Origin: an uncultured Nitrospirales bacterium
GTDB taxonomy: Bacteria; Nitrospirota; Nitrospiria; Nitrospirales; UBA8639
DNA length: 64,000 bases
Reading direction: 5' to 3'
NCBI GenBank assembly: GCA_951812745.1
Contig: OX638327.1
Location: 434,001 to 498,000 of the forward strand
How positions within the stretch are numbered: the first letter of the stretch is position 1; every line of letters starts with the position of its first letter. Both the position numbers and the translations under genes were made by a program. Under the pieces are notes generated by a model. That model did not search any database. It was given only the letters and a program-made list of their open reading frames with translations, and was not told the origin of the DNA. Shown here piece after piece: positions 1-64,000 of the stretch.

Positions 1-656
1 CCCAGCTCGACGGCATTACCCTGATCTCGAACTCCGATGCCCATTCACCCAGCAAGCTTGGCCGTGAAGCCAACGTGTTGAACGGCGACTTGTCGTTCAA
101 CGGCATCAAGACGGCCTTTACGAGTGGCGACCCCGCGCTGTTTCTGGGGACGATCGAGTTTTTCCCGGAAGAAGGCAAGTACCATTACGACGGGCACCGA
201 ACCTGTCACGTCCGCCTGTCCCCGGAAGAAGCCAGAACCCATGACAACGTCTGTCCGGAATGCGGGAAGCCCGTGACGCGTGGGGTCATGCATCGCGTCG
301 AAATGCTGGCCGATCATCCCACCGGCCACCGCTCCCGCAGGGCGTTGCCCTACTGGAGCCTGGTTCCGCTCGTCGAGTTGATTGCCGAGGTACGCGGAGC
401 CGGAGTGAACACCAAGGGGGTGACCGAGGCCTACAGGCAGCTGCTGGCGAATTTGGGCAATGAATTCGAGATTTTGATGAACGTGCCCATTGCGGATATC
501 GAAGAACATGGGGGAAGGCTCCTGGCCCTCGCGATCCAGCGCATGCGCGCGGGCAACGTGACGATTGCTCCGGGCTACGACGGGGAGTACGGAACCGTCT
601 GCTTGCTGTCTCAAGAGGATCGGCACTCCCATTCCTCTCAAACATCGTTGTTCTGA
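1..656 (+). CDS. EndoQ-like PHP-domain endonuclease, C-terminal part
   Basis: The gene enters from the left edge in the frame starting at base 3 and ends at TGA 654-656. The visible C-terminal part carries an SDAHSP motif followed by KLGREA, typical of the PHP metal-binding end of the endonuclease Q/TIGR00375 family. A zinc-finger-like segment with two cysteine pairs follows (HRTCHV, then NVCPECGKP). EndoQ enzymes cleave DNA 5' of deaminated bases such as uracil and hypoxanthine. In related genomes this gene often precedes a UvrD-type helicase gene; here a helicase remnant starts 45 nt downstream and the intact helicase gene lies 2.7 kb away. The N-terminus is outside the window. The family call is by motif memory. 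Confidence 0.75.
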   Translation, partial: QLDGITLISNSDAHSPSKLGREANVLNGDLSFNGIKTAFTSGDPALFLGTIEFFPEEGKYHYDGHRTCHVRLSPEEARTHDNVCPECGKPVTRGVMHRVEMLADHPTGHRSRRALPYWSLVPLVELIAEVRGAGVNTKGVTEAYRQLLANLGNEFEILMNVPIADIEEHGGRLLALAIQRMRAGNVTIAPGYDGEYGTVCLLSQEDRHSHSSQTSLF

Positions 657-700
657 CGGGTTCCGTTGTTGCTGTAGTCCGTTTGAAGAGTGAGGCGTGT

Positions 701-946
701 ATGAACGTCGAGATCACCCGGTTGATCGAGAGCCTCAACGACCGGCAGCGGGAAGCCGCGCTGGCCGGTGACGGTTCGTCTCGCGTACCTGCTGGCCGAG
801 CGGCGCGTGGCGCTAGAGGCGTTTCTGGTCGTGACGTTTACCACGCGGGCGGCGCGAGAAATGCGTGAACGGTTGGAACGGCTCGTCGGGTCTCACGTGG
901 ATCGGGTGTTCCTAGGAACCTTTCACAGCTTGCGTGTCCAATTGCC
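701..946 (+). pseudogene. Decayed 5' fragment of the uvrD-like helicase gene
   Basis: The sequence from the ATG at 701 matches the first roughly 300 nt of the intact helicase gene at 3387, including the bases just before the start codon (GTGAGGC). About 59 nt are missing after codon 26, which removes the Walker A segment (PGTGKT in the intact gene) and shifts the frame. Similarity stops at the heptamer CAATTGC (939-945), after which the sequence belongs to a gene on the other strand. This is therefore a duplicated, non-functional start of uvrD left beside the EndoQ-like gene. Confidence 0.85.
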
Positions 947-1234
947 GCTGTCGTCGTGGTATTCGTAGGCGAAGCGAACGGCGATACGATTTTCACCAAA
1001 CGTCCAGAGTTCCTTGATCAGTCGATAATCGAGTTCCCTGTTCCATTTCCTGGTCAGGAAGGCCTCGATCTCGGCACGCCCGTCCAGAAACTCGGCGCGG
1101 TTTCGCCATTTGCTGTCCGGGGTGTACACAAGGGCGACCTTATCGGGATCGCGGCTGTTCCACGCATCCTTGGCTATGCGACCCTTTTGCGTGGCTGTCT
1201 CTTCGATAAATGGAGGGAATGGCGGACGTGGCAT
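923..1234 (-). pseudogene. DUF1348 (NTF2-like) gene, 3'-truncated
   Basis: The ATG at 1234 has an AAGGAG ribosome-binding site 6 nt upstream, so the longer upstream frame is not needed. The product begins MPRPPFPPF and shows the DUF1348 core ([48 protein letters not shown]). Family members run to about 150 residues and continue after the GNW motif. Here homology stops at GNW and the last four codons are antisense uvrD sequence, so about 50 C-terminal residues are lost. DUF1348 proteins are small SnoaL/NTF2-like fold proteins of unclear function. Confidence 0.8.
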
Positions 1235-1351
1235 CAGGTGTTCTCCTTGGGTTTCGTGGCGCACCCGATATTCTTCTTTAGGTCTGCTCAAATACACCGG
1301 CCTACAGTCCCGTAACGTGGACAATCCGGAAACGGTTTGCAACGACCGATG

Positions 1352-2125
1352 CTAGAACTTCCAGACGATCAACGTCTGCACAACGCTCTCATCAGTGGCT
1401 CCGTCGCCAAGCTTGTTCATCCAAAACTGATATTCAATGCCGAGGGAAAACCGGTCGTGCGCATTCCAACGCAATTGGGGTTGCGCAAGAATCCATGACT
1501 CGACTGTGCCGCCGAACTCGTTCTGACGCCCGCCGATATATTCCGCGTGACCTTCGATGCTGAAATTGACTCCGCCAATCTCGAAGGGTCGCATAAAATT
1601 GAAGTCAATCATGAATGAGTTGCTTTCGCTCGGCGCCCCTCCGGAGGATACGCCGTCGCTGTCGTCAATATATGCCGTGAAGTCGAGATTGGCGAACGCG
1701 AATCCGGCAAGGTCCAAGGACAGCCGCAGGCCGGGGAGATACTTCTTGATCCCGGGTTTGCGAGCCCAGTTGAAGCCGAGAATCACGCCGACGTCTGAAA
1801 CAAGCCCGGCGCCAACCTTCCGGCCCGTGATCTTGCCAAGACTGAAGTTCGCGTACCACTCGCCATAGACGTCGAAATCCTGAAAATCCGAATCCTGGGC
1901 ATCGAGCACGTCGACGAAAAAATAGTTGTCCCCGTATTGCCAGCCGCTGGCATGTTGCAGCGTATAGATAAAATGTTCCGCATCGCCGCCGCCGGCAAAA
2001 GTCGGCACAGCCAGGTTGCCGTATTGGAAGTGCAACTCGGTCCTGCTCCAGTCGAGAGCATAGGCCGGCTGCAGTAATGCGAATGACAACAGGGCCAACA
2101 TCGGCCCATAACGGAGAGATTTCAT
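1352..2125 (-). CDS. Tsx-like outer-membrane channel protein
   Basis: The product is 257 aa. It has a signal peptide (about residues 1-23, ending PAYA) and then an aromatic-rich beta-strand pattern ending in the terminal Phe of WKF, as expected for an outer-membrane barrel. Segments such as HFQYGNL, DNYFFVDV and the alternating strands resemble the nucleoside-specific channel Tsx/OmpK family. The start at 2125 was chosen because the signal peptide begins there; the longer frame adds an unrelated stretch. The gene lies 16 nt downstream of a small membrane-protein gene on the same strand. Its substrate cannot be read from the sequence. Confidence 0.7.
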   Translation of the reverse strand: MKSLRYGPMLALLSFALLQPAYALDWSRTELHFQYGNLAVPTFAGGGDAEHFIYTLQHASGWQYGDNYFFVDVLDAQDSDFQDFDVYGEWYANFSLGKITGRKVGAGLVSDVGVILGFNWARKPGIKKYLPGLRLSLDLAGFAFANLDFTAYIDDSDGVSSGGAPSESNSFMIDFNFMRPFEIGGVNFSIEGHAEYIGGRQNEFGGTVESWILAQPQLRWNAHDRFSLGIEYQFWMNKLGDGATDESVVQTLIVWKF

Positions 2126-2141
2126 TTGTGGCTGGTTCGGG

Positions 2142-2561
2142 TTATCCGGCGACCGACACCCTGGATGCGCGCTCGCCCAGGATGTAGCGAATAACGTCTG
2201 CGCAGTCGAAAGCGAGGGAAACAACGATCGTGAGCACAAATGCCACTGTCATCAGGTGCACTGGGGAGGATGATGCCAGGTTTGTTCTTCTCGAATACAG
2301 GTACACCAGTAACGGCGTCCAGATCAGAATGTGCGGAAGCCCCACGATACGCGTATAGCCCACTTGTGAATGCCATAGCAGCATCAGGATGGAAAGCACG
2401 ATGCTTGAGGCGAACATAACTTTTCCTTCGCGCCGGGAGGATTCGTACCTCAGCAGTAGACCCGGTACGATGAAAATCGCAGCAATCATCCAGACAACCC
2501 AAAGCTGAACGACGATCGGCTGCGCGAGAACGTCGCTGATAAAATTTGTAATCATGTCCAT
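2142..2561 (-). CDS. Hypothetical four-helix membrane protein
   Basis: The product is about 139 aa with four predicted membrane segments (near residues 18-36, 48-64, 72-90 and 103-122). I do not recognise a family. The start at 2561 (MDMITNF) is chosen because it leads directly into the first helix; an upstream ATG at 2600 is possible. It sits immediately upstream of the Tsx-like porin gene and may be cotranscribed with it. Both lie in the block inserted between the EndoQ-like gene and uvrD. Confidence 0.55.
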   Translation of the reverse strand: MDMITNFISDVLAQPIVVQLWVVWMIAAIFIVPGLLLRYESSRREGKVMFASSIVLSILMLLWHSQVGYTRIVGLPHILIWTPLLVYLYSRRTNLASSSPVHLMTVAFVLTIVVSLAFDCADVIRYILGERASRVSVAG

Positions 2562-2704
2562 GGTTTTTCCCAGGTTCAGCCTCGCATTTGGGGGCAACAT
2601 GAAGCAAGATCAAGCCATCTAGAAGCTTCAATGCAATTCCCCACTTACATGGTCAGAACACTCTGCTATGATATCTCCTATAACAAAACCTGCTTAGGTG
2701 CATC

Positions 2705-2908
2705 ATGGAATATCCGATCGTCATAGAACAAGACCCGGAGGCTGGCGGATATGTCGTGTTGTGTCCAACGCTAAAGAGGTGCGTATCCCAAGGCGAAACC
2801 GAGGAAGAAGCCTTGGAAAATATGAAAGACGCCATAAAAACCTATCTGGAGAGCATTGAAAAATTCAAAAGGTTGAAAAAACCAAGAACCGTCGAAGTCA
2901 GTGTATGA
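2705..2908 (+). CDS. HicB-like antitoxin
   Basis: This 67-aa protein begins MEYPIVIEQDPEAGGYVV and continues with CPTLKRCVSQGET and an EEALENMKDAI helix, the small partial RNase-H-like fold of HicB-family antitoxins. HicB partners neutralise the HicA mRNA interferase and often autoregulate the operon. Its stop codon overlaps the ATG of the hicA remnant (ATGA), the usual translational coupling. Because hicA is disrupted, this antitoxin is probably an orphan here. Confidence 0.8.
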   Translation: MEYPIVIEQDPEAGGYVVLCPTLKRCVSQGETEEEALENMKDAIKTYLESIEKFKRLKKPRTVEVSV

Positions 2909-3051
2909 CCAAGCTTCCCCAAGTGTCACATGAACGTGTGGTGAGAGCCCTCAAACGTGCCGGATTTTACACGCTTCGAGAAGGCAAACATGTTTCCATG
3001 ACAGATAACAAGCCTATCGTCATCATCTGTAAATGTTCAGTCATTCGTTGA
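2905..3051 (+). pseudogene. HicA-like toxin, truncated by a repeat element
   Basis: The reading frame starts in an ATGA overlap with hicB and encodes the HicA N-terminus: MTKLPQVSHERVVRALKRAG, then a GKH motif containing the catalytic-type histidine. HicA proteins are small double-stranded-RNA-binding-fold toxins that cleave mRNA and normally continue for about 30 more residues. Here the coding sequence runs into the left terminal repeat of a MITE-like element at about 3019, and the frame ends within it at 3051. The toxin is predicted inactive. Confidence 0.75.
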
Positions 3052-3318
3052 CAGCATGCAGGGCTGACTCCAAAAGGGAAACTCGGAAAAAAGGGCCAGC
3101 TTGTTTCTGATGCCGACCTGAGCCTCTTCTGCTCGTGGCGTCGTAGCTGGCGAAGCGGTCGGTCGGCGGAAGAGCTGAACCCCCCTGGCCCCCCTTCTCA
3201 TGGGGGAAAGGGGCTCTGCCGTCCTCCTGATAAGGAGGATTGAGGGGGTTGTCTGACAAAGGCGAGGAAGGAAAGGCAGACATTGTCAACGAATGACTGA
3301 AACACATACAGGAATGAC
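3019..3318. mobile_element. MITE-like repeat, copy 1
   Basis: This 300-bp element has imperfect terminal inverted repeats of about 35 nt. The left end contains TGTTCAGTCATTCGTTGACA and the right end contains the complement of TCAGTCATTCGTTGACAAT followed by GTTTGTGTA-like bases. The interior holds C-rich and G-rich arms (CCCCCCTGG, then GGATTGAGGGGGTTG) that can fold on each other. It encodes no credible protein. A second copy lies at 29763-30083 and a terminal remnant at 42505-42548. Copy 1 has truncated hicA. Confidence 0.8.
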
Positions 3319-3386
3319 AGCGCGGTGAGAGGAAATGGTCAACAGATGAGTGAATACGTACGATACCTCTGAAGGGTGAGGCCTAC

Positions 3387-5375
3387 ATGAACGTCGAGAT
3401 CAACCGTTTGCTCGAGGGCCTCAACGACCGGCAGCGGGAAGCCGCGCTTGCCGCGGATGGTCCGGTGCTCGTCGTCGCGGGTCCCGGTACCGGCAAGACC
3501 AAAACGTTGACGGTTCGTCTCGCGTACCTGCTGGCCGAGCAGCAGGTCGCACCCGAGGCGTTACTGGCCGTGACCTTTACCACGCGGGCGGCGAGAGAAA
3601 TGCGTGAGCGATTGGAACGGCTCGTCGGGTCTCAAGCGGACCGGGTGTGCCTGGGAACCTTCCATAGCTTGTGTTTTCAATTGCTGCGAGCGGAAGGGCA
3701 TCGGCTCGACCTGCCGCGGGATTTCGGCGTGGTTGATCGCCGTGATCAGGTGACGATGATGCAGCGGGCTTTGAGGCGGCTGGGACAGCCGGACAATGCC
3801 GCCCAACGGAGGCTCCACGACGTGTCCGCGTTCCGCCATCGACAGGCTACCGTCGATCCGCCGGCGGAAGACGCGGGCCTGGCTGAAGTGTCCGAAGCCT
3901 ATCAACGGCAATTGCGAAAGTGTGACTTGCTGGATTTCGATGAATTGTTGTTGCTCTGCGTGCGGTTGCTCGAACGCTGTGCAGACGTCCGGGAAAACCT
4001 CCAACAACGGTTTGCGCATGTGTTGGTTGATGAATATCAGGACGTCGATCCGGTACAGCAGCAATTGTTGCGGCTCCTCGTCGGCGACCGAAACCACCTC
4101 TGGGCCGTGGGAGACGGCGATCAGGCGATCTACGCGTTTCGAGGCGCGGAATCCGAACACCTGTTACGGTTTGAGCAGAGTTATCCGAACGGGCGAATCG
4201 TCACGCTGGAACAGAGCTATCGCTTCACGCCGCAGATTGCGGCCGTGGCTTCACAAGTCATTCGGCGGAACGTGTCCAGACGGTCCTTGGCTTTGAACAC
4301 CGTGAATCCGTGCGGGTTGCCGGTTCACGTGGTGAGCTTTCCCGACGAGCAGGCCGAGGCCGCCTGGATCGTCCGGCAGATCGAGGAACGCGTCGGTGGG
4401 ACCAGTCATTATCAACATTACAAGGGGAAGGTGGCCGATACCGTAAGCCGGCGGGATCAAAGCTTCCGGGACTTTGCGGTGTTGTGCCGGCTTCATGCCC
4501 TGACGAAGCCGCTCCAAGAGGCTCTGAGAAATTCTGGTATTCCGCATCGGGTCGTGGGAGAAGCCCGATTTTTTGACAAGAAAATCGTTAAGGACGTGCT
4601 GGCATACCTGCGGGTCATCCAAAATCCGCACGACGACAGCAGTTTCGCGCACGTTCTTAATCGTCCGCCGCGGGGAATCGGCGGGCAGACGCACGCGGCC
4701 CTTGAAGCCGAGGCCGAGCAACACGGTCTCTCGCTGTGTGCCGTCTTGGGAAGATCCGTGCGCCTTTCGTCGTCTCAAATGAGAGCGGCCAAGTCTCTGA
4801 TGAAGCTCATTGAAGACGTGCAACAAAACAAGGAAGAGAAACCCCTTTCACAGTTCATTGCGTACGTGGCTGACTTCACGGGCCTTCGGGAATGGCGGAT
4901 GGAACAGGATCTCCGTCATGAAAGCGACCTGTTGCTGCTTCGTTCGATCGCCGCGAAATACGATGAGGTGAACACTGAAACCGCTCTTCGGCAATTCCTG
5001 GAAGAAGCCACTTTGGCCGTCGCCGTCGATGACTATGATGCCTCCATCGACGCGGTGAGCCTGATGACCATTCATGCCGCCAAGGGATTGGAATTTAGCG
5101 AAGTGATGCTATGCGGGGTCGAAGAAGGAAGCCTGCCGCGCGAAAACGGGGACCTCGAGGAAGAACGCCGGCTGTTGTACGTCGGCCTGACTCGCGCCAA
5201 AGAACGAGCGCATCTCCTCCACTGCCGCAGCCGTTTTCTATTCGGGACCCGCCGCGACCGTGAAGCCTCGCGATTTCTTCTGGAATGTGACGAGAGCCTG
5301 AAAGAAACCACCGTCATCTCCAGCCGACCTCGACGGTCGAAACAGGAACCGGATCAACTCTCTTTATTGGGGTGA
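3387..5375 (+). CDS. UvrD/PcrA/Rep-type superfamily 1 DNA helicase
   Basis: The product is 662 aa, the usual size for this family. SF1A motifs appear in order: Walker A (GPGTGKT, about residue 33), Ia (FTTRAAREMRER), II (VDEYQDVDPVQ), III (GDGDQAIYAFRGA), IV (LEQSYRF), V (TIHAAKGLEF) and VI (LLYVGLTRAKERAHL). It is an ATP-driven 3'-5' helicase, probably acting in repair. Linkage to the EndoQ-like gene suggests it unwinds DNA after EndoQ incision, though they are now separated by inserted sequence. An incomplete copy of its first 300 nt lies at 701-946. Confidence 0.93.
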   Translation: MNVEINRLLEGLNDRQREAALAADGPVLVVAGPGTGKTKTLTVRLAYLLAEQQVAPEALLAVTFTTRAAREMRERLERLVGSQADRVCLGTFHSLCFQLLRAEGHRLDLPRDFGVVDRRDQVTMMQRALRRLGQPDNAAQRRLHDVSAFRHRQATVDPPAEDAGLAEVSEAYQRQLRKCDLLDFDELLLLCVRLLERCADVRENLQQRFAHVLVDEYQDVDPVQQQLLRLLVGDRNHLWAVGDGDQAIYAFRGAESEHLLRFEQSYPNGRIVTLEQSYRFTPQIAAVASQVIRRNVSRRSLALNTVNPCGLPVHVVSFPDEQAEAAWIVRQIEERVGGTSHYQHYKGKVADTVSRRDQSFRDFAVLCRLHALTKPLQEALRNSGIPHRVVGEARFFDKKIVKDVLAYLRVIQNPHDDSSFAHVLNRPPRGIGGQTHAALEAEAEQHGLSLCAVLGRSVRLSSSQMRAAKSLMKLIEDVQQNKEEKPLSQFIAYVADFTGLREWRMEQDLRHESDLLLLRSIAAKYDEVNTETALRQFLEEATLAVAVDDYDASIDAVSLMTIHAAKGLEFSEVMLCGVEEGSLPRENGDLEEERRLLYVGLTRAKERAHLLHCRSRFLFGTRRDREASRFLLECDESLKETTVISSRPRRSKQEPDQLSLLG

Positions 5376-5409
5376 GGACGAATCACACTCTCCGTCAGTG
5401 CAAACGACC

Positions 5410-5460
5410 AGCGTGGTCATTCTGAGCTTGCCCTGAGCGAAGCGAAGGGGCCTAGCGAAA
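5410..5460. repeat. Short palindromic repeat (CCCTGAGCGAAG type)
   Basis: The sequence CATTCTGAGC, then TTGCCCTGAGCGAAGCGAAG and GGGCC, belongs to a short dispersed repeat. A related unit with CCCTGAGCGAAGTCGAAGGG occurs at 42551-42571. It lies between uvrD and the next gene and could form a small hairpin. No coding role is seen. Confidence 0.5.
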
Positions 5461-5655
5461 ATCTCTCCTTCAACCACCGTCATCGGGGCGATTTTTCGCG
5501 AAAACGCGCCCTACTTTGGGGCGATGGTGGCGTTTGTGGTGGTCAGTCTGCTGACGAGTTCCGGGGAGGTTACGGCGAAACGGCGGGAGTATGACGAACT
5601 CCTCGAATTGGCGTCGAAAAAAGGTCGGTTCTCAGGTACCATTGACTCGGGTTGA
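5461..5655 (+). pseudogene. Possible C-terminal gene remnant
   Basis: An open frame without a start runs from the repeat to TGA 5653-5655. It encodes a hydrophobic helix (GAMVAFVVVSLLTSSG) followed by a charged tail (AKRREYDELLELASKKG). Codon choice looks like real coding sequence, and this resembles the end of a membrane protein. I do not recognise the family. The join with the repeat at about 5460 suggests a deletion. Confidence 0.35.
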
Positions 5656-5680
5656 CTTCAACGTCTTGGAGAATCATTGA

Positions 5681-8600
5681 GTGAGCGATAGCGACCGTCA
5701 GCGAAGCCGTTCTCCCCTTCGTGGGCTGCTGATTGCACAATTCTTCGGGGCGTTCAATGATAATGCCTGGAAGTTGATGGTCGCGTTGTTGGCCATCAAA
5801 CAGTTGGCTTCGCAGATCGGGGCGGGCCCGGAATTCGAGGCCGCGTCCCAAGCCCAAACGACCCTCACCTTTGTCGTCTTCACCTTGCCGCTGATGGTCG
5901 TGTCCATCTTTGCCGGTGTCTTTTCGGATCGGTTCAGCAAGCGGTCCGTCATCGTGGTCATGAAGGTCGTCGAAGTGGTGCTGATGGCCTTGGGTACCTG
6001 GGCCCTCTACCATAATCCATCCGGGGGGATACTGCCGCTCATTGTATTGGGCGGCATGGCCGTCCAAAGCGCGCTTTTCAGCCCGGCCAAGTACGGGATC
6101 CTGCCGGAACTGCTTCCTCACGAACGATTGGCCGTCGGGAACGGGCAACTGGAATTGTGGACCTTTCTGGCCATCATCGGCGGGACGGGGACAGGAGGCC
6201 TCTTGCTACAGGTGTCAGGTGCCTCTCCCTGGTTGGGTGGGGTGGTGCTGCTGGTGTTTTCGGTCGTGGGGTTTGCCGCGTCTCTGATGGTGCCTGCCGT
6301 CCCGCGGGCTCGTGATGAAGGCGGGTTGAGAGCCACGCTGCAAGGGGCATGGCGAGCCGTTCAAGCCGATCGCGTGTTGCGATTGGGTATTTCCGGCAAC
6401 GTCGGCTATTGGACCATCGCCAGTTTGGTGGGTCAGGACGTCCTCGTCTACGCCAAAGCCGTGTTGGGGTTATCTGATTCCTTATCGGGACTGCCCTTGG
6501 CGACGTTTGGGGTCGGGGTCGGCTTTGGATCGGTCTTGGCCGGAAGACTCTCGCATGCCAAAGTCGAAGTCGGGCAGATCCCCTTGGGTGCGGTCGGTCT
6601 GATGCTGGGGTTACTCCTGCTGGGCACGCTGTCCCCGGGATTGACGGGGACGTTGCTGGCTATGGGGTGGTTGGGGTTCTCGAGCGGGTTCATTCTGGTT
6701 CCGATCAACGCCCTGATTCAATGGCGTGCGCCGCAGGATCGACGAGGCGCCGTGATCGCGTTCGGCAACATCTTTGTGTTCGGCGGTATCGTGGTTGGGT
6801 CTCTGGGCTCCGGGACGTTGTCGTTCGTCGGCCTCAACGCCAGTGAAATTCTGATTGCCGCCGGGGTGGCTGCGGCAGCCTTGATGGCGTGGACCGTGTG
6901 GCTTATGCCTGAAACCTTCATTCGAATGGTGTTATTTCTGGTCACGCACACTCTCTATCGACTTCGGGTCGTCGGACGGGAACACGTGCCCGAACAAGGA
7001 GGCGCATTATTGTTGCCGAACCACGTGTCATTCGTGGACGGGTTGTTGCTGCTGGCGAGCATCGATCGTCCGATTCGGTTTTTCGCCGATCGACACTACT
7101 ACGAGCTTCCCCTCCTGCATGGGGCGGCACGTCTCATGGGAGCGATTCCCGTTTCTGCAGATGGATCACCGCGGGAGATTCTCCATGCCCTCCGCGAGGC
7201 CGGTCGCCGGCTGGATGAAGGGGAAGTCGTCTGCGTCTTTCCCGAAGGGCAAATTACCCGGACGGGTGGTCTCTTGTCGTTTCGTCAGGGATTCGAACGC
7301 ATCGTCAAGGGGCGGGAGGTCCCCGTGATCCCCGTTCATCTCGATCGGATATGGGGCAGCGTCTTCAGTTTCGTCGGCGGAAAATTTCTGATGAAACGGC
7401 CGGAACGCGTTCCCTATCCCGTCACGGTGTCTTATGGGGCACCCATGCCGTCGACCGTCACGGCAACCGACGTCCGGCAGCGCGTGCAGGAATTGGGTGA
7501 GGAAGCCTGGCGCCATCGAAAATCCGACCGGCGGCTGCTCCATCATTCCTTTATTCGTGCGGCTCGTCGCCATCCCCTGCGGTTTGCCTTTGCCGACGCG
7601 ACCCGGCCCAGAGTCTCGTGTCTGGAATCGCTCGCCGGCGCCGTCGCGTTGGCCCGGGCGCTCCGCCCGCACTGGATGAACCAGTACACCGTGGGCATTC
7701 TGTTGCCGCCCAGCGTCGGCGGAGCATTGGTCAATCTTGCCGCCACGTTGTCGGGACGCACCGTCGTCAATCTCAATTACACGGTCGGGCGAAGCGGGAT
7801 CGAGTCGATGGCCAGGCAAGCCGGTCTCGAAACGATCGTGACGAGTCGCGTGTTCCTTGAAAAAGCCAATCTTGAAATGCCCGAGGGTGTCAAGATCGTG
7901 TGGATCGAAGAGGTTCGCAAGACCATTGGAACAGCCGAACGATTGAAGGCGTTTGCCCTGGCCCTGTTTGCGCCCATCGGCATGCTGGAAAAGGGCGTCG
8001 GTGCGATCAATCGTCCCCAACTGGATGATCTTGCGACGATTATCTTCAGCAGTGGGAGCACCGGAGAGCCGAAGGGAGTGATGCTCAGTCACCTCAATGT
8101 TGATGCCAACGTTGAGGAGGTCATGCAGCTTTTTCATGTCGGGCCTGCCGACCGCATACTGGGCATCCTGCCGTTCTTTCATTCCTTTGGTTACCTGGCG
8201 ACGTTGTGGTTGGCCGTCATCCATGGTGTGGGCGTGGTCTATCATCCCACGCCGTTGGACGCGGGGGGCATCGGCGGTCTTGTGGAAAAGAAGCGGGTGA
8301 CGATCCTGATTGCGACGCCGACCTTTTTGCAACTCTATTGGCGGCGATGCCTGCCGGAACAGTTTGGCTCGGTTCGCGTCGTCTTGACCGGTGCCGAGAA
8401 ATTGTCGGAACGTCTTGCCGCCGCGTTTGAGGAAAAGTTCGGGATCCGTCCCTTCGAGGGGTACGGGGTGACGGAATGTTCTCCCGTGATTGCGGTGAAT
8501 TGTCCGGACTTTCGTGCGGCGGGATTTCACCAGCCCGCCTCGCGTCGTGGGACGGTCGGCCGGCCCTTACCGGGCGTGTCCGTCCGCATCGTCGACCCGG

Positions 8601-9112
8601 ATTCGTTTGAACCTCTCCGGGTCGGAACGGCAGGCATGTTGCTCGTCAAGGGGCCCAACGTCATGCAGGGCTACTTGAACCGTCCCGACCTGACGGCCGG
8701 GGTCATGCATGACGGGTGGTACGTGACAGGCGATATTGCCCTCCTGGATGAAGACGGGTTCCTGACCATTACGGACCGGCTGTCCCGTTTTGCCAAAATC
8801 GGCGGGGAGATGGTGCCGCATGGCAAAGTCGAAGAAGCCTTACAGCAGGCTGCCGAGTCCGACGAGCAAGTGTTTGCCGTGACGTCCATCCCCGATGAAA
8901 AGAAGGGCGAGGAATTGGCTGTTCTGCACACGCTCGACGAAGCCGTCATTCCCGTTCTGTTGGAAAAAGTCTCGGCGAGCGGGTTGCCGAATTTATTCAT
9001 TCCCCGCAAAGACGCCTTCGTCAAGGTCGAGCAACTCCCGGTGCTGGGGACGGGAAAGTTGGATTTGCGTGCCCTGAAACGAATCGTGTTGGAGAATCTC
9101 TCAGCCGGTTAG
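5681..9112 (+). CDS. LplT-type MFS / PlsC acyltransferase / acyl-ACP synthetase fusion (Aas-like)
   Basis: The product is 1143 aa, starting at a GTG with TTGGAG upstream. Residues about 1-410 form a 12-helix major facilitator domain like the lysophospholipid flippase LplT. Residues about 420-610 are a PlsC/LPLAT acyltransferase with the HX4D box (NHVSFVDG) and PEGQITRTG. Residues about 640-1143 are an AMP-forming ligase with SSGSTGEPKG, GYGVTECSPV and TGDIALLDEDGFLTITDR. The predicted role is import of lysophospholipids and re-acylation with ATP-activated fatty acid on ACP at the inner membrane. In E. coli these activities are two proteins, LplT and Aas; the three-part fusion is known in other bacteria. 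Confidence 0.9.
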   Translation: MSDSDRQRSRSPLRGLLIAQFFGAFNDNAWKLMVALLAIKQLASQIGAGPEFEAASQAQTTLTFVVFTLPLMVVSIFAGVFSDRFSKRSVIVVMKVVEVVLMALGTWALYHNPSGGILPLIVLGGMAVQSALFSPAKYGILPELLPHERLAVGNGQLELWTFLAIIGGTGTGGLLLQVSGASPWLGGVVLLVFSVVGFAASLMVPAVPRARDEGGLRATLQGAWRAVQADRVLRLGISGNVGYWTIASLVGQDVLVYAKAVLGLSDSLSGLPLATFGVGVGFGSVLAGRLSHAKVEVGQIPLGAVGLMLGLLLLGTLSPGLTGTLLAMGWLGFSSGFILVPINALIQWRAPQDRRGAVIAFGNIFVFGGIVVGSLGSGTLSFVGLNASEILIAAGVAAAALMAWTVWLMPETFIRMVLFLVTHTLYRLRVVGREHVPEQGGALLLPNHVSFVDGLLLLASIDRPIRFFADRHYYELPLLHGAARLMGAIPVSADGSPREILHALREAGRRLDEGEVVCVFPEGQITRTGGLLSFRQGFERIVKGREVPVIPVHLDRIWGSVFSFVGGKFLMKRPERVPYPVTVSYGAPMPSTVTATDVRQRVQELGEEAWRHRKSDRRLLHHSFIRAARRHPLRFAFADATRPRVSCLESLAGAVALARALRPHWMNQYTVGILLPPSVGGALVNLAATLSGRTVVNLNYTVGRSGIESMARQAGLETIVTSRVFLEKANLEMPEGVKIVWIEEVRKTIGTAERLKAFALALFAPIGMLEKGVGAINRPQLDDLATIIFSSGSTGEPKGVMLSHLNVDANVEEVMQLFHVGPADRILGILPFFHSFGYLATLWLAVIHGVGVVYHPTPLDAGGIGGLVEKKRVTILIATPTFLQLYWRRCLPEQFGSVRVVLTGAEKLSERLAAAFEEKFGIRPFEGYGVTECSPVIAVNCPDFRAAGFHQPASRRGTVGRPLPGVSVRIVDPDSFEPLRVGTAGMLLVKGPNVMQGYLNRPDLTAGVMHDGWYVTGDIALLDEDGFLTITDRLSRFAKIGGEMVPHGKVEEALQQAAESDEQVFAVTSIPDEKKGEELAVLHTLDEAVIPVLLEKVSASGLPNLFIPRKDAFVKVEQLPVLGTGKLDLRALKRIVLENLSAG

Positions 9113-9143
9113 GCCGGCGTCATCGGTGCCTCGGAGAAAGCGT

Positions 9144-10130
9144 ATGACCGATCCCTCTGACACGACGCCGTCGTCGAAGAACATGATCGATTGTCACGTG
9201 CATTTGGCCGCGCTCCCGGAAGGGAACAATGGCTGTTACATTTCTTCAAAACTGTTGAGGAGCCCACTGTTCCGGTTTTTGATTTGGAAGCATGGGCTGG
9301 ATGTGAACCATCCACGCGACGCCAATCAAAAATACGTGGATGCTCTGCGCAATGAATTGCGGCAGTCGCTTCACGTGAAGAAGGCGGTGTTGTTGGGAAT
9401 GGATGGGGTCTATGACAACGGCGGAAACCCGGATCAATCGGCGACCGAATTGCTGGTTGGAAATGATTACGTCCTGCAATTAGCCGACCGGTTCCCCGAG
9501 ACGTTTTTGGCCGGCGTGTCCATCAATCCGCAACGACGTGGTGCGATCGAGGAATTACACCGGTGCGCCGACAAGGGGGCCACGTTGGTCAAGGTGCTTC
9601 CCAATACGCAGCAATTCGATCCGGCGAATACCCGGTACAGGGCGTTTTATCGGGCGATGGCCCAACGGCGCGTTCCCTTGCTGAGCCACGTGGGCTATGA
9701 GTTCAGCCTGATGGGCAAGGATCAAGCCGCCGGGGACCCGAACCGGCTTCGGGTGCCCCTGGAAGAAGGTGTTACGGTGATCGCCGCTCACGCGTGCAGC
9801 TACGGCTTGATGATCTATGAAAAATTTTATCCCACGTTGCTGGAATTGATTGAGACGTATCCGAACTTCTATGCGGACATTTCCGCCCTGACGCTCCCCA
9901 ATCGGTTCAGGATGCTCCTGCGCTTGCGTGAGTGCCCCGAAGTGCACCGTCGCCTTCTGTTCGGAACGGATTATCCGCTGTCGGTCTTTCACCTGCCGGC
10001 ATGGGGCCGAGTTGGGATGGGGACGTTGCGGGACATCATGCGCACGAAGAATCGGTTTGACCGGCAGTTCAAGGTGTGTGAAGCGTTGGGCATTCGATTC
10101 CAGTCCTTCGAGCAGGTCGTGAAGGCCTGA
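9144..10130 (+). CDS. Amidohydrolase-family (TIM-barrel) metal-dependent hydrolase
   Basis: The product is 328 aa. The ATG at 9144 has GGAG 7 nt upstream and is preferred to the GTG at 9126. The N-terminus carries the metal-binding pair of an amidohydrolase-2 barrel (MIDCHVHL). Later strands provide LLSHVGYEF, VIAAHACSYG and a terminal FGTDYPLS with the catalytic aspartate. The fold is that of aminocarboxymuconate decarboxylase-like and other zinc-dependent hydrolases; the substrate is unknown. It begins 31 nt after the lipid fusion gene, so cotranscription is likely. Confidence 0.8.
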   Translation: MTDPSDTTPSSKNMIDCHVHLAALPEGNNGCYISSKLLRSPLFRFLIWKHGLDVNHPRDANQKYVDALRNELRQSLHVKKAVLLGMDGVYDNGGNPDQSATELLVGNDYVLQLADRFPETFLAGVSINPQRRGAIEELHRCADKGATLVKVLPNTQQFDPANTRYRAFYRAMAQRRVPLLSHVGYEFSLMGKDQAAGDPNRLRVPLEEGVTVIAAHACSYGLMIYEKFYPTLLELIETYPNFYADISALTLPNRFRMLLRLRECPEVHRRLLFGTDYPLSVFHLPAWGRVGMGTLRDIMRTKNRFDRQFKVCEALGIRFQSFEQVVKA

Positions 10131-10151
10131 ACGCCATGGATCAGCAAGGAG

Positions 10152-10472
10152 TCAGGCCAACATCGGGCGATCGCTCCCGCATTTCCAGCACGAGGTGAAG
10201 TCTTTCTCGTGCGACTCTCCGCAGCGGAAGCAGATCCAGCCCGTGGATTCAGAGGGCTTGGCCGTACGCCAATTCTCCAAAAATTGCTGAGCTGCGGCAT
10301 AGTCGGCGTCGTTCAATACCCAGAGTTCGGGGAACACTTCGGCAAAAGGGACTTCACCGGCCAGGGAGGAACCCCGTTGGTTCTTGATCCAGGATTGAAT
10401 GCCGGCTTGATCCAGGATCTCTTTGAGCGATTCGACTTCGACTAAATTGGGTGAGACGAATAATTTCTGCAT
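10152..10472 (-). CDS. DUF2007-type protein with a C-terminal zinc ribbon
   Basis: This protein is about 106 aa. The N-terminus (QKLFVSPNLVEVESLKEIL, then an acidic LWVLNDADYAAAQQFLENW) matches the small DUF2007 putative signal-transducing fold. The C-terminus has two CxxC pairs (WICFRCGE and SCWKCGSD) forming a probable zinc ribbon. The start at 10472 gives the standard domain start; an ATG at 10502 is an alternative. Its gene converges on the amidohydrolase gene. The role is unknown. Confidence 0.65.
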   Translation of the reverse strand: MQKLFVSPNLVEVESLKEILDQAGIQSWIKNQRGSSLAGEVPFAEVFPELWVLNDADYAAAQQFLENWRTAKPSESTGWICFRCGESHEKDFTSCWKCGSDRPMLA

Positions 10473-10557
10473 GGTCGGTGTTCGATTCCACCCCACCCGC
10501 ATTCCTTTTTCGGAAATGCGCCCCTTACAAAGGGGAGGAAAAGTTTCCATCAGAATC

Positions 10558-10857
10558 TCAGGCGTAGAAGATGAACGCCAGTCCCGTCAGTGCGAGTCCG
10601 AGAGCGGCAAGGCCGATGATCAGCGTGCGCCACAGAATCGTTTGCAAAGCATCGACTTGTTTCGTCAATTTCTCGATGAGTTCGAGTTGTTGAGCCAATC
10701 TTTGCTCCATTTCCGCAATGCGTGCCTGGAAAGGCTCCTCGCGTGGTTGGGGCTCTGCTTGCTGCTTTTTGAGGGTCGCAACGGTGGAGACGATGTCGGG
10801 AATGTTGGGGGCAACTAATTGAAACAAAAATTTGGCAATGGGCCATGCAACGGGCAT
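10558..10857 (-). CDS. Hypothetical coiled-coil protein with a C-terminal membrane anchor
   Basis: The product is 99 aa. It has a heptad-rich central segment (about residues 40-72, AEMEQRLAQQLELIEKLTKQ and following) and one C-terminal transmembrane helix (about 78-97, LIIGLAALGLALTGLAFIF). The layout resembles small tail-anchored scaffold proteins. I do not recognise the family. It lies on the same strand as, and downstream of, the CCA-adding enzyme gene. Confidence 0.6.
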   Translation of the reverse strand: MPVAWPIAKFLFQLVAPNIPDIVSTVATLKKQQAEPQPREEPFQARIAEMEQRLAQQLELIEKLTKQVDALQTILWRTLIIGLAALGLALTGLAFIFYA

Positions 10858-10902
10858 ACCGAATTGTATCGTTCTTCCGAAAAAAAGAGAAGTAGTTTTT
10901 GC

Positions 10903-12237
10903 TTAGCCCGGACTTCTCACCATCCGGCGAACCATGCGGCGTTCGTCGGCTTCGGTCTCGACTGTTCCGTCCAATCGTGCATCCAAAAGCCAGTCCAGGA
11001 TTCGGTTGAACAGGGGGCCTGGTTCGAGACCCATCGCTTTCAAATCGTTCCCTCTCAAGACCGGTCTGACCCGTCGATAAGTAGTGAACTGATCGGAAAT
11101 GTTTTGTTTGGCCCGTTCCGAGCGGGTTTTGGCCATGAGAAAAATCAGCGTCTCATCCGGGAGGTTGCGGAGCGTCCGGAACGTGTCGGACGGTTTATCG
11201 GTCCGGTCGAGGGTCCGTAACAGACGAGCGCCCTCTTGGGCCACCCACAAGAGGGTTTGGGCCTGGCGCCGGGGGAACGTCAACCGGGCCAGGGTTTCTT
11301 GTACGGCGGGTTGAGGAAGATGATCCAGCAAGGCCATGCCATAAACGACCCATGGAGACGTGAGGCGCCCGAGAGAGAGCCTGGCATACCATTCGACGGC
11401 TTTTTCGGCGGCGTTCAGGAGTCGAGCGAGGCCGGGAGACCATTTCAGTCGTGGGTGAATGAATTGAAGCAGGTTGAAGTCCGCCAGCCTGGCGAGAATG
11501 TTGACTGGCTCACGTTCCGACAACACGTGAAGGAGTTCGGCCGAGAGCCGGGATGGGGAGAGGCGGTGAACGAGTCCCATTTTCACGGCTTCCGTCATCA
11601 GAACGGCCGTGTTTCTGTCCAATTGAAACCCCAGGCGTTGTTCATACCGGATGGCGCGGAATACGCGGGTCGGGTCGTCGATAAAGCTCAGCCCGTGCAG
11701 CACGCGAATGGTTTTGTCCTGCAAGTCACGGCGGCCGTCGTGGCAGTCCACCACTTCACCGAAACGGGAAGCGTTGAGCCGGATGGCCAGGGCGTTGATC
11801 GTAAAGTCCCGTCGGCAGAGGTCTTCCCTGAGGGAACTCGGTCGCACGGTCGGAAGCACAGCCGGAGAGTCGTATGATTCGGTTCGAGCCGTGGCCACGT
11901 CGAAGGTGTGTCCGTCCGCGAACGCGACGGTAGCCGTGCCGAATCGTTCATGGATGGCAACGCGAGCCTTGTCTCGTTGGGCAAGGGCTTTCGCAAAACG
12001 AATCCCATCGCTTTCGACGATCAGGTCGACCTCGAAACGTGTTCCGGACCTGCCCTCGGGATTCGGCGCGTCGAGCAAAAGGTCGCGGACGATTCCCCCG
12101 ACCACGTAGACGGAAACTCGCTGGCGGTCAGCCGTCTCTCCCACGCCTTGTAAGAGAGAGAGCAGGTATCCGGGTAATCGTTCCTTCATGAGGGAGCGAA
12201 GCCGGCGGTGTTTGTGGGATTCGGGTAGCGGGGTCAC
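10903..12237 (-). CDS. tRNA nucleotidyltransferase / poly(A) polymerase family protein
   Basis: The product is 444 aa. It has the class II nucleotidyltransferase head: VVGGIVRDLLL near residue 45, an acidic pair in FEVDLIVESDG, the RRDFTINALA motif and DDPTRVFRAIRYEQR. It would add or repair the 3' CCA of tRNAs, or act as an A-adding or poly(A) enzyme; the sequence alone does not decide. The first acidic residue of the usual DxD appears as Glu (EVD), as in some A-adding-type members. The GTG start at 12237 is uncertain; an ATG at 12189 is possible. Confidence 0.85.
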   Translation of the reverse strand: MTPLPESHKHRRLRSLMKERLPGYLLSLLQGVGETADRQRVSVYVVGGIVRDLLLDAPNPEGRSGTRFEVDLIVESDGIRFAKALAQRDKARVAIHERFGTATVAFADGHTFDVATARTESYDSPAVLPTVRPSSLREDLCRRDFTINALAIRLNASRFGEVVDCHDGRRDLQDKTIRVLHGLSFIDDPTRVFRAIRYEQRLGFQLDRNTAVLMTEAVKMGLVHRLSPSRLSAELLHVLSEREPVNILARLADFNLLQFIHPRLKWSPGLARLLNAAEKAVEWYARLSLGRLTSPWVVYGMALLDHLPQPAVQETLARLTFPRRQAQTLLWVAQEGARLLRTLDRTDKPSDTFRTLRNLPDETLIFLMAKTRSERAKQNISDQFTTYRRVRPVLRGNDLKAMGLEPGPLFNRILDWLLDARLDGTVETEADERRMVRRMVRSPG

Positions 12238-12292
12238 GTAAGATTTGCGTCCGTAGGGGACGGCCCCTGTGTCGTCCCGAAGAAGAAAGTGA

Positions 12293-14113
12293 TCAGCCCC
12301 TGGAACCCAAAACTCGGTCCAGGTTGAACGCGGCGCTGATCAACGCCAAGTGAGTAAAGGCTTGCGGGAAGTTGCCGAGACCTTCGCCGTGGTGTCCCGT
12401 CTCTTCGGCATAGAGCCCGACGTGATTGGCATAGCCCAGCATTTGCTCGAACATCAGCCGGGCATCATCGATCTGGCCCGCGCGGGTAAGCGCTTCGACT
12501 AACCAAAATGTACAAATGTTGAAGGTGCCTTCTTCGCCCTGAAGTCCGTCTTCTGTTTCATTGACGTTATACCGGTATACCAGAGCATTCGCGACCAGGC
12601 CCCCTTGCTCCGGAGACTGGTTGATCGCTTCCAGGGTCCTGAGCATCCGGGGATCGGTCGGGGAGACAAAAAAGACCAGGGGCATCATGAGGTTGGCCGC
12701 GTCAAGGGCGTCGCTGCCGTACCGCTGAACGAAGGCGTTTCTGGTCTCACTCCATCCTTTTTCCATAATTTCTTCATAGATGGTATCGCGGACTTTCAGC
12801 CACCGGTCACGATCCGCTGGAAACGAGCGCCTGTCGGCGAGGCGCAAGCCCCGGTCGACGGCAACCCAGCACATGAGTTTCGAATACAGGAAATGTTGCT
12901 GGCTGCCCCGGACTTCCCAAATCCCTTCATCCGAACGCGTCCAGTTGTCACATACCCAATTCACCAAGCGACGCAAATGGCTCCAGAGATCATAGGAAAT
13001 CGGGCTGCCGTATTTGTTGTAGAGATACACCGAATCCAATAATTCACCATAAATATCCAATTGGAGTTGATCGTAGGCACCGTTTCCCACGCGGACGGGA
13101 CGAGAGCCCATATACCCGTCGAGGTGAGACAAGGTTTCTTCATTCAAGGCATGGCGGCCGTCGATGCCATACATGATTTGCAACGAGCCGTCGGGATTGA
13201 GTTCATGACAGCGTGCTTCAAGCCAGCGCATGAATTTTTTCGCTTCTTCCGTGAACCCGATGCGCAAGAGCGCATAGATGGTAAAGGCCGCGTCACGAAT
13301 CCACGTGTAGCGATAATCCCAATTGCGTCCTCCTCCGATGCCCTCCGGCAGGCTGCACGTCGGAGCGGCGACGATCGCTCCCGTCGGCTCAAAGGTGAGC
13401 AGTTTGAGGGTCAAGGCCGAGCGTTCCACCATTTCGCGCCAGCGACCTCGATAGGTACATTGGGAAAGCCATTGCCGCCAGTAGACGACGGTCTGGCGGA
13501 AGAGTTTGTCGGCCTGGTCTTCGGAGACGGCCTTGCCACAGGCATCGATCCGCTCCACTTGTTGAAGGGAAAACGTCAATTCGTGACCTTCCTGTATCGC
13601 AAATTCGGCGACAACACCGTTGCCCTCCCGTTGCAAAGGAATGGTCGATCCCAGCCACAAACTCAGCCCCGGGGCTTCGAAATAGGCGCCATCGGCTGTC
13701 AGGGTCGTCGTGTGGGCGTCTCGAGCGTAATTGAAGGCGGGAAAACACTCCAGGCGAAACGTCACGTTCCCGCGAATCGCCTGGACGCGGCGAATGATGC
13801 CCTGGTAGCCGGCTTCAGTGGCTTTGAGATCGACCGGCATAAAGTCGACGACTTGTCCCACGCCCTGTTCGGAAAGAAACCTCGTGACGAGAATGTTTGT
13901 GTCCGGCCAGTAGTACTGCTTGTGCGTGGCCTCATTGCCGCGGGGTGCGATTTTACACCACCCGCCTTTGCGGTCATCCAGGATGGCGCCGAATACGCTT
14001 GGTGAATCGAAGTGAGGAGAACAGAACCAGTCGATTGAGCCGTTCACGCCGACCAACGCACTGGTTCGCATGTTGCCGATCAGGCCGTATTCTTCTATTG
14101 GCAGGTAAGGCAT
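12293..14113 (-). CDS. Glycoside hydrolase family 15 (glucoamylase/trehalase-like)
   Basis: The product is 606 aa, a typical length. The N-terminus ([22 protein letters not shown], then [22 protein letters not shown]) is the trehalase-like beta-sandwich of GH15 enzymes. The alpha/alpha barrel includes [21 protein letters not shown] and a C-terminal [20 protein letters not shown] segment. No signal peptide is visible, so it is probably cytoplasmic and acts on trehalose or glycogen-derived glucosides. The nearest gene upstream on this strand is more than 400 nt away, across a repeat-rich gap. Confidence 0.88.
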
Positions 14114-14184
14114 ACGTCACTTATACGTGTTGATTCATTCGCCGGCCTCTCCTTCTGTGCCCCCGAGGCTTCTCGCAGTTGTAG

Positions 14185-14307
14185 CGGCGGCATCTTATGC
14201 CGCCTGGAAAGGCCCCGGGGAAGCAGGGCCCCGTAGGTCGGGTTAGCCGTAGGCGTAACCCGACAATTCGCACGTCCGTCGGATTACGCTTCGCTAATCC
14301 GACCTAC
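14185..14307. repeat. Cluster of short palindromic (REP-like) repeats
   Basis: The 462-nt gap between the divergent GH15 and SoxC-like genes holds stacked hairpins. GGCGGCAT-CTT-ATGCCGCC lies at about 14186-14204. GTAGGTCGGGTTA with its partner TAACCCGAC lies at 14233-14264. GTCGGATTA with its partner TAATCCGACCTAC ends near 14307. Such units are typical dispersed intergenic palindromes. The rest of the gap, 14308-14575, shows no convincing promoter or ORF. Confidence 0.7.
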
Positions 14308-14575
14308 CCACTTACAAAGGGAAGGAAAAAGACAGATCTTCTTACCGGGTCTTTCTCCTGACAGTCGGTTTACCCAAGACGCGAACGGGTAGTCAAGCAG
14401 AAAATCAAGGGCGCTCTCATTGTACGTACACGACGGCAACCAGGGTCAAGATCAGGGAAGTGCCTCATGACGTGTTCCGTTCACCTACTTTGCCGGTGCC
14501 TTCCAACCGTTGCCCGTTTCGTTTACACTATTTCGCACTCGGACGTGATGAAACATTCTGCCGGAAAAGTGAATC

Positions 14576-15871
14576 ATGGATAAGAAAACCCGGAAGCCAA
14601 CGTCGGGCGAGCAGAAGTCAACAGCCTCGACAAACGACTTCCGTATCACCACGAGGACAAAAGAGCCACCGACGCGACGTGCCTTTTTGACCGGAGCCAC
14701 GTCACTCCTGGGGACGGCCGCAGCGCACGTCTTGCTTGCGCCCTTTCTGGGGCACGCGGCAGACGTTCCCGACGATCCCACCCGCGTGCCCGGCGTCCCG
14801 GCGACGGAATATGGGCGACGCTCACCATTCGAACGCTCCAAGCGGTTGGCCAAACCACAGCGTTCGAGAACGCCATTGCAAGACTTGCACGGCATCATCA
14901 CCCCGTCGGCCCTGCATTTTGAACGCCATCATAACGGCGTGCCGATGATCGATCCCGCAAGACATCGGCTCCTGGTGCATGGTTTGGTGGAACGACCGTT
15001 GCTGTTTACCATCGACGAGTTGAAACGGTTCCCCGCGACCTCGCGGATCGTCTTCGTCGAGTGTTCGGGCAACAGTGGCAAAGAATGGAAAGGGCCGAAG
15101 GGCAAGACCGCGCAAGAGATCCATGGCCTGACCAGCACCAGTGAGTGGACGGGTGTTCGACTTTCGACGGTCTTGGCGGAAGCGGGTCTCACCCCCGGGG
15201 CCACCTGGATGTTGGCCGAGGGGAGTGATGCCGCGGCGATGACGCGGAGTCTTCCGTTGGACCGGGTGCTGGATGAAGCCCTGTTGTGTTATGCCCAGAA
15301 TGGGGACCCACTCCGTCCGGAGCAAGGCTATCCCCTGCGCTTGTTGGTGCCGGGCTTTGAAGGCAACACGTGTATCAAATGGTTGCGACGCCTGAAGCTG
15401 GTTTCCGCCCCAGTGATGACACGCGAAGAAACGTCGAAATATACCGATTTGATGCCGGATGGGACCGCGCGTCAATTCACCTTCGACATGGAAGCCAAGT
15501 CGGTGATCACGGTGCCGTCCGGCGGCCAGCGATTAAAAAAGCCGGGCTACGTTGAAATCCGGGGTTTGGCGTGGAGCGGGCGTGGCCGGGTCGAGAAAGT
15601 GGAAGTCAGCGTGGATGGGGGAAACAGTTGGCGGACCGCGGGGTTACAAGCCCCTGTTCTGCCGAAATGCCACACCCGGTTTTATCTCGATTGGTGGTGG
15701 GACGGCCGGGACGCCATTCTTCAAAGCCGCTGTATCGATGAAACCGGGTATCGTCAACCGACGCATCAGGAGTTGGTAAGCATCCGGGGGACCAATTCGT
15801 ACTACCATTACAATGCCATCCAGAGCTGGAAGATCGACGAAGAAGGGCAAGTGTCAAATGTCCAGGTGTGA
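14576..15871 (+). CDS. soxC: SoxC-like molybdopterin sulfite dehydrogenase
   Basis: The product is 431 aa with a twin-arginine signal (TRRAFLTGA, residues 33-41), so it is exported folded with its cofactor. The sulfite-oxidase-family core follows, with the molybdenum-ligating cysteine in VECSGNS (C163). The C-terminal dimerisation domain contains AWSGRGRVEKVEVSVDGG. SoxC pairs with the cytochrome SoxD to oxidise sulfur intermediates in the periplasm. The next gene encodes a cytochrome c protein, which fits such a pair. The other Sox components are not in the window, so a generic sulfite dehydrogenase role is also possible. Confidence 0.85.
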   Translation: MDKKTRKPTSGEQKSTASTNDFRITTRTKEPPTRRAFLTGATSLLGTAAAHVLLAPFLGHAADVPDDPTRVPGVPATEYGRRSPFERSKRLAKPQRSRTPLQDLHGIITPSALHFERHHNGVPMIDPARHRLLVHGLVERPLLFTIDELKRFPATSRIVFVECSGNSGKEWKGPKGKTAQEIHGLTSTSEWTGVRLSTVLAEAGLTPGATWMLAEGSDAAAMTRSLPLDRVLDEALLCYAQNGDPLRPEQGYPLRLLVPGFEGNTCIKWLRRLKLVSAPVMTREETSKYTDLMPDGTARQFTFDMEAKSVITVPSGGQRLKKPGYVEIRGLAWSGRGRVEKVEVSVDGGNSWRTAGLQAPVLPKCHTRFYLDWWWDGRDAILQSRCIDETGYRQPTHQELVSIRGTNSYYHYNAIQSWKIDEEGQVSNVQV

Positions 15872-15892
15872 GGGGGCTACGAGCGTAGCGCC

Positions 15893-15934
15893 AGTTCCCT
15901 CTCCCCTGTGGTGGGAGAGGGTCAGGGTGAGGGG
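15893..15934 (+). repeat. Palindromic repeat at the cytochrome gene start
   Basis: CCCTCTCCCCTG, TGGTGGGAGAGGG and TCAGGGTGAGGGGG form the familiar CCCTCTCC/GGAGAGGG dispersed palindrome. A related unit is at 36238-36270. Here its right half supplies GGGAGAGGG upstream of the in-frame GTG at 15927, so the repeat appears to have become the translation-initiation region of the next gene. Confidence 0.55.
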
Positions 15935-17897
15935 GCGAAGCGTTTTTTTTGTGCTGCTTGTCATGGTGGTGGCGGGTCCGGCTGATTCGTGGGGGACATC
16001 GAAGCGTGGCCTCTTTCATCTTGGGCGTATTGCGACCCCGGAGGAGATTCAAGCCTGGGATATTGACGCTGCGCCGGATGGCGAAGGCTTGCCGGCCGGC
16101 AGGGGGACGGTGAAGGAAGGAGCGGAAGTGTATGCCCGGCACTGTGCCAGTTGTCACGGCGCGACCGGGGTGGAGGGTCCCAACCCCAAGTTGGTCGGCG
16201 GGCAGGGGACGCTGGCAAGTGAGCGTCCCTTGAAAACGGTCGGCAGTTATTGGCCGCATGCCACGACCTTGTTCGACTACATTTATCGGGCGATGCCGTT
16301 CGTGGCGCCGCAGTCCCTGACGTCCGACCAGGTCTATGCCGTGACGGCCTGGATCCTGTTCGAAAACGGGCTGCTGGAAAAAGACGCAGTGCTCGACCGG
16401 GAGACGCTTCCCGAGGTTCGAATGCTGCATCGCAATGGATTTGTGCCGGATCCTCGTCCGGACGTGACCCCGGCGGATTCTCGTGAAACAACCGCTTCCT
16501 CACTTGGCGAAATTGATTTTCCCACCTCGGGTTCTCCGGAGGCTCAACAGCCGTTTCTCCGGGGAGTGTTGTTGTTACACAACTTTGAATACGACGACGC
16601 TCAGGTGGCGTTCCGACGGGCGCAGGAACTCGACCCTGGTTTTGCAATGGCCTACTGGGGAGAGGCCATGACGATGACCCACCCCCTGTGGGGCGAGCAG
16701 GACGTTCAGCAGGCCTTGAACGTGTTACGGCGACTGGCTCCCACGTCAAGCCGCCGAGTGGCCGCGGCTCCCACCAAACGGGAACAAGGGTATCTGCGAG
16801 CGGTCGAGGCATTGTATGGGGAGGGCGACAAGAAACAACGCGATCAGGCGTATATGGCTGCCATGCAGACCTTTGCCCGGCAGTTTCCCGGAGATGATAA
16901 CGCCCAGGCATTCTATGCGCTGTCGATTTTGGGGTCCGCGCAGGGCAAACGGGTGGAGAAACTCTACCTGGACGCCGCTTCCATTGTCCAAGACGTGTTT
17001 GAAAGAAATCCACGCCATCCCGGCGCCGTTCATTATTTGATTCACGCGCTGGACGATCCGGCCCATGCGCACGGGGCCTTGGAGGCGGCACGCGTTTACG
17101 CCGGTCTGGCGCCGGCGGCCCCTCATGCCCGGCACATGCCCTCGCACATTTTCATGGCGTTAGGCCTGTGGGATGACGTCATTCAAGCCAATGAAAAAAG
17201 CTGGACGGCGGGTGAGCAACGGAGAATCCGCAAAGGATTGAGCGTAGCGGAGCGTTCCTATCACGTGGCTCATTGGCTGATGTATGCCTTGCTCCAGCAG
17301 AGTCGAGTGGACGAAGCCCGCCCCTTGCTTCGCATGATTGAGGAAGATGCCGAACGGGTCAAGTCCGGGTCCTTGCAGCGATACCGGGCGGCCATGCGTG
17401 CAACGTACATCATGGAGACCGAGGAGTGGGACGTGACCGGGCTCGATCGTGATCGATCGACCGTGCGGTTGTCCGCGGCGATGAGCGAATTGTTCGCCAT
17501 TGGGATGAGTGCATTCCAAACCGGACAAGGGGAAGTGGCCGACCGGGTGCTGGATCAGTTCCGCCGTCAAACGGATCGTGCAAACGGCGAGGACCCGGCG
17601 ACTCACGGGCGACCAGTGACGGTGATGAAGAACCAACTTTTTGCCATGAGGTTGCTTGAGGCCGGAAAGGTTGACGAAGGGCTCGCGCTGTTACGGGAAA
17701 CGGCTTTCTTGGAAGATGCCATGCCTTTTGCCGCCGGCCCGGTGTTTCCGGTCAAGCCGACGCATGAGTTGTTCGGTGAAGTGCTCTTGAGCCTGGGAAA
17801 ACGGGACGAGGCGCGGCGTCAGTTTACATTGGCCTTAGAACGTGCGCCCAACAGGAGGTTGTCGCTTGCGGGGTTGACGCGGGCGACGACTCGCTGA
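15927..17897 (+). CDS. SoxD-like cytochrome c fused to TPR repeats
   Basis: From the GTG at 15927 the product is 656 aa. It has a signal peptide (SVFFVLLVMVVAGPADSWG) and one c-type heme site (CASCHG, about residue 67). The cytochrome domain resembles SoxD (IATPEEIQAWDIDAAPDGEGL before the heme, then LFDYIYRAMPF). Residues about 190-650 are helical tetratricopeptide-type repeats (for example FRRAQELDPGFAMAYWGEA). It probably accepts electrons from the SoxC-like enzyme and uses the TPR part for protein contact. The frame extends upstream to 15813, but that part overlaps soxC and translates the repeat, so I reject it. Confidence 0.75.
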   Translation: MRGRSVFFVLLVMVVAGPADSWGTSKRGLFHLGRIATPEEIQAWDIDAAPDGEGLPAGRGTVKEGAEVYARHCASCHGATGVEGPNPKLVGGQGTLASERPLKTVGSYWPHATTLFDYIYRAMPFVAPQSLTSDQVYAVTAWILFENGLLEKDAVLDRETLPEVRMLHRNGFVPDPRPDVTPADSRETTASSLGEIDFPTSGSPEAQQPFLRGVLLLHNFEYDDAQVAFRRAQELDPGFAMAYWGEAMTMTHPLWGEQDVQQALNVLRRLAPTSSRRVAAAPTKREQGYLRAVEALYGEGDKKQRDQAYMAAMQTFARQFPGDDNAQAFYALSILGSAQGKRVEKLYLDAASIVQDVFERNPRHPGAVHYLIHALDDPAHAHGALEAARVYAGLAPAAPHARHMPSHIFMALGLWDDVIQANEKSWTAGEQRRIRKGLSVAERSYHVAHWLMYALLQQSRVDEARPLLRMIEEDAERVKSGSLQRYRAAMRATYIMETEEWDVTGLDRDRSTVRLSAAMSELFAIGMSAFQTGQGEVADRVLDQFRRQTDRANGEDPATHGRPVTVMKNQLFAMRLLEAGKVDEGLALLRETAFLEDAMPFAAGPVFPVKPTHELFGEVLLSLGKRDEARRQFTLALERAPNRRLSLAGLTRATTR

Positions 17898-17916
17898 ATG
17901 GTTTTGGAAAACGGGG

Positions 17917-18339
17917 TCAGGGACTTTTCGAAGAAACCGAAGGCTTGCTCGTCGGCAGAAAACGTTTTTTGAGGTTACCCCACGTGGGGAGATTGACGGA
18001 CGTCAGAAAGACGCGAATGTTGTGTAAAGGGACATTGATGGATGTCACATAGGCTCGCATTTTGTGCAACATGCGTGCGCACAGGGGCGGAACGGCGTGA
18101 ATGCCGCGAGCAATACGTGTGTACATAGAGCGGATGAGTTCGTTCCAACCCGCGCGAATGGATGGCAATCCCTTGATCTTCGGGCGCCACTCGATGGCGC
18201 CATACACGCCCAAGCCTGCCAGGAGCCCGGCTAAGATCGGGGTAGCCGCGATGGTGTCGTCAAGATAGCCCATGACGCTGAAAAACCCGAAACCCACACA
18301 CCACAAAAAAACGATCACGTATCGAAGAGCATTTTCCAT
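17917..18339 (-). CDS. Hypothetical protein with two membrane helices
   Basis: The product is 140 aa. Two N-terminal helices (about residues 6-26 and 34-49) are followed by a basic cytoplasmic tail. It ends convergently, 19 nt from the cytochrome-TPR gene. I do not recognise the family. Confidence 0.55.
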   Translation of the reverse strand: MENALRYVIVFLWCVGFGFFSVMGYLDDTIAATPILAGLLAGLGVYGAIEWRPKIKGLPSIRAGWNELIRSMYTRIARGIHAVPPLCARMLHKMRAYVTSINVPLHNIRVFLTSVNLPTWGNLKKRFLPTSKPSVSSKSP

Positions 18340-18416
18340 CAGGATTCCCTTCTCTTCATTGTGCGGCTTTTGTGACCGTCCTGCAAGTCAGGGGAGCATT
18401 ATACCGGTTGCCCGGT

Positions 18417-19622
18417 TTATGACTCGTTCTCGATGGCGGCGATGCGGTCTTCGAATTCCTTGGCGTCTTTGTCCCGATTGGTCTTCCTCAACAGCGCGAC
18501 ATAGTTCTTGAGCGTGCGGGCAACGACCGGGTGCTCCTTACCCAAAGCCTGTTCGTTGATCACCAGGGCCCGGGTGAAGAGGGGTTCGGCTTTCTCGTAC
18601 TTTTCCTGCAAAAAGTAAATCAGCGCCAAATTGTTGGCGACGTTGGCGACTTTTTTATGGTCCGGGCCGAATTTTTTTTCGTTAATGTCCAGGGCGGCGA
18701 CCAGGAAGGATTCGGCTTTCTCGAATTGCCCCTGCAGGCGATAGAAGTCGGCAAGCTTGGTCAGGCTGGACACCAACCGCGGGTTGTCCGGACCAAACGA
18801 TTTTTCTGTGATGGCGAGCGCCTGCTTCAGAAGCCCTTCGGCTTTGTCGTGGGCTCCTTGGGCCACATGTATGAACGCGAGGTTATTGAGGCTGCCGAGT
18901 AGACCCGGGCTCGCGTCTCCAAATTGTTTCGTATTGATGGCCAGAGCGCGTTCCAGCAACGGGATGGCTTGCGCATAGTCCTCTTGGGCCCGGTACAGAA
19001 GCGCAAGATTGTTGAGCCGTTCCACCAGCGCCGGGTCGTCCGGTCCCGTGGCGTTTTCCGTAATCGTCAGGGCCCGGATCAAATGCGTCTCCGCTTGGGC
19101 ATAGTGTTCTTGCGCGGCCAGGACGCCTGCCAGATTTTCGAGATCCAGGGTCAAATCAAGGTGGTCCGCTCCGAGTGCCTGTTCACGAACGTGTAAGGCC
19201 CGTTCAAAAAGGGGGAGGGCTTTCTCATAGTGTTGTTGCGCGTAGTACACGGCCGCGAGATTACTCAAGCTGGCGGCGAATTGAGGATCACGGTCGCCAA
19301 GAATCGTTTCATTCAGGCTGACGGCGCGACTCAACAGCGGTTCGGCCTGTTCATATTCGCCCTGCGCGTCATGGAGCCCGGCCAGTTTCGTCAGTGTTCG
19401 GGGCAGCCGGGGATCCTGTTCCCCGAAGGCTTCTGCTTCCGTGAGCGCGGCGACGTACTGTTCCCTGGCCTCTTTGATGCGTCCCTGTTGGAAGAGAAGA
19501 TCACCCCGGTCCACGTACCGGTCCCAAGGGGCTTGTGCGTCCTCGCATCCCGTGAGGCTTATCACCCCAACCATGCATACGGCTACCAACCCTTTCCAAC
19601 AACCATTCAGCATATCGTCCAC
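18417..19622 (-). CDS. TPR (kinesin-light-chain type) lipoprotein
   Basis: The product is about 400 aa. The N-terminus has a lipobox-like end (VGVISLTGCED), suggesting a lipid-anchored envelope protein. About eight 42-residue repeats of the kinesin-light-chain type follow (LFERALHVREQALGADHLDL, then NLAGVLAAQEHY and similar). Such proteins are scaffolds, and no enzyme domain is visible. An ATG at 19613 is an equally likely start. Confidence 0.75.
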   Translation of the reverse strand: MDDMLNGCWKGLVAVCMVGVISLTGCEDAQAPWDRYVDRGDLLFQQGRIKEAREQYVAALTEAEAFGEQDPRLPRTLTKLAGLHDAQGEYEQAEPLLSRAVSLNETILGDRDPQFAASLSNLAAVYYAQQHYEKALPLFERALHVREQALGADHLDLTLDLENLAGVLAAQEHYAQAETHLIRALTITENATGPDDPALVERLNNLALLYRAQEDYAQAIPLLERALAINTKQFGDASPGLLGSLNNLAFIHVAQGAHDKAEGLLKQALAITEKSFGPDNPRLVSSLTKLADFYRLQGQFEKAESFLVAALDINEKKFGPDHKKVANVANNLALIYFLQEKYEKAEPLFTRALVINEQALGKEHPVVARTLKNYVALLRKTNRDKDAKEFEDRIAAIENES

Positions 19623-19754
19623 CTTTTTCCGGATTTATAAGAAGAGAGAGGAGAACCCTCTCACCATTCGTAGCCCGTCAGAACCTACGCTCTCTGATTG
19701 TAAAGAGAGAACCGGCCTCGTGCCAACTGAAAAACGTGGATGGATCGGGATTCT

Positions 19755-20771
19755 TCAAAACAGATTGAGTTGAGCCGTTGGTGGCCTGGTGAAGGTGGCG
19801 GGAACGGCATCGTCTCGTTCGAATTGATGAAAGCCTTCTTTGCGAAACGCCAAATCGAATAATTGTTCGATGGTTTGCCACGTCGAGCCCCGTCCTTGAT
19901 GACGCGCGAAGAACCGTTTTTCTTCCAACGTACCGCCCCTGGTCTCTTTCAGGCGATTGGTGATTTTACCGATCCGGTCGGGAAAAGCTTCGGCCATGCG
20001 TTCCAGAAACACCGGTTGCACGTTGTCGTTGAGCCGTAACAGCGTATAGGCGGCGCGCGTGGCGCCGGCCTGTCTCGCGAGGTGAAGGATCTGCGGGATG
20101 TCCTGTTCGTTGAGCCCCGGAATGACGGGGCCGATCATCACGGCCGTGGGGATGCCGGCTGAAGACAGGGCGGTCATGGCCTCCAGACGTTTGGTGATGG
20201 AGGGTGTCTGCGGCTCGACTTTTCGAGCGACCGCGTTGTCGGCAAAGGGGATACTGAAATACACGCGGACCCAGGCTTGTTCGTGGAGGGTGTGCAGAAG
20301 ATCGAGATCGCGTTGGATGAGTGCGGCTTTGGTAATGATGGTGACGGGGTTGCGAAATTCAGCGCAGACGGCCAAACAGGCGCGGGTGAGTTCATGCGTG
20401 GCCTCCAGCGGTTGATAGCAGTCGGTGTTGCCGGAAAAGACCACGAGTTCGCCTTTCCACGAGGGTTTCAAAAACGCCGCACGAAGCGCAGCCGCCGCGT
20501 TGGGTTTCACGATGAGTTTGGATTCGAAGTCCGTCCCCGCGCCGAATCCCCAATATTGGTGACTCGGACGTGCATAGCAGTAGGCACAGGCATGGAAGCA
20601 GCCCCGATACGGATTCACGCTCCACCGGAAAGGCAGGTCGGGGCTGTCGTTTCGGCTCAGGATCGCCCCGGTCTTTTCCTCAAACACCTGAGTCTCGACG
20701 TGTGGCGCCGGTTCGAGGAGGTCCCTGTGCTGAGAATCAAACGGGTTTGGCGGGTTGGCGATGGACTTCAT
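19755..20771 (-). CDS. Rv2578c/SPL-type radical SAM protein
   Basis: The product is 338 aa. The CX3CX2C cluster motif is in CFHACAYCYARPSH (about residue 58), preceded by SVNPYRG, the signature of the Rv2578c-like branch related to spore photoproduct lyase. Later motifs include ELVVFSGNTDCYQPLE and VMIGPVIPGLNE. It should bind a 4Fe-4S cluster and SAM. The reaction is not established for the family. It is divergent from the VapBC-type genes. Confidence 0.85.
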   Translation of the reverse strand: MKSIANPPNPFDSQHRDLLEPAPHVETQVFEEKTGAILSRNDSPDLPFRWSVNPYRGCFHACAYCYARPSHQYWGFGAGTDFESKLIVKPNAAAALRAAFLKPSWKGELVVFSGNTDCYQPLEATHELTRACLAVCAEFRNPVTIITKAALIQRDLDLLHTLHEQAWVRVYFSIPFADNAVARKVEPQTPSITKRLEAMTALSSAGIPTAVMIGPVIPGLNEQDIPQILHLARQAGATRAAYTLLRLNDNVQPVFLERMAEAFPDRIGKITNRLKETRGGTLEEKRFFARHQGRGSTWQTIEQLFDLAFRKEGFHQFERDDAVPATFTRPPTAQLNLF

Positions 20772-20949
20772 GGGTTCATCTCTCGGCGGGGGAGTCGATT
20801 GGCTCCAATCTCACGGCCCATCATACCTCTCCACGTTACCTGGAACCAACCATCTGTCATGGGTTCCGAACCGTTGTTTCGTCCCGACCTACTCACTCAG
20901 GCCGTCGAAAGACAAAAGCTCCTCCAAAAGTCAAGGTGCCCCTCGCTTC

Positions 20950-20978
20950 TTGACGACAGTATGGCAGGAAATGATAAT
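20950..20978 (+). promoter_or_regulatory. Putative sigma70 promoter for the vapBC-type genes
   Basis: TTGACG (20950-20955) and GATAAT (20973-20978) are separated by 17 nt and lie 40 nt before the GTG at 21018. The spacing and boxes are close to consensus. This supports transcription of the toxin-antitoxin pair from here. Confidence 0.5.
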
Positions 20979-21017
20979 GCACAGAGTCTGACCATCATGC
21001 GAAGGGGGTTCTGCGCC

Positions 21018-21242
21018 GTGAGTCCGAAATTGCAGGAAGAGTTGCTCAAGGAGATGGCTCGGCTATCGCAAGAAGAGCAACAGAGGGTAATTGCCTTCGC
21101 GAAGAGCCTGGTTGCAGGGCCCACCGGGAAGGCCAGGAAGGACTTGGCGAGATTCGCCGGAGCGATTGACCCGGAGGATCTCAAGCAGATGGCCGCAGTC
21201 ATCGAGGAGGGCTGCGAAAGGATAAACGAGAGTGAGTGGTAG
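21018..21242 (+). CDS. Antitoxin of a VapBC-type module
   Basis: The product is 74 aa, starting at a GTG with AAGGGGG about 10 nt upstream. The frame extends far upstream, but that part is antisense to the radical SAM gene. The protein is helical and charged (LQEELLKEMARLSQEEQQRV near the start) and ends ERINESEW. It overlaps the PIN-toxin start by 11 nt, the standard antitoxin-toxin arrangement. Antitoxins of this shape accompany VapC toxins but lack a strongly conserved domain, so the call rests mainly on context. Confidence 0.7.
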   Translation: MSPKLQEELLKEMARLSQEEQQRVIAFAKSLVAGPTGKARKDLARFAGAIDPEDLKQMAAVIEEGCERINESEW

Positions 21243-21621
21243 TGTCCTCTTGGACACCAACATTTTGATCGGTATCCTCGCGAAGGACGAAGCCATTCTT
21301 TCCCGTTTGGTGGAAACAGAAGCAGTTTTTCTTCCAAGCATCGCACTTGGCGAACTGTATTTCGGAGCATTTAAGTCAGCTCATCCCGATGACAACGTCG
21401 AACGTATTGACCGTTTGGCGGCTTCCACGGCCATCCTCTACTGCGACGGCACGACTGCTCTGTACTATGGACGGATCAAGGCAGGTCTACGCGCAAAGGG
21501 CCGGCCGATTCCTGAAAATGACATCTGGATCGCAGCAATCGCGCAACAACATGGCTTAACTGTCGCCTCCCGAGACCTGCACTTTAGGGAAATCGAGAAC
21601 CTGCCTGTCGAGGAGTGGTGA
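21232..21621 (+). CDS. vapC: VapC-type PIN-domain toxin
   Basis: The product is 129 aa from a GTG start. Its acidic PIN residues are at the usual places: LLDTNILIG near residue 8, ALGELYFGA near 39, and ENDIWIAAIAQ and ASRD in the second half. PIN toxins are magnesium-dependent RNases that cleave tRNA or rRNA. Its neighbour is tRNA-Arg, but this does not prove a target. The overlapping upstream gene is its likely antitoxin. Confidence 0.85.
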   Translation: MSGSVLLDTNILIGILAKDEAILSRLVETEAVFLPSIALGELYFGAFKSAHPDDNVERIDRLAASTAILYCDGTTALYYGRIKAGLRAKGRPIPENDIWIAAIAQQHGLTVASRDLHFREIENLPVEEW

Positions 21622-21730
21622 GCAGCGAAATCGGCAGGTCGGTGGCCGTAGCGGTTCCTTCCGGCTTTCCTTAAGGCTCTGATAAGTCTCTTGCCAGGGA
21701 TTCGCCCTCTATTGCATTGATTTCGACCCG

Positions 21731-21759
21731 TTGTCTCGTCCCGCGCATTGCGGTAGACT
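21731..21759 (+). promoter_or_regulatory. Putative promoter of tRNA-Arg
   Basis: TTGTCT (21731-21736) and TAGACT (21754-21759) have a 17-nt spacer and lie 43 nt before the tRNA. Agreement with sigma70 is moderate. Confidence 0.4.
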
Positions 21760-21802
21760 TCAATCTTTCGATTTATTCTCTCCTGAAAACACATCGTTGG
21801 CT

Positions 21803-21879
21803 GCCCCCGTAGCTCAGGTGGATAGAGCAACGGTTTCCTAAACCGCAGGTCGGACGTTCAAATCGTCTCGGGGGCACCA
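21803..21879 (+). tRNA. tRNA-Arg (anticodon CCU)
   Basis: A complete cloverleaf can be drawn. The acceptor stem GCCCCCG pairs perfectly with CGGGGGC, and the D stem is GCTC/GAGC. The anticodon loop TTCCTAA gives anticodon CCT, reading AGG. The T stem GGACG/CGTCT has one wobble pair around the loop TTCAAAT. The 3' CCA is encoded. One A-C mismatch is at the top of the anticodon stem. The gene sits at the border of an accessory region. Confidence 0.95.
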
Positions 21880-22005
21880 TGTTTTGATAGTAGGTACTAT
21901 GAGTGAATCCCGCGTCTTCTGTTCAAATCAGACCAAACCGGGACACACGGTTGATGGCGGATCAGCCTGATGGGTATTGTCCGGAGAATGAAGGGAGACC
22001 TTACC

Positions 22006-23880
22006 ATGCTGCGTCATGTTCGTCTGTTCGGCGTTCTTGTTTTCATCCTTGGGTTCACCGGTAACGCCTGGGGCCAGAATTTCAGCGACGTCGTCGTATT
22101 CGGTGACAGCCTGAGCGATTCCGGCAATGCAGCAAGGCTGCAACCACTGCCCGAGGGTACAAGCTTCACCACCAATCCCGATCCGGTCTGGGCCGAGATC
22201 GTGGCAGAAACCTTCGGCGCGTCGGGCGTGAACAATCTCGCCGGCGGGGCGAATTACGCTTTTGCCGGGGCCTGTGTCAATCCGACTACACCCTGCGATA
22301 CCGACAAATTGCTGCCTTACCTGAGACCGCCTAGGGTGACGCAGCAGATTGGCGCATATCTCTCCTCTCGTAGCGATCAAGCCGACCCGAACGCGCTCTA
22401 TGCCATGTGGGGCGGCGCGAACGACGTTGCCGACTCCTTGCTGAATGATCGGGCCAATGCTTCGCTCCACACGGTGGAGGCTGCAAGCGTCAACATCGCG
22501 CAGATACGGCGTCTCCAGGACGCCGGTGCCAGCCACGTCCTGGCGTTCAACCTGCCCGATATCAGTAAGTCCCCTTATGCCATCAACCGGAGTCCGGTCG
22601 TTCAGGGAGCATTGACCCAACTGGTCACTGCCTATAACGAGGAGCTTCATGCCGGCATTCGCGAAAGCGAGAATGGTATTGTTCCCGTTAACGTGTTTGC
22701 CTTTTTCAATGAAATCGTCGAAAACCCCGGGACGTACGGCTTCACCGATACCACCGGCACGGCCTGCGGGGAGCCGGATGCCGTTCTTCCGGTCTCGATC
22801 TCGTGCGGTCCTGAGGGCTCCGGTTTACCCGTGACCTATGAGTCCGGCGCCAATGAGCAATATCTGTTCGCGGACCGGAGCCACCCCAGCGGCGCGATGC
22901 ATGCGATGATCGCGAGCGCAGTCACGTCCACGCTGGCGGCGCCGGTCCAGGTGTCGCTCGCAGGCGAAGGGGGTGTTGAAATGGCGGGGATTCACCGTAG
23001 CGCCGTGTCCGTCGAGCGGATGACGGATCTCGGGCTCGACCGTGCGGTCGGGAGTTGGCGCGCCTACTTAACGGGACGCATCGGTCGTTATGAACTGGAT
23101 GCTCTGCCGCGTCTCGGCGAAACGCAAGCCGACGTGCAGGTGTTCACCCTGGGGGCCAACCATCGGGCGGGAACCAACCTGTGGTGGGGCGCTGCCTTGA
23201 GCTATGGCTCGTATAACAATGATGCCTCGGGTGCGAGTCTCGACAGCACGGCGGTGATCGGGTCGGTGCACGGCACGTGGCGTCGTGGCGGCCTCTACGT
23301 GAGCGGTGCCCTCAGCGCGGGCAGCACGTCGGTGGACGTCAATCGCTCGATCCCTCTCGGCCCCGCGGTGCGTGCCGAGCAGGGCTCCACCAGCGCCGGT
23401 CAGTTCGGGGCGGAATTCGACGCCGGCTGGATGCTCGGTGATCCCGACGATCTCCAACACGGTCCCTTCCTGGGTTTGGCCTGGCTGAATCAGTCGGTCG
23501 ACGGGTACCGGGAACGCGGCAGCTTGTCCACCGCGATGAACTTCTCCGGCTTCGACCGCGATTCCCTCATCGCGCATGCGGGCTACCGCGTCACGAAAAC
23601 GCTGGCCTTGGACCGCGTGGGGCTTCGTCCCTATGCCAACGTCGCCGTGGCGAAGGAATTCAAGGACGATCCCATTTCGGTTACCGCGGGCTCCAATACC
23701 ATGCCCGGACGCTTCACCCTGTCGGGCTTCACGCCGCCACGCCACTGGGCCAGCACCGACCTTGGTCTGGTCGTGAACCTGTATGAGAAAGTGAATGTCA
23801 TCGCCGGATACACCGGACGACTAGGCAGCGAGTCGCGTCAGGACCACCGGCTGAACGTCGGTCTGGGCGTTACCTTCTGA
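22006..23880 (+). CDS. GDSL esterase/lipase autotransporter
   Basis: The product is 624 aa. The start at 22006 is chosen because GGGAG lies upstream and a signal peptide (ending GNAWG) begins there. The passenger has the SGNH/GDSL blocks: VVVFGDSLSDSGN with the nucleophile Ser, MWGGANDV, and DRSHPSGAMH with the catalytic Asp-His pair. Residues about 340-624 form an autotransporter beta-barrel ending in the terminal Phe of VGLGVTF. Such EstA-like enzymes display an esterase on the outer membrane. Its location directly after a tRNA suggests it was acquired. Confidence 0.9.
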   Translation: MLRHVRLFGVLVFILGFTGNAWGQNFSDVVVFGDSLSDSGNAARLQPLPEGTSFTTNPDPVWAEIVAETFGASGVNNLAGGANYAFAGACVNPTTPCDTDKLLPYLRPPRVTQQIGAYLSSRSDQADPNALYAMWGGANDVADSLLNDRANASLHTVEAASVNIAQIRRLQDAGASHVLAFNLPDISKSPYAINRSPVVQGALTQLVTAYNEELHAGIRESENGIVPVNVFAFFNEIVENPGTYGFTDTTGTACGEPDAVLPVSISCGPEGSGLPVTYESGANEQYLFADRSHPSGAMHAMIASAVTSTLAAPVQVSLAGEGGVEMAGIHRSAVSVERMTDLGLDRAVGSWRAYLTGRIGRYELDALPRLGETQADVQVFTLGANHRAGTNLWWGAALSYGSYNNDASGASLDSTAVIGSVHGTWRRGGLYVSGALSAGSTSVDVNRSIPLGPAVRAEQGSTSAGQFGAEFDAGWMLGDPDDLQHGPFLGLAWLNQSVDGYRERGSLSTAMNFSGFDRDSLIAHAGYRVTKTLALDRVGLRPYANVAVAKEFKDDPISVTAGSNTMPGRFTLSGFTPPRHWASTDLGLVVNLYEKVNVIAGYTGRLGSESRQDHRLNVGLGVTF

Positions 23881-23972
23881 CTTATATGAACTGAAGAGTG
23901 GACGTTTTTTGCTCGCCGTAGTTCAATCGGAGGCACCAACCTTTGGCATTATGAAAAACTATGTTTTAGAAG

Positions 23973-24794
23973 TTATTGAATGTCTAGGGTACGAGGATCT
24001 TGCCACAACTTAGTCTGAGAGGCGTCAATCTCTAGAAGCAATTCTTCCTGCTGATCATAGATTCCACAAAGCGTGCTTATTGCCTTCATGCCTTCTAAAA
24101 GCATTTGAATGCCAGTCAAAAGAGTGAATGGCAAATCTTGGTCACTTGGTCCCCACTCAAAAGTTGAAGGGGTTTGATCCTCAGTGAAACTTAATAGACT
24201 TTCAAGTGAGTGTGGTGAAGTATGTACGGCATCACTAAGCAGACGATACCGTGTGTCATACATTGAACTAAGGCCAGATCTTTTTGCAATTTCTGCTGCT
24301 TTCAATCTTTTCCAACCGTTTTTCTTAATTTTCTCTTTCAGTTCTGTGTAAAACTCAGGATGGGAATTAGCATAATTCCTGAGAGATTCAAAATTCGGAT
24401 CAGATGTGTGGGCAGCTACCTCGAACAGAGTGAGTCTGCGGACATGATCACTCCCAATATATTCGTCTAAAAACTCTTTTTCCTTACATAACAGATTGAG
24501 AATAAACAATGATTCAAGGCCTCCTCGCAGAACAATTTTTGAATCAAACATTAAACCATGTTGCGCTAGAATAGCCACGGCCTGAAAAGAATTTAGTAGA
24601 CGAATAAATAGGGCTACTGCTATTACTTTTTGTCCGTCCGTGCTAGGAACTTCGATGTGAAATTTCATCTCGTGGGCAATCCTATTTGTCTTACGATAGA
24701 GTTCGAAGAATGGAGCATATTTGCTCTCAACGGAGCTTTTAAAATCGGTAACGGTAATTGAGTCTCCCAGAAATCCTTCTTCATTAAAATCCAT
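23973..24794 (-). CDS. DUF5677-like protein, AT-rich gene
   Basis: The product is 273 aa, mostly helical, with no membrane segment. Features such as LRGGLESLFILNLL and RYRLLSDAVHTSPHSLESLL resemble the DUF5677 family of unknown function, often found in accessory DNA. Base composition is clearly lower in GC than its neighbours on both sides, which suggests recent transfer. It starts 28 nt from the end of the next minus-strand gene, but the difference in composition argues against an old operon. Confidence 0.65.
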   Translation of the reverse strand: MDFNEEGFLGDSITVTDFKSSVESKYAPFFELYRKTNRIAHEMKFHIEVPSTDGQKVIAVALFIRLLNSFQAVAILAQHGLMFDSKIVLRGGLESLFILNLLCKEKEFLDEYIGSDHVRRLTLFEVAAHTSDPNFESLRNYANSHPEFYTELKEKIKKNGWKRLKAAEIAKRSGLSSMYDTRYRLLSDAVHTSPHSLESLLSFTEDQTPSTFEWGPSDQDLPFTLLTGIQMLLEGMKAISTLCGIYDQQEELLLEIDASQTKLWQDPRTLDIQ

Positions 24795-24821
24795 AAGAAC
24801 TCCCCTTTCTTATGGCCAAGA

Positions 24822-25736
24822 TCAGGGCGCTTGGAGTTGGTGGGTGGGTTGAATGTTGATGCGTTCGCCGAAGGTGTCGAGCGTTCCGATTCCGAAGTGG
24901 GGCTTCTCAACCATCGTGGTATGGGCCATCCGACGGTCCGTGGCGTTTTCGAATTCGAACCTGACTTGGAGGGTATCGTTGGAAAGGACGACGGCCTTCA
25001 TGTCAAGAATCCCGCCCATGCCCGGGTGCCAGGCAATCAGGGTGTAGACGCCTTCCGGGATATCCGAGATGGTGAAACGGCCCTGGGCATCCGTCACGGC
25101 ATAATAGGGATTCGTCACGGCCACGCCCCACGTCTGCATGAATTCATGAAATCCGCATTCCAGGTAAAAGACGCGCCGCCCTTTGGTAAAGGCGATTGTA
25201 TCCACGAGCGGGGTGCCCGGGAGGTGGTCGTGGGCCCCGGCGTTGGTGTGATAGGGGTTCATGCGCAACGGGCGATGAAACATCACCTCAGATTCAAACG
25301 GCGCGACTTCGTACATCTGAATGTCGTGAATCACGGGGTCCATGTTTACGATGCGGACGTCCTGGTGGTTCCGTACGGCCATCACCGGCGGAGCGAGCGT
25401 ACAGTCCCGGGCTTCTATGGTTGGCGGGGACGAAGAAAACGGTTTTCCCCGGTGAACGTCTTCCAACATGACCACGGCATGTTGCAGTCCTCCGTCTGAC
25501 GAAACCTGAAACTGGTCAAGCAGGCGCCAGACCGTACCGGTGGAAATGCGACCGCAAAACACGGGTTCGGGATAGGTAATGAGATTAAAGGCTTTTGGGG
25601 GCGGCGCGGGACCTTTCAGGACGACCTTGCCGGAGACGTTTCCGCCGTTGGTCACGGGCTGCTCGGTATAGGCCCACCCTGGAGAAGCCATGAACGCGAT
25701 GATGAGGACGCCGAACGATTTTATCGGGACAGCCCT
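24822..25736 (-). CDS. Secreted cupredoxin-like / carboxypeptidase-regulatory-like protein
   Basis: The product is about 304 aa with a signal peptide (LIIAFMASPGWAYT). A central beta domain has NMDPVIHDIQ and then CGFHEFMQTW, giving an H...C-x2-H-x2-M pattern like type-1 copper sites. A carboxypeptidase-regulatory-like sandwich follows (VTDAQGRFTISDIPEGVYTL, IAWHPGMGG). The copper site is my inference from spacing. A paralogue with the same order lies at 39314. The start is at the ATG before the signal peptide; no strong ribosome site is seen. Confidence 0.65.
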   Translation of the reverse strand, partial: RAVPIKSFGVLIIAFMASPGWAYTEQPVTNGGNVSGKVVLKGPAPPPKAFNLITYPEPVFCGRISTGTVWRLLDQFQVSSDGGLQHAVVMLEDVHRGKPFSSSPPTIEARDCTLAPPVMAVRNHQDVRIVNMDPVIHDIQMYEVAPFESEVMFHRPLRMNPYHTNAGAHDHLPGTPLVDTIAFTKGRRVFYLECGFHEFMQTWGVAVTNPYYAVTDAQGRFTISDIPEGVYTLIAWHPGMGGILDMKAVVLSNDTLQVRFEFENATDRRMAHTTMVEKPHFGIGTLDTFGERINIQPTHQLQAP

Positions 25737-25865
25737 CATCGGAGACCGGGTGTGACGTAGTGTGACGTATGAAGAAGACACGACCTGTGGGTGTTTTTGC
25801 CGGGACGGAAGAATCTTGGGAACCGCCGAGCCCCGATCAGGCAGATCGGGGCTCAGGCAATCCTT

Positions 25866-26375
25866 TTATTTCACGCTCACCCGGAGGCTACTACTATCCT
25901 TTTTGGGGCGTCCCTGTTTGGCCCGGGTTCGGGCGCGGGTGTTTAACGCCGTGTCGTCCGTCAGATAAAAGAATTGGTCATCTACCGAGAGCTTGTCGGA
26001 CCAGGCCCGGCAGGCGTCGCACATTCTGATTTTGCGTCGGTCCGGACTCCAAAAGCGTTTTTCACAATGACAGGCTTTTCCGCAAAGACAACTCACCCAG
26101 CCGGCATAAGGAGACGGCTCGGGTTCGGGAATTTCTTGTTGATCCACCAGTTCCCGTGCTTTTTCGACGGCACGTGCCCATGACCCCCAATGCCGGACGA
26201 AAAATTGAACCGAGTACGCTTTTTCTTCGGCCAGATCATATTCCAACTGTGTCAGGTGAGTACGGCCTTCCTGACCCATGAATCGTGCCAATTCCTGCAA
26301 GGCTTGGTGTCGTTTCCAGGCACTGAGCGGTTCCAATGATCCTCTGCCTCCGCCCGTAGTTTTACTTTTTGGCAT
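25866..26375 (-). CDS. Hypothetical protein with a possible homing-endonuclease-associated repeat and zinc site
   Basis: The product is 169 aa. Residues about 42-75 contain YDLAEEKAYSVQFFVRHW followed by GSWARAVEKAREL, which resembles the homing-endonuclease-associated (HNR) helical repeat with its FGSWNAALEAAG-like consensus. A cysteine-rich part follows (CLCGKACHC, then MCDACRAWS), probably binding zinc. The tail is basic. No nuclease catalytic motif is visible. It could bind DNA; the call is tentative. Confidence 0.5.
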   Translation of the reverse strand: MPKSKTTGGGRGSLEPLSAWKRHQALQELARFMGQEGRTHLTQLEYDLAEEKAYSVQFFVRHWGSWARAVEKARELVDQQEIPEPEPSPYAGWVSCLCGKACHCEKRFWSPDRRKIRMCDACRAWSDKLSVDDQFFYLTDDTALNTRARTRAKQGRPKKDSSSLRVSVK

Positions 26376-26729
26376 TGTTCAACCCCTTACGTCTATATCC
26401 AACCGGTTTGCTAAAAAACAGGCTGATTCCGTACCGTTTCCGACTGCACGTACAAAGCCTCTATCTTTCCTTGCATATTCCATTATTATAAACACATCAC
26501 GGAGAAAAAGTAATGTTGAGCCTTAAAATTTAGACAGAATAACATGAATTTCAGCATAAAGCTAGGAAAAACCGGAAAAAATCTCGATGGCCCAAGTTGG
26601 AAACTAAAGGTCTGTCGTTCATGACAAGAGTCTAATAGAAATGGTATGTAAGGTCAAGTGCTTAGATAGCCGTTGAGAGAGGCGTTCGTTGTGGTGCCTG
26701 ATGCACACGCGTGTATGGCAAAATAGGTC
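26376..26729. other. AT-rich divergent intergenic region
   Basis: This 354-nt gap lies between two divergently transcribed genes. It is AT-rich around 26480-26560. A TATAAT box on the minus strand (26485-26490) could serve the upstream-strand gene, but no good -35 box pairs with it. I see no ORF, tRNA or strong hairpin. Confidence 0.4.
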
Positions 26730-26735
26730 TTGAGC

Positions 26736-28217
26736 GTGGGTTTATCCATCGACAGAGAAACATTTTCCCAAGCGGATTACGTGCTGTTTGCCGAACGTCT
26801 ACAGCAAAGTTTGGTGGTGCTCCGGGATTTGCTGGATCGTCCCGGGTTCGGAGCCGGCCCCAAGACGCTGGGCGCCGAAATGGAGCTATCCATTGTGGAC
26901 CGGGAAGGGAGTGCGTATCCCATTAACCGGTCCGTGCTGGCCGGAAACCTTGATTCTTCGTTTCAATTGGAATTGGACCGCTTCAATCTCGAGTACAATA
27001 CGTCCCCGGTTCCCTTGGCCGGAACGCCGTTCAGTCGCATGGAGTCCGAGTTGATCCAAGCCCTTGACACACTTAACCGCCTGGCGGGGGCCCGGGGAGG
27101 ACGGATCGTGCCGATCGGCATCCTTCCAACCTTGATGGAGGAGGACTTGCAACCGGCGGCCCTGACCGACCTCCCTCGGTATCGTGCGCTCTCCGCCGCC
27201 CTGCGTGAATTACGTGACCGGCCGTTTCAGGTCCGCATTAATGGTCTCGATCCGCTCGACGTGACCTGCGACGACGTCACCTTGGAAGGAGCCAATACTT
27301 CGTTTCAGGTGCACCTCCGGGTCCCGCCGTCGGAGTTTGCCTCCCTGTATAATGCCGCTCAACTCGTCAGTCCCATCGTGGTTGCGGTGAGTGCCAATTC
27401 GCCGTTGTTTTTGGGGCACCGCTTGTGGGACGAGACGAGGGTGGCGTTGTTTAAACAATCCGTCGATAGCCGGCCTCCCCAGGAAGGTGACTGGCATCTG
27501 CCCGGGCGGGTATCCTATGGGTTGGGGTGGGTGCGCCAGGGCGCGTACGAACTCTTCGCCGAAGCCGTCGGGCTGTTTCGTCCGCTGTTGCCGGTTTCGA
27601 GTGATCAGCCTCCATTGGAGCGTCATCAACAGGGGACGTTGCCGTCATTAGACGAATTGCGGTTGCATCAGGGCACCGTGTGGCGGTGGAATCGGCCGGT
27701 CTATGATCCCAAAGACGGCGGCCACCTGCGCATCGAGTTCCGGTCGTTGCCATCGGGTCCCACGCCCTTGGACATGGTGGCGAATACCGCGTTCCTGGTC
27801 GGAATGGTTCAGGGCCTCTCGTCGCGGATGGACGAGCTGCTCCCGAGTTTCCCTTTCGAGTATGCGCACCACAATTTCTACCGCGGGGCGCAATTCGGCT
27901 TGGACGCTATCCTGTTGTGGCCCTCTACCCGGTATCCTTCGCCAAAGGAGGTGCCGGTGTGCAACTTGGCCTTGGAGATGTTGCCGGTGGCGGAACGGGG
28001 ATTGTCTCAATTAGGGGTCGCTGTGCAGGAAATCGATCGAATGTCGGAGGTCATTCGGACACGGATTGAACGTCGCTGTACGGGAGCCCGCTGGCAACGC
28101 CGGATGTTGGATCACCTGGAAAAACGTACCTCCCGCCGGCAGGCGGTCGCCGCCTTGCTGGACCAATACCTGGAAAAATTGGCGCAAGGGAGGCCGGTGG
28201 GAGAGTGGACGGTATGA
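26736..28217 (+). CDS. GCS2-type carboxylate-amine ligase
   Basis: The product is about 493 aa. It shows the glutamate-cysteine ligase family 2 pattern: LGAEMELSIVDREG near residue 45, NTSFQVHLRVP, VAVSANSPLFLG and HLRIEFRSLPSGPT. Members ligate a glutamate-type carboxylate to an amine using ATP. Many bacterial GCS2 proteins have unknown substrates, so I do not claim glutathione synthesis. The GTG at 26736 or the TTG at 26730 could be the start. The stop overlaps the ATG of the next gene (ATGA), indicating coupling. Confidence 0.8.
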   Translation: MGLSIDRETFSQADYVLFAERLQQSLVVLRDLLDRPGFGAGPKTLGAEMELSIVDREGSAYPINRSVLAGNLDSSFQLELDRFNLEYNTSPVPLAGTPFSRMESELIQALDTLNRLAGARGGRIVPIGILPTLMEEDLQPAALTDLPRYRALSAALRELRDRPFQVRINGLDPLDVTCDDVTLEGANTSFQVHLRVPPSEFASLYNAAQLVSPIVVAVSANSPLFLGHRLWDETRVALFKQSVDSRPPQEGDWHLPGRVSYGLGWVRQGAYELFAEAVGLFRPLLPVSSDQPPLERHQQGTLPSLDELRLHQGTVWRWNRPVYDPKDGGHLRIEFRSLPSGPTPLDMVANTAFLVGMVQGLSSRMDELLPSFPFEYAHHNFYRGAQFGLDAILLWPSTRYPSPKEVPVCNLALEMLPVAERGLSQLGVAVQEIDRMSEVIRTRIERRCTGARWQRRMLDHLEKRTSRRQAVAALLDQYLEKLAQGRPVGEWTV

Positions 28218-29245
28218 GTCAGGTCACGACCGGGGAGTGGGCAAACCCCAAGGCCCAGGACGTGGGTGCGACGGTTGAAGAATTCCTGACGCGCCTGGGT
28301 GGTCCGACGTGGATTTTTTTGCCCGGGCAGGATCCGTCTCGGACGCGGGCCGTGACGACCTTGTTGCACGGCAATGAACCATCCGGGGTGCGGGCGATCT
28401 TTCAGTGGCTCCGTTCCGGGACCCGGCCTCATGTGAATCTCGCTTGCTTCATCGGGGCCGTGGATGCCGCGTTGGCGGAACCGGGATTCGCCCACCGGCA
28501 TTTGCCGGACTGCCGTGACCTGAACCGCTGTTTTCGGATGCCGTTCGAGGGACGTGAAGGCCGGATGGCGGCCGGGGTTCTCGACCGGTTGCGCGCGATC
28601 AATCCCGAAGCGTTGATCGATTTTCATAATACGTCCGGACGCAGTCCCGCATACGGCGTCACGACGCGTTTGGGTGAACCGCAAAAAGCCTTGACCGCTC
28701 TGTTCTCGGACCATTTGATCGTGACGGATCTGCGGCTGGGGACCCTGATGGAAGCCATGGAAGACGATTTTCCCACCTTGACGGCCGAGTGTGGCGGTGC
28801 CGGCGATGCCCGGTCCGATGAAACCGCGATGACGGCGCTCCGGTCCTATGCCATGGCCAAATCGTTATGGAACGCTCCCCATCGGTCTGCGCAGGTGAAA
28901 ACGTTTCATCATCCCATACGGGTGTCACTCGAGGCGGGGAAACAGGTGGCGTATGGCGCCTCTTCCCTGTTCGACGTTGATCTGACGTTACGGAAGGATG
29001 CCGAGCAGTTTAACTTTGGCGTCCTGAACCAAGGAGAGACGCTTGGATGGGTCCGGGGTGACTCTCTCGGCGTCGTGGTCGCCCGTGATGCCAAGGGGCG
29101 TGATCGAACCCGGGAGATGTTTGCCGTGGTCGATGGCCGGCTCGTGGTGGCACAGCCCGCTCGCATTATGATGATGACGACGAATCCTCACATTGCCGTG
29201 AGCGATTGTCTCTTTTATTGTCTGCCCGTGTCATCCTCCGAATGA
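28214..29245 (+). CDS. Succinylglutamate desuccinylase/aspartoacylase-like hydrolase
   Basis: The product is 343 aa with an M14-like zinc site: HGNEPSG (H52, E55), RDLNRCF and DFHNTSG (H138), plus a later ECGGAGD with the candidate catalytic Glu. AstE/AspA-family enzymes remove an acyl group from an amino acid. It is translationally coupled to a GCS2-type ligase, so the two may make and break the same amide, or process related compounds. The substrate is unknown. Confidence 0.8.
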   Translation: MSQVTTGEWANPKAQDVGATVEEFLTRLGGPTWIFLPGQDPSRTRAVTTLLHGNEPSGVRAIFQWLRSGTRPHVNLACFIGAVDAALAEPGFAHRHLPDCRDLNRCFRMPFEGREGRMAAGVLDRLRAINPEALIDFHNTSGRSPAYGVTTRLGEPQKALTALFSDHLIVTDLRLGTLMEAMEDDFPTLTAECGGAGDARSDETAMTALRSYAMAKSLWNAPHRSAQVKTFHHPIRVSLEAGKQVAYGASSLFDVDLTLRKDAEQFNFGVLNQGETLGWVRGDSLGVVVARDAKGRDRTREMFAVVDGRLVVAQPARIMMMTTNPHIAVSDCLFYCLPVSSSE

Positions 29246-29292
29246 GGTGAAAGGACGCCTCGCTAATCGAGTCGTCGCCAATCTTGTCTGCC

Positions 29293-29724
29293 ATGGCCGG
29301 ATCTTCCGAGCACCACGAGGCCGAAGCCAAACGGAATCCGTTGATCCCCGTGGGAGTGACCGTTCTGGCCATTCTGGTGATCCCCCTGTGCATCTATTCG
29401 TTCGGCCCCGAAGGCCCGATCAAAAAAAATCATGTGGTCTTTTCCACCGGGCAGCATCGCGCCTATTTTGCGGATGAAAGCCAATACGATGAGTATCGCG
29501 GCTACTGCATTCTCCAGGCCCGCGACCAGTTGCTGGTTGTGGAAAGTGCGGAGGCTCGTTCGGATGGGAGTTACCTGGCTCGAACGCTGGGGACGAGTAA
29601 AACGGAGTTTCCTGCCTGTCCTTCGCAATCACTCGTGATCCTGTACGAGCATCAGATCACCCTGAGGCCGGACACCTGGGGCGGGCTTCAAGATGCCCTT
29701 GGCCGGTTCTTGTCGTCGGGATAA
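29293..29724 (+). CDS. Hypothetical single-helix membrane protein
   Basis: The product is 143 aa. A short N-terminus is followed by one membrane helix (about residues 18-37, VGVTVLAILVIPLCIYS) and a soluble domain of about 100 residues, probably periplasmic. I do not recognise the family. It follows the aspartoacylase-like gene by 47 nt and may be cotranscribed. Confidence 0.6.
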   Translation: MAGSSEHHEAEAKRNPLIPVGVTVLAILVIPLCIYSFGPEGPIKKNHVVFSTGQHRAYFADESQYDEYRGYCILQARDQLLVVESAEARSDGSYLARTLGTSKTEFPACPSQSLVILYEHQITLRPDTWGGLQDALGRFLSSG

Positions 29725-29762
29725 GGCGGGCGAATCCGTCCTTCTTCACCTTTTCTTTTTTT

Positions 29763-30083
29763 GTCATCCCTGTATGTGTTCAGTCATTCGTTGACAGAAT
29801 GAAGGACTGACTCCAAGAGGGGAATTCGGAAAGAAGGGCCGGTTTGTTCCTGATGACGACTTGCGCCTATTCTTCTCGTGGCTTCGTATCCGGCGAAGCG
29901 GTCGTTCGGCGGGTGGTTGTGGTAAGAGAGGAACCCCCCTTGCCCCCCTTATCAGGAGGGAGGCTCTAACCAGTCCCCCTGATAAGGGGGATTGAGGGGG
30001 TTGTTTTACAAAGGAGAGGAACCGGGGCACAGAAGGAAGCAATCGAAATTGTCAACGAATAAGTGAACACATACAAGAATGAC
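29763..30083. mobile_element. MITE-like repeat, copy 2
   Basis: This 321-bp copy matches the element at 3019-3318 along its length. Both ends are intact: the left arm reads GTCATCCCTGTATGTGTTCA and continues with GTCATTCGTTGACA, and the right arm is its imperfect complement ending ATACAAGAATGAC. The interior has CCCCCTTGCCCCCCTTATCA pairing with TGATAAGGGGGATTGAGGGG. It encodes no protein. It lies between an operon end and msrA on the opposite strand. Confidence 0.85.
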
Positions 30084-30086
30084 GGG

Positions 30087-30647
30087 TTATGAAGTGGGTT
30101 TCAGTTTTGCGGTGAATTGCTGGCGGAATTTTGCGAGCTTGGGAGCAATGAGGTAAGCGCAGTAGGGTTGGGCGGGATTACGAATGAAATAGTCCTGGTG
30201 ATAGGCTTCCGCCGGGTAAAACGGCTGGGCCGGTGAGACTTCCGTCACGATCGGAGAAGGGAAGACGTTGTCCGCGGTCAGGGCGGCAATAAGGTCCTTG
30301 GCCGTGGCGGCTTGTTCCGGGGAATGGAAAAAGATCACGGATCGATATTGCGTGCCGGCATCGTTGCCCTGGCGGTTGAGCGTCGTGGGGTCGTGCACGG
30401 CAAAAAAGATTTCCAGCACCTCGCGGTAAGCAATGACGGCAGGTTCGAACGTCACCTGCACGACTTCGGCATGGCCGCTCATGCCGGTGCAGACCGCTTC
30501 ATACGAGGGGTTGGGGTGTTGCCCGCCCATGTAGCCTGATTCCACGGCTGTCACGCCCCGCACGTGCTGGAACACGGCTTCAATGCACCAGAAGCATCCC
30601 CCCCCAAGGGTCGCAACATCTTTGCCGTTATCGATCGCGCCGGTCAT
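30087..30647 (-). CDS. msrA: Peptide methionine-S-sulfoxide reductase
   Basis: The product is 186 aa. The active site is the N-terminal GGGCFWCIEAVF motif, followed by SGYMGG, HAEVVQVTFEP, HDPTTLNRQGNDAGTQYRS and PAEAYHQDYF, all typical of MsrA. It reduces the S epimer of methionine sulfoxide in oxidised proteins, with thioredoxin as reductant. No signal peptide is seen, so it acts in the cytoplasm. It stands alone beside the MITE-like repeat. Confidence 0.95.
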   Translation of the reverse strand: MTGAIDNGKDVATLGGGCFWCIEAVFQHVRGVTAVESGYMGGQHPNPSYEAVCTGMSGHAEVVQVTFEPAVIAYREVLEIFFAVHDPTTLNRQGNDAGTQYRSVIFFHSPEQAATAKDLIAALTADNVFPSPIVTEVSPAQPFYPAEAYHQDYFIRNPAQPYCAYLIAPKLAKFRQQFTAKLKPTS

Positions 30648-30892
30648 GCGTCTGTCGGTTTCAGTTCATTCTGCCAGGACATAAATAATCATTATACTGT
30701 TTTCAGACCATGCGATGCGACTGTCCCGGATAGGTGTTTGAATCGTGCCGAGAAATTTTCCGCCCGGCCGCTTTCTTCTTTTTCTCTTGCGTCGGCGCGC
30801 GTGTTTATTTACGGTACTCGTCAGAGCATTGCTCTGGCCTTGGATGCCGGGTTCGGGACGGCACAGAGGTCTTCCCCACAAAGAGAGGCGTG

Positions 30893-33418
30893 GTGAGTTC
30901 ACTCCTGCTCCGATTATATAGAGAGATCGTGATCAATCGGCCAGTCGTGGCATTGGGGCTGGTGGTTATCCCGGTGGTGTTTTTTGCGTCTTACGTGCCG
31001 GATCTCAAACTCGACGCGTCCTCCGAATCGATTATCCTCGAGCACGACGAGGCGCTGAAGTATTATCGGGCCAGCCGGGACATCTACGGTTCGGATGATT
31101 TTCTCATCGTCGTTTACACACCGCGTGACGACTTGTTCGCTCCCGCTTCGCTCGCTCACCTAAAAGAACTTCGTAATGAATTGGCCGGGATGGACTCGGT
31201 CGAAGCGGTCCTCTCGATCCTGGACGTGCCGCTCGTCAATAGTCCGAAAGTGTCCCTTGCGGAATTGAGAGACGGCGACGGGATACGGACGCTGGAGACC
31301 CCGGGTATCGATAAGGAACTCGCCAGAAAAGAGTTTCTGGAAAGCCCCATCTATCAAAACCATATCATCAGTGCGGACGGCCGCACGACGGCGCTGCTGG
31401 TCCTTTTTAAGGTAGATACGACCTATAACACGCTGCTGAACAAGCGAAACCGGTTAAGAGAGAAGGAAGCCGAGTCGGGACTCACACCGGAAGAAGCGGC
31501 AGCCTTGCAGTCGGTCGAGCAGACCTTCCACGAATATCACGCCACCGTGACCGCGGCCGAAAACAAGGATACTGAAGTCGTCCGCGGCATTCTGGACAAG
31601 TATCGTGACCATGCCCAATTGTACTTGGGCGGAGCGCGTATGATCGTCGCCGATATGATCAGTTTTATCGAGCACGACCTGACCACGTTCGGCGTCGGCA
31701 TCCTCGTGTTTTTGCTGGCGGCGTTGGTCTACTTTTTTCGGGCGTTACGCTGGGTGCTGTTGCCCATGTCCTGCTGCCTGATTTCCGTCATCGTGATGAT
31801 GGGCTATCTGGGGTTCATGGACTGGAGGGTGACAGTCATTTCCTCCAATTTCGTATCGCTGTTGCTCATCATCACCATGTCCTTAACCATCCATCTCATC
31901 GTGCGCTACCGGATTCTCAATGAGGTACGCTACCGGATCCTGAAAGAGGAAGCCCCGAAGGTGGACCAGAAAACGTTGGTCTTTTACACGATGAAGGACA
32001 TGACGAAACCCTGCTTTTATACGGCCATTACGACGATCGTGGCGTTCTGTTCGCTGATCGTCAGTGACATCCGGCCCGTTATTGATTTCGGCTGGATGAT
32101 GACTATCGGCATTGCCCTGGCGTTCGTGCTGAATTTCCTCTATTTCCCGGCGGTGCTGGTGCTGCTGAAGCCGGAAAAGGTCCATCTGCGAATGGATGCC
32201 ACCAAAGCGTTTACCATGGCGGTGGCCGACTTCACGCTCAAATACGCCAAGCCTATCGTGGCGGCCTCCGTGCTGGTGGCCGTGCTGGGTGGAATGGGTA
32301 TCGCACAACTGGAGGTGGAAAACCGGTTTATCGATCATTTCAAAAGCACGACGGAAATTTACCGGGGCATGGAATTGGTGGATACGAAGTTGGGGGGAAC
32401 CATTCCGTTGGACTTCGTGCTTGACGCCGATGAAACGGATGCCGCCGCCCCTGAAGAGACCGGCGACCCGTTCGACGATCCGTTTGAAGATCCGTTCGGC
32501 CAGGAAGAGGGGGCGAGCAACGAGAGTGCCTATTGGTTCAATGGATACCGGTTGACGCAGATTGAAACGGTCCACGATTACCTCGAATCGTTACCGGAAG
32601 TGGGCAAAGTCCTATCCCTGGCCACGAGCATGAAAGTGATCAAGCAGTTGAATGACGGCCTGATGCCGGATGACTATGAATTGGCGTTGCTGAGAAAATA
32701 TGTGCCCGAGGACGTGAAGGAAGCGCTACTCGATCCGTATCTGTCTCCCGATGGCGACCAAACGCGTCTGACCATGCGCCTGATCGAATCCGCACCGACG
32801 CTCAAACGAAAAGAATTGATCGAGCGCATCCAAACGTACCTGGTCGACGAAATGGGATTTGCCGAAACGACCGTGCATCCCACCGGCATGGCGCTCCTCT
32901 ACAGCCATTTACTGCACAGTCTTTACAGGTCTCAGATTTTGACGATGGGCATGGTGTTCGCGAGTATTCTTCTGATGTTCATCGTGCTCTTTCGCAGGGT
33001 GTCGTTGTCGATTGTGGCGATCCTGCCGAACCTGTTGGCGGCCTGTGCGGTGCTTGGACTCATGGGGTGGTGGGGGATTCCCCTGGACATCATGACGATT
33101 ACCATCGCGGCGATCACGGTGGGCATCGCCGTGGATCACGCCATTCACTACATTCACCGGTTCCAGGTGGAATTCGTGAGACATCAAACGTATCGGGAAA
33201 CCGTCGTGGCGTGTCACGGGAGTATCGGCCGCGCCATTTATTACACGGCGCTCACGATTACCGTGGGGTTCAGCATTCTGGCCTTTTCCAACTTCATCCC
33301 CACCATCTACTTCGGGTTGCTCACCGGCTTTGCCATGATGGTGGCCCTCATGAGTAACCTCACCCTCCTGGCCGCGTTACTCATTATCGTGAAGCCGCTG
33401 GGCAAGGAAACAACCTGA
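30893..33418 (+). CDS. RND/MMPL-superfamily transporter
   Basis: From the GTG at 30893 (AGAGAGG upstream) the product is 841 aa. It has the two-fold RND plan: one helix near the N-terminus, a large periplasmic loop, five to six helices, then the same again. The two halves show GVGILVFLLAALVYFFRAL and MGMVFASILLMFIVLFRRVS. This group includes hopanoid/lipid exporters (HpnN-like) and MMPL proteins. An unusual acidic loop with DPFDDPFEDPFG repeats is near residue 525. No membrane-fusion or outer-membrane partner is nearby. Confidence 0.85.
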   Translation: MSSLLLRLYREIVINRPVVALGLVVIPVVFFASYVPDLKLDASSESIILEHDEALKYYRASRDIYGSDDFLIVVYTPRDDLFAPASLAHLKELRNELAGMDSVEAVLSILDVPLVNSPKVSLAELRDGDGIRTLETPGIDKELARKEFLESPIYQNHIISADGRTTALLVLFKVDTTYNTLLNKRNRLREKEAESGLTPEEAAALQSVEQTFHEYHATVTAAENKDTEVVRGILDKYRDHAQLYLGGARMIVADMISFIEHDLTTFGVGILVFLLAALVYFFRALRWVLLPMSCCLISVIVMMGYLGFMDWRVTVISSNFVSLLLIITMSLTIHLIVRYRILNEVRYRILKEEAPKVDQKTLVFYTMKDMTKPCFYTAITTIVAFCSLIVSDIRPVIDFGWMMTIGIALAFVLNFLYFPAVLVLLKPEKVHLRMDATKAFTMAVADFTLKYAKPIVAASVLVAVLGGMGIAQLEVENRFIDHFKSTTEIYRGMELVDTKLGGTIPLDFVLDADETDAAAPEETGDPFDDPFEDPFGQEEGASNESAYWFNGYRLTQIETVHDYLESLPEVGKVLSLATSMKVIKQLNDGLMPDDYELALLRKYVPEDVKEALLDPYLSPDGDQTRLTMRLIESAPTLKRKELIERIQTYLVDEMGFAETTVHPTGMALLYSHLLHSLYRSQILTMGMVFASILLMFIVLFRRVSLSIVAILPNLLAACAVLGLMGWWGIPLDIMTITIAAITVGIAVDHAIHYIHRFQVEFVRHQTYRETVVACHGSIGRAIYYTALTITVGFSILAFSNFIPTIYFGLLTGFAMMVALMSNLTLLAALLIIVKPLGKETT

Positions 33419-33503
33419 ACCCATCCCTTTTGAACGAGTGTTCATACGGTCCCGGCGGGACGGCACGGGGGCCGTCCCCTACGGGGCTGAAGGGGCGGTT
33501 TCC

Positions 33504-34526
33504 CTACGTCGTTTGATGCGTGATGATGATGTGCTCTTTGGAGTTGGGCACCGCAAGGAGTTCGCTCCGGCCGAACCCGGCGTGTTGAAACATAGCGTCC
33601 CATTCCTTGAACGTGTATGCGTCGCCTGCCGGCGTCGTGACAAGCATGATGAGGGCGAAATCCGCGGACGCCGGGCTGATCCGGTCGTCATTCGGGACAA
33701 ACTCCAACGTGATCACCCGGCCACCCGGCGCCATCGAGGCCCGGAGCTTTCGGAGAAAGTCCTCACATTCCGGGATCGCGAAGTGGTGCAGAAAGTTGGT
33801 CAACAGGACGAGGTCATACCCCTCACCCAATTCGACGTCGAAGGCGTTGCCGGCAATCGTTTTATAGCGGTTTTCCAGAGACGCGGCGTCGGCGTTTTCC
33901 CGGGCCACAGTCAAGACGTTGGGCCAATCGACGGCGGTGACTTCCGCGTTCGGAAACCGTTTTGCGATCTCGATTCCGAATATTCCATGCCCGGCGGCCA
34001 CGTCCAGCACCGTGCGGATCGTCCCGCCCGTGGACACCAGATGCTCGGCGATCCAGTTGGCCGGTCCGATCATCATGGGAACCATCGCGCGGGCAAAGGT
34101 GACCCACTCCGAAAATTCCTCGGCTATGGTCCCCTGGTCATTCATCGCCGTCCCGCCTTTGCGCACGGCCTCGGTGAGGTCGCAGAAGCCCTGAAACAGC
34201 GTCGGACTGAGGAGGAACTCCAGGGTCCCGCCGAGGTAGGCCGGCGAGGTCTTGACCAGAAACACCGCCGAATCCTGGGTGAGGGCGTACGTGTTTTCCG
34301 ATTTCGTGAGAAATCCGAGCATCACCAGATAGTCGACCAACATGCGCAGGCCCCGCTCCGAGGCGTTGCACCGGTCCGCCAGGGCGGACGTGGTATTGTG
34401 TCCTTCCTTGATGGCCGTGAAGACTTCCAGATCGACGGCGGCTCTGATCGAGCAGGTACGTTGAATCGCAAAAGCCGTTTCGAGAAACAGGATCGGAGAC
34501 GGAGATGGAGATGGCGCTTGAGTCAT
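33504..34526 (-). CDS. Class I SAM-dependent (O-)methyltransferase
   Basis: The product is 340 aa. An N-terminal winged-helix dimerisation domain (residues about 10-110) is followed by the SAM site VLDVAAGHGIFGIEIAKRF, VTAVDWPNVL and LLTNFLHHF. The arrangement is that of plant-type O-methyltransferases and HpnR-like small-molecule methyltransferases. It lies downstream of a second methyltransferase and a diiron oxidase-like gene on the same strand, separated by 217 nt. The substrate is unknown. A related gene is at 40280. Confidence 0.85.
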   Translation of the reverse strand: MTQAPSPSPSPILFLETAFAIQRTCSIRAAVDLEVFTAIKEGHNTTSALADRCNASERGLRMLVDYLVMLGFLTKSENTYALTQDSAVFLVKTSPAYLGGTLEFLLSPTLFQGFCDLTEAVRKGGTAMNDQGTIAEEFSEWVTFARAMVPMMIGPANWIAEHLVSTGGTIRTVLDVAAGHGIFGIEIAKRFPNAEVTAVDWPNVLTVARENADAASLENRYKTIAGNAFDVELGEGYDLVLLTNFLHHFAIPECEDFLRKLRASMAPGGRVITLEFVPNDDRISPASADFALIMLVTTPAGDAYTFKEWDAMFQHAGFGRSELLAVPNSKEHIIITHQTT

Positions 34527-34743
34527 GGTTCTACCTTTTTGCCGTAAGATGGTTGGAAAAACTGATATGTCGGAAAGAGTCGGTGATGGTCAACTGTACC
34601 ATATTGTGAAATTTGTTTCGCAAGGGCTGGGAATGGCGGAAGGACAGGCGGGGAATTGGCAATGTTCATTCATTTACCGACAGAAAAGTGCATACTACTA
34701 CACGCTGGGATACAACCTCGTGGCGCTGAAAATCCTTCCTGCC

Positions 34744-36228
34744 TTACCGTTGGCTATACCAGCGGAAGCCTTGGGATTCCTTATAGGCGGGGCGGTGAAA
34801 CCCTCCGGGTTTCTCCAGGATCAGGGCTTTGAAGTCCCACAACCCGAACCAGGCCGGATCGAGGACGTTGTGGTAGTGCAGGCCGGTCAGTTTGGTCAAC
34901 GTCTCACCGAGCGTGTCCTTTAATTCCGATTCGGTATAGGCCCGCACGGCGAACGTTTTGCCTTCGGCTGCCTGCAGGCGTCGTATGGCATAGGCGGCGC
35001 CGGTACACAGGACTTGTGTATCCCGTCGAATCGAGAGGAGTTGCGGCAGCGCGCAGTATTGTTCCCGAAATCCGAGCCATCGGGCCGCGTGACGGAGGTA
35101 GGTAAATTGCACTTCGTATTCCGTATGGCCGGGGAGCCGCACGGGGTCAGGCCAGCCCGAGTCGATTCCGAATTCAATGAGCAACGCCCGCCCGCCCGGT
35201 TTGAGCACGCGCCAGAGTTCGTGCAGGAATTGAATGGCGCCATAGTTGAAGATCGCTTCGTCGGGATATGGGGTGTCCAGGTTCAAACGGAGTTGTTGGA
35301 TGAGGTCCAGGCTTTGCTGGTGTTCGGGCGTTGCGCCCTTGCGCGTCTCCAGTTCTTCCCTGGACAGGTGGATCGGGGTCATATCCGCGAGGTTTTCATT
35401 GTCGATGACCAGGTCCACGCTGGCCTCGGCCAGGGGCAACTGTTCCGCGTTCGCGTTCAGGATGCGGGCATCCCATCCTGCTTTTTTGGCTAAAGTGAAT
35501 TGGGATTGCAGAAAGGCCCGGGTGAGGTCCAGAAAGATGTATTCCACGCCGCGTCGTTCAACCGGCGAAAATTCTTTTGCCATTTTTTGAGACAGGTACC
35601 CCAAGCCCGCGCCCACCTCCACCACTCGCTGCGGTTTCGGACTCCACCAGCCCAACTGCCTGAAGGTCTTGGCGAGCAATTGGCCATAGGAGAGTCCGTG
35701 CAGCGCGTCGCAGGGTTCCCGGAGGAGATGAGAAACCGTGGTTTCCACGATTTCGAAATGGCCGTGATGGCTTTGTATGCCTTTATGATGAAACTCCGTG
35801 AGGTGCTCCTCGCTTTCGACTGCCACGTTTTCATGCCATTGTTCACGCACCTTCTGGAGGAGCAGATCCCACTTCGCGTTGACGCTGTGCCCGCTTGGCG
35901 GTTCCGTCCCGAAATAACACAACGAATAGCGGGGCAAGGACCACCGTTCGAGAAACCACCGGCCGGTTTCCTGATCGGCGCCACAGACCCATTTGCCGAA
36001 CTGCTCGAGGAGCGCGCTGATCGACAGGCGGCCATCCATGGCCCCGAGGAGAGAGGCGCCCATCCGGTTCAGCCGGACCAGGGGCAGATCTTCATCCAGG
36101 GGAGTGACCCACCATTCATGCGTCCCATGTTGGTAGACCACGAGGTCCGGCATGCGCCAGGCCCGTTGTTGGAGAATCTCGCCTTCCAGGGCAAGGGGTT
36201 GAAGGGATGGGACAGGGGAGGTGGTCAT
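34744..36228 (-). CDS. Methyltransferase with an N-terminal PqqD-like domain
   Basis: The product is 494 aa. Residues about 45-100 (LVRLNRMGASLLGAMDGRLS, then ISALLEQFG) resemble the PqqD/RRE winged-helix fold that binds peptides or partners in cofactor and RiPP pathways. Residues about 200-420 are a class I methyltransferase with VVEVGAGLGYLSQKM (202-216) and WRVLKPGGRALLIEFG. The gene starts 46 nt after a heme-oxygenase-like diiron protein gene on the same strand. The combination suggests small-molecule or peptide modification. No RiPP precursor gene was found nearby. Confidence 0.7.
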   Translation of the reverse strand: MTTSPVPSLQPLALEGEILQQRAWRMPDLVVYQHGTHEWWVTPLDEDLPLVRLNRMGASLLGAMDGRLSISALLEQFGKWVCGADQETGRWFLERWSLPRYSLCYFGTEPPSGHSVNAKWDLLLQKVREQWHENVAVESEEHLTEFHHKGIQSHHGHFEIVETTVSHLLREPCDALHGLSYGQLLAKTFRQLGWWSPKPQRVVEVGAGLGYLSQKMAKEFSPVERRGVEYIFLDLTRAFLQSQFTLAKKAGWDARILNANAEQLPLAEASVDLVIDNENLADMTPIHLSREELETRKGATPEHQQSLDLIQQLRLNLDTPYPDEAIFNYGAIQFLHELWRVLKPGGRALLIEFGIDSGWPDPVRLPGHTEYEVQFTYLRHAARWLGFREQYCALPQLLSIRRDTQVLCTGAAYAIRRLQAAEGKTFAVRAYTESELKDTLGETLTKLTGLHYHNVLDPAWFGLWDFKALILEKPGGFHRPAYKESQGFRWYSQR

Positions 36229-36237
36229 TCTTCTTTC

Positions 36238-36270
36238 CCCTCTCCCTCCGGGAGAGGGTAGGGCGAGGGA
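36238..36270. repeat. Short palindromic repeat
   Basis: CCCTCTCCCTCCGGGAGAGGG forms a perfect hairpin in the 45-nt gap between the diiron oxidase-like gene and the PqqD-methyltransferase gene, followed by a TAGGGCGAGGG tail. It is the same repeat class as at 15893-15934. In an mRNA it could act as a processing or stability element between the two genes. Confidence 0.6.
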
Positions 36271-36273
36271 GAA

Positions 36274-37005
36274 TTAATCACACGAATCGGCGGGGTTGGC
36301 ATCAAAGACCATCCGATACATGCCCGCCCAGAACTCCGACCAGGCATCGGCGGCTTCGCGAGCGCCTCTAGCCACTCGGTGCAAGTCGTCCCCGGACCGG
36401 GCCGTCTTGCGCACGGCCTCGACCAACCAATTGCCGTGGTGTTGTTCTTCAGCCAGGTGCAACGTGAAAAATTCCAGCTCCCCGGGATGAAATTGTTTAT
36501 AGTGTTCGAGGCCCGGTACGAAATATCTGAATTCGGACGCCGCGGTGGTTTCGACGGCCAAGGCCGCGCCCAGCGCGGTCAAATGTCCGGAGTGAAGGAA
36601 CATTCGCCGCAATGTGTCGAGGTACGTCGTCACTTCGGGGATCGGGACGGTACATTGGAGATCCTGCGGCTGGAGCCCGATGGAACACGCAAACCGCTCG
36701 AGTTGCCGGATGTGCACGCGGTCCGGCGACCCGCTGCCCAACTCCGAGTACAGGGTCTTGGCCAACTCGGTTCGCATTTCGATCTCGTGAATCGGGGTGT
36801 GGTATAGCAGGCCTTCCAGGACCTTGACGAAATGGAAGCAAAAATAATGGTATTGCCGGATAAAGGCCCGGAGTTGTCGAGGTCGAAGTTGTCGAGACTC
36901 GAACGTTCTGAAAAACTCGTTGGTATTGACCGGGTGTGCCTGGAGTTCCAGGACAAGCGATTCGACGTCGGAGGGGGTAGCTTGAACGGGGCTCATGCAA
37001 CTCAC
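36274..37005 (-). CDS. Heme-oxygenase-like diiron oxidase (HDO) family protein
   Basis: The product is 243 aa, all helical. Candidate metal ligands fit the HDO pattern: E88 in SELGSGS, H98, E152 (VETTAASEF), and H183-x3-E187-x2-H190 in LHLAEEQHHGNW. Characterised HDOs (UndA, BesC, SznF, CADD) use two irons and O2 to cleave or oxidise small molecules; related PqqC is metal-free. The next gene encodes a PqqD-like/methyltransferase fusion, so the pair probably modifies one substrate. The start is GTG at 37005 or ATG at 36996; neither has a strong ribosome site. Confidence 0.75.
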   Translation of the reverse strand: MSCMSPVQATPSDVESLVLELQAHPVNTNEFFRTFESRQLRPRQLRAFIRQYHYFCFHFVKVLEGLLYHTPIHEIEMRTELAKTLYSELGSGSPDRVHIRQLERFACSIGLQPQDLQCTVPIPEVTTYLDTLRRMFLHSGHLTALGAALAVETTAASEFRYFVPGLEHYKQFHPGELEFFTLHLAEEQHHGNWLVEAVRKTARSGDDLHRVARGAREAADAWSEFWAGMYRMVFDANPADSCD

Positions 37006-37156
37006 ATCGGAAACGGCCTCTCACCCATCATCACGATGACGTGATCCAGATTACACGATGCGCCCGGGCCGTCGCAAGGCGGCAAGGGTCCCAAAGACGA
37101 GATTGCGGCTGCATCTCACGTTGACAATCGCACTCCTGCTACACGCACAATATACG

Positions 37157-39097
37157 ATGCAGCATTCCGGGAGTCACTGGGGTCGCAGGTCATGGTTCAT
37201 TCGTCGCTTCTTGTGTGTGGGGATAGTGGGACTTGTCGGGCTGCCAACCTGCGGGTTCGCGAGCGAGAAGCCCGCTATCCAATGGTTGGGATGGGGTGCC
37301 CAGGCATTCGAGCGTGCGCAAGCCGAAGACAAGCTGATCCTGCTCGATCTAACGGCCGTGTGGTGTCATGCCTGCCACGTGATGGATGAGACCACGTACG
37401 TCGATCCTGCTGTGGTCAGGCTTCTGAATGCCGAATTTATCCCGGTCCGGGTCGAAACCGATCAGCGTCCGGATATTGCGGCTCGGTACAGACGCGGGGG
37501 GTGGCCGACTACCAGCGTTCTGCTCCCTTCCGGAGAGAATCTCTTCCAGGCGAATACTTTAACTGCCGAAGCCCTTCTCGAAGTGTTGCGCACGACGGAT
37601 GCCTTTTACCGGGAACATAGACTGGATATGATTGAACGCGTCGCTCAGATATGGGAGCAGGTGGAATCGGCACAACGGGCAAGCCGGCAGCCTCACGGAC
37701 GCATACACCCGTCGATGTTGGCCCAAATGCTTGACCTGATGAAGCAGGAGTATGACTCCGAGTCCGGCGGGTTCCGAGACGCTCCGAAATTTTTTGAACC
37801 CGAGGCCATCACTTTGGCCTTCTCCCGTCATTTTTGGCATCGGGATTCGGAGTGGCGGCGGATGGCGTTGTTTACCCTGGATCAGCAGTTGAAATTGTAT
37901 GATCCCGTCTGGGGCGGGTTTTTTCGCTATGCCGAAGAAGCGGATTGGTCCGAGCCGCATTATGAAAAGCTACTTTCCATCCAGGCGACCAACCTGCTCA
38001 ATTATCTGGAGGCGTATCAAATTACCGGCCTGGCGCAGTATCGCCAAGTCGTGGAAGGAACCATGGGTTACGTCATGCGGTTTCTTGCCAACCGGGAACG
38101 TGGAGGCTTTTATGCGAGTCAGGATGCCGACGTTCGAAACGCCGAGCGTGCAGGCGCCAACCTGCCCGGGAACGAATTTTTTGTCTTGGACGAATCCCAA
38201 CGCTTGGCCACCGGCATTCCCTTTGTGGACCGGACGGTGTTGACCGACTGGAACGCATTGATGATCAAGGCTTCACTCAGGGTTTCACAGGTACTGGGAA
38301 GCACGCAGGCGCGGGAGTTCGCCCTCAAAACCCTCCAGCGGCTGTACAAGGAACGCTATCAACCCGGGCGTGGCTTGGCTCATCTCCTTCATGACGGTCA
38401 TCCCAAGGAATTCGGGTTGCTCGCCGACCAGGTCTTTTTTGCGGACGCCTTGCTCGAAGCCTTTGTGACCACCGGCGTGTCCCATTACCTGGAACAAGCC
38501 GAGACGGTCATCGAGGATGCCATCCGGCTGTTCGAAGACGGCCAGGGAGGGGGATATTTCGATCGGACGCCGTCTTCTTCGTCATTGGGATTGTTGAAAT
38601 TTCCTCATAAGGATCTCTCGGTCAATGCTGCGCTGTCTTTGGTCTTTTCCGACTTGTTTTATCTCACCCACGACCTTCGATACCGGGAAAAGGCCGAGAA
38701 TGTCCTGCAAATGATCGTAGATGCCGGCTCTCTGCCGGTTGCCCAAACGGGTCGTGCCATCCACCGGTTCCTTTATTACCCCGTTCACATTGTCGTCGTG
38801 GGTCAAAAATCTCAGGCGGAGGCCCGACATCTTTTTGACCGCAGCTTGGCCATGTATGCTCCCGGGAAGTTGGTCAGATTCTTGGACCCCCGCGCCGATT
38901 CCCTTTCCCTTGGAGAGGTCACCTTCCCCAAGGTGTCCGGCCCGTTTGCCTACGTGTGCACCGAGCGATTGTGCTCCAGCCCCATTGCGCGGGCCGATGA
39001 GTTGCCGGACCGTTTCCGGGAAATGTTCACGGCCCTCACGGAGGCACGGAAACCGTTTTCGACGAGGAATGGTCCATCTACCTTTAATGTCCGTTAA
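37157..39097 (+). CDS. DUF255 thioredoxin-like / glycosidase-fold protein, secreted
   Basis: From the ATG at 37157 the product is 646 aa with a signal peptide (FLCVGIVGLVGLPTCGFAS). The thioredoxin-like domain has AVWCHACHVM (WCxxC) near residue 70. A long alpha/alpha-barrel part follows, as in the DUF255/YyaL family of six-hairpin glycosidase-like proteins. An upstream start at 37058 would hide the signal peptide. YyaL-like proteins have no settled function. Being exported, it may handle disulfides or sugars in the periplasm. Confidence 0.75.
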   Translation: MQHSGSHWGRRSWFIRRFLCVGIVGLVGLPTCGFASEKPAIQWLGWGAQAFERAQAEDKLILLDLTAVWCHACHVMDETTYVDPAVVRLLNAEFIPVRVETDQRPDIAARYRRGGWPTTSVLLPSGENLFQANTLTAEALLEVLRTTDAFYREHRLDMIERVAQIWEQVESAQRASRQPHGRIHPSMLAQMLDLMKQEYDSESGGFRDAPKFFEPEAITLAFSRHFWHRDSEWRRMALFTLDQQLKLYDPVWGGFFRYAEEADWSEPHYEKLLSIQATNLLNYLEAYQITGLAQYRQVVEGTMGYVMRFLANRERGGFYASQDADVRNAERAGANLPGNEFFVLDESQRLATGIPFVDRTVLTDWNALMIKASLRVSQVLGSTQAREFALKTLQRLYKERYQPGRGLAHLLHDGHPKEFGLLADQVFFADALLEAFVTTGVSHYLEQAETVIEDAIRLFEDGQGGGYFDRTPSSSSLGLLKFPHKDLSVNAALSLVFSDLFYLTHDLRYREKAENVLQMIVDAGSLPVAQTGRAIHRFLYYPVHIVVVGQKSQAEARHLFDRSLAMYAPGKLVRFLDPRADSLSLGEVTFPKVSGPFAYVCTERLCSSPIARADELPDRFREMFTALTEARKPFSTRNGPSTFNVR

Positions 39098-39148
39098 TCC
39101 GCTGTCACATAGAAAATATGCTAAATGAATCCGACGAGCGAGGTTGAC

Positions 39149-39177
39149 TTGACACCCTCATTTCAGGTTGTTATAAA
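39149..39177 (+). promoter_or_regulatory. Strong sigma70-type promoter
   Basis: TTGACA (39149-39154), a 17-nt spacer and TATAAA (39172-39177) match the consensus almost perfectly. The start codon at 39314 is 136 nt downstream, leaving a long leader with no clear riboswitch fold. It is the best promoter seen in the window and suggests high expression of the next gene. Confidence 0.75.
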
Positions 39178-39313
39178 CAAAGATTGTTGCGTGGAAGAAG
39201 ATTCGAGGAACTTCTCGCCTATCGTATGAATTTGAGGCGGCCCGGGAGCTGAAAGCCGTCAGGTTTTTCCCACCGACTCGTAAAAAAATTATTCTCAACC
39301 AGGAGGAATATCT

Positions 39314-40111
39314 ATGAGGAATCGTCGCTCGCTTACTTTGTCTGTTTTCCTTGGTGGATTGCTGGTTGCAATGCCACTGATTGCTCAAGCCGGCGGAACC
39401 ATCAAGGGGAAAGTCATGTATTCCGGCAAGCCGATTGCGGCAAAGGAGTTTGCCTTTTCCAAATTTCCCAATCCGGCTTTTTGCAAACAGAATCCCAGTC
39501 AAAAAGGGGATGACACGCGTTTGTTGAAAGAAGTCGAAGTGGACGCCAACAAAGGGCTCAAGAATGCGATCGTGGCGGTTCGCGGCATTAAGGTCAAAGG
39601 CTTTAAGTCTACACCTGAAGTGATGGCCAAATTGTGTGAGTTTCTGCCTTTTACCGGAGTGCTGGTGAACAAAGGGAATTTCATCGTGGAAAATGGCGAT
39701 GCGGATGCCAATGATCCCAAGTCCAAAGAAGGGGTGTTGCACAATCCCCATAGCTTTGACGTGCTCGGTGCGAAATCTTCGACCCTGTTCAATATCGGGT
39801 TGGCCAAAAAAGGCGATAAGCTGGACAAGAAAATCAAGATGCGGATGGCCAGAAAAGGGTCCGTTCTCCGGTTGCAATGCGACCAGCACGAATTTATGCA
39901 AGCCTGGTTTTTGCCGGTGACCAACGGCCATTTTGGCAAGTCCGGTGGAGACGGGTCTTTTGAGATCAAGGACGTCCCCGCAGGCAAACACAAGGTCCTG
40001 GCCTGGCACCCGGTGGCCGGCAACGTGACCATGGAAGTCGAAGTCAAGGATGGCGCGACCGTTGAAGCCAACTTCGACATCAAGAAGAAAAACAAGTTCA
40101 AAGGTAAGTGA
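39314..40111 (+). CDS. Secreted cupredoxin-like / carboxypeptidase-regulatory-like protein
   Basis: The product is 265 aa with AGGAGG-type ribosome binding and a signal peptide (LLVAMPLIAQAGG). It is a paralogue of the protein at 24822: HNPHSFDVLG, then LQCDQHEFMQAW, giving H...C-x2-H-x2-M as in blue-copper sites. The regulatory-like sandwich DGSFEIKDVPAGKHKVLAWH follows. It is very basic. It has a near-consensus promoter and a strong terminator, so it is a highly expressed single-gene unit. I infer a periplasmic copper or electron-carrier protein; binding is untested. Confidence 0.7.
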   Translation: MRNRRSLTLSVFLGGLLVAMPLIAQAGGTIKGKVMYSGKPIAAKEFAFSKFPNPAFCKQNPSQKGDDTRLLKEVEVDANKGLKNAIVAVRGIKVKGFKSTPEVMAKLCEFLPFTGVLVNKGNFIVENGDADANDPKSKEGVLHNPHSFDVLGAKSSTLFNIGLAKKGDKLDKKIKMRMARKGSVLRLQCDQHEFMQAWFLPVTNGHFGKSGGDGSFEIKDVPAGKHKVLAWHPVAGNVTMEVEVKDGATVEANFDIKKKNKFKGK

Positions 40112-40134
40112 CGTTTTCGTTTTCGGGAACATTG

Positions 40135-40172
40135 AAAGGGCGGTAACGGTTTCTCGTTGCCGCCCTTTTTTT
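40135..40172 (+). terminator. Rho-independent terminator
   Basis: AAAGGGCGGTAACG pairs with CGTTGCCGCCCTTT across a short loop and is followed by a T run (TTTTTTT). It ends the gene at 39314-40111. Confidence 0.9.
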
Positions 40173-40279
40173 GTCGCGTGCTTTGTGTGTTCCCTTGCGT
40201 TCGCCGGTTCCTGCCCGCTACTATCTCAATAGATTCAACCGGTTTCTGCTTTTCGTGTCGGCAAGGTTAAGGATTTGTC

Positions 40280-41269
40280 GTGCCTCGGGAGCTCTCTCTC
40301 GCAGAAATATTTCAGATCGGGTATTACTGGGAGACGAAAATTCTCCTCACGGCGATCAAGCTGGATCTGTTTTCGGCCTTGGATGGCCGTTCCGATTCTC
40401 CCTCTGACTTAGCCCATCGTTTATCTCTCGATGAACGGGCGTTAAGCCTTCTCTTGCACGCGTTGGCCGCGATGCGGATCCTGACCAAACACGAAGGGCG
40501 CTTTGCGAATACCGGCGTCGCCCGGAAACATCTGGTGAAAGTCAGCCCGGACTACGTCGGTCACCTGCTGGTTCTGCACGATTCGGAATGGATGAATTGG
40601 GGGAAACTGGAAGAGACCGTCCGAACCGGTGTGTCTCCGGTCCGCCGGCACGTATTTGAAACCAATCCGGAAATGGGCGCCAATGTGTTGGCGGTGTTGG
40701 ATCGGATCGGCCGGGGGAGCGGGGGCAATTTCGCGAAGTTTCTGCAACTGGACGGCGTTGAACGTATGCTGGACGTCGGCGGGGGAGCCGGGACGAATGC
40801 GATTGCCTTTTGCCGGGAATATCCTCATCTCAAAGCCACGGTGTTTGATCTGCCTTCGACGCTCCAGGTGACCGAACGGTCCATCAAGGAAGCCGGGTTG
40901 GAAGATCGTATTGCCGTCATGCCCGGTAATTTCAATACGGATTCATTGGGGGGGCGCTATGATCTGGTGCTCTTGTCCGATGTGCTTCATTACCAGGACG
41001 CGCAAACCAATGCCGGGTTGGTGCGCAAAGCGTTTGCTCATTTGACGGACACGGGTCGGTTGGTGATCAAGGATCGCTTTTTGGACCCGGACCGAACGAG
41101 TCCGGCCTGGACCACGGCATTTGCCGTGCATATCCTGGTCAATACGGAACAAGGGGAATGCTTCACGCCTCAGGAGGCCATGGAGTGGATGACTCGTGCC
41201 GGCTTTGCATCCGTCACGGAACTGGAACCGCGGGCGATTGTTCAGGGAATCAAATCAGGAGAGAATTAA
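40280..41269 (+). CDS. Class I SAM-dependent (O-)methyltransferase
   Basis: The product is 329 aa from a GTG start. A winged-helix dimerisation domain covers residues about 10-100, and MLDVGGGAGTNAIAFCREY forms the SAM loop, followed by VFDLPSTLQVTERSI and LLSDVLHY. It is related to the protein at 33504. Its stop codon abuts the ATG of a DUF420 membrane-protein gene (TAAATG), so the two are coupled. A role in methylating a lipid, quinone or heme-type compound would fit the respiratory neighbours but is only inference. Confidence 0.8.
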   Translation: MPRELSLAEIFQIGYYWETKILLTAIKLDLFSALDGRSDSPSDLAHRLSLDERALSLLLHALAAMRILTKHEGRFANTGVARKHLVKVSPDYVGHLLVLHDSEWMNWGKLEETVRTGVSPVRRHVFETNPEMGANVLAVLDRIGRGSGGNFAKFLQLDGVERMLDVGGGAGTNAIAFCREYPHLKATVFDLPSTLQVTERSIKEAGLEDRIAVMPGNFNTDSLGGRYDLVLLSDVLHYQDAQTNAGLVRKAFAHLTDTGRLVIKDRFLDPDRTSPAWTTAFAVHILVNTEQGECFTPQEAMEWMTRAGFASVTELEPRAIVQGIKSGEN

Positions 41270-41986
41270 ATGGCTGAATGGTTACGAGAGCCGGGATTTG
41301 TCGGGACGCACGCCACACTGGGGGCCGATATCAGTCAGTTGATGGCGACGTTGTTCACCGGATTATTTATCGTCGGGTGGATACAGGCCAAAAAGCGTAA
41401 TGGGAGCGGTCATCATTGGTTGATGCTTGGCGGGATGATTGCCATGCTGGCATTTTTTACGAGTTATTATTTGTTTCGTCAGCTTGGCGTGCTGGCTTTT
41501 GAAGGAAAGGAAGGATTCGGCGGGTCACAGGCTTTGTATGACAACGTATTCGTTCCCCTCTTGACCGTTCACATTCTTTTGGTTGTGATCGGACTCATTA
41601 TGGCCATTTACATGATTGTCCTGGGATTTCGCTCGCAAACGTTTATCAATGGCCAACGCAAGTTGCACGAAGCCATCCTCCAAACCACCGGAAAAAAAAT
41701 AGCAGTCATATTTGGCGGAGTGACGGCTCTTGTGTTGCTGTTATTTTTCAGTCGCGTGGCGGCCAGCGGGTTTTCCATGGGCAAATTCGGCGTCTATCTC
41801 GGATTGCTTATTCTCATTGCCTTGGTGTTTGGTGTCGAGGTGGCCATCCAACGCTTGTGGCCGAACGGTGCGCGACGTCATCGAATCCTGGGCCGGTTTA
41901 CCATGGTGGTGTATTGCGTGTTGTTCCTGACCGGCAGTATGACGTATACCATGTTGTATATTTTGTATCCCGGAAGAATCGGGTAG
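41270..41986 (+). CDS. DUF420 membrane protein
   Basis: The product is 238 aa with about six membrane helices. The pattern (LYDNVFVPLLTVHILLVVIG, then LHEAILQTTGKKIAVIFGG and RRHRILGRFTMVVYCVLFLTG) matches the DUF420 family, whose B. subtilis member CtaM is needed for an active cytochrome oxidase. Conserved His residues (H26-like, H108-like and in RRHR) could bind heme. It directly follows the methyltransferase gene and precedes a PCP_red protein. An oxidase-assembly role is plausible. Confidence 0.8.
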   Translation: MAEWLREPGFVGTHATLGADISQLMATLFTGLFIVGWIQAKKRNGSGHHWLMLGGMIAMLAFFTSYYLFRQLGVLAFEGKEGFGGSQALYDNVFVPLLTVHILLVVIGLIMAIYMIVLGFRSQTFINGQRKLHEAILQTTGKKIAVIFGGVTALVLLLFFSRVAASGFSMGKFGVYLGLLILIALVFGVEVAIQRLWPNGARRHRILGRFTMVVYCVLFLTGSMTYTMLYILYPGRIG

Positions 41987-41993
41987 TCCCGTG

Positions 41994-42473
41994 ATGCAAT
42001 GCGCTTGCGGCTCGGATTTTCGATATGAGGCCCTTGAAGAATGGGAAGACCTTCAGGTCTTTCTTCGGTATCGCTGTGACCGGTGTGGGTTTCATCTGGG
42101 AATCGAGACGGACCATCGAAAGGCCAGTATGTTTTTCGACCGTCCGGCTTGGACTGATGAGGCCCAACATCGTTTGGACCGGCTGCCACCGTACGTAGAG
42201 CCTCTCGTCCGGCAGGAGGTGGAAGACTATGCAGATCGAAAGCGGATCACAGTGGTGTCTACCGATCTGATGACCGAAGCCGGGAACCAAGGGATGGTGT
42301 CGTGGCATCCTGACGCGAGACGTCGTTTAACCCGAATCCCGGGACCGGTTCGTGCGATGGCGCGCGTGGAGTTGGAGCGTACGGCTCAGGACAGAGGCCT
42401 GTCTGAAGTCACGGTGGCGTTGATGGAAGAAATCAAGACCCGCTATTTCGGTCTGGCGACTTCGAGGTCATAA
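41994..42473 (+). CDS. Zinc-ribbon protein with two PCP_red-like domains
   Basis: The product is 159 aa. The N-terminus has CxC (3, 5) and CxxC (28, 31) pairs, a probable zinc or iron site. Residues about 53-96 (WTDEAQHRLDRLPPYVEPLV) and 104-149 (WHPDARRRLTRIPGPVRAMA) are two copies of the small helical domain found at the end of protochlorophyllide reductase subunit B (PCP_red). The organism shows no phototrophy genes here, so another use is likely. It starts 5 nt after the DUF420 gene; GTG 41991 is an alternative start. Confidence 0.65.
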   Translation: MQCACGSDFRYEALEEWEDLQVFLRYRCDRCGFHLGIETDHRKASMFFDRPAWTDEAQHRLDRLPPYVEPLVRQEVEDYADRKRITVVSTDLMTEAGNQGMVSWHPDARRRLTRIPGPVRAMARVELERTAQDRGLSEVTVALMEEIKTRYFGLATSRS

Positions 42474-42504
42474 CGCGCGAGGTGTCTCCATGCCGGCAAA
42501 GGAT

Positions 42505-42571
42505 CACTTATTCGTTGACAATGTCTGCCTTATCCTTCCCCTCCTTTGCCTGCCCTGAGCGAAGTCGAAGG
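42505..42571. repeat. MITE terminal remnant plus short palindromic repeat
   Basis: Bases 42505-42548 (CACTTATTCGTTGACAATGT and following) match the right end of the MITE-like element in inverted orientation. Immediately after, CCCTGAGCGAAGTCGAAGGG (42551-42571) is the dispersed palindrome related to 5410-5460. The rest of the element is gone. It separates two genes of the respiratory region. Confidence 0.65.
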
Positions 42572-42615
42572 GTCAGGAGGGGTAAGGGGAGGTAGAGAGC
42601 TTTTGAGAGATTCCG

Positions 42616-43704
42616 ATGTTGCATCGACTCGCGCTCCGAGTGATTCCCCAACTGAATGAGGCTGTCACTGAAGCCGACGTTCGAAAGCGGAAGCGTTGGG
42701 TGATGCTTCTTCCGGGGTTCGTGGCGTTTATCCTCTACCGTCTCTCAAAAGACGTTCTTCCGCTATCGGACCCGATGGCGTTGTTGGCGATGAGCGGGGT
42801 CCTTGCGACGCTCACCGCGTATTGGGCGTACGCGAAGGGACGTCAGCAGACGCTTGCCCAGGTTTGCCAAACCGATGGTCCCGGCCGCCTTCTCTGGGTG
42901 GGTGGATGGATCGGGTTTGTTTACGGCGTGCAGCTTTCGTTGTTGGTGTTGGCGATCCTGGCCCTCTTTGCCAATTACAATTTTCTGCTTCATCCCGACG
43001 GGCCGGCTATGATGGCCCTGATTATTCCCTGTACGGCGGTCACCCGGGACGCTTTTGAAATCGGACACGTGGTCCGCATGGAATCCCAGGGCGTGCGCCT
43101 GGTGACTTTTCCCGACGGCCGGTCGTTTCGCGAATTACTCCAGCGTGACTTTTTACATCTGGCCCGATGGGTGGGAGCGGGGTTGGTTGCCGGTGGTACG
43201 ACGGCGGTCGTGTTTCGACTCGGCTGGACCGGCGACGGAAGTGATGTCGGACAGGCGATTCTGATTTGTGTCGTGGCGGCGTGTTTCGCTCACGGAGCTT
43301 TTCTGTCCGGAAAATGTCCTCTGGAAGATTTCTCGGACCGCTTCAAAATACCATCATGGTGGGAAGCTTGCCGGTTTTGGCTGTGGCCCTGTTTGACTTT
43401 TGCGTTTACATACTATTTAGTGCAATTTGGCCTCATTGCGTTTGTGTTGCAGGTTGAGGAGGTGCCCCTGTTCGTTCATTTGGCCGTTGGTGGAGTGACG
43501 ACGGGGATGATGGCGGGGTATGGCTACTTTTTAGGCGCGCGGGTTTTTGTAGAAGCGCAAACGCAGGGCGGATTCTCCGAGGGTTTGAGACGTTGTCCGT
43601 TCGTAATGGAAATTTTGGCCAAAACCGGGTGGGTGACATCGGGACCCAAGCCAAGCCCCGTTGAAATCAGGCAGGCAGAGCCCTCCCGAGACATGCTTCC
43701 ATGA
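42616..43704 (+). CDS. Hypothetical polytopic membrane protein
   Basis: The product is 362 aa with about eight membrane helices. Soluble parts include DGRSFRELLQRDF and KCPLEDFSDRFKIPSWWEA. I do not recognise a family. Its TGA overlaps the ATG of the bd-like oxidase gene (ATGA), so it is translated together with it, which suggests a part of, or an assembly factor for, that complex. Confidence 0.7.
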   Translation: MLHRLALRVIPQLNEAVTEADVRKRKRWVMLLPGFVAFILYRLSKDVLPLSDPMALLAMSGVLATLTAYWAYAKGRQQTLAQVCQTDGPGRLLWVGGWIGFVYGVQLSLLVLAILALFANYNFLLHPDGPAMMALIIPCTAVTRDAFEIGHVVRMESQGVRLVTFPDGRSFRELLQRDFLHLARWVGAGLVAGGTTAVVFRLGWTGDGSDVGQAILICVVAACFAHGAFLSGKCPLEDFSDRFKIPSWWEACRFWLWPCLTFAFTYYLVQFGLIAFVLQVEEVPLFVHLAVGGVTTGMMAGYGYFLGARVFVEAQTQGGFSEGLRRCPFVMEILAKTGWVTSGPKPSPVEIRQAEPSRDMLP

Positions 43705-45557
43705 AATTGTCCATTTTCCTGTTGTGCGTTCTGGGCTGTTCACTGCTCGCGCCAATGCCGGGGTGGGCCGGTCCGGATACACCTTCCCTTACTGAGGACG
43801 TCTATTATAAGACCGGCGGAATCCCTCAAGGCCCTCCGGCCGCGGAAACCGGAGCCACTTACCCCCACTGGCAACCGCTCAATAACCGGATCATCATCTG
43901 GCTCGTCACACAGCAGCATACCTATTTCGGCGGATTCGTTCTTGCCCTGCCGTTGTTTGCGTTTCTCCTGGAATTCTTAGGCCTGACCCGTCGTGACCCG
44001 CAGGCAGCCAAACGCTACGATGTACTCGGTCGCGATATTCTTCGCGTCGGGGTCCTCTCGCTCTCGGTCACGGCGCTGCTTGGCAGTGTCATGCTTGGCG
44101 CCTTTGTGACGTTCTATCCCGCTTTTATGAAATACATGGGATCGACGTTTAAGCAGATGATGCCGTTGTATGCCTCGGTGTTTTTAGGTGAATCCTTTCT
44201 CCTGGTCTTGTACTACTACAGTTGGGACCGTCTGGCCCGGGGCGCCGGGAAATGGGTGCATCTGTCGATCGGGGTCGTCGCGAATGCCATGGGTGTGCTG
44301 TTGCTCCTGTTGGCCAACTCATGGGCGTCTTTTATGATGGCGCCTGCAGGGGTGAATGCCGAGGGCCAGTTCCTGGGGAACGTCTGGCATTTATTGCATT
44401 CGCCGTTATGGAATCCGCTCAATGCCCATCGGTTCCTTGCGGACATCATGTCCGGGGGCGCCGTGGTCGTGGCCTATGCGGCGTATCGGTATTTGAAGAC
44501 CCGGGTCCAGGAGGAACGGGCGTATTACGATTGGGTGGGCTACGTGTTCATTGTCGTGGTGGTGTGCGCCTTGCTCCCCATGCCTTTTGCCGGGTATTGG
44601 CTAATGCGCTCCGTGTTTGAGTTCCGTCAGGAGATGGGTATGACCATGATGGGCGGGTTGTTGTCCTGGCTGTTCGTGGTTCAAGCCACTACCATCGGCG
44701 CACTGTTTCTCGGCATCAACTATTACATCTGGCAGTCCCTGGGACGGCTGCGTGACGGAGAACGGTATCATCCCTATTTCAAATTCATCCTCGGGGGGCT
44801 GATGGTGGCGTTTCTGGTCTGGTTCACTCCTCATACCATTGCCATGACCCCCAGCGAAATGAAAGCCATGGGCGCGGCGCAACATCCCGTCATCGGGCAA
44901 TTCGGGGTGATGTCCGCCAAGAACGGCGCCATTAATATCATGATCTGTCTGACGGCCTTGAGCTACCTGTTGTATCGGCGCGCCAATCGGATCATTACCG
45001 TCCCGTGGGCTGCGGTGGGTAACGTCGCGATCGGGGTCTTGTTCATCGCGGGCATGGCCAATATCGTATGGGTCGCGATTTACGGGTTTTTTATTCCCGC
45101 CCATATCCGGGTGGGTTTGTCCATTCCACAGGGGGCGACTACGGCGACGGTTCTGCTCGGAGGGTTGGTGATCAACCATTTTCTGTTGAAGGGGAGCGAA
45201 CTCCGAGGTCCCATCCAATGGGGCAGGATCTCCGTTCGAGGGATGGTGGCGTTGTTCGGGGTGGCCGCGACTTTTTCCTGGGTGATGGGGTTGATGGGCT
45301 ATATCCGGTCAGCCGGGCGGTTGGGGTGGCACGTGAATGAACTGATGGCGGATCTGTCCCCTTGGGCTTTTACCCCTCCCATTACTTTTGCCGCCAAAAT
45401 GGTGACGATCAACATGGTGTTGTTCTGGGTTTCGGTGTTTTTCATGTTTTGGTTGGCCACCCGGGACAAACAGCCGGCCCTCGTGGATCAGGATGCCCCG
45501 GCCGAAACCGGAAACGTCTCTTTCGTGCAGGCGTTCTCAAGAGAGGAGTCGGCATGA
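43701..45557 (+). CDS. Cytochrome bd-like oxidase subunit, paralogue 1
   Basis: The product is 618 aa with a signal peptide (LCVLGCSLLAPMPGWA) and about 14 membrane helices. A DVYYKTGG motif follows the signal. Histidines conserved with the protein at 49222 lie in QQHTYFGGFV, SPLWNPLNAHRFL, TPHTIAMTP, AQHPVIGQFGVMSAKNG and WHVNELM. It resembles CydA of cytochrome bd, but it is longer and has an exported N-terminus, as in the bd-like oxidases described in Nitrospira genomes. The expected role is terminal electron acceptance (O2 or another small oxidant) at the periplasmic face. No CydB is adjacent. Confidence 0.8.
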   Translation: MKLSIFLLCVLGCSLLAPMPGWAGPDTPSLTEDVYYKTGGIPQGPPAAETGATYPHWQPLNNRIIIWLVTQQHTYFGGFVLALPLFAFLLEFLGLTRRDPQAAKRYDVLGRDILRVGVLSLSVTALLGSVMLGAFVTFYPAFMKYMGSTFKQMMPLYASVFLGESFLLVLYYYSWDRLARGAGKWVHLSIGVVANAMGVLLLLLANSWASFMMAPAGVNAEGQFLGNVWHLLHSPLWNPLNAHRFLADIMSGGAVVVAYAAYRYLKTRVQEERAYYDWVGYVFIVVVVCALLPMPFAGYWLMRSVFEFRQEMGMTMMGGLLSWLFVVQATTIGALFLGINYYIWQSLGRLRDGERYHPYFKFILGGLMVAFLVWFTPHTIAMTPSEMKAMGAAQHPVIGQFGVMSAKNGAINIMICLTALSYLLYRRANRIITVPWAAVGNVAIGVLFIAGMANIVWVAIYGFFIPAHIRVGLSIPQGATTATVLLGGLVINHFLLKGSELRGPIQWGRISVRGMVALFGVAATFSWVMGLMGYIRSAGRLGWHVNELMADLSPWAFTPPITFAAKMVTINMVLFWVSVFFMFWLATRDKQPALVDQDAPAETGNVSFVQAFSREESA

Positions 45558-46195
45558 GGACGGGAAAGATACTCAGGCAATGCTTTTCCCTACTTGTGCT
45601 CTTCGTTCCCTTTTTCACCGCGAGTGGGCCGGCTTTCTCGCAGGTGGTGACGCTCGAAAATTTTCAACATCCGGATGAGGAGCAGTTCCCGAAAGGATGG
45701 GACGGGTCACGAAGTACGATCACCGCAAAAGCGGCCTATGCCATTCACCGTCAAGGGGACACCGTGTTCCTGAAAGGCAAGGGGGCGAACCAACGGGTGT
45801 ATACCAAGAACATTGATTGGGATCCTCGGACCCACCCGATTTTGAAGTGGCGGTGGCGCCTGCACGTCGTCCCTGAGAAAGCCGAGTTTATTGCGGCGAT
45901 CTTTGCGAACCTGGATACCGATTTGATGTTTATCCCGGTGTCCACGAAGTACGTCTGGAGTGGCACGAAACCCGTGGGTTCCGTGACTGACGGCGGGTTG
46001 TTCGGCGCGGCGGAAGTCGTGGTACGTTCAGGCTCGCAGCCGTTGGGTGCATGGGTGGAAGAAGAGGTCAATGCCTACAAGGATTTTCGAGAAATTCATG
46101 ACCACGAACCGGCTCCCAAGGCGTGGGGCATTTCGCTGCAAAGCGGCCCGGGCGTGGAAATCGATTTCGGTTCAATCGAGGTTCGTGCGGAATAA
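45554..46195 (+). CDS. DUF3047 secreted protein
   Basis: The product is 213 aa. The ATG at 45554 overlaps the preceding stop (ATGA). A signal peptide ([18 protein letters not shown]) is followed by the DUF3047 beta domain ([27 protein letters not shown] and [19 protein letters not shown]). The family is of unknown function. Coupling to the bd-like oxidase gene suggests a periplasmic accessory role. Confidence 0.8.
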
Positions 46196-46245
46196 CGCCT
46201 TGCGTCCGTTTGGCGATAAGGAGACCGCCGATTTCTAAGGGAACC

Positions 46246-46581
46246 ATGATAGACGTGCTTCTCGGCGTGGCGGTCATGGGGACGGTCGGGGTGCTCATTG
46301 GAATCCTCCTGGGCGACTCTTTTCTGTATTTTGCCGCGGGGCTGGGGGTCATGTTAGGGATCGGGATCGGCCTCATTGGCGGGCGGCGGTTTTTTTTCGG
46401 AATTTTTGTCGGAACGGTTTTAGGGGGGCTGCTGGCCTGGGGCGTTTCCGGCCCTGAAAACATTACGGTCGGCGCGGGGTCCGGCGCGGCGATGGGCGGA
46501 TTTTTGGGGATTTGGGTCTCGATGTTGATTGACGTGTTTTGGCGGAAACAGGTGGAGGCCTCTTCCGACCACGAAGGGTAG
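46246..46581 (+). CDS. Small glycine-rich membrane protein
   Basis: The product is 111 aa from the ATG at 46246 (AAGGGAA upstream). Three to four glycine-rich membrane segments (for example [14 protein letters not shown] and [14 protein letters not shown]) fill most of it. I do not recognise the family. It is in line with the DUF3047 gene and the FGE-like genes. Confidence 0.6.
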
Positions 46582-46637
46582 CGCCTGGACAGGAAGAGCG
46601 GGCGGTTGAACCCATATCGGGCATAGGAATCAGAATC

Positions 46638-47552
46638 ATGGAAAATCGCGGGGTGCTTATCGGCTCCATCATCTTTGTCTTTGCCTCGTTTATCTTGATG
46701 ATGGTCATGCTGATCTACGAAACGTACAAGGGGAAACAGGAGTTGGACCGGCTGGTTTCGAACTCGCAAACGGCCAAACCTCGGGTCATCACTCCGGTGA
46801 AAGTCAAGGATTTTTCGATGTATCGTACACTGGTCGGCGATGAAGGCCGTGAGATGGTCGAAATTCCCGAAGGGCCTTTTACCATGGGGCATGATCAGGA
46901 GGATCCCGATGAAGCCCCTGCGCATCCGGTGTACGTGCGGACGTACTTTATCGATCTGAAGGAAGTCACCCAGTCGGAATATGCGCGTTTTGTCAAGATG
47001 ACCAAGCGTGCGCAACCCCAGGTGCCGGTCTTTGAAGAAGACATTGCCAAACTCGTCGACCCGGATTTTCCCGTCGTAGGCATTGGCTGGAATGATGCCT
47101 TTGCCTATTGCCGGTGGGCGGGAAAGCGGTTGCCGACCGAAGCTGAATGGGAGAAGGCCGCTCGCGGTGAAGGCCGACGACTCTATCCTTGGGGGAATGA
47201 GTTCAGCTATATGGTTTCCAATATTGACGGGGAGGACGATGGGTTCAAGTATTTGTCGCCCGTGGGCTCTTTTGAAGGCGGGCGGAGTCCGTATGGGGTC
47301 TACGACATGACGGGAAACGTTGCCGAATGGGTTGCGGATACCTATGACCCTCAATATTATCAAAATTCACCATTTCGTGATCCTCCCGGTCCGGACAGTA
47401 CGGAATTTAAAGTCATTCGAGGAGGAACTTGGCGTGATTCCAAACTCAACGCGAGATTGACCAAACGGTTTTCAGCCAAAATGTGGCGAACCGACGCGAC
47501 GATCGGGTTTCGTTGCGCCAAAGACGTCGAGGCCGTCAAACAAGTATCCTGA
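46638..47552 (+). CDS. Membrane-anchored FGE-sulfatase-fold (SUMF1-like) protein 1
   Basis: The product is 304 aa from the ATG at 46638. One N-terminal helix (VLIGSIIFVFASFILMMVML) anchors an FGE/SUMF1-fold domain: VEIPEGPFTMG, KRLPTEAEWEKAARG, GVYDMTGNVAEWVADTY and a final TIGFRCA. True formylglycine-generating enzymes need a cysteine pair in the last third; here that region (GGTWRDSKLNARLTKRFS) has none. It is therefore a structural or binding member of the fold. A second copy of the type follows. Confidence 0.85.
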   Translation: MENRGVLIGSIIFVFASFILMMVMLIYETYKGKQELDRLVSNSQTAKPRVITPVKVKDFSMYRTLVGDEGREMVEIPEGPFTMGHDQEDPDEAPAHPVYVRTYFIDLKEVTQSEYARFVKMTKRAQPQVPVFEEDIAKLVDPDFPVVGIGWNDAFAYCRWAGKRLPTEAEWEKAARGEGRRLYPWGNEFSYMVSNIDGEDDGFKYLSPVGSFEGGRSPYGVYDMTGNVAEWVADTYDPQYYQNSPFRDPPGPDSTEFKVIRGGTWRDSKLNARLTKRFSAKMWRTDATIGFRCAKDVEAVKQVS

Positions 47553-47588
47553 CGGTGCCAGCGCAGAGGCTATCGAGGTTGCGCGACC

Positions 47589-48500
47589 ATGGATGGGAGA
47601 TTGAAACTGATCCTGCTTGCCGTGATTGTATTCATGGTAGGCATGCCGGTATCGGGCATTTTGCGTGGGACCAAATCTCCTCCCCCTGATCCCGAACTTG
47701 CGGAGGTTGTCGAATCCGTTCCGGCGACCGGGTCTTCTCCCTCCGCCCCACCCCAGCCGATCATCCAAGAAGAAATGGTGTTTATTCCTTCCGGGCAGTT
47801 TATTCAGGGGACCAGCCAGGGCGGGTTTAATGAACGTCCCGAACGTCTCGTGACGCTTGAGGGATTTTGGATTGATCGGTATGAGGTGACGAACCACCAC
47901 TATCTCGCCTTCGTGGAGCAGACCGGGCATCGAAAACCAGGCCCCCCGTCCCGCTATGCCAAACGGCTAGCCCAATTGCGTGGGCCCAATCAGCCTGTTG
48001 CCTATGTCTCCTGGTATGATGCCGATGCCTATTGCAGATGGAAAGGAAAACGTCTGCCCAAGGAAGCCGAATGGGAAAAGGCGATGCGAGGGATAGACGG
48101 CCGGTTGTGGCCCTGGGGAAACTCTCCGAGAATCCACAAGGCCAATCTGGGAGGGCGAGAAGATGGATATGAAGCCACGGCCTCCGTTGGCTCGTTCCCA
48201 TTGGATAGAAGCCCTTTCGGGGTGCATGACGGTTTTGGAAACCTGATGGAATGGGCCGACAATTGGTATGAAGAGCAAACTCGCCATCACAGTGAACCCG
48301 GAGAGGCGAATTTTGCCGATCGTGGGGGGTACAAGACTCTTCGGGGTGCCGGGTATACCAGCCATGGAAGCGACTTGAGGATTACGGCTAGAAATTTTAT
48401 GGTTCCCGATTTTCGGGATGAAACCATAGGCTTTCGTTGTGCCGCTGCGTCAGAGCGGAAGACCCCGGACCGCACGCTGGCCGCTGGTCCCCAGGATTAG
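47589..48500 (+). CDS. Membrane-anchored FGE-sulfatase-fold (SUMF1-like) protein 2
   Basis: The product is 303 aa. An N-terminal helix (LILLAVIVFMVGMPVSGIL) is followed by a proline-rich linker and the FGE-like domain: VFIPSGQFIQGTSQGG, FWIDRYEVTN, KRLPKEAEWEKAMRG, FGVHDGFGNLMEWADNWY and TIGFRCA. The catalytic cysteine pair of true FGE is absent. It is 36 nt after its paralogue on the same strand, and the two may form a heterodimer on the periplasmic side. The last part of the operon is unknown. Confidence 0.85.
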   Translation: MDGRLKLILLAVIVFMVGMPVSGILRGTKSPPPDPELAEVVESVPATGSSPSAPPQPIIQEEMVFIPSGQFIQGTSQGGFNERPERLVTLEGFWIDRYEVTNHHYLAFVEQTGHRKPGPPSRYAKRLAQLRGPNQPVAYVSWYDADAYCRWKGKRLPKEAEWEKAMRGIDGRLWPWGNSPRIHKANLGGREDGYEATASVGSFPLDRSPFGVHDGFGNLMEWADNWYEEQTRHHSEPGEANFADRGGYKTLRGAGYTSHGSDLRITARNFMVPDFRDETIGFRCAAASERKTPDRTLAAGPQD

Positions 48501-48509
48501 CGACCCTCT

Positions 48510-48643
48510 GATTTATTGTGATAGCGGGATGCAGGGCAAGGCGGCCCGCAACGAAACCCGAGACATATCAGGTGGATAGTCGAGGGTTGAGCGAGGACAC
48601 AACACAGCCCTGCGCCCGATGGTGCAATAAGGCAGAGGGTCAC
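48510..48643. repeat. Large imperfect inverted-repeat element
   Basis: GACCCTCTGATTTA (from 48510) pairs with TAAGGCAGAGGGTC (ending at 48643). Inner arms GCGGGATGCAGGGC and GCCCTGCGCCCGA extend the imperfect palindrome to about 134 nt. The centre holds CCCGAGACATATCAGG. There is no ORF. It looks like a small structured, possibly mobile repeat, unrelated in sequence to the MITE at 3019. No second copy is in the window. Confidence 0.6.
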
Positions 48644-48652
48644 TAGTGAAGG

Positions 48653-48769
48653 CTAGAGAAAGTCAAAGTAATACAGGATCAAAAAGACGGCTAAAAGAAT
48701 GTTGACAACCATTCCGGCCAACACTATAATGTCGAACAATTTTGCATTATTGCGCATGTGTTTTACCAT
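48653..48769 (-). CDS. Possible 38-aa single-helix miniprotein
   Basis: A minus-strand frame encodes a basic start (MVKHMRNNAKLFD) and one membrane helix (IIVLAGMVVNILLAVFLILY) ending near FDFL. It lies just upstream of, and divergent to, the bd-like oxidase operon. Ribosome-binding evidence is weak, and an upstream ATG at 48841 is possible. The call rests on the protein-like hydrophobic pattern only. Confidence 0.4.
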   Translation of the reverse strand: MVKHMRNNAKLFDIIVLAGMVVNILLAVFLILYYFDFL

Positions 48770-48822
48770 CTTCAGGAAAAGATGTGTGTTCAGTATCACA
48801 TCGTGGAGAAATGTGTCAAGCG

Positions 48823-48828
48823 TATAAT
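48823..48828 (+). promoter_or_regulatory. Putative -10 box of the bd-like oxidase operon
   Basis: A perfect TATAAT lies 34 nt before the ATG at 48863, in an AT-rich stretch. The bases 17 nt upstream do not match a -35 box, so an activator or another sigma factor may be needed. Confidence 0.45.
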
Positions 48829-48862
48829 TTATTAAGGTCAAACATTTAGAGGGAAGATTAAG

Positions 48863-48976
48863 ATGGCGAAAACTGATCCATTTCCAATCAAGCTGGGCAA
48901 AGGGATATTCTATGTGACCTGTGCCCTAAGTTTGTGGTTTTTTTATTGGCTTGCCGGCATCCAATGTCCTTGTTGA
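48863..48976 (+). CDS. 37-aa single-helix miniprotein upstream of the bd-like oxidase
   Basis: The frame encodes MAKTDPFPIKLGKGIFYVTC and following residues, with one tryptophan-rich membrane helix (LSLWFFYWLAGI) and a cysteine-containing end (QCPC). GGGAAG lies before the ATG. It is too short for usual gene finders. Position at the head of the oxidase operon recalls small subunits of bd oxidases (CydX/CydS), although no sequence similarity is claimed. Confidence 0.65.
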   Translation: MAKTDPFPIKLGKGIFYVTCALSLWFFYWLAGIQCPC

Positions 48977-49011
48977 AAAAAGGAACTGAGAGATAAACAG
49001 GAGGTTTTCAT

Positions 49012-49128
49012 ATGCAGACGGCTCTGTACCTCATCATTTCGATCGTGATTTCCGTGGCATATTTTCAGTTCATCGACTGGGCTCTGATGGATATGCAGGG
49101 CTTGGATTATTTCTATATTCTGAGGTGA
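49012..49128 (+). CDS. 38-aa single-helix miniprotein upstream of the bd-like oxidase
   Basis: The product begins MQTALYLIISIVISVAYFQF, a membrane helix followed by a short acidic-aromatic tail (IDWALMDMQGLDYFYILR). A perfect AGGAGG lies 6 nt before the ATG, strong evidence for translation. It sits between the 37-aa miniprotein and the oxidase gene, 93 nt before the latter's start. A role as a small oxidase subunit is inferred from position. Confidence 0.75.
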   Translation: MQTALYLIISIVISVAYFQFIDWALMDMQGLDYFYILR

Positions 49129-49221
49129 GAAACATCATTATCAGCAGTCATCCTGAAAAACTGGACAACTATAAAGGTTTATTGTTCTTTGAATAATTTC
49201 AAAGAAAGAAGGAGGTTGGTC

Positions 49222-51183
49222 ATGGGTCGCCTCAAAAGTAGACAGGCCGGGAAGAAATTCCTGGCAGTCACTGGTCTTTTTGCAATGGGAGTCATGCTGT
49301 TACTCCCGATTTTTGTGGCACTGCCGGCCTTGGCCGGGGGTGCTCCCGCAGCAGGTGGGCCGCCTCCCGATGTCGTGGCCGCCCAAGAAGCCGAAGGGGT
49401 GGAAGGCGAAGAAGTAAAGGTCGAAATCGGGAGAGACGTCTACTACAAAACAGAGGGCCCTGCCGTCGGTGCGCCGGCTCCAAAGACTGCCGATACGGAA
49501 GAATTTTATCCGCGATATAACTTCGAAAGCCGGGTCCTTCTTTGGGTGGCCAATCAGCAGCATCTGTACTATGGTAGCTTTGTGTTGGCCGTGCCGATCT
49601 TCTGTATGTGTATCGAGTTTGCCGGGTTGGTGAGCAAAGACAAGGCGATGGCGAAGAAGTATGACCAATTGGCATATGACTTTGTTAAAATCAGCCTGAC
49701 CGCCTACTCGCTGACTGCCATCCTCGGTGGTATTCTCATCTTTACGTTCCTGACGTTGTATCCTGCCTTCTTTGGGTACCTTTCCAGCATTTTCCGCCCC
49801 GTGATGCATATCTATGCCTTGATGTTCGTGGCGGAAAGCGGAACCCTCTACATCTATTATTATGGATGGGACAAGATGAAAGATGGGTTGTTGAAATGGC
49901 TCCATTGCAGCATGTCGGTGGTGTTGAACGTCATTGGGACGGTGTTGATGTTCCTGGCCAATTCCTGGATTGGCTTTATGATGTCGCCCGCAGGCGTGGA
50001 TGAGCAGGGACGCTATCTGGGAAATATTTGGCATGTCATCCATACGGCGCTCTGGAATCCTCTGAACGTGCATCGGATTCTTGGGAATATGGCCTTTGGT
50101 GGTGGCGTGGTGGCGGCGTATGCTGCGTATCGGTTCCTGTCGGCAAAGAACGATGAAGAGCGTGCCCATTTCGATTGGATGGGATATATCGCGATGTCGC
50201 TGGGCGTGGCCTTCCTGATCCCCCTGCCGTTCGCCGGCTATTGGCTCATGCGCGAGGTGTATGCGTACCGTCAGCAAATGGGAATTACCTTGATGGGCGG
50301 GCTGTTGGCTTGGTTGTTCATCATTCAGGCCACCATGATCGGCATCCTGTTTTTGACGACGAACTATTATCTCTGGCAAGCCCTCGGAAGAATGACCGGG
50401 GGAGAGAGGTTCCAGCGGTATATCAAGTATTTTGTGTTCATTTTAGTCGTCGGACTGTTGGTCTTTATCACTCCCCATACCATCGTGATGACTCCGGCTG
50501 AATTAAAGGCCATGGGAGGCCAGCAGCATCCGGTGTTAGGGAACTATGGCGTGATGTCGGCTAAAAATGGGGGGATTAACGCGATTATCATGACCACGAT
50601 CGCCAGTTTTATATGGTATCAGCGTGGCAATAGAGTGCCGGCGGTGAAGTGGGCAAAATTCGGAAATATCTTCCTGATCACCTTCTTCGTGGTGGCCCAT
50701 CTGAATAACATTTGGGTGGCCTGTTACGGGTATTTCATCCCGGCGAACGTTCGAATCGGCCTCTCTGTTCCGCAGGTGGCCGGAACGCTTTCGTGCTTAT
50801 TTTTCGGATCGGCGTTAAATCTGGCGATGTTGAGTAAGTCCAGGGAACTCGGACCGATTCGATGGGGTCAGATCGCGCCACGTTCACAGTATGCCCTGAT
50901 TATGTTGGCAACGGCCTTTACGTGGATGATGGGATTGATGGGGTATATCCGGTCATCGGTGAGGTTGTTCTGGCACGTCAATGAGATTATGCGGGACAAT
51001 TCGCCTTGGGCGTATACGCATACCATTGGGTTTGGGGCGAATGTGATCTCCTTTAACGTGTTGTTCTTCTGGATTACGATTCTGTTTGTCTTTTGGCTTG
51101 GAGCGCTGGGTGCCAAGAAAGCGCCCGTGCCCGCGACGCAACCCGTTCCGGGTGCCGCGCCGCAACCTGCAACTGGTCATTAA
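49222..51183 (+). CDS. Cytochrome bd-like oxidase subunit, paralogue 2
   Basis: The product is 653 aa. The ATG at 49222 has AAGGAGG upstream and is preferred to the TTG at 49189. A signal peptide (FAMGVMLLLPIFVALPALA) is followed by a DVYYKTEG motif and about 14 helices. It is collinear with the protein at 43701, sharing the histidines in QQHLYYGSFV, LWNPLNVHRIL, TPHTIVMTP, QQHPVLGNYGVMSAKNG and WHVNEIM. It adds a Pro/Ala-rich tail. It is the core of an operon with miniproteins and cytochromes c. The expected job is reducing O2 (or another acceptor) with electrons from periplasmic cytochrome; the acceptor is not proven. Confidence 0.82.
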   Translation: MGRLKSRQAGKKFLAVTGLFAMGVMLLLPIFVALPALAGGAPAAGGPPPDVVAAQEAEGVEGEEVKVEIGRDVYYKTEGPAVGAPAPKTADTEEFYPRYNFESRVLLWVANQQHLYYGSFVLAVPIFCMCIEFAGLVSKDKAMAKKYDQLAYDFVKISLTAYSLTAILGGILIFTFLTLYPAFFGYLSSIFRPVMHIYALMFVAESGTLYIYYYGWDKMKDGLLKWLHCSMSVVLNVIGTVLMFLANSWIGFMMSPAGVDEQGRYLGNIWHVIHTALWNPLNVHRILGNMAFGGGVVAAYAAYRFLSAKNDEERAHFDWMGYIAMSLGVAFLIPLPFAGYWLMREVYAYRQQMGITLMGGLLAWLFIIQATMIGILFLTTNYYLWQALGRMTGGERFQRYIKYFVFILVVGLLVFITPHTIVMTPAELKAMGGQQHPVLGNYGVMSAKNGGINAIIMTTIASFIWYQRGNRVPAVKWAKFGNIFLITFFVVAHLNNIWVACYGYFIPANVRIGLSVPQVAGTLSCLFFGSALNLAMLSKSRELGPIRWGQIAPRSQYALIMLATAFTWMMGLMGYIRSSVRLFWHVNEIMRDNSPWAYTHTIGFGANVISFNVLFFWITILFVFWLGALGAKKAPVPATQPVPGAAPQPATGH

Positions 51184-51211
51184 TCATTAACTTTGCATGA
51201 AATACGTAATG

Positions 51212-51248
51212 TGAGGCTATCCTGAACGTAACAGTCAGGGTAGCCTCA
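51212..51248 (+). other. Intra-operon hairpin
   Basis: TGAGGCTATCCTGA pairs with TCAGGGTAGCCTCA across a 9-nt loop, directly before the ribosome site of the cytochrome c gene. It lacks a long T run, so it is probably a processing, attenuation or stability element that sets oxidase-to-cytochrome expression rather than a full terminator. Confidence 0.6.
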
Positions 51249-51264
51249 TTTGTGGAGGGGCAAG

Positions 51265-52581
51265 GTGGTTGAATTAATTACGGAAGCGATCTCGATTGGA
51301 TGGCCGGCATTCGCCTTTTTGCTAGGGCTTTTGGTGTATTTTCAGGCGAAATTGACCGACCCGGTTCAAAAGAGAAATGTCACGTTTAAGACGTTTATCG
51401 GTATGCTGTGCGCGTTCATGGCCTTTATGGCCATTGCGAATTACAAGAATAATTTCTACGGGGAAAGCCGTCTGCTGCCCGTCTCATTGGTGATGATTAC
51501 CTGTTTGGCCTACATTATGGGTATTTACTTCACCAATATCGGGGCCCTGATGAAAATTGGCGGGTTCATGTTTTTCGTGGCTGCGGCGCTGTCCGGGTAT
51601 GGCAATTGGTTGCCTCAGGTAGAAGGAGGATTCCCTCCCCCAGAGGTGAAGTTGGACTTCCAGAGTATGACTCCTCAGCAACTGGGCGATGAGGGTGAAA
51701 AAATCATTTTTGGCGGTCTTGGCCAAAGTAAGGTCCAGGGGGCTATCGGGAAGGGCCAATGTCCCTTGTGCCATGGGTTCAATCAGGGATTCCTGAGTGA
51801 ACGGGCTCCGAATCTTTGGGACATTCCGGCCCGGGCGGAAGAACGGTTGAAGCACGAAAAATATCATATGAACGATCCTGCTTCACGGGATACGGTGCAA
51901 AAAGAGTCGTTTGAGGGATCGGGGACAGCCACGACCGGGCAGGAATATATCGCCGAGTCACATGCCTGTCCGAATTGTTTCGTCGTGCCGGGATTCGGCG
52001 TGAAAGGAACAAACGACACGGAAAGCCCCATGCCCAGAATTCACAAGCCGCCGATTTCACTGACCCTTGGAGAATTGGCCGCGGTGGATACCTGGCTGTA
52101 CGTTCGTGAAGGGAAGGAAGCACCGACGTACGAGGAAATTCAAGCGTCGTATGAAAAATTCATTCCTGAAGGAGACCGACCTCAGGCAAGTTCCGGGGAT
52201 GAAGCCGCAGCAGGCGGCGTGCTGGCTACCGGTGAGGAGCCTATTACGGATCTCTTCATGAAAGCGGGTTGCCCTGCCTGTCATACGATTCCCGGCATAG
52301 AAGGAGCAACCGGAAAAGTAGGGCCTTTGTTGATGGAAGGGAGTAATGCTCCGCAACGGTTGAAGGATCCGGGGTATAACGGACATGCGACGTCGACCCG
52401 TGAATACATCACCGAGTCGATTTTAAATCCCAGCATGTACGTGGTGAAGGATTTTCCTGACAATCAGATGCCGAAAGATTTCGGGCAAAAACTCAGTGCA
52501 GGGGCCGTCAATAAAATCGTGGATTATCTGTCCAGTTTGAAAGAGGGACAGGATCTGCCTTCGATAGAAGATTTCAATTAA
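51265..52581 (+). CDS. Membrane-anchored diheme cytochrome c
   Basis: The product is 438 aa from a GTG at 51265 with GGAGG 6 nt upstream. Four N-terminal helices are followed by two c-type cytochrome domains with heme sites CPLCH (166-170) and CPACH (336-340). Each domain later has a Met-ligand-like MP motif (SPMPRIHKPP; NQMPKDFG). A CPNCF pair at 235-239 is in the first domain's loop, not a heme site. It probably feeds electrons to the bd-like protein encoded just upstream. Confidence 0.85.
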   Translation: MVELITEAISIGWPAFAFLLGLLVYFQAKLTDPVQKRNVTFKTFIGMLCAFMAFMAIANYKNNFYGESRLLPVSLVMITCLAYIMGIYFTNIGALMKIGGFMFFVAAALSGYGNWLPQVEGGFPPPEVKLDFQSMTPQQLGDEGEKIIFGGLGQSKVQGAIGKGQCPLCHGFNQGFLSERAPNLWDIPARAEERLKHEKYHMNDPASRDTVQKESFEGSGTATTGQEYIAESHACPNCFVVPGFGVKGTNDTESPMPRIHKPPISLTLGELAAVDTWLYVREGKEAPTYEEIQASYEKFIPEGDRPQASSGDEAAAGGVLATGEEPITDLFMKAGCPACHTIPGIEGATGKVGPLLMEGSNAPQRLKDPGYNGHATSTREYITESILNPSMYVVKDFPDNQMPKDFGQKLSAGAVNKIVDYLSSLKEGQDLPSIEDFN

Positions 52582-52621
52582 TCCTTAAACTCTGTCATTC
52601 AGAAAACGGGAGTTTAATACG

Positions 52622-53587
52622 ATGACCTGGTTAAAGTTAGTCGAAGGCTACATGCCGATGCAGATGATTTCGGAGTTGGCCGGTTCGATTTTGGTGTTTG
52701 CGTTGGTGAATTGGGCGCTGAATCGGGCGGGCATGGGGATTCCCAAGTTCTGGGCCGGAGTCGGGGTGTGGATCTACATCCAGCTCTATCTGAAGTACCG
52801 TATTTATCCGCCAATCCCGTTTAGTGTGCGGGCCATCTACGGCACAGTGTCGGGGTGTGGGATATTCATGTGGGTGTCCGGCTCGGAAGGCGAGTGGCAG
52901 GAGTTCAAGCGGCCGATTCTCAACGTGATGGATGGGATCAGCGGCTTTCACAAGGGCATGCGCACGGCGGCGTTAATCGTGATTCCCTTGGCGTTGGGGG
53001 GCTTTGCCTACAGTTCGTTCTTGCCCAGTTTTGAAGAACCGATCGAGTTGCGTACGGTGCATCCGGCGCCGCCGGCGACCACGAAAGTGCACGGCAGGAC
53101 CTTTGTGCTGCAAGTGGTGGAGAATCCCTATCGGGTGAACAACGATGGCAAGTACGACCAGGCGTTTACGGATGCGCGGATCGTGGAGCAGGCCATGGGG
53201 CGGTTGATGAAGGACGTGAACGACCCAAACTACAATCCCTGGGATCCCAATGCGGAGGGCTACATCAAATACGTGCGGGAAGGCGGCGAGATCTTTTTTC
53301 AGAACTGCCACTTCTGTCACGGAGACAATTTGAATGGCCGGGGGCTGTGGGCCTATGCGTTCAACCCCATTCCGGCGAATTTCACGGACGCGGGCACGAT
53401 TGCGCAGTTACAAGAGACGTTTGTGTTCTGGCGGGTGTCGAAAGGTGGGATCGGGCTGCCGGGCGAAGGATTCCCCTGGGCTTCGGTCATGCCGCCGTGG
53501 GAGCAGCACCTGACCGTAGACGAAATCTGGAAAGTGGTGATGTTTGAATACTGGCACACGGGCTACTATCCCCGGACCTGGGATTAA
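52622..53587 (+). CDS. Membrane-anchored monoheme cytochrome c
   Basis: The product is 321 aa. N-terminal and middle helices (about residues 20-36, 42-57, 71-86 and 115-131) anchor a C-terminal cytochrome c domain with one heme site (CHFCH, 229-233), followed by FPWASVMPPWEQHLTVDEIW containing the Met ligand. It is next to the diheme cytochrome gene and the NxrC-like gene. It likely links them to the oxidase. From about here the operon becomes more GC-rich. Confidence 0.85.
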   Translation: MTWLKLVEGYMPMQMISELAGSILVFALVNWALNRAGMGIPKFWAGVGVWIYIQLYLKYRIYPPIPFSVRAIYGTVSGCGIFMWVSGSEGEWQEFKRPILNVMDGISGFHKGMRTAALIVIPLALGGFAYSSFLPSFEEPIELRTVHPAPPATTKVHGRTFVLQVVENPYRVNNDGKYDQAFTDARIVEQAMGRLMKDVNDPNYNPWDPNAEGYIKYVREGGEIFFQNCHFCHGDNLNGRGLWAYAFNPIPANFTDAGTIAQLQETFVFWRVSKGGIGLPGEGFPWASVMPPWEQHLTVDEIWKVVMFEYWHTGYYPRTWD

Positions 53588-53610
53588 GAGGAGAGGAGCG
53601 GAGACGACCC

Positions 53611-55437
53611 ATGAGCAAGAGCAGATATGGAATCAACGTCGCCCGGTTGGGCGTGTGCCTTAGCCTCAGTGTCCTGCTGGGGTTGGGGTTGCCCCTGAGC
53701 AGCGGTGCGCAGGAGGACCTCCCGGAAGGCTTCAAGCAGCAGGGCTTACCAGCGCCCTTGCCGGCTGAGCAGATCGAAGCGGGCAAGCGGGTCTACTTTA
53801 CCAAATGCGTGTGGTGTCACGGGGTGGAAGGGGCCGGGGACGGCCCGGGGGCGGTACGGCTCTGGCCGCGGCCGCGGAACTTCAACGCCGGCACCTTCAA
53901 GATCCGGCACACGGCCAGCGGGCAATTACCGCTGATCGACCTGGACCTCTTGCAAACCGTCACGCACGGGCTGCCGGGGTCGGCGATGCCGTCGTGGGAA
54001 GGCATTCTCACGGAGCAGCAACGCAAGGACGTGCTGGCGTTCGTGACCTCGCAATTGGTGCAGGACCGGTCGTGGCAAGACGAAGAATTTGAAGAATTTT
54101 TCGTGCTGGAGCTGGATCAACTCGCCCCGAAAGAAGGCACACCGGAGTCCATCAAGCGGGGCTCGGAATTGGTGGTGGAGAAGAAATGCATCGAGTGTCA
54201 CGGGCTGGAAGGCCGGGGTGACGGGAACGCGTTCAACCTGAAGGACGATTGGGGCTTCAGCATTCAACCGGCGGACTGGCACAAATGCTGGAACTTCCGG
54301 GGCAGCCGGCAAGATCCGTACAATGTGAAGAACATTTTCCGTACCTTCTCCACGGGACTGAACGGCACCCCGATGCCGTCGTTCGCGGACAACACGAGTG
54401 TGGACGAACGGTGGGACATCGCCAACTACGTCAACTCGCTGTGTGAGCGGGAGCAGGAGATCAAAGCGCCGCAAGGCACGGTGACCGACGAGATCGCGCT
54501 TACCTTCTCGACCTCGCAGCCGCTGGGGATCGATCCTTTAACGGACAAGCCCAAGAGTAACTTTGTGGTTCCATCGAAATTCGTGGAAGGTGACCTCCCC
54601 ACGGACGAACACGACGAGCGCTGGAACCTGATTCCGCGGCGGTGGATCGCCATGGGCGGGCAGATTACGCATAAGCCGAGGAACTTCGTGAACCGCATTG
54701 ACGATATGTGGGTGCGAGCGTTGTATAACGAAACGCACATCGAGTTCATGTTCCGGTGGGACGACCGGACCAAGAGCATTCAAGAGGATGAAGTGGACTG
54801 GGATCCCACGGAAGTGAACCTGGAGGATTATGGGGTGGAAGAACAAGCGCCGCAAGGCACGACGTTTGAAGAAGACCCCTTCCATCAGGAGTCGATTGCG
54901 GCCAAGCAAAAAGACGGGTATGCGGTGTACAACGACGGAGTGGCCTTCCAATTTCCCATCAAATGGCAGGAACTACCGGCGCCCAGGAAGCCACGGTATT
55001 TCTGGGGGGACGAAAGATTTGCCGCCGACATTACCAAATGGACGGCGGATGGGACCCTAGGGGTGTACGAAGGCACGGGCTGGGATGAAGACTTCACCGA
55101 AGTCGACTTTCAGGAGGAAGTCGAAGTGGTGAAAGCCGAGTGGGCCAACGGGCAGTGGACGGTGATCGTCAAGCGACCCTTGAAGGGGGACTACGACGAA
55201 GTCGCGTACCTGGAGCAGGGCAAATACATCCCGATGGTCTTCTTTGCCTGGGACGGGCACAACGGGGACGTGGGCCGGAAGATGGCGGTGTCCGCGTTCT
55301 ATTACCTGGTGATGGAACCCCCGATTCCGATGAGCACGTACATCTATCCGGGGCTGATTACCGTCGGCATCGTGATTATTGAAGGTTGGGTGTTAGGGCG
55401 GCGCGCCAACCGGCGCAAGGCCAAGGGCCACGCCTGA
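53611..55437 (+). CDS. Diheme cytochrome c with ethylbenzene-dehydrogenase-like (NxrC-like) domain
   Basis: The product is 608 aa with a signal peptide (CLSLSVLLGLGLPLSSGAQ). Two cytochrome c domains carry CVWCH (66-70) and CIECH (193-197). Residues about 310-570 are an ethylbenzene dehydrogenase-like heme-binding fold (RWIAMGGQITHKP, VRALYNETHIEFMFRWDD, AFQFPIKWQE, VFFAWDGHNGD), as in NXR gamma subunits. A C-terminal helix (YPGLITVGIVIIEGWVLG) anchors it. It closes the operon. It is probably the electron-entry module from nitrite oxidoreductase or another periplasmic enzyme; this is inference. Confidence 0.85.
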   Translation: MSKSRYGINVARLGVCLSLSVLLGLGLPLSSGAQEDLPEGFKQQGLPAPLPAEQIEAGKRVYFTKCVWCHGVEGAGDGPGAVRLWPRPRNFNAGTFKIRHTASGQLPLIDLDLLQTVTHGLPGSAMPSWEGILTEQQRKDVLAFVTSQLVQDRSWQDEEFEEFFVLELDQLAPKEGTPESIKRGSELVVEKKCIECHGLEGRGDGNAFNLKDDWGFSIQPADWHKCWNFRGSRQDPYNVKNIFRTFSTGLNGTPMPSFADNTSVDERWDIANYVNSLCEREQEIKAPQGTVTDEIALTFSTSQPLGIDPLTDKPKSNFVVPSKFVEGDLPTDEHDERWNLIPRRWIAMGGQITHKPRNFVNRIDDMWVRALYNETHIEFMFRWDDRTKSIQEDEVDWDPTEVNLEDYGVEEQAPQGTTFEEDPFHQESIAAKQKDGYAVYNDGVAFQFPIKWQELPAPRKPRYFWGDERFAADITKWTADGTLGVYEGTGWDEDFTEVDFQEEVEVVKAEWANGQWTVIVKRPLKGDYDEVAYLEQGKYIPMVFFAWDGHNGDVGRKMAVSAFYYLVMEPPIPMSTYIYPGLITVGIVIIEGWVLGRRANRRKAKGHA

Positions 55438-55464
55438 CGCCGACGCGCCAGATATGCTACGGAA

Positions 55465-55497
55465 GGGGGGTGGAACGCAATCCACCCCCCTTTTTTT
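55465..55497 (+). terminator. Rho-independent terminator of the oxidase operon
   Basis: GGGGGGTGGA pairs perfectly with TCCACCCCCC across a 6-nt loop and is followed by TTTTTTT. It is the strongest terminator in the window. Confidence 0.95.
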
Positions 55498-55506
55498 GTT
55501 TGTTAA

Positions 55507-56121
55507 GTGAGTGACAAGGTGATTGGAGAAATTTCAGGCGTAGTTTTAGCCGGTGGGAAGAGCAGAAGAATGGGGGTGGATAAACGCCATTTATCTGTTC
55601 ATGGACAACCGTTATTAGACAGGGTACTCTCGGTTTTGCTTGGTGTCTTTCCGGAGGTTTTGTTGGTCCTGGCTGAAAGGGATCTACCAAGACAAGACGA
55701 GCGAATAAGAATGGTGACTGATCTGATACCGGGTTGCGCAGCCGTGGGTGGGTTATATACAGGGCTGTATTATTCCCGATACCCCCGGGTATTCGTTGTA
55801 GCTTGTGACATGCCGTTTATAAACCCGGATGTCATTGAGTTTTTTTCTCAAAAGCTCGAAGCAGCGGATGTAGTCTTGGCTCAATTGGTAACTGGGCTTC
55901 AGCCTTTACACGGGCTGTATTCTAAAAAATGTCTTCCGTTTTTGAAGGAAATGATGGATGCCGGAGAGCTTCGACTCCAACATATTGCAGATAAACAGGG
56001 CCTTGTTGTGCATCGTATTCCAGAGTCGGAAATTAAAAGCCTGGATCCGCAACTCCTTTCTTTTCTGAATTTGAATTCTCCATCTGATGTTGAACTGGCG
56101 AACAAGATCAACCCTTGCTAG
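55507..56121 (+). CDS. mobA: Molybdenum cofactor guanylyltransferase
   Basis: The product is 204 aa from a GTG start just after the terminator. It has the nucleotidyltransferase P-loop-like VVLAGGKSRRMGVDK and the second motif CDMPFINPDV. MobA joins GMP to molybdopterin to make the bis-MGD cofactor used by DMSO-reductase-family enzymes such as nitrite oxidoreductase. The gene is lower in GC than the operon before it and has no clear promoter. Confidence 0.88.
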   Translation: MSDKVIGEISGVVLAGGKSRRMGVDKRHLSVHGQPLLDRVLSVLLGVFPEVLLVLAERDLPRQDERIRMVTDLIPGCAAVGGLYTGLYYSRYPRVFVVACDMPFINPDVIEFFSQKLEAADVVLAQLVTGLQPLHGLYSKKCLPFLKEMMDAGELRLQHIADKQGLVVHRIPESEIKSLDPQLLSFLNLNSPSDVELANKINPC

Positions 56122-56304
56122 TTCCCATTCATAGGCAATTCATCGCACGGCAAACTGTTTTGTTCATCCATCCCGGAGCTGTTCAGCCCGATACAAGCCA
56201 ACAAATACCGATGACGGAAGAGGTCCTTTGCTTGCGAGGCTCAAGGAGGCTGTGTTAGATTTCCAGCCCGCTTCTCCTCCTGCTCATTTATTCTCTATAG
56301 CGTT

Positions 56305-58065
56305 ATGTCTGCCGGAATTGTTCAAAAACAGGTTGCCTCTGCCATTGCCAACGCTCTCCTGGAAGCGCAGCAACAAGGGGCCCTGCACTCAACGAATTTT
56401 CCTCAGCCCGTGGTTGAATTTCCCAAGAAAGAAGAATGGGGAGATTTGTCCTCAAGCGTGGCCATGGTCATTGCGAAACAGGAAAAACGACCGCCGCTGG
56501 AAGTGGCACGGGTGATCGCCGATCAACTCCAGACCTCTTGCACTTTTCTGGAAAATATCTCAGTGGCACCACCCGGATTCTTGAATTTAACTCTTCGGCC
56601 GGACTGTTGGTTTTCGGTGCTCGAAGAGATTGAGCGAACGGGCGACCGGTACGGGCACAGTCAGATAGGACAAGGGCAACGTGTTCTTTTGGAATTTGTC
56701 AGTGCCAATCCCACGGGTCCGCTTCATATGGGACATGGACGCGGGGCGGCCCTGGGTGAAGCCTTGGCCAGATTGCTGCGGTCGGCAGGCTATGAAGTCG
56801 ATAAGGAATACTATGTCAATGACGCGGGTCGCCAGATGAAACTGTTGGCCGACTCGGTGTATGCACGGTATCTTGAACTGCATGGCCGAGTAGGTTCTTT
56901 CCCCGAGGATGGCTACCATGGAGACTATATCAAAGTTCTTGCTCAAGCGATGGATCAAGAAAAGGGTGCAGACCTTTTGGATCTGAATCCGCAGGACGCT
57001 CGACGAGAATGCGGCCAATGGGCTTCTCAGGAACTCGTGCGAGCCATTCAAGAGGATCTTGCACAATTCGGAGTGGAGTTCGAGACCTGGTATAGCGAGG
57101 CGTCGTTGTTTGCTTCGGGGAAAATACAGACCGCTCTCAATGAGCTGGAACAACGGGATTTGGTGTTTGCCCAGGATGGCGCAACGTGGTTCCGGTCTTC
57201 TCGATTTCAGGATGAAAAAGACCGCGTGGTCTGCAAGCAGGATGGTGACTATACCTACTTGGCCTCGGACATCGCTTACCATTTCGACAAGTTGCGTCGG
57301 GGCTACGGATGGTTGATTAATATTTGGGGTGCGGACCATCATGGATACGTCCCGCGCATGCAAGCCGTGATCAAAGCCTTTGGCTATGGCGACGATTGCC
57401 TGCGGGTGGTTTTGGTCCAAATGGTGCGTCTGTTGCGGGGCGGGAATAAGGTTGAGATGTCCAAACGGGCCGGCGAATTTGTCACGCTTCAGGAAGTGGT
57501 TGATGAAGTGGGTGCCGATGCAGCTAAATTTTTTTTCCTGATGCGTCGCTCTGATACCCATCTTGAATTTGACCTCGAGTTGGCGAAGAAGCAGTCCAAT
57601 GAAAATCCCGTCTATTACGTTCAGTATGCTCACGCGCGACTTGCCAGTTTATTTAGGACAGCCCAGGAACGCGGCGTTCGTGTGTCTCCGGTGGGCGAGG
57701 CTCCCTTGTCCGCGTTGGTCCAGCCGGAAGAAATCCGGCTGATGAAACAGTTATCGGGGTTCCCCGAATTGCTTGAAGCGGGTGCCAAGGCCTTGGAACC
57801 CCATCGCATCACGTTTTACCTGCTCGAACTGGCAGGATTGCTCCATGTTTTTTATTACAAGCATCGCGTCCTTCCGCCGAGAGTCGAAGACGTCAAGAGT
57901 GAAGAGTCCGGTGATCTTGACCACGACGGGGAAACGAATGAATTGGTCCGGGAAGACTTGTCCCGTGAATTGACCATGGCCAGATTAGTGCTGTTAAAGC
58001 AGGTTCAAACGGTTATTAAGAATGGACTCCGTTTATTGGGAGTCAGTGCTCCGGAAAGAATGTAA
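56305..58065 (+). CDS. argS: Arginyl-tRNA synthetase
   Basis: The product is 586 aa. The class I signature appears as SANPTGPLHMGHGRGA (HIGH-like HMGH, about residue 150), and NKVEMSKRAGEF provides the KMSK-like loop. An N-terminal Arg-tRNA-synthetase additional domain (residues 1-100) and a C-terminal DALR-type anticodon-binding domain (from about 460) complete it. It charges tRNA-Arg in the cytoplasm; a tRNA-Arg gene lies elsewhere in the window. No strong ribosome site precedes the ATG. Confidence 0.93.
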   Translation: MSAGIVQKQVASAIANALLEAQQQGALHSTNFPQPVVEFPKKEEWGDLSSSVAMVIAKQEKRPPLEVARVIADQLQTSCTFLENISVAPPGFLNLTLRPDCWFSVLEEIERTGDRYGHSQIGQGQRVLLEFVSANPTGPLHMGHGRGAALGEALARLLRSAGYEVDKEYYVNDAGRQMKLLADSVYARYLELHGRVGSFPEDGYHGDYIKVLAQAMDQEKGADLLDLNPQDARRECGQWASQELVRAIQEDLAQFGVEFETWYSEASLFASGKIQTALNELEQRDLVFAQDGATWFRSSRFQDEKDRVVCKQDGDYTYLASDIAYHFDKLRRGYGWLINIWGADHHGYVPRMQAVIKAFGYGDDCLRVVLVQMVRLLRGGNKVEMSKRAGEFVTLQEVVDEVGADAAKFFFLMRRSDTHLEFDLELAKKQSNENPVYYVQYAHARLASLFRTAQERGVRVSPVGEAPLSALVQPEEIRLMKQLSGFPELLEAGAKALEPHRITFYLLELAGLLHVFYYKHRVLPPRVEDVKSEESGDLDHDGETNELVREDLSRELTMARLVLLKQVQTVIKNGLRLLGVSAPERM

Positions 58066-58169
58066 GGCTTGTTCAGATGTTGCGTGGATGAGGAGAAGTC
58101 GGGTTTCCAGTTTCGAGCAGGTATTATCATTTACCGATTGTTGACGAAACGTCGATTGGTTGAACATTC

Positions 58170-59363
58170 ATGGTGATTGACTTCTCCGTTGTCCAGCATG
58201 ACCCGCAGTGCGCTGCCCGTTCCGCCGTTCTGGCTACCCCTCATGGCACCATTGACACGCCGGCGTTTATGCCCGTCGGCACGCTGGGAACGGTAAAGGG
58301 GATTGCTTCCGATGAACTTCGGGGGTTGGGGTTCGGGTTGATGTTGAGTAATGCCTATCACTTGTACTTGCGACCCGGTCATCGCCTCATTCAAGAGCAA
58401 GGAGGGCTTCACCGATTTATCGGCTGGAGCGGTTCGATTTTAACGGATAGTGGTGGCTTCCAATTAGTCAGCCTTGCGGATTTGCGGCAGATCACGGATG
58501 ACGGGATTGTCTTTCGGTCGCATGTGGATGGGTCCACACACCATCTCACTCCCGAGTTGTGTATGGACATTCAAATGGCTCTGGGATCGGATATTATGAT
58601 GACATTGGATGAATGCCCGCCCCATCCGTGTTCAAGAGAGCAGGCCCGGGATGCGGTCGTGCGGACGACGGCGTGGGCAAAACGCTGTGCCTTGGCTGCA
58701 CGTGGTCGTCAGCAAGCCCTGTTTGGTATAGTGCAGGGCGCGCTGGACCCCGATTTTCGCCGGCAGTCCTCCCGTGAGTTGGTTGAGATAGGATTTGATG
58801 GATACGCCATTGGTGGTTTATCGTTAGGAGAAGATAAGCCTGCCTTGCTTGACATACTTGAGATGTCGGTCGCCGAACTTCCCTCCTCCCATCCGCGTTA
58901 CCTGATGGGGGTCGGTCTTCCTGAAGACCTTGTCGAAGGCGTTATGCGCGGTGTGGATTTGTTTGACTGCGTGATCCCATCGCGTCACGGGCGGACGGGA
59001 TGGTTATTCACGACTCAGGGACGGGTTTTGATCAAACATGCCGAATATGCGAAGGATGATGCACCGATAGACGCGCAGTGCGCATGTCCGGTCTGCCGGA
59101 AGTATTCCCGAGCCTATTTGCGGCATCTGTATCTGTCTAATGAAATGTTGGGAGTTCGACTCAACACCATTCATAATCTTTGGTATTATCGAGAACTGAT
59201 GGATACGATGCGTGCCGCGATTCGAGCCGGAGCCTTTCTTGCATTTCGCCGGCAGTTCTACGAACAACGCCGTCATGACGCGAAAAGCGCCGCGTATGCC
59301 GAACTGGTCGGCGTCGGTGCTCCGGTTGTGGTTCAGGGAGCAAAAACAGGAAAGGATGGGTAA
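58170..59363 (+). CDS. tgt: tRNA-guanine transglycosylase (queuine tRNA-ribosyltransferase)
   Basis: The product is 397 aa. Motifs include TLGTVKGIASDEL, ILTDSGGFQLVSL (with the nucleophile-side Asp), GLSLGEDKP, and the zinc site CACPVCRKYSRAYLRHL. It swaps guanine 34 for the queuine precursor in tRNAs with GUN anticodons. The stop codon abuts the yajC ATG (TAAATG), giving the classic tgt-yajC-secD-secF operon. Confidence 0.96.
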   Translation: MVIDFSVVQHDPQCAARSAVLATPHGTIDTPAFMPVGTLGTVKGIASDELRGLGFGLMLSNAYHLYLRPGHRLIQEQGGLHRFIGWSGSILTDSGGFQLVSLADLRQITDDGIVFRSHVDGSTHHLTPELCMDIQMALGSDIMMTLDECPPHPCSREQARDAVVRTTAWAKRCALAARGRQQALFGIVQGALDPDFRRQSSRELVEIGFDGYAIGGLSLGEDKPALLDILEMSVAELPSSHPRYLMGVGLPEDLVEGVMRGVDLFDCVIPSRHGRTGWLFTTQGRVLIKHAEYAKDDAPIDAQCACPVCRKYSRAYLRHLYLSNEMLGVRLNTIHNLWYYRELMDTMRAAIRAGAFLAFRRQFYEQRRHDAKSAAYAELVGVGAPVVVQGAKTGKDG

Positions 59364-59690
59364 ATGGGAATGGACATGGCCTCGCTAGCCTGGGCACAGG
59401 CAGGAGGGGCACCGGAGGGAGCGGCGGGGTTGGTTTCTCTGGTTCCTTTCATTTTGATTTTTGTCGTGTTTTATTTTTTATTGATCCTGCCGCAGCAGCG
59501 GAAACAAAAACAGCATAAGGAGATGATCACCAAGTTGAAGAAGGGCGATAAAATTATTACGTCCGCCGGTATGTGGGGGGGCATCACCCGGTTGGAGAAA
59601 GACACCGTCACCGTGCAAATTGACGATAATACAAAAGTCAAGATTCAACGTGAGAATATTGCCCGAATCCGGACGGATGAGGAAGGGTAG
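59364..59690 (+). CDS. yajC: Preprotein translocase subunit YajC
   Basis: The product is 108 aa with one membrane helix (PFILIFVVFYFLLILPQQRK) and a basic-acidic soluble end (KKGDKIITSAGMWGGI). YajC accompanies the SecDF complex at the inner membrane. It is translated directly after tgt. Confidence 0.95.
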   Translation: MGMDMASLAWAQAGGAPEGAAGLVSLVPFILIFVVFYFLLILPQQRKQKQHKEMITKLKKGDKIITSAGMWGGITRLEKDTVTVQIDDNTKVKIQRENIARIRTDEEG

Positions 59691-59699
59691 AGGACAAGC

Positions 59700-61340
59700 A
59701 TGAAAAAAATTCGTGGTCGCTTGCTCCTCGTCCTGTTCCTGTCCGTGGTGTCGTTTTACCTGTTTCTCCCCTCTTGGCCGGGGTTGTACGACCGGATCCC
59801 GGAAAGCGTGAGGTGGCTGATTCCCCCTCGTGGCGTCTCGCTCGGGCTCGATTTGCAAGGCGGTATTCATTTGGTGTTGGAGGTGGAAGAGGATCGAGCC
59901 GTTGAGATTGCCGTGGACCGGACCGCCAAAGCCATGCAAGACCTGTTGACGGATCAAGACATTGCCTTCGACAAGATTGAACGAGTCGGCAGCCTCCAAG
60001 TTCAGCTTGATGTCTCGAAAGACGGAGCGGTTGAAGAAACCGCAGAGTTGATTCGTGATGAGTTCCCCTCCTATTTCCAGGTTTCACTGGAGGGCCGCAC
60101 CTTGGTCGTCGAGCTGCTCGACAGTGAAGTGGATCGGATCAAGAACGCCGCCATCAATCAGGCGTTGGAGACGATTCGAAATCGCATCGATCAGTTCGGC
60201 GTCACGGAACCGCTGCTGCAACGCCAGGGACGTAAGGAGTTGGTGATCCAGCTCCCCGGAGTCAAGGATCCCGAGCGGGCGAAAAGCTTGATCCAGGATA
60301 CCGCCTTGCTGGAGTTCAAAATGCTCGACGAGGACAATCAACCGGGGCTCGGGCTACCCTTGCAAGTTGAACGAAGCGAAGAATCGAGCATTCGAGAGAA
60401 ATTTGCCGACAAGGTTCCCGAGGGTTCGGAAATTTTGTTTGAACCTATCGCCGATCCCAAGGGCGGGATTCCGGTGTTCAGTCAGCCGTATCTTGTGCGA
60501 ACGGGGGCGGTGTTGACCGGAGACGTGTTGCAGGACGCACGCGTCAATTATACCGAATTCAGCGAAGTCTACGTCGGGGTGACGTTCGACAGCAAAGGTG
60601 CGAAAGAATTCGGGCGCATTACCAGTGCCAACGTCGGGAAGTTCATGGCGATTGTCCTGGACGGCACGGTTTACTCGGCGCCGCGTATCAACGAACCGAT
60701 ACTCGGGGGACGGGCTCAGATTACCGGAAACTTCACCACGGACGAGGCGAATGACTTGGCCATCGTCCTCCGGGCCGGTGCGCTGCCCGCGCCGATGAAA
60801 ACGGTGCAGGACCTGACGGTAGGGCCTTCGTTGGGACGGGATTCCATTGAGAAAGGCCTGAAGACCACGATGCTTGCCGGCCTGATCGTGTTGATCTTTA
60901 TGGTCATCTATTACCGGCTGTCCGGGGTGATTGCGGATGCGGCCTTGGTGTTGAATCTTCTCTGTTTGCTGGGGGCCTTATCCGGACTTAATGCCACGCT
61001 GACGTTGCCAGGGATTGCGGGTATCATTTTAACGATCGGGATGGGGGTAGACTCCAATATCTTAATCTTCGAACGTATCAGGGAAGAACTGCGGCAGGGG
61101 CGCCCCGTCAGGTTGGCGGTCGATGCAGGGTATGATAAGGCCTTCTTGACGATTGTCGACTCCCACGTCACCACCTTGATTACCGGGTTAGCGTTGTTCT
61201 TATTCGGGACCGGGCCCATCAAAGGGTTTGCCGTGACCCTGTGTCTGGGTATTGCGATCAATCTGTTTACGGCGTTGATCGGGACCAAAGTCGTCTTTGA
61301 TCTCATCAATCGCCGCAAGTTCGAACGGTTGAGCATTTAG
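59700..61340 (+). CDS. secD: Protein translocase subunit SecD
   Basis: The product is 546 aa. It has an N-terminal helix, a large periplasmic part with GVSLGLDLQGGIHLVLEVE and GRAQITGNFTTDEA, and five C-terminal helices with the GIAGIILTIGMGVDSNILIFERIREEL motif region. SecDF uses proton flow to help finish protein export. AGAGGA precedes the ATG. Confidence 0.97.
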   Translation: MKKIRGRLLLVLFLSVVSFYLFLPSWPGLYDRIPESVRWLIPPRGVSLGLDLQGGIHLVLEVEEDRAVEIAVDRTAKAMQDLLTDQDIAFDKIERVGSLQVQLDVSKDGAVEETAELIRDEFPSYFQVSLEGRTLVVELLDSEVDRIKNAAINQALETIRNRIDQFGVTEPLLQRQGRKELVIQLPGVKDPERAKSLIQDTALLEFKMLDEDNQPGLGLPLQVERSEESSIREKFADKVPEGSEILFEPIADPKGGIPVFSQPYLVRTGAVLTGDVLQDARVNYTEFSEVYVGVTFDSKGAKEFGRITSANVGKFMAIVLDGTVYSAPRINEPILGGRAQITGNFTTDEANDLAIVLRAGALPAPMKTVQDLTVGPSLGRDSIEKGLKTTMLAGLIVLIFMVIYYRLSGVIADAALVLNLLCLLGALSGLNATLTLPGIAGIILTIGMGVDSNILIFERIREELRQGRPVRLAVDAGYDKAFLTIVDSHVTTLITGLALFLFGTGPIKGFAVTLCLGIAINLFTALIGTKVVFDLINRRKFERLSI

Positions 61341-61358
61341 CGGATCTTGAGGCTGAAC

Positions 61359-62279
61359 ATGTTGGAAATTATTGGAAAAACGAACATCGATTTCATGGGG
61401 AAGCGCCACGTGGCCTTCGGTGTCTCCGGCCTGCTGGTGTTGCTTGGGTTGATTGCCCTCGGTCAGATCGGGACTGGAGCCGCCAATCTCGGGATCGACT
61501 TTGCCGGCGGCACGGCCGTCCAATTGAAGTTTGAGAGTGCGATCGGGATTGAAGAGGCCCGTCAGGCGCTGGGGAAACACGGCTTACAGGAAGCGGAACT
61601 TCAGGAATTCAGCCAGGATCATAAACTCCTGGTTCGCGTGAAGACGGAAGACACGCTCGAACACAAGATTGCGGAACAAATCGTAGAGGTATTTGAACGG
61701 GAATTCAGTCACAACACATTCGTGATCGATTCCAGCACGGAAATCGGCCCAACGATCGGGCACCGCTTGCAACAAGACGCCTTGCTGGCGATCACCATTT
61801 CCCTGATCGGGATCATCCTCTACGTCGCCACGCGTTTTGAACTGCGATTCGGCGTGGCTGCGGCGATTGCGACCTTTCATGACGTCTTGGCCGTCCTAGG
61901 CATTTATTATCTCCTCGACAAGGAAATCACCTTATTGGTCGTGACCGCGTTGCTGACCTTGGCCGGGTACTCGCTGACCGATTCCGTTGTGGTCTTCGAC
62001 CGCATTCGAGAAAATCTGCGTGCCCGGCGGCGTGAGACCATCTTGAACATCATTAACGCCGGGATTAATCAAGTGCTCACCAGAACCGTCATCACGACCC
62101 TGACGGTGGTCTTGGTGTTAGTCCCTTTGACGCTCTTTGGGGGTGAAGTGCTCCATGATTTTTCGCTGGCGCTGTTGTTGGGCGTACTCATTGGGACGTA
62201 TTCCTCCGTGTTCGTGGCGAGTCCTCTCCTGTTGATATGGCCCGGTGGCAAGGGCCGACTCTTGAGTCGAGGTACCTAA
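61359..62279 (+). CDS. secF: Protein translocase subunit SecF
   Basis: The product is 306 aa from the ATG at 61359, chosen because GAGG is 6 nt upstream; a TTG at 61347 is less likely. Motifs: NLGIDFAGGTAVQLKF near the start and LAGYSLTDSVVVFDRIREN in the C-terminal helices. It forms the SecDF complex with the upstream gene product. Confidence 0.97.
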   Translation: MLEIIGKTNIDFMGKRHVAFGVSGLLVLLGLIALGQIGTGAANLGIDFAGGTAVQLKFESAIGIEEARQALGKHGLQEAELQEFSQDHKLLVRVKTEDTLEHKIAEQIVEVFEREFSHNTFVIDSSTEIGPTIGHRLQQDALLAITISLIGIILYVATRFELRFGVAAAIATFHDVLAVLGIYYLLDKEITLLVVTALLTLAGYSLTDSVVVFDRIRENLRARRRETILNIINAGINQVLTRTVITTLTVVLVLVPLTLFGGEVLHDFSLALLLGVLIGTYSSVFVASPLLLIWPGGKGRLLSRGT

Positions 62280-62389
62280 AGCCACCGCTGTCTCGTGTTG
62301 CAATCCTTGACATGGATTGGCCTCTCTGAAACCATTCTCTTGAAAATTCATAGGTTACGCACCGGTCCGTCATTTGGGGGATCACGGCA

Positions 62390-64000
62390 ATGAAACGGTG
62401 GATGTGGTCACAGAGTCTCCAGCGCAAAACGATTCTCGGAATGGTGCTGGTCGGACTGCTCCCTCTTGTTCTGTCGTTGTTTCTGACCTATGTGGAAGAA
62501 CGCCGAGCCTTGCGAGAAATCACGGGTTCAAACTTCAAGGGCATTGCCGTTGAAGTGGCGCGAAAAATTGAGACGCAAATCATGCGGGGCATTAATGAGG
62601 CCCAACAGTTGGCCACCATCCCCTTTATTCGTGCCGCGGTGAAGGAAGCGAATCGGAGTTACGAAGGGAGAGACTCCGAAAAAATCAAGGCTTTCATCGA
62701 AGAATGGAAAGAACGGTGGCGTGCGCGACAGAACCCTCATGAATTTCCCGTCTTTGTGAACCGGATTGCGACGAATTATCTGGTTGACTGGCACGCCATC
62801 AGAAAGTCTGACTATTTGGGGATCTTGGTGACCGATAACCAAGGCGCGTTGGTCCTCAGCTCCCTCCCGCAGGTGCGATTTTATCATGGTGCGACGGAAT
62901 GGTGGAAAGCCGCGTTTCAGCAAGGACAAGGGCAGATTTACGTGAGTGATTTAACCTTCGATCCCTCCTTTGGCACCCACGTGCTGAACGTGGCCGTTCC
63001 TATTTTTGATCAAGGTCGTGACCGGGTGTTGGGGACCGTCAGTATCCTGCTTCGCCGGGATTCGTTGTTTCGTTCGATTTCCGAGGTGACCGCGGGCGTC
63101 ACCGGCCACGCCATGCTCATCGGAGTGGATGGGACTCCGTTAATTTGTCCGGTCTTGTCGCTGGAGCAACACACCGTGACTCCGGCTATGGTGGCCGCTA
63201 TTAACGAAGATCAGGCCGGGTGGGTTCAGGTGACGCAGGACACCCATGGCGCGAGGGATTCCCTGGTTGGGTATGCCCATTTACGGATTCCGGAAACCCT
63301 GGCGTCTGAAAGTTTCCGGGGCAGACAATGGCTGACGATCGTTCGGCAGAATCCCGAGGAGACGTATGCCCCCTTGCAACAGTTACTGGTGAAGGTGGCG
63401 ATGTACGGCGTCGTGGTGTTGGGCATTTTGTGGTTGGCGGGACTGATCGTGGCTCGAAAAATCGTGAGCCCGATCCAAACCTTGCATGAAGGCGTGCAGC
63501 GAATCGGTGCGGGCAATTGGGATCATCCCCTCGTGTTGAAAACCGGCGATGAGATTGAAGCGCTTTCCCATGCCTTTAATAAAATGGCCGTCGACCTGAA
63601 ACAGTCGTTTTCGCAATTGAATACGCAAATGGAAGAAATTCGTCATCTCGAGGAACGGTATCGTGATCTGATTGAGAATTCTCCCGAAATGATTCATCAA
63701 ATCGACAAGACCGGTCGTTTCGTTCACGTCAATAAAACCGAATTGGAAAAATTGGGATTTACGTTGCAAGAAATGCTCTCGATGCACTTATGGGACATTC
63801 TCCCTCCTGAAAGGAAAGCGGAAACGCTTGAATACGTCAATCGGTTGCCCGAGCAACCACGGAGCACCATTGAAACGGTGTTTCTCACGAGACACGGGAC
63901 CCCGATCGACGTCGAGATTCACTCCACGGCTCTGATTGATTCGGAAACGGGCGACTTGGTGTACACGCGTGCGTTTGTCAGAGATATTACTGAACGGAAG
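62390..64000 (+). CDS. Membrane sensor with Cache-like, HAMP and PAS domains, 5' part
   Basis: The reading frame is open from the ATG at 62390 to the right edge (537 codons). A first helix (LGMVLVGLLPLVLSLFLTYV) and a second near residue 340 (VAMYGVVVLGILWLAGLIVA) enclose a periplasmic Cache-like sensor domain. A HAMP linker (IVSPIQTLHEGVQRIGAGNW) and a PAS domain (YRDLIENSPEMIHQIDKTG, ending RDITERK) follow. It is most likely a histidine kinase or diguanylate cyclase; the output domain is outside the window. Confidence 0.85.
   Translation, partial: MKRWMWSQSLQRKTILGMVLVGLLPLVLSLFLTYVEERRALREITGSNFKGIAVEVARKIETQIMRGINEAQQLATIPFIRAAVKEANRSYEGRDSEKIKAFIEEWKERWRARQNPHEFPVFVNRIATNYLVDWHAIRKSDYLGILVTDNQGALVLSSLPQVRFYHGATEWWKAAFQQGQGQIYVSDLTFDPSFGTHVLNVAVPIFDQGRDRVLGTVSILLRRDSLFRSISEVTAGVTGHAMLIGVDGTPLICPVLSLEQHTVTPAMVAAINEDQAGWVQVTQDTHGARDSLVGYAHLRIPETLASESFRGRQWLTIVRQNPEETYAPLQQLLVKVAMYGVVVLGILWLAGLIVARKIVSPIQTLHEGVQRIGAGNWDHPLVLKTGDEIEALSHAFNKMAVDLKQSFSQLNTQMEEIRHLEERYRDLIENSPEMIHQIDKTGRFVHVNKTELEKLGFTLQEMLSMHLWDILPPERKAETLEYVNRLPEQPRSTIETVFLTRHGTPIDVEIHSTALIDSETGDLVYTRAFVRDITERK

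Follow-up and report, generated by a model that had tools for sequence, protein, structure and literature searches.

Background

Two short open reading frames stand just before a bd-like oxidase gene in the genome of an uncultured Nitrospirales bacterium, and the question raised by this locus is whether they encode proteins and whether such proteins belong to the oxidase. The nitrite-oxidizer literature calls the bd-like oxidase beside the alternative NxrC enigmatic. In canonical bd oxidases, CydX, CydH and CydS are small single-helix subunits, and the E. coli enzyme reportedly shows no activity when its small subunits are missing (PMC8324918). The window, i.e., the whole stretch of 64,000 nucleotides analyzed here (positions 434,001 to 498,000 of contig OX638327.1, assembly GCA_951812745.1), was compared with 80 related loci, the nearest relatives being Nitrospirales MAGs, and the phylum was surveyed in 198 genomes, the searches being confined to Nitrospirota.

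The oxidase and its gene cluster

The genes of the locus are arranged as follows:

43701-45557: bd-like oxidase, probably bd-like_4, sharing about 50% identity with the one at 49222-51183
46632-47552 and 47589-48500: two FGE/SUMF1-domain genes (PF03781), directly upstream of m3
48653-48757, minus strand: m3, single-helix miniprotein of 34 aa MRNNAKLFDIIVLAGMVVNILLAVFLILYYFDFL
48863-48976, plus strand: m1, single-helix miniprotein of 37 aa MAKTDPFPIKLGKGIFYVTCALSLWFFYWLAGIQCPC; ATG start
48999-49004, plus strand: Shine-Dalgarno AGGAGG of m2, read from the sequence, 7 nt before the m2 ATG
49012-49128, plus strand: m2, single-helix miniprotein of 38 aa MQTALYLIISIVISVAYFQFIDWALMDMQGLDYFYILR; ATG start
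49222-51183, plus strand: bd-like oxidase of the "bd-like_3" type, predicted CydA fold, 653 aa, Gln435/Phe583 variant (PF01654)
51265-52581, plus strand: membrane-anchored cytochrome c, 438 aa (PF00034; synteny in relatives)
52622-53587, plus strand: membrane-anchored cytochrome c, 321 aa (PF13442/PF00034; synteny)
53611-55437, plus strand: alternative NxrC, 608 aa (PF00034, two copies; PF09459)

The oxidase matches PF01654 with an E-value of 7.5e-20, and its AlphaFold2 model (pLDDT 81.6) scores Z 31-35 against ten CydA structures; judged by this model, the protein has the CydA fold and falls within the cytochrome bd superfamily. The first-pass annotation, which had described the operon as that of a bd-like oxidase, was right in this respect, but the protein is a Gln/Phe variant within an alternative-NxrC cluster and no ordinary bd oxidase. 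The ligand columns hold Gln435 and Phe583 in the window oxidase, and His in bd-like_2 and in the relatives of lineages f11, f16 and f17; the complete set of proposed haem/CuB His ligands that marks bd-like_2 (NIDE0901-type) is not found in the window protein. Identical Gln/Phe substitutions are reported for a conserved bd-like oxidase cluster (PMC8026999), and in the light of that account it is doubtful that the window oxidase reduces O2.

The alternative NxrC combines two cytochrome c domains with an ethylbenzene dehydrogenase/DMSO-reductase-gamma-like domain, and matches TIGR03477 with a score under the curated cut-off. With a bd-like oxidase, two cytochromes c and an alternative NxrC, the operon has the gene content of the bd-like_3/alt_NxrC_2 cluster of N. 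moscoviensis, which ranks in the top 40 there by strength of transcription (PMC6606698). The Gln/Phe substitutions are likewise common to the window oxidase and to the Nitrospira/Nitrospina/anammox cluster, whose conservation in Nitrospina and in anammox bacteria has been noted (PMC3578206, PMC8026999). In the open-access literature searched, accounts of the bd-like_3/alt_NxrC_2 cluster mention neither the miniproteins nor a promoter within m3; frames of such small size are easily missed in gene calling, and other work may include them under the label of hypothetical proteins.

The two FGE-domain genes remain linked to the bd-like_3 oxidase across the class. A plastocyanin-like gene is also found in the locus, and in relatives it is linked along with them.

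Three miniprotein genes under purifying selection

The frames of 37 and 38 codons that had been annotated upstream of the oxidase are both real, at 48863-48976 and 49012-49128, and they prove to be two of three, as the opposite-strand frame that had been listed as a further candidate at 48653-48769 is also a gene, and the most conserved of the set. An in-frame ATG does occur at 48769, yet the conserved start Met of m3 lies at 48757. Good ribosome sites had been claimed for m1 and m2; m2 has a perfect one, while that of m1 is only moderate in the window (GAGG) and reads AAGGA in near relatives. The claim of one membrane helix each is borne out for m1 and m2 and extends to m3, each having a single hydrophobic stretch of sufficient length for one helix, and all three lie in the size range of CydX-like proteins, with a single short helix in about 30-40 residues. 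In six loci (L038, L045, L062, L063, L071 and L075) m2 is extended at its N-terminus by a further hydrophobic stretch, for a total of 68-97 aa, and may there be a two- or three-helix protein.

Among the 80 related loci, m1 is present in 76, m2 in 77 and m3 in 75, and in each case of absence the contig ends before the gene; chance would not come close to such a recurrence. Within 14 close genomes, the third codon positions are the most variable, and dN/dS amounts to 0.085 for m1, 0.068 for m2 and 0.016 for m3, compared to 0.021 for the oxidase; identity in the spacers FGE2-m3 and m1-m2 falls to 54-57%. Thus, m1, m2 and m3 are protein-coding genes under strong purifying selection. In Nitrospirales, m1 is invariant at G12, K13, F16, Y17, T19, F27, Y28, W29, G32, C35, P36 and C37, and m2 at F18, M26, Q29, G30, L31, D32, Y35 and R38, where QGLD forms a conserved stretch and an Arg stands close to the C-terminus, while m3 is near-invariant from FDII onward. 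The C-terminus of m1 reads CPC in all Nitrospirales; most of the remaining lineages carry a His close to it, possibly an exchange of one metal ligand for another; speculatively, this terminus could serve as a metal or haem ligand.

Since m1 and m2 are short frames that immediately precede the oxidase in the same predicted operon, they might instead regulate its mRNA, as leader peptides or translational couplers. This is very improbable, given the strong amino-acid conservation of the hydrophobic helices with their invariant polar ends, and the m1-m2 spacer, which varies across loci. In addition, the region upstream of the oxidase holds no terminator-like element, an Rfam search of the leader returned nothing credible as a known RNA family, and m1 occurs alone elsewhere (genome G141, described below).

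Relation to CydX and other known families

Searches of Pfam, NCBIfam and PDB sequences with the miniproteins gave chance-level matches only; those to Syndecan and Adeno_E3B were below the cut-offs and were rejected. None of 124 miniprotein members has a CydX-type Pfam match, and hhalign of the three family alignments (A1, A2 and A3) against E. coli CydX yields probabilities of 9.0, 0.1 and 0.5%. By sequence, m1, m2 and m3 are therefore not recognizable as CydX homologues. The comparison with CydX and CydS that had been drawn at the outset is plausible as one of role; since the miniproteins are unlike CydX in sequence, it does not extend to family.

Which oxidase the miniproteins follow

Across the 198 genomes, the miniprotein families track the ox3-type oxidase, and a genome without such an oxidase (G179) is also without all three. 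Families elsewhere in the class Nitrospiria have an oxidase that is about 62-65% identical and is directly preceded by m1 and m2. Their m3 gene lies on the other strand, in some loci (L097, L098 and L100) between the FGE-domain genes and in others (L105-L107) between FGE2 and m1; in one genome (G155) it stands beside FGE1 on a contig other than that of the oxidase (L099 and L108). In two further lineages (L104 and L136-L138) the order m3-m1-m2-oxidase-cytochrome is collinear on one strand, the miniproteins of L136-L138 having been detected by profiles built without them.

It is with this collinear order that the miniproteins persist in other Nitrospirota classes. In one lineage (L113, L110 and L144) m1 is present, m2 occurs in two of the three loci and m3 is absent; lineage f17 has m1 and m2 and no recognizable m3, which counts against reading the three as subunits. 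Linkage to a CydA-type gene was found in all loci with sufficient upstream sequence. Conservation in relatives that carry the operon, which had been named beforehand as the test of these frames, is thus seen at the level of order, class and phylum.

In a tree of 46 oxidases, those accompanied by miniproteins lie on one branch (SH-aLRT 99), and miniproteins are absent only beside duplicated copies nested in that clade; the tree comes from a quick search and includes some long branches, so that the clade claim is one of a single strongly supported branch together with synteny. Among the small frames beside bd-like_2, no conserved miniprotein was found, and those frames that do occur overlap other genes. 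No miniprotein precedes the bd-like_4 gene of the window, where the start of the oxidase overlaps the end of the preceding gene and thus leaves no space for one. The relatives in f11, f16 and f17 that have miniproteins keep His at both ligand positions, which ties the miniproteins to the oxidase lineage regardless of the completeness of the proposed active site. These distributions argue strongly that the miniproteins go with the bd-like_3 oxidase lineage and not with bd-like oxidases generally.

Two further observations count against the subunit reading. No miniproteins were found beside the extra ox3-type oxidase copies, and no bd-like oxidase was found near the stand-alone m1 of G141, in the 16 kb fetched. 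The extra copies without miniproteins of their own (L141, L142 and L143, of genomes G189, G187 and G050) are 73-77% identical, and in L142 an FGE-domain gene lies directly upstream. The stand-alone gene, a second m1 at 7677-7922 of L102, has a longer N-terminus and adjoins a Coq4-like frame. Weak matches with E-values of 8e-4 to 0.01 (m3 in G033, G076 and G084, m2 in G194, and m1 in G098) were set aside as chance; of these regions, the contig carrying the oxidase of G098 (L112) was the one checked, and it holds no miniproteins.

Probable small subunits, possibly assembly factors

That three proteins of one helix each accompany a single CydA-fold protein points to small subunits. Like CydX, CydH/CydY of E. 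coli and CydS of Geobacillus, they would be small single-helix membrane proteins that accompany a protein of the CydA fold (PMC8324918). The likeness has its bounds, as three families, apparently unrelated to one another, are encoded here, upstream of the CydA-like gene and without sequence similarity to CydX. Unlike in canonical bd oxidases, their partner would be a bd-like protein together with cytochromes c, and there is no CydB gene within the operon.

It is thus probable, from the patterns of sequence and synteny, that m1, m2 and m3 are small structural or assembly subunits of the bd-like_3 membrane complex, with opposing promoters setting the proportion of m3. The complex would consist of the CydA-fold protein, the two cytochromes c and the alternative NxrC, joined by the three miniproteins. 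These most likely pack against the helix bundle, as do CydX, CydH and CydS in canonical bd oxidases, and by binding the bd-like_3 oxidase they may stabilize or complete its haem or metal sites. That they reside in the complex we infer by analogy. Should they do so, attempts to purify, model or express the bd-like_3 complex without the three miniproteins may fail, in view of the inactivity reported for the E. coli enzyme when its small subunits are lacking.

A different role, to which we assign a small though appreciable likelihood, is that of transient assembly or haem/copper-insertion factors which do not stay in the complex. The CPC end of m1 (His elsewhere) would then be a site of metal delivery or redox activity, and both its invariance in Nitrospirales and the His close to the C-terminus in most of the remaining lineages speak for such a function, as do the plastocyanin-like gene and the two FGE-domain genes, which are linked in relatives. 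However, m2 and m3 are without a conserved cluster of metal ligands, and the three miniproteins are kept in parallel to the oxidase with no other recognizable maturation genes, a pattern that fits subunits better.

A promoter within the m3 gene

Two promoter-like elements face each other in and beside m3:

48702-48730, plus strand: perfect sigma-70 promoter TTGACA-N17-TATAAT, inside m3 on its antisense strand and directed toward the operon of m1, m2 and the oxidase
48790-48819, minus strand: opposing promoter for m3, with TTGACA (48819-48814) and an extended -10 element TGnTA

The element within m3 matches the consensus at 12 of 12 positions in 75 of 76 loci, including the window, and at 11 of 12 in the remaining one. 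Perfect matches with a spacer of 16-18 nt number eight in the single-contig genome of 2.35 Mb, compared to none for a reversed control pattern. The m3 codons that lie under the hexamers (ATT ATA; GTT GTC AA-) show no variation where the encoded amino acid is constant, while neighboring third positions vary. ATA is frozen in m3 in this way, although it encodes 4% of the Ile residues in the oxidases of the same loci. In the oxidase alignment, which served as a control, none of the 224 amino-acid-invariant columns is equally fixed, and the highest share reached by a single codon is 0.86. The corresponding m3 positions in other families of the class are not promoter-like, and the arrangement thus appears to have arisen with the order. 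The very high transcription reported for the N. moscoviensis cluster (PMC6606698) fits a consensus promoter.

The promoter of 29 bp accounts for part of the DNA conservation of m3, and it might be supposed that the frame was kept by accident of a promoter on the other strand and encodes no functional protein. We consider this extremely improbable. Beyond the hexamers, m3 varies freely at synonymous sites and not in its amino acids, as reflected in its low dN/dS; moreover, the protein is conserved in lineages that have no promoter within m3, and where the gene is placed elsewhere or shares the strand of the oxidase. Thus, m3 exists as a protein independently of the promoter. In Nitrospirales, the same bases would then bear both coding and promoter information throughout an entire order, a clear natural case of such double use.

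Opposing promoters and predicted transcript overlap

The pattern TTGACn-gap-TGnTA occurs on the minus strand of the m3-m1 spacer in all 76 loci, with a spacing of 17-18 nt apart from a single 19, and in 0.2% of shuffled spacers. As a plain sigma-70 promoter, the element matches at 10 of 12 positions in the window and mostly at 9-10 of 12 across the loci, which looks weak, but it is consistently of the extended -10 type. Both promoter sequences are conserved, and we infer that they are in use and that they regulate the genes on either side.

In Nitrospirales, the oxidase operon would be read rightward from the promoter within the m3 coding sequence, and m3 leftward from the opposing one. Based on promoter positions and usual start-site distances, the two transcripts are predicted to overlap at their 5' ends by about 50 nt (mostly 44-63 nt). 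As each polymerase crosses the promoter of the other, interference or duplex formation is to be expected, and transcriptional interference, duplex RNA or both would probably set the ratio of m3 to the remaining components or switch between them. The fuller proposal is that of a face-to-face switch, in which the m3 codons are frozen by the antisense operon promoter and the opposing promoter couples m3 levels to oxidase levels in all Nitrospirales; on the sequence patterns, we see its chances as even.

The arrangement is comparable to that of the excludon (PMC7154746), in which neighboring genes on opposite strands have opposing promoters and mRNAs that overlap at their 5' ends, as is also predicted here. 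It differs in that both genes appear to serve one complex, such that regulation by overlap would probably balance the parts of a single assembly, and in that the codons of one gene also spell the promoter of the other, which stays fixed there across an order.

Follow-up and report, generated by a model that had tools for sequence, protein, structure and literature searches.

A microprotein-bearing bd-like_3/alt_NxrC_2 operon of Nitrospirales and its possible role as a cytochrome c-linked electron-transfer complex

Introduction

The closest described counterpart of the locus analysed here is a gene cluster of Nitrospira moscoviensis, "bd-like_3, two cytochromes c, alt_NxrC_2", whose genes rank among the 40 most transcribed of that organism; the passages of PMC6606698 that treat it propose reverse electron flow and suggest a complex interacting with nitrite oxidoreductase (NXR). 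Such literature ties the bd-like_3/alt_NxrC_2 unit to nitrite oxidation. In the anammox bacterium Kuenenia stuttgartiensis, kustd1709-1712 are listed as diheme-monoheme-diheme-cydA-like (table of PMC6423088), and an excerpt of PMC11791136 places the Kustd1711 hemes near +350 mV. It is an old question in what way nitrite oxidisers apportion electrons to O2 and to the quinone pool, and for most Nitrospira the terminal oxidase has yet to be characterised. Here we describe such a cluster in a 64,000-nucleotide stretch of DNA (the window) from an uncultured Nitrospirales bacterium, and compare it with related loci.

Results

Gene content and limits of the operon

The stretch from promoter to terminator (Table 1) is well supported as one operon, as the gaps between its genes measure 23-93 bases and a single conserved promoter lies in front of them. 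This promoter scores 12/12 in all 63 scorable loci, the top score among 315 shuffles being 10/12, and 70 of 80 loci (the window and 79 others) have a terminator-like site behind the last gene, versus 1 of 237 mononucleotide shuffles. The order s1-s2-bd3-cyt2h-cyt1h-alt_NxrC_2 is the same in 63 of these 80 loci; of the 17 exceptions, 16 start within the operon and one (L092) is a partial second copy, while at L096 the bd3 match is only partial. An earlier note on this DNA had proposed one operon with one strong terminator, made up of a bd-like oxidase, two membrane-anchored cytochromes c and a diheme protein. Open reading frames, Pfam matches and CxxCH motifs bear out these four genes, and the terminator stem, the gaps and the promoter agree with a single unit; its start at bd3 has to be moved upstream, as the promoter and s1/s2 had been missed. 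The four-gene cluster itself is the one already described in N. moscoviensis, whereas the microprotein genes s1 and s2 and the buried promoter appear to have been overlooked so far: we found no mention of s1, s2, the promoter or s0 in open-licence PMC papers, and Nitrospira genome annotations may list s1 and s2 as hypothetical proteins.

Table 1 Features of the operon and its surroundings, in window coordinates.
Feature	Position	Strand	Description
bd4	43701..45557	+	upstream CydA-like paralogue with 49% identity to bd3; unit of its own
FGE-sulfatase-domain protein, first	46539-47552	+	PF03781; adjoins operon
FGE-sulfatase-domain protein, second	47589-48500	+	PF03781; adjoins operon
s0	48653..48757	-	34 aa microprotein, one membrane helix (MRNNAKLFDIIVLAGMVVNILLAVFLILYYFDFL); divergent to operon; coding sequence holds operon promoter
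Operon promoter	48702..48730	+	sigma-70, TTGACA-17-TATAAT, 12/12; inside s0
s0 promoter-like site	48792..48819	-	TTGACA-16-GATACT
s1	48863..48976	+	37 aa, one membrane helix, C-terminal Cys-Pro-Cys (MAKTDPFPIKLGKGIFYVTCALSLWFFYWLAGIQCPC)
s2	49012..49128	+	38 aa, one membrane helix, conserved QGLD (MQTALYLIISIVISVAYFQFIDWALMDMQGLDYFYILR)
bd3	49222..51183	+	653 aa, CydA-family cytochrome bd-like membrane protein; orthologue of bd-like_3
cyt2h	51250..52581	+	membrane cytochrome c, two CxxCH; TTG start, uncertain; homologue of Kustd1711
cyt1h	52622..53587	+	membrane cytochrome c with one CxxCH
alt_NxrC_2	53611..55437	+	two CxxCH, EB_dh-type heme-b domain, C-terminal membrane helix
Intrinsic terminator	55461..55494	+	14-pair stem; end of operon

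Two microprotein genes upstream of bd3

The genes s1 and s2 were recognised in 63 and 64 of the 80 loci, respectively. Among 117 Nitrospirales genomes, 108 carry s1 and 107 carry s2; the misses comprise contig breaks (G018, G034, G047) as well as G060 and G099 (99% complete), G081, G089, G093 and G100. Another genome (G041) has s1 and s2 with bd3 as a fragment only. Across the phylum, s2 occurs in 78 of 245 genomes, and one class holds all 78. Both reading frames are under selective constraint (dN/dS 0.096 for s1 and 0.094 for s2), and neither has a Pfam or NCBIfam family match near cut-off; homology to CydX was set aside on this result.

The C-terminal Cys-Pro-Cys (CPC) of s1 is present in 64/64 Nitrospirales sequences versus 0/7 from NxrA-less genomes, all seven of which carry other, mostly His-rich, ends; this association with NXR represents at least one evolutionary transition, not many, and s1 was assigned by position alone at two loci (L143 and L144). 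We also considered s1 as a target of the adjoining FGE-like proteins, the second of which is encoded in 62/80 loci. The FGE target site is CxPxR; s1 has CPC and no R, and this candidate was rejected. Read by eye, these neighbours seem to lack the two catalytic cysteines found in true FGE.

It is conceivable, although doubtful, that s0, s1 and s2 act elsewhere, as regulators or stress peptides, and that their adjacency to bd3 reflects shared transcription only. Such a role would suit s0, which sits between or behind FGE-like genes in NXR-less relatives; s1 and s2, however, precede bd3 in 63/63 s1-bearing loci, and where they are recognisable in NXR-less loci both lie directly upstream of it.

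An opposite-strand gene that contains the promoter

At E<1e-4, s0 was detected in 62/80 loci; 17 of the 18 misses are loci that start too late and the remaining one is L092. Class-level loci also carry s0, at another place. Its promoter-like site retains TTGACA and at least three of six bases of the second hexamer in 62/63 loci as a raw count. The gene has no Pfam family near cut-off and a dN/dS of 0.096, with differences concentrated at codon position 3. Wobble bases are invariant at 4/4 positions within the promoter hexamers versus 2/24 outside, a pattern which suggests that the promoter and the s0 reading frame are both under selection. Two other interpretations of the conserved leader block were rejected: a riboswitch or RNA element, for which there was no Rfam match and where the block corresponds to antisense gene s0, and a plus-strand reading frame (MLTTIPANTI...), because the variable bases fall at wobble positions of the minus frame.

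The bd-like protein and its electron acceptor

bd3 matches Pfam Cyt_bd_oxida_I (PF01654) over cut-off (E 7e-20), and its AF2 model (mean pLDDT of the models 71, bd3 included) pairs with ten CydA chains at Z 27-32 (VIA), among them 7ose_A at Z 32.4 over 355 residues at 3.8 A. The CydA fold supports the bd-like nature given to the protein in the earlier note. The fold lends no support to a heme-copper oxidase: ba3/cbb3 chains pair with the model only at Z about 6-7, a level that helical proteins reach as noise, although poor or missing matches in such a comparison do not exclude that kinship. Luecker et al. 2013 suggested a role as alternative complex III; the bd3 model does pair with the ACIII chains 6btm_F (Z 20.6) and 6f0k_C (Z 17.0), but canonical CydA may too, and this role was set aside.

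In bd3, His114 and Glu205 stand at the positions of E. coli H19 and E107, while His284 and Met445 align with E. coli H186 and M393 by MAFFT only, hhalign having spanned just the first 160 residues of CydA. The canonical quinol-oxidase motif of CydA is GRQPW, and the signature GRxPW is absent from 34/34 rows. Luecker et al. 2013 had noted, in the part relevant here, that canonical quinol residues are missing. Gln435 occurs in 31/31 rows and Phe583 in 24/31 (His 6, Tyr 1), in agreement with the Gln/Phe variant noted in a passage of PMC8026999, and the charged and ligand-type residues are strictly kept.

The host is likely a nitrite oxidiser, since nxrA is encoded elsewhere in its genome, at C1:2.33 Mb. 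This complete genome has no match to COX1 (PF00115) or CydB (PF02322), which leaves only its four bd-like proteins, bd3 among them, as candidates for reducing O2. A paralogous operon, bd2-cyt-cyt-altNxrC_1, lies at C1:70,693-74,903; its second cytochrome matches cyt1h (E 3e-42), with weaker matches for cyt2h (1e-6) and alt_NxrC (3e-6) and 41% identity between bd3 and bd2. It retains more His residues than the bd3 operon, including His at both columns where bd3 has Gln435 and Phe583, and its layout agrees with the published candidate terminal oxidase.

These observations bear on the supposition, in line with the earlier note, that bd3 is the terminal oxidase, reducing O2 with NXR electrons received through alt_NxrC_2 and the cytochromes. 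We regard this as unlikely, though worth retaining: a genome lacking heme-copper oxidase and CydB would need such an enzyme, bd3 has the CydA fold and its heme-ligand candidates, and a section of PMC12342949 treats OR-N CydAA' as the likely Nitrospirales oxidase, although the ones it names are OR-N1 and OR-N2. We nevertheless lean to quinone, by reverse flow, as the acceptor, because an anaerobe, the anammox Kuenenia, keeps the unit in the listed gene order and the paralogous operon of the present genome is the more oxidase-like. Against a quinone acceptor counts the possible role of bd3 in O2 reduction, as one of four candidates with heme-ligand candidates kept, and no quinone site was identified in bd3.

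Cytochromes and the NxrC-like protein

Pfam Cytochrom_C is over cut-off in cyt2h, cyt1h and alt_NxrC_2. By hydropathy these have four, two, and one N-terminal plus one C-terminal hydrophobic segments, respectively. cyt2h also has a CxxC(F/Y) motif, present in 29/29 orthologues examined, and matches 7zs1_A, a Kustd1711 entry (E 8e-8). The NxrC-like, ethylbenzene-dehydrogenase-like fold that had been proposed for the last protein is supported by Pfam EB_dh (PF09459, E 4e-14) and by the best Foldseek matches, 2ivf_C (EBDH gamma) and 7b04_O/C (Kuenenia NXR); the fold also matches 6h5l_B, as does the sequence (E 1.6e-45). alt_NxrC_2 falls below the curated cut-off of TIGR03477 (62.6 vs 169.85 bits).

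Occurrence in genomes without NxrA

A bd3-like protein of at least 800 bits is present in 13/15 genomes with no NxrA-level match, and the four large genes are ordered alike in 11 of the 14 NXR-less loci read. Absence of NxrA was scored in draft genomes, and incompleteness matters, since 3/32 NOB-family genomes (G022, G040, G054) also show none. As judged from gene content, the operon is nevertheless not an NXR-only module, since Nitrospiria without NxrA keep it, which argues for a more general role than the one in the literature. Its electron donor cannot always be NXR, given these genomes and the same gene order listed for anammox Kuenenia.

The same genomes weigh on a further alternative, in which the complex is a membrane anchor that holds soluble NXR and passes electrons to the nearest acceptor, bd3 being no catalytic end point. 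A part of PMC6606698 proposes such docking for alt_NxrC_2, whose NxrC-like domain and C-terminal membrane helix would suit it. The 13 NxrA-less genomes with a bd3-like protein imply that NXR docking is not the whole role, and the strict retention of charged and ligand-type residues in bd3 also speaks against it; we consider this explanation improbable.

Discussion

One explanation for these results, to which we assign a probability of roughly 0.45, is that the operon encodes a membrane-bound, cytochrome c-linked electron-transfer complex of the bd superfamily with quinone as its inferred acceptor. That the products form one complex is likely, and gene order kept over the whole class is what one complex would predict. 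It would comprise bd3 as the bd-like core, cyt2h, cyt1h and alt_NxrC_2, together with s1 and s2. The alt_NxrC_2 hemes would be reduced by a periplasmic donor of high potential, NXR where nitrite is oxidised and other donors in NXR-less relatives; from these hemes electrons may pass to the c hemes of cyt2h and cyt1h and on to the b hemes of bd3; bd3 would then deliver them to the quinone pool rather than O2, uphill and driven by proton motive force, for CO2 fixation. s1 and s2 could serve bd3 either as small subunits of the CydX type or as factors in its assembly.

More tentatively, and with rather low confidence, this may be a bd-family complex of a class not described before, with microproteins as obligate subunits, in which the periplasmic CPC of s1 (a metal or redox site) was acquired with NXR-based nitrite oxidation and the bases shared by promoter and s0 would link the complex and s0 in their expression. 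s1 and s2 are concrete candidates for missing subunits; a purification ignoring them, or proteomics blind to 37-residue membrane peptides, could fail on that account. The CPC motif offers a direct, testable tie to NXR.

bd3 shares the CydA fold with canonical cytochrome bd (CydAB) but has neither the CydB partner nor GRxPW. Like CydX and CydH, s1 and s2 are short, single-helix proteins encoded with a bd-family protein, yet they lie outside those sequence families in Pfam and NCBIfam; within Nitrospirae, the portion of the CydX conservation paper on this group reports CydX from Leptospirillum only. The EB_dh heme-b fold of type II DMSO-reductase gamma subunits (NxrC, EbdC) recurs in alt_NxrC_2, which differs in an extra diheme N-terminus (like 6h5l_B) and a membrane anchor. 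Unlike NxrC, it is encoded outside any nxrAB operon and, judging by orthologous operons in NxrA-less genomes, would be independent of a catalytic NxrA in the same organism. A bd-like protein with a periplasmic cytochrome b is also known outside nitrite oxidisers, in the TO_1 complex of Ca. Manganitrophaceae and other Troglogloeales (section of PMC9040806), which may correspond to the bd3 operon or to its paralogue. The listed order of kustd1712-1709 is the same, and cyt2h is homologous to Kustd1711; those genes lie within the NXR cluster, whereas nxrA is far off here. Closest is the N. moscoviensis cluster, whose four large genes and their order are those of the present operon and which also has a second bd-like paralogue (bd-like_4) nearby; its locus (L088) is 79, 70, 71 and 65% identical to bd3, cyt2h, cyt1h and alt_NxrC_2, respectively, and although the account of the cluster in PMC6606698 is silent on s0, s1, s2 and the promoter, L088 has all four.

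Extent and conservation of the bd3 unit

The four large genes lie where the earlier note had put them, and a Pfam search gave the domains it had named: bd3 encodes a CydA-family protein, cyt2h and cyt1h encode membrane cytochromes with two and one CxxCH motifs, respectively, and alt_NxrC_2 encodes a protein in which two CxxCH motifs are combined with an EB_dh domain and a helix at the C-terminus. The view of these genes as one operon with a strong terminator was borne out, although the true start lies upstream and two short genes there, s1 and s2, had been overlooked. The promoter, TTGACA-17-TATAAT, scored 12/12 in all 63 scorable loci (best of 315 shuffles, 10), and a terminator lies 3' of the last gene in 70/80 cases versus 1/237 shuffles; given the conservation of both, the unit spans about 48737 to 55494. 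All six genes (s1, s2, bd3, cyt2h, cyt1h, alt_NxrC) occur in order in 63 of 80 related loci with flanks; of the other 17, 16 start within the unit, and the remaining one, L092, holds an incomplete second copy. In that genome (G010; L092 and L125), two 100% identical copies of 2,891 bases, each carrying cyt1h and alt_NxrC, lie about 0.65 Mb apart, one of them without bd3 in front. Two membrane-anchored FGE-sulfatase-domain proteins adjoin the unit across the class; the catalytic Cys of true FGE is seemingly absent from those in the window.

Features of the unit and related genes (window positions unless prefixed; C1, whole genome contig; L, locus)
Feature	Position	Strand	Remark
FGE-domain proteins	46539-48500		two
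s0	48653-48757	-	34-aa membrane peptide, antisense, containing operon promoter
Promoter-like site	48819-48792	-	candidate
s1	48863-48976	+	short ORF upstream of bd3, good ribosome site
s2	49012-49128	+	short ORF upstream of bd3, good ribosome site
bd3	49222-51183	+
cyt2h	51250-52581	+
cyt1h	52622-53587	+
alt_NxrC_2	53611-55437	+
Terminator	55461-55494	+	14-pair stem, directly downstream of alt_NxrC_2
bd2, two cytochromes c, alt_NxrC_1	C1:70,693-74,903 = L123:14694-18904		order as in bd3 unit
NxrA	C1:2,331,216-2,334,650		1145 aa
NxrC gene	L122:7395-8348
NxrC gene	L124:8462-9478		alone, far from nxrA

Microproteins and an embedded promoter

Matches to s1 were found in 108 of 117 Nitrospirales genomes, a tally that includes three weak matches (E about 1e-3) in family f4, and to s2 in 107. 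With dN/dS of 0.096 and 0.094 and differences mostly at codon position 3, both evolve as proteins. Across the phylum, s2 matched in 78/245 genomes, all of one class and four outside the order. The s1 C-terminus contains CPC in 64/64 Nitrospirales sequences (terminal in 63, one residue further in one), and s1 of family f2 (L141) also has it. CPC is absent from the s1 candidates of all seven genomes that lack NxrA and have such a candidate, at least five of which have His at this end. The association of CPC with NXR may reflect one single transition, and is a lead rather than proof of function. In deeper NXR-less families (L148, L151, L153), a small membrane ORF with a QNLxxPYK-like tail, not QGLD, occupies the s2 place.

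Conservation around the operon promoter follows a pattern in threes, and s0 (dN/dS 0.096) is present in 62/80 loci. Its wobble bases are invariant at 4/4 positions inside the two promoter hexamers versus 2/24 outside, which a hand calculation puts at about 7 in 10,000 under random placement of invariant sites; by this pattern, both the peptide and the overlapping promoter appear to be selected. The candidate minus-strand promoter (TTGACA and a weak second hexamer) recurs in 62/63 loci. In several NXR-less loci s0 sits elsewhere, near FGE-like genes, and is therefore a gene in its own right.

Distribution beyond nitrite oxidisers

A search of 47 genomes matched NxrA in 29/32 of families f1-f3, some as fragments only, in 0/4 of f4, and above 30 bits in 0/11 of other families of the class. 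Thirteen of these 15 NxrA-less genomes encode a bd3-like protein at 800 bits or more; in the remaining two it is cut by a contig end (G277) or is a fragment only (G041). The order bd3, cyt2h, cyt1h, alt_NxrC is kept in 11/14 NxrA-less loci; L154 also keeps it with bd3 cut, L153 breaks off behind bd3, and no bd3 can be recognised in L155. The unit thus dates back to the ancestor of the class and can do without NXR.

Protein relatives and electron flow

The bd3 AlphaFold2 model (pLDDT 71) has a CydA fold, with 7oy2_C the best Foldseek match and VIA Z of 32.4 to 7ose_A (355 residues, 3.8 A) versus about 7 to heme-copper oxidases. After CydA, the next-best structural matches are ACIII membrane subunits (6btm_F, Z 20.6; 6f0k_C, Z 17.0). 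His114 and Glu205 align with E. coli H19 and E107, and His284 and Met445 with H186 and M393 (MAFFT); GRxPW was not found in bd3. Compared with bd2, bd3 has Gln435 in 31/31 rows and Phe583 in 24/31, the variant described in the available excerpt of PMC8026999. Residues 50-281 of alt_NxrC_2 match 6h5l_B (E 1.6e-45), the diheme subunit of an HAO-like complex from Kuenenia, and the EB_dh part of alt_NxrC_2 matches 2ivf_C and 7b04_O/C. Cyt2h matches Kustd1711, whose hemes lie near +350 mV (PMC11791136, in excerpt). At residue 240, CxxC is followed by F or Y, not H, in 29/29 cyt2h orthologues, which could mean a disulfide, a metal site or a third covalently bound heme whose ligand is not His.

The paralogous bd2 operon has bd1 and a Rieske/cytochrome b pair in its neighbourhood, and its alt_NxrC_1 has no heme c. 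It clearly resembles the bd3 unit in bd2 (41%) and the second cytochrome (E 3e-42), and weakly in the remaining proteins; the shared order speaks for selection on the four-part layout itself.

The host genome is one contig of 2,346,994 bases, in which the window occupies C1:434001-498000. It encodes an NxrA that scores 1545 bits against 7b04_B (subunit A of the Kuenenia NXR), and behind it lies an ORF of 429 aa, a putative NxrB. The proteins of the NxrC genes in L122 and L124 look identical over their shared length. COX1 and CydB had no match in the whole genome and PF01654 had four, so O2 respiration, if any, falls to one of four bd-like proteins. The earlier note proposed one supercomplex carrying electrons from a periplasmic oxidoreductase to the bd-like oxidase. 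This proposal is supported in part: a single complex is likely, whereas O2 reduction by it is a possibility that we rank second, behind quinone-directed electron flow, our tentative first choice (probability about 0.45).

Comparison with known systems

As far as the available excerpts of these papers go, PMC6606698 describes the bd3-type cluster of N. moscoviensis, places it among the 40 genes with the highest transcription, and suggests a role in NXR anchoring and in reverse electron flow, as well as a supercomplex in the case of the paralogous region; PMC3578206 reports the cluster as conserved among Nitrospina, Nitrospira and Kuenenia, with quinol residues missing; PMC12342949 regards OR-N1/OR-N2 proteins as the likely oxidase; a PMC6423088 table gives the Kuenenia gene order; and in PMC9040806, TO_1 of Mn oxidisers is a bd-like complex plus periplasmic cytochrome b. 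None of these excerpts mentions s0, s1 or s2. The bd2 operon likely corresponds to the terminal-oxidase region published as bd-like_2. The bd3-type cluster was already known; this analysis adds the microproteins, the promoter that overlaps one of their genes and the occurrence of the unit in NXR-less genomes.
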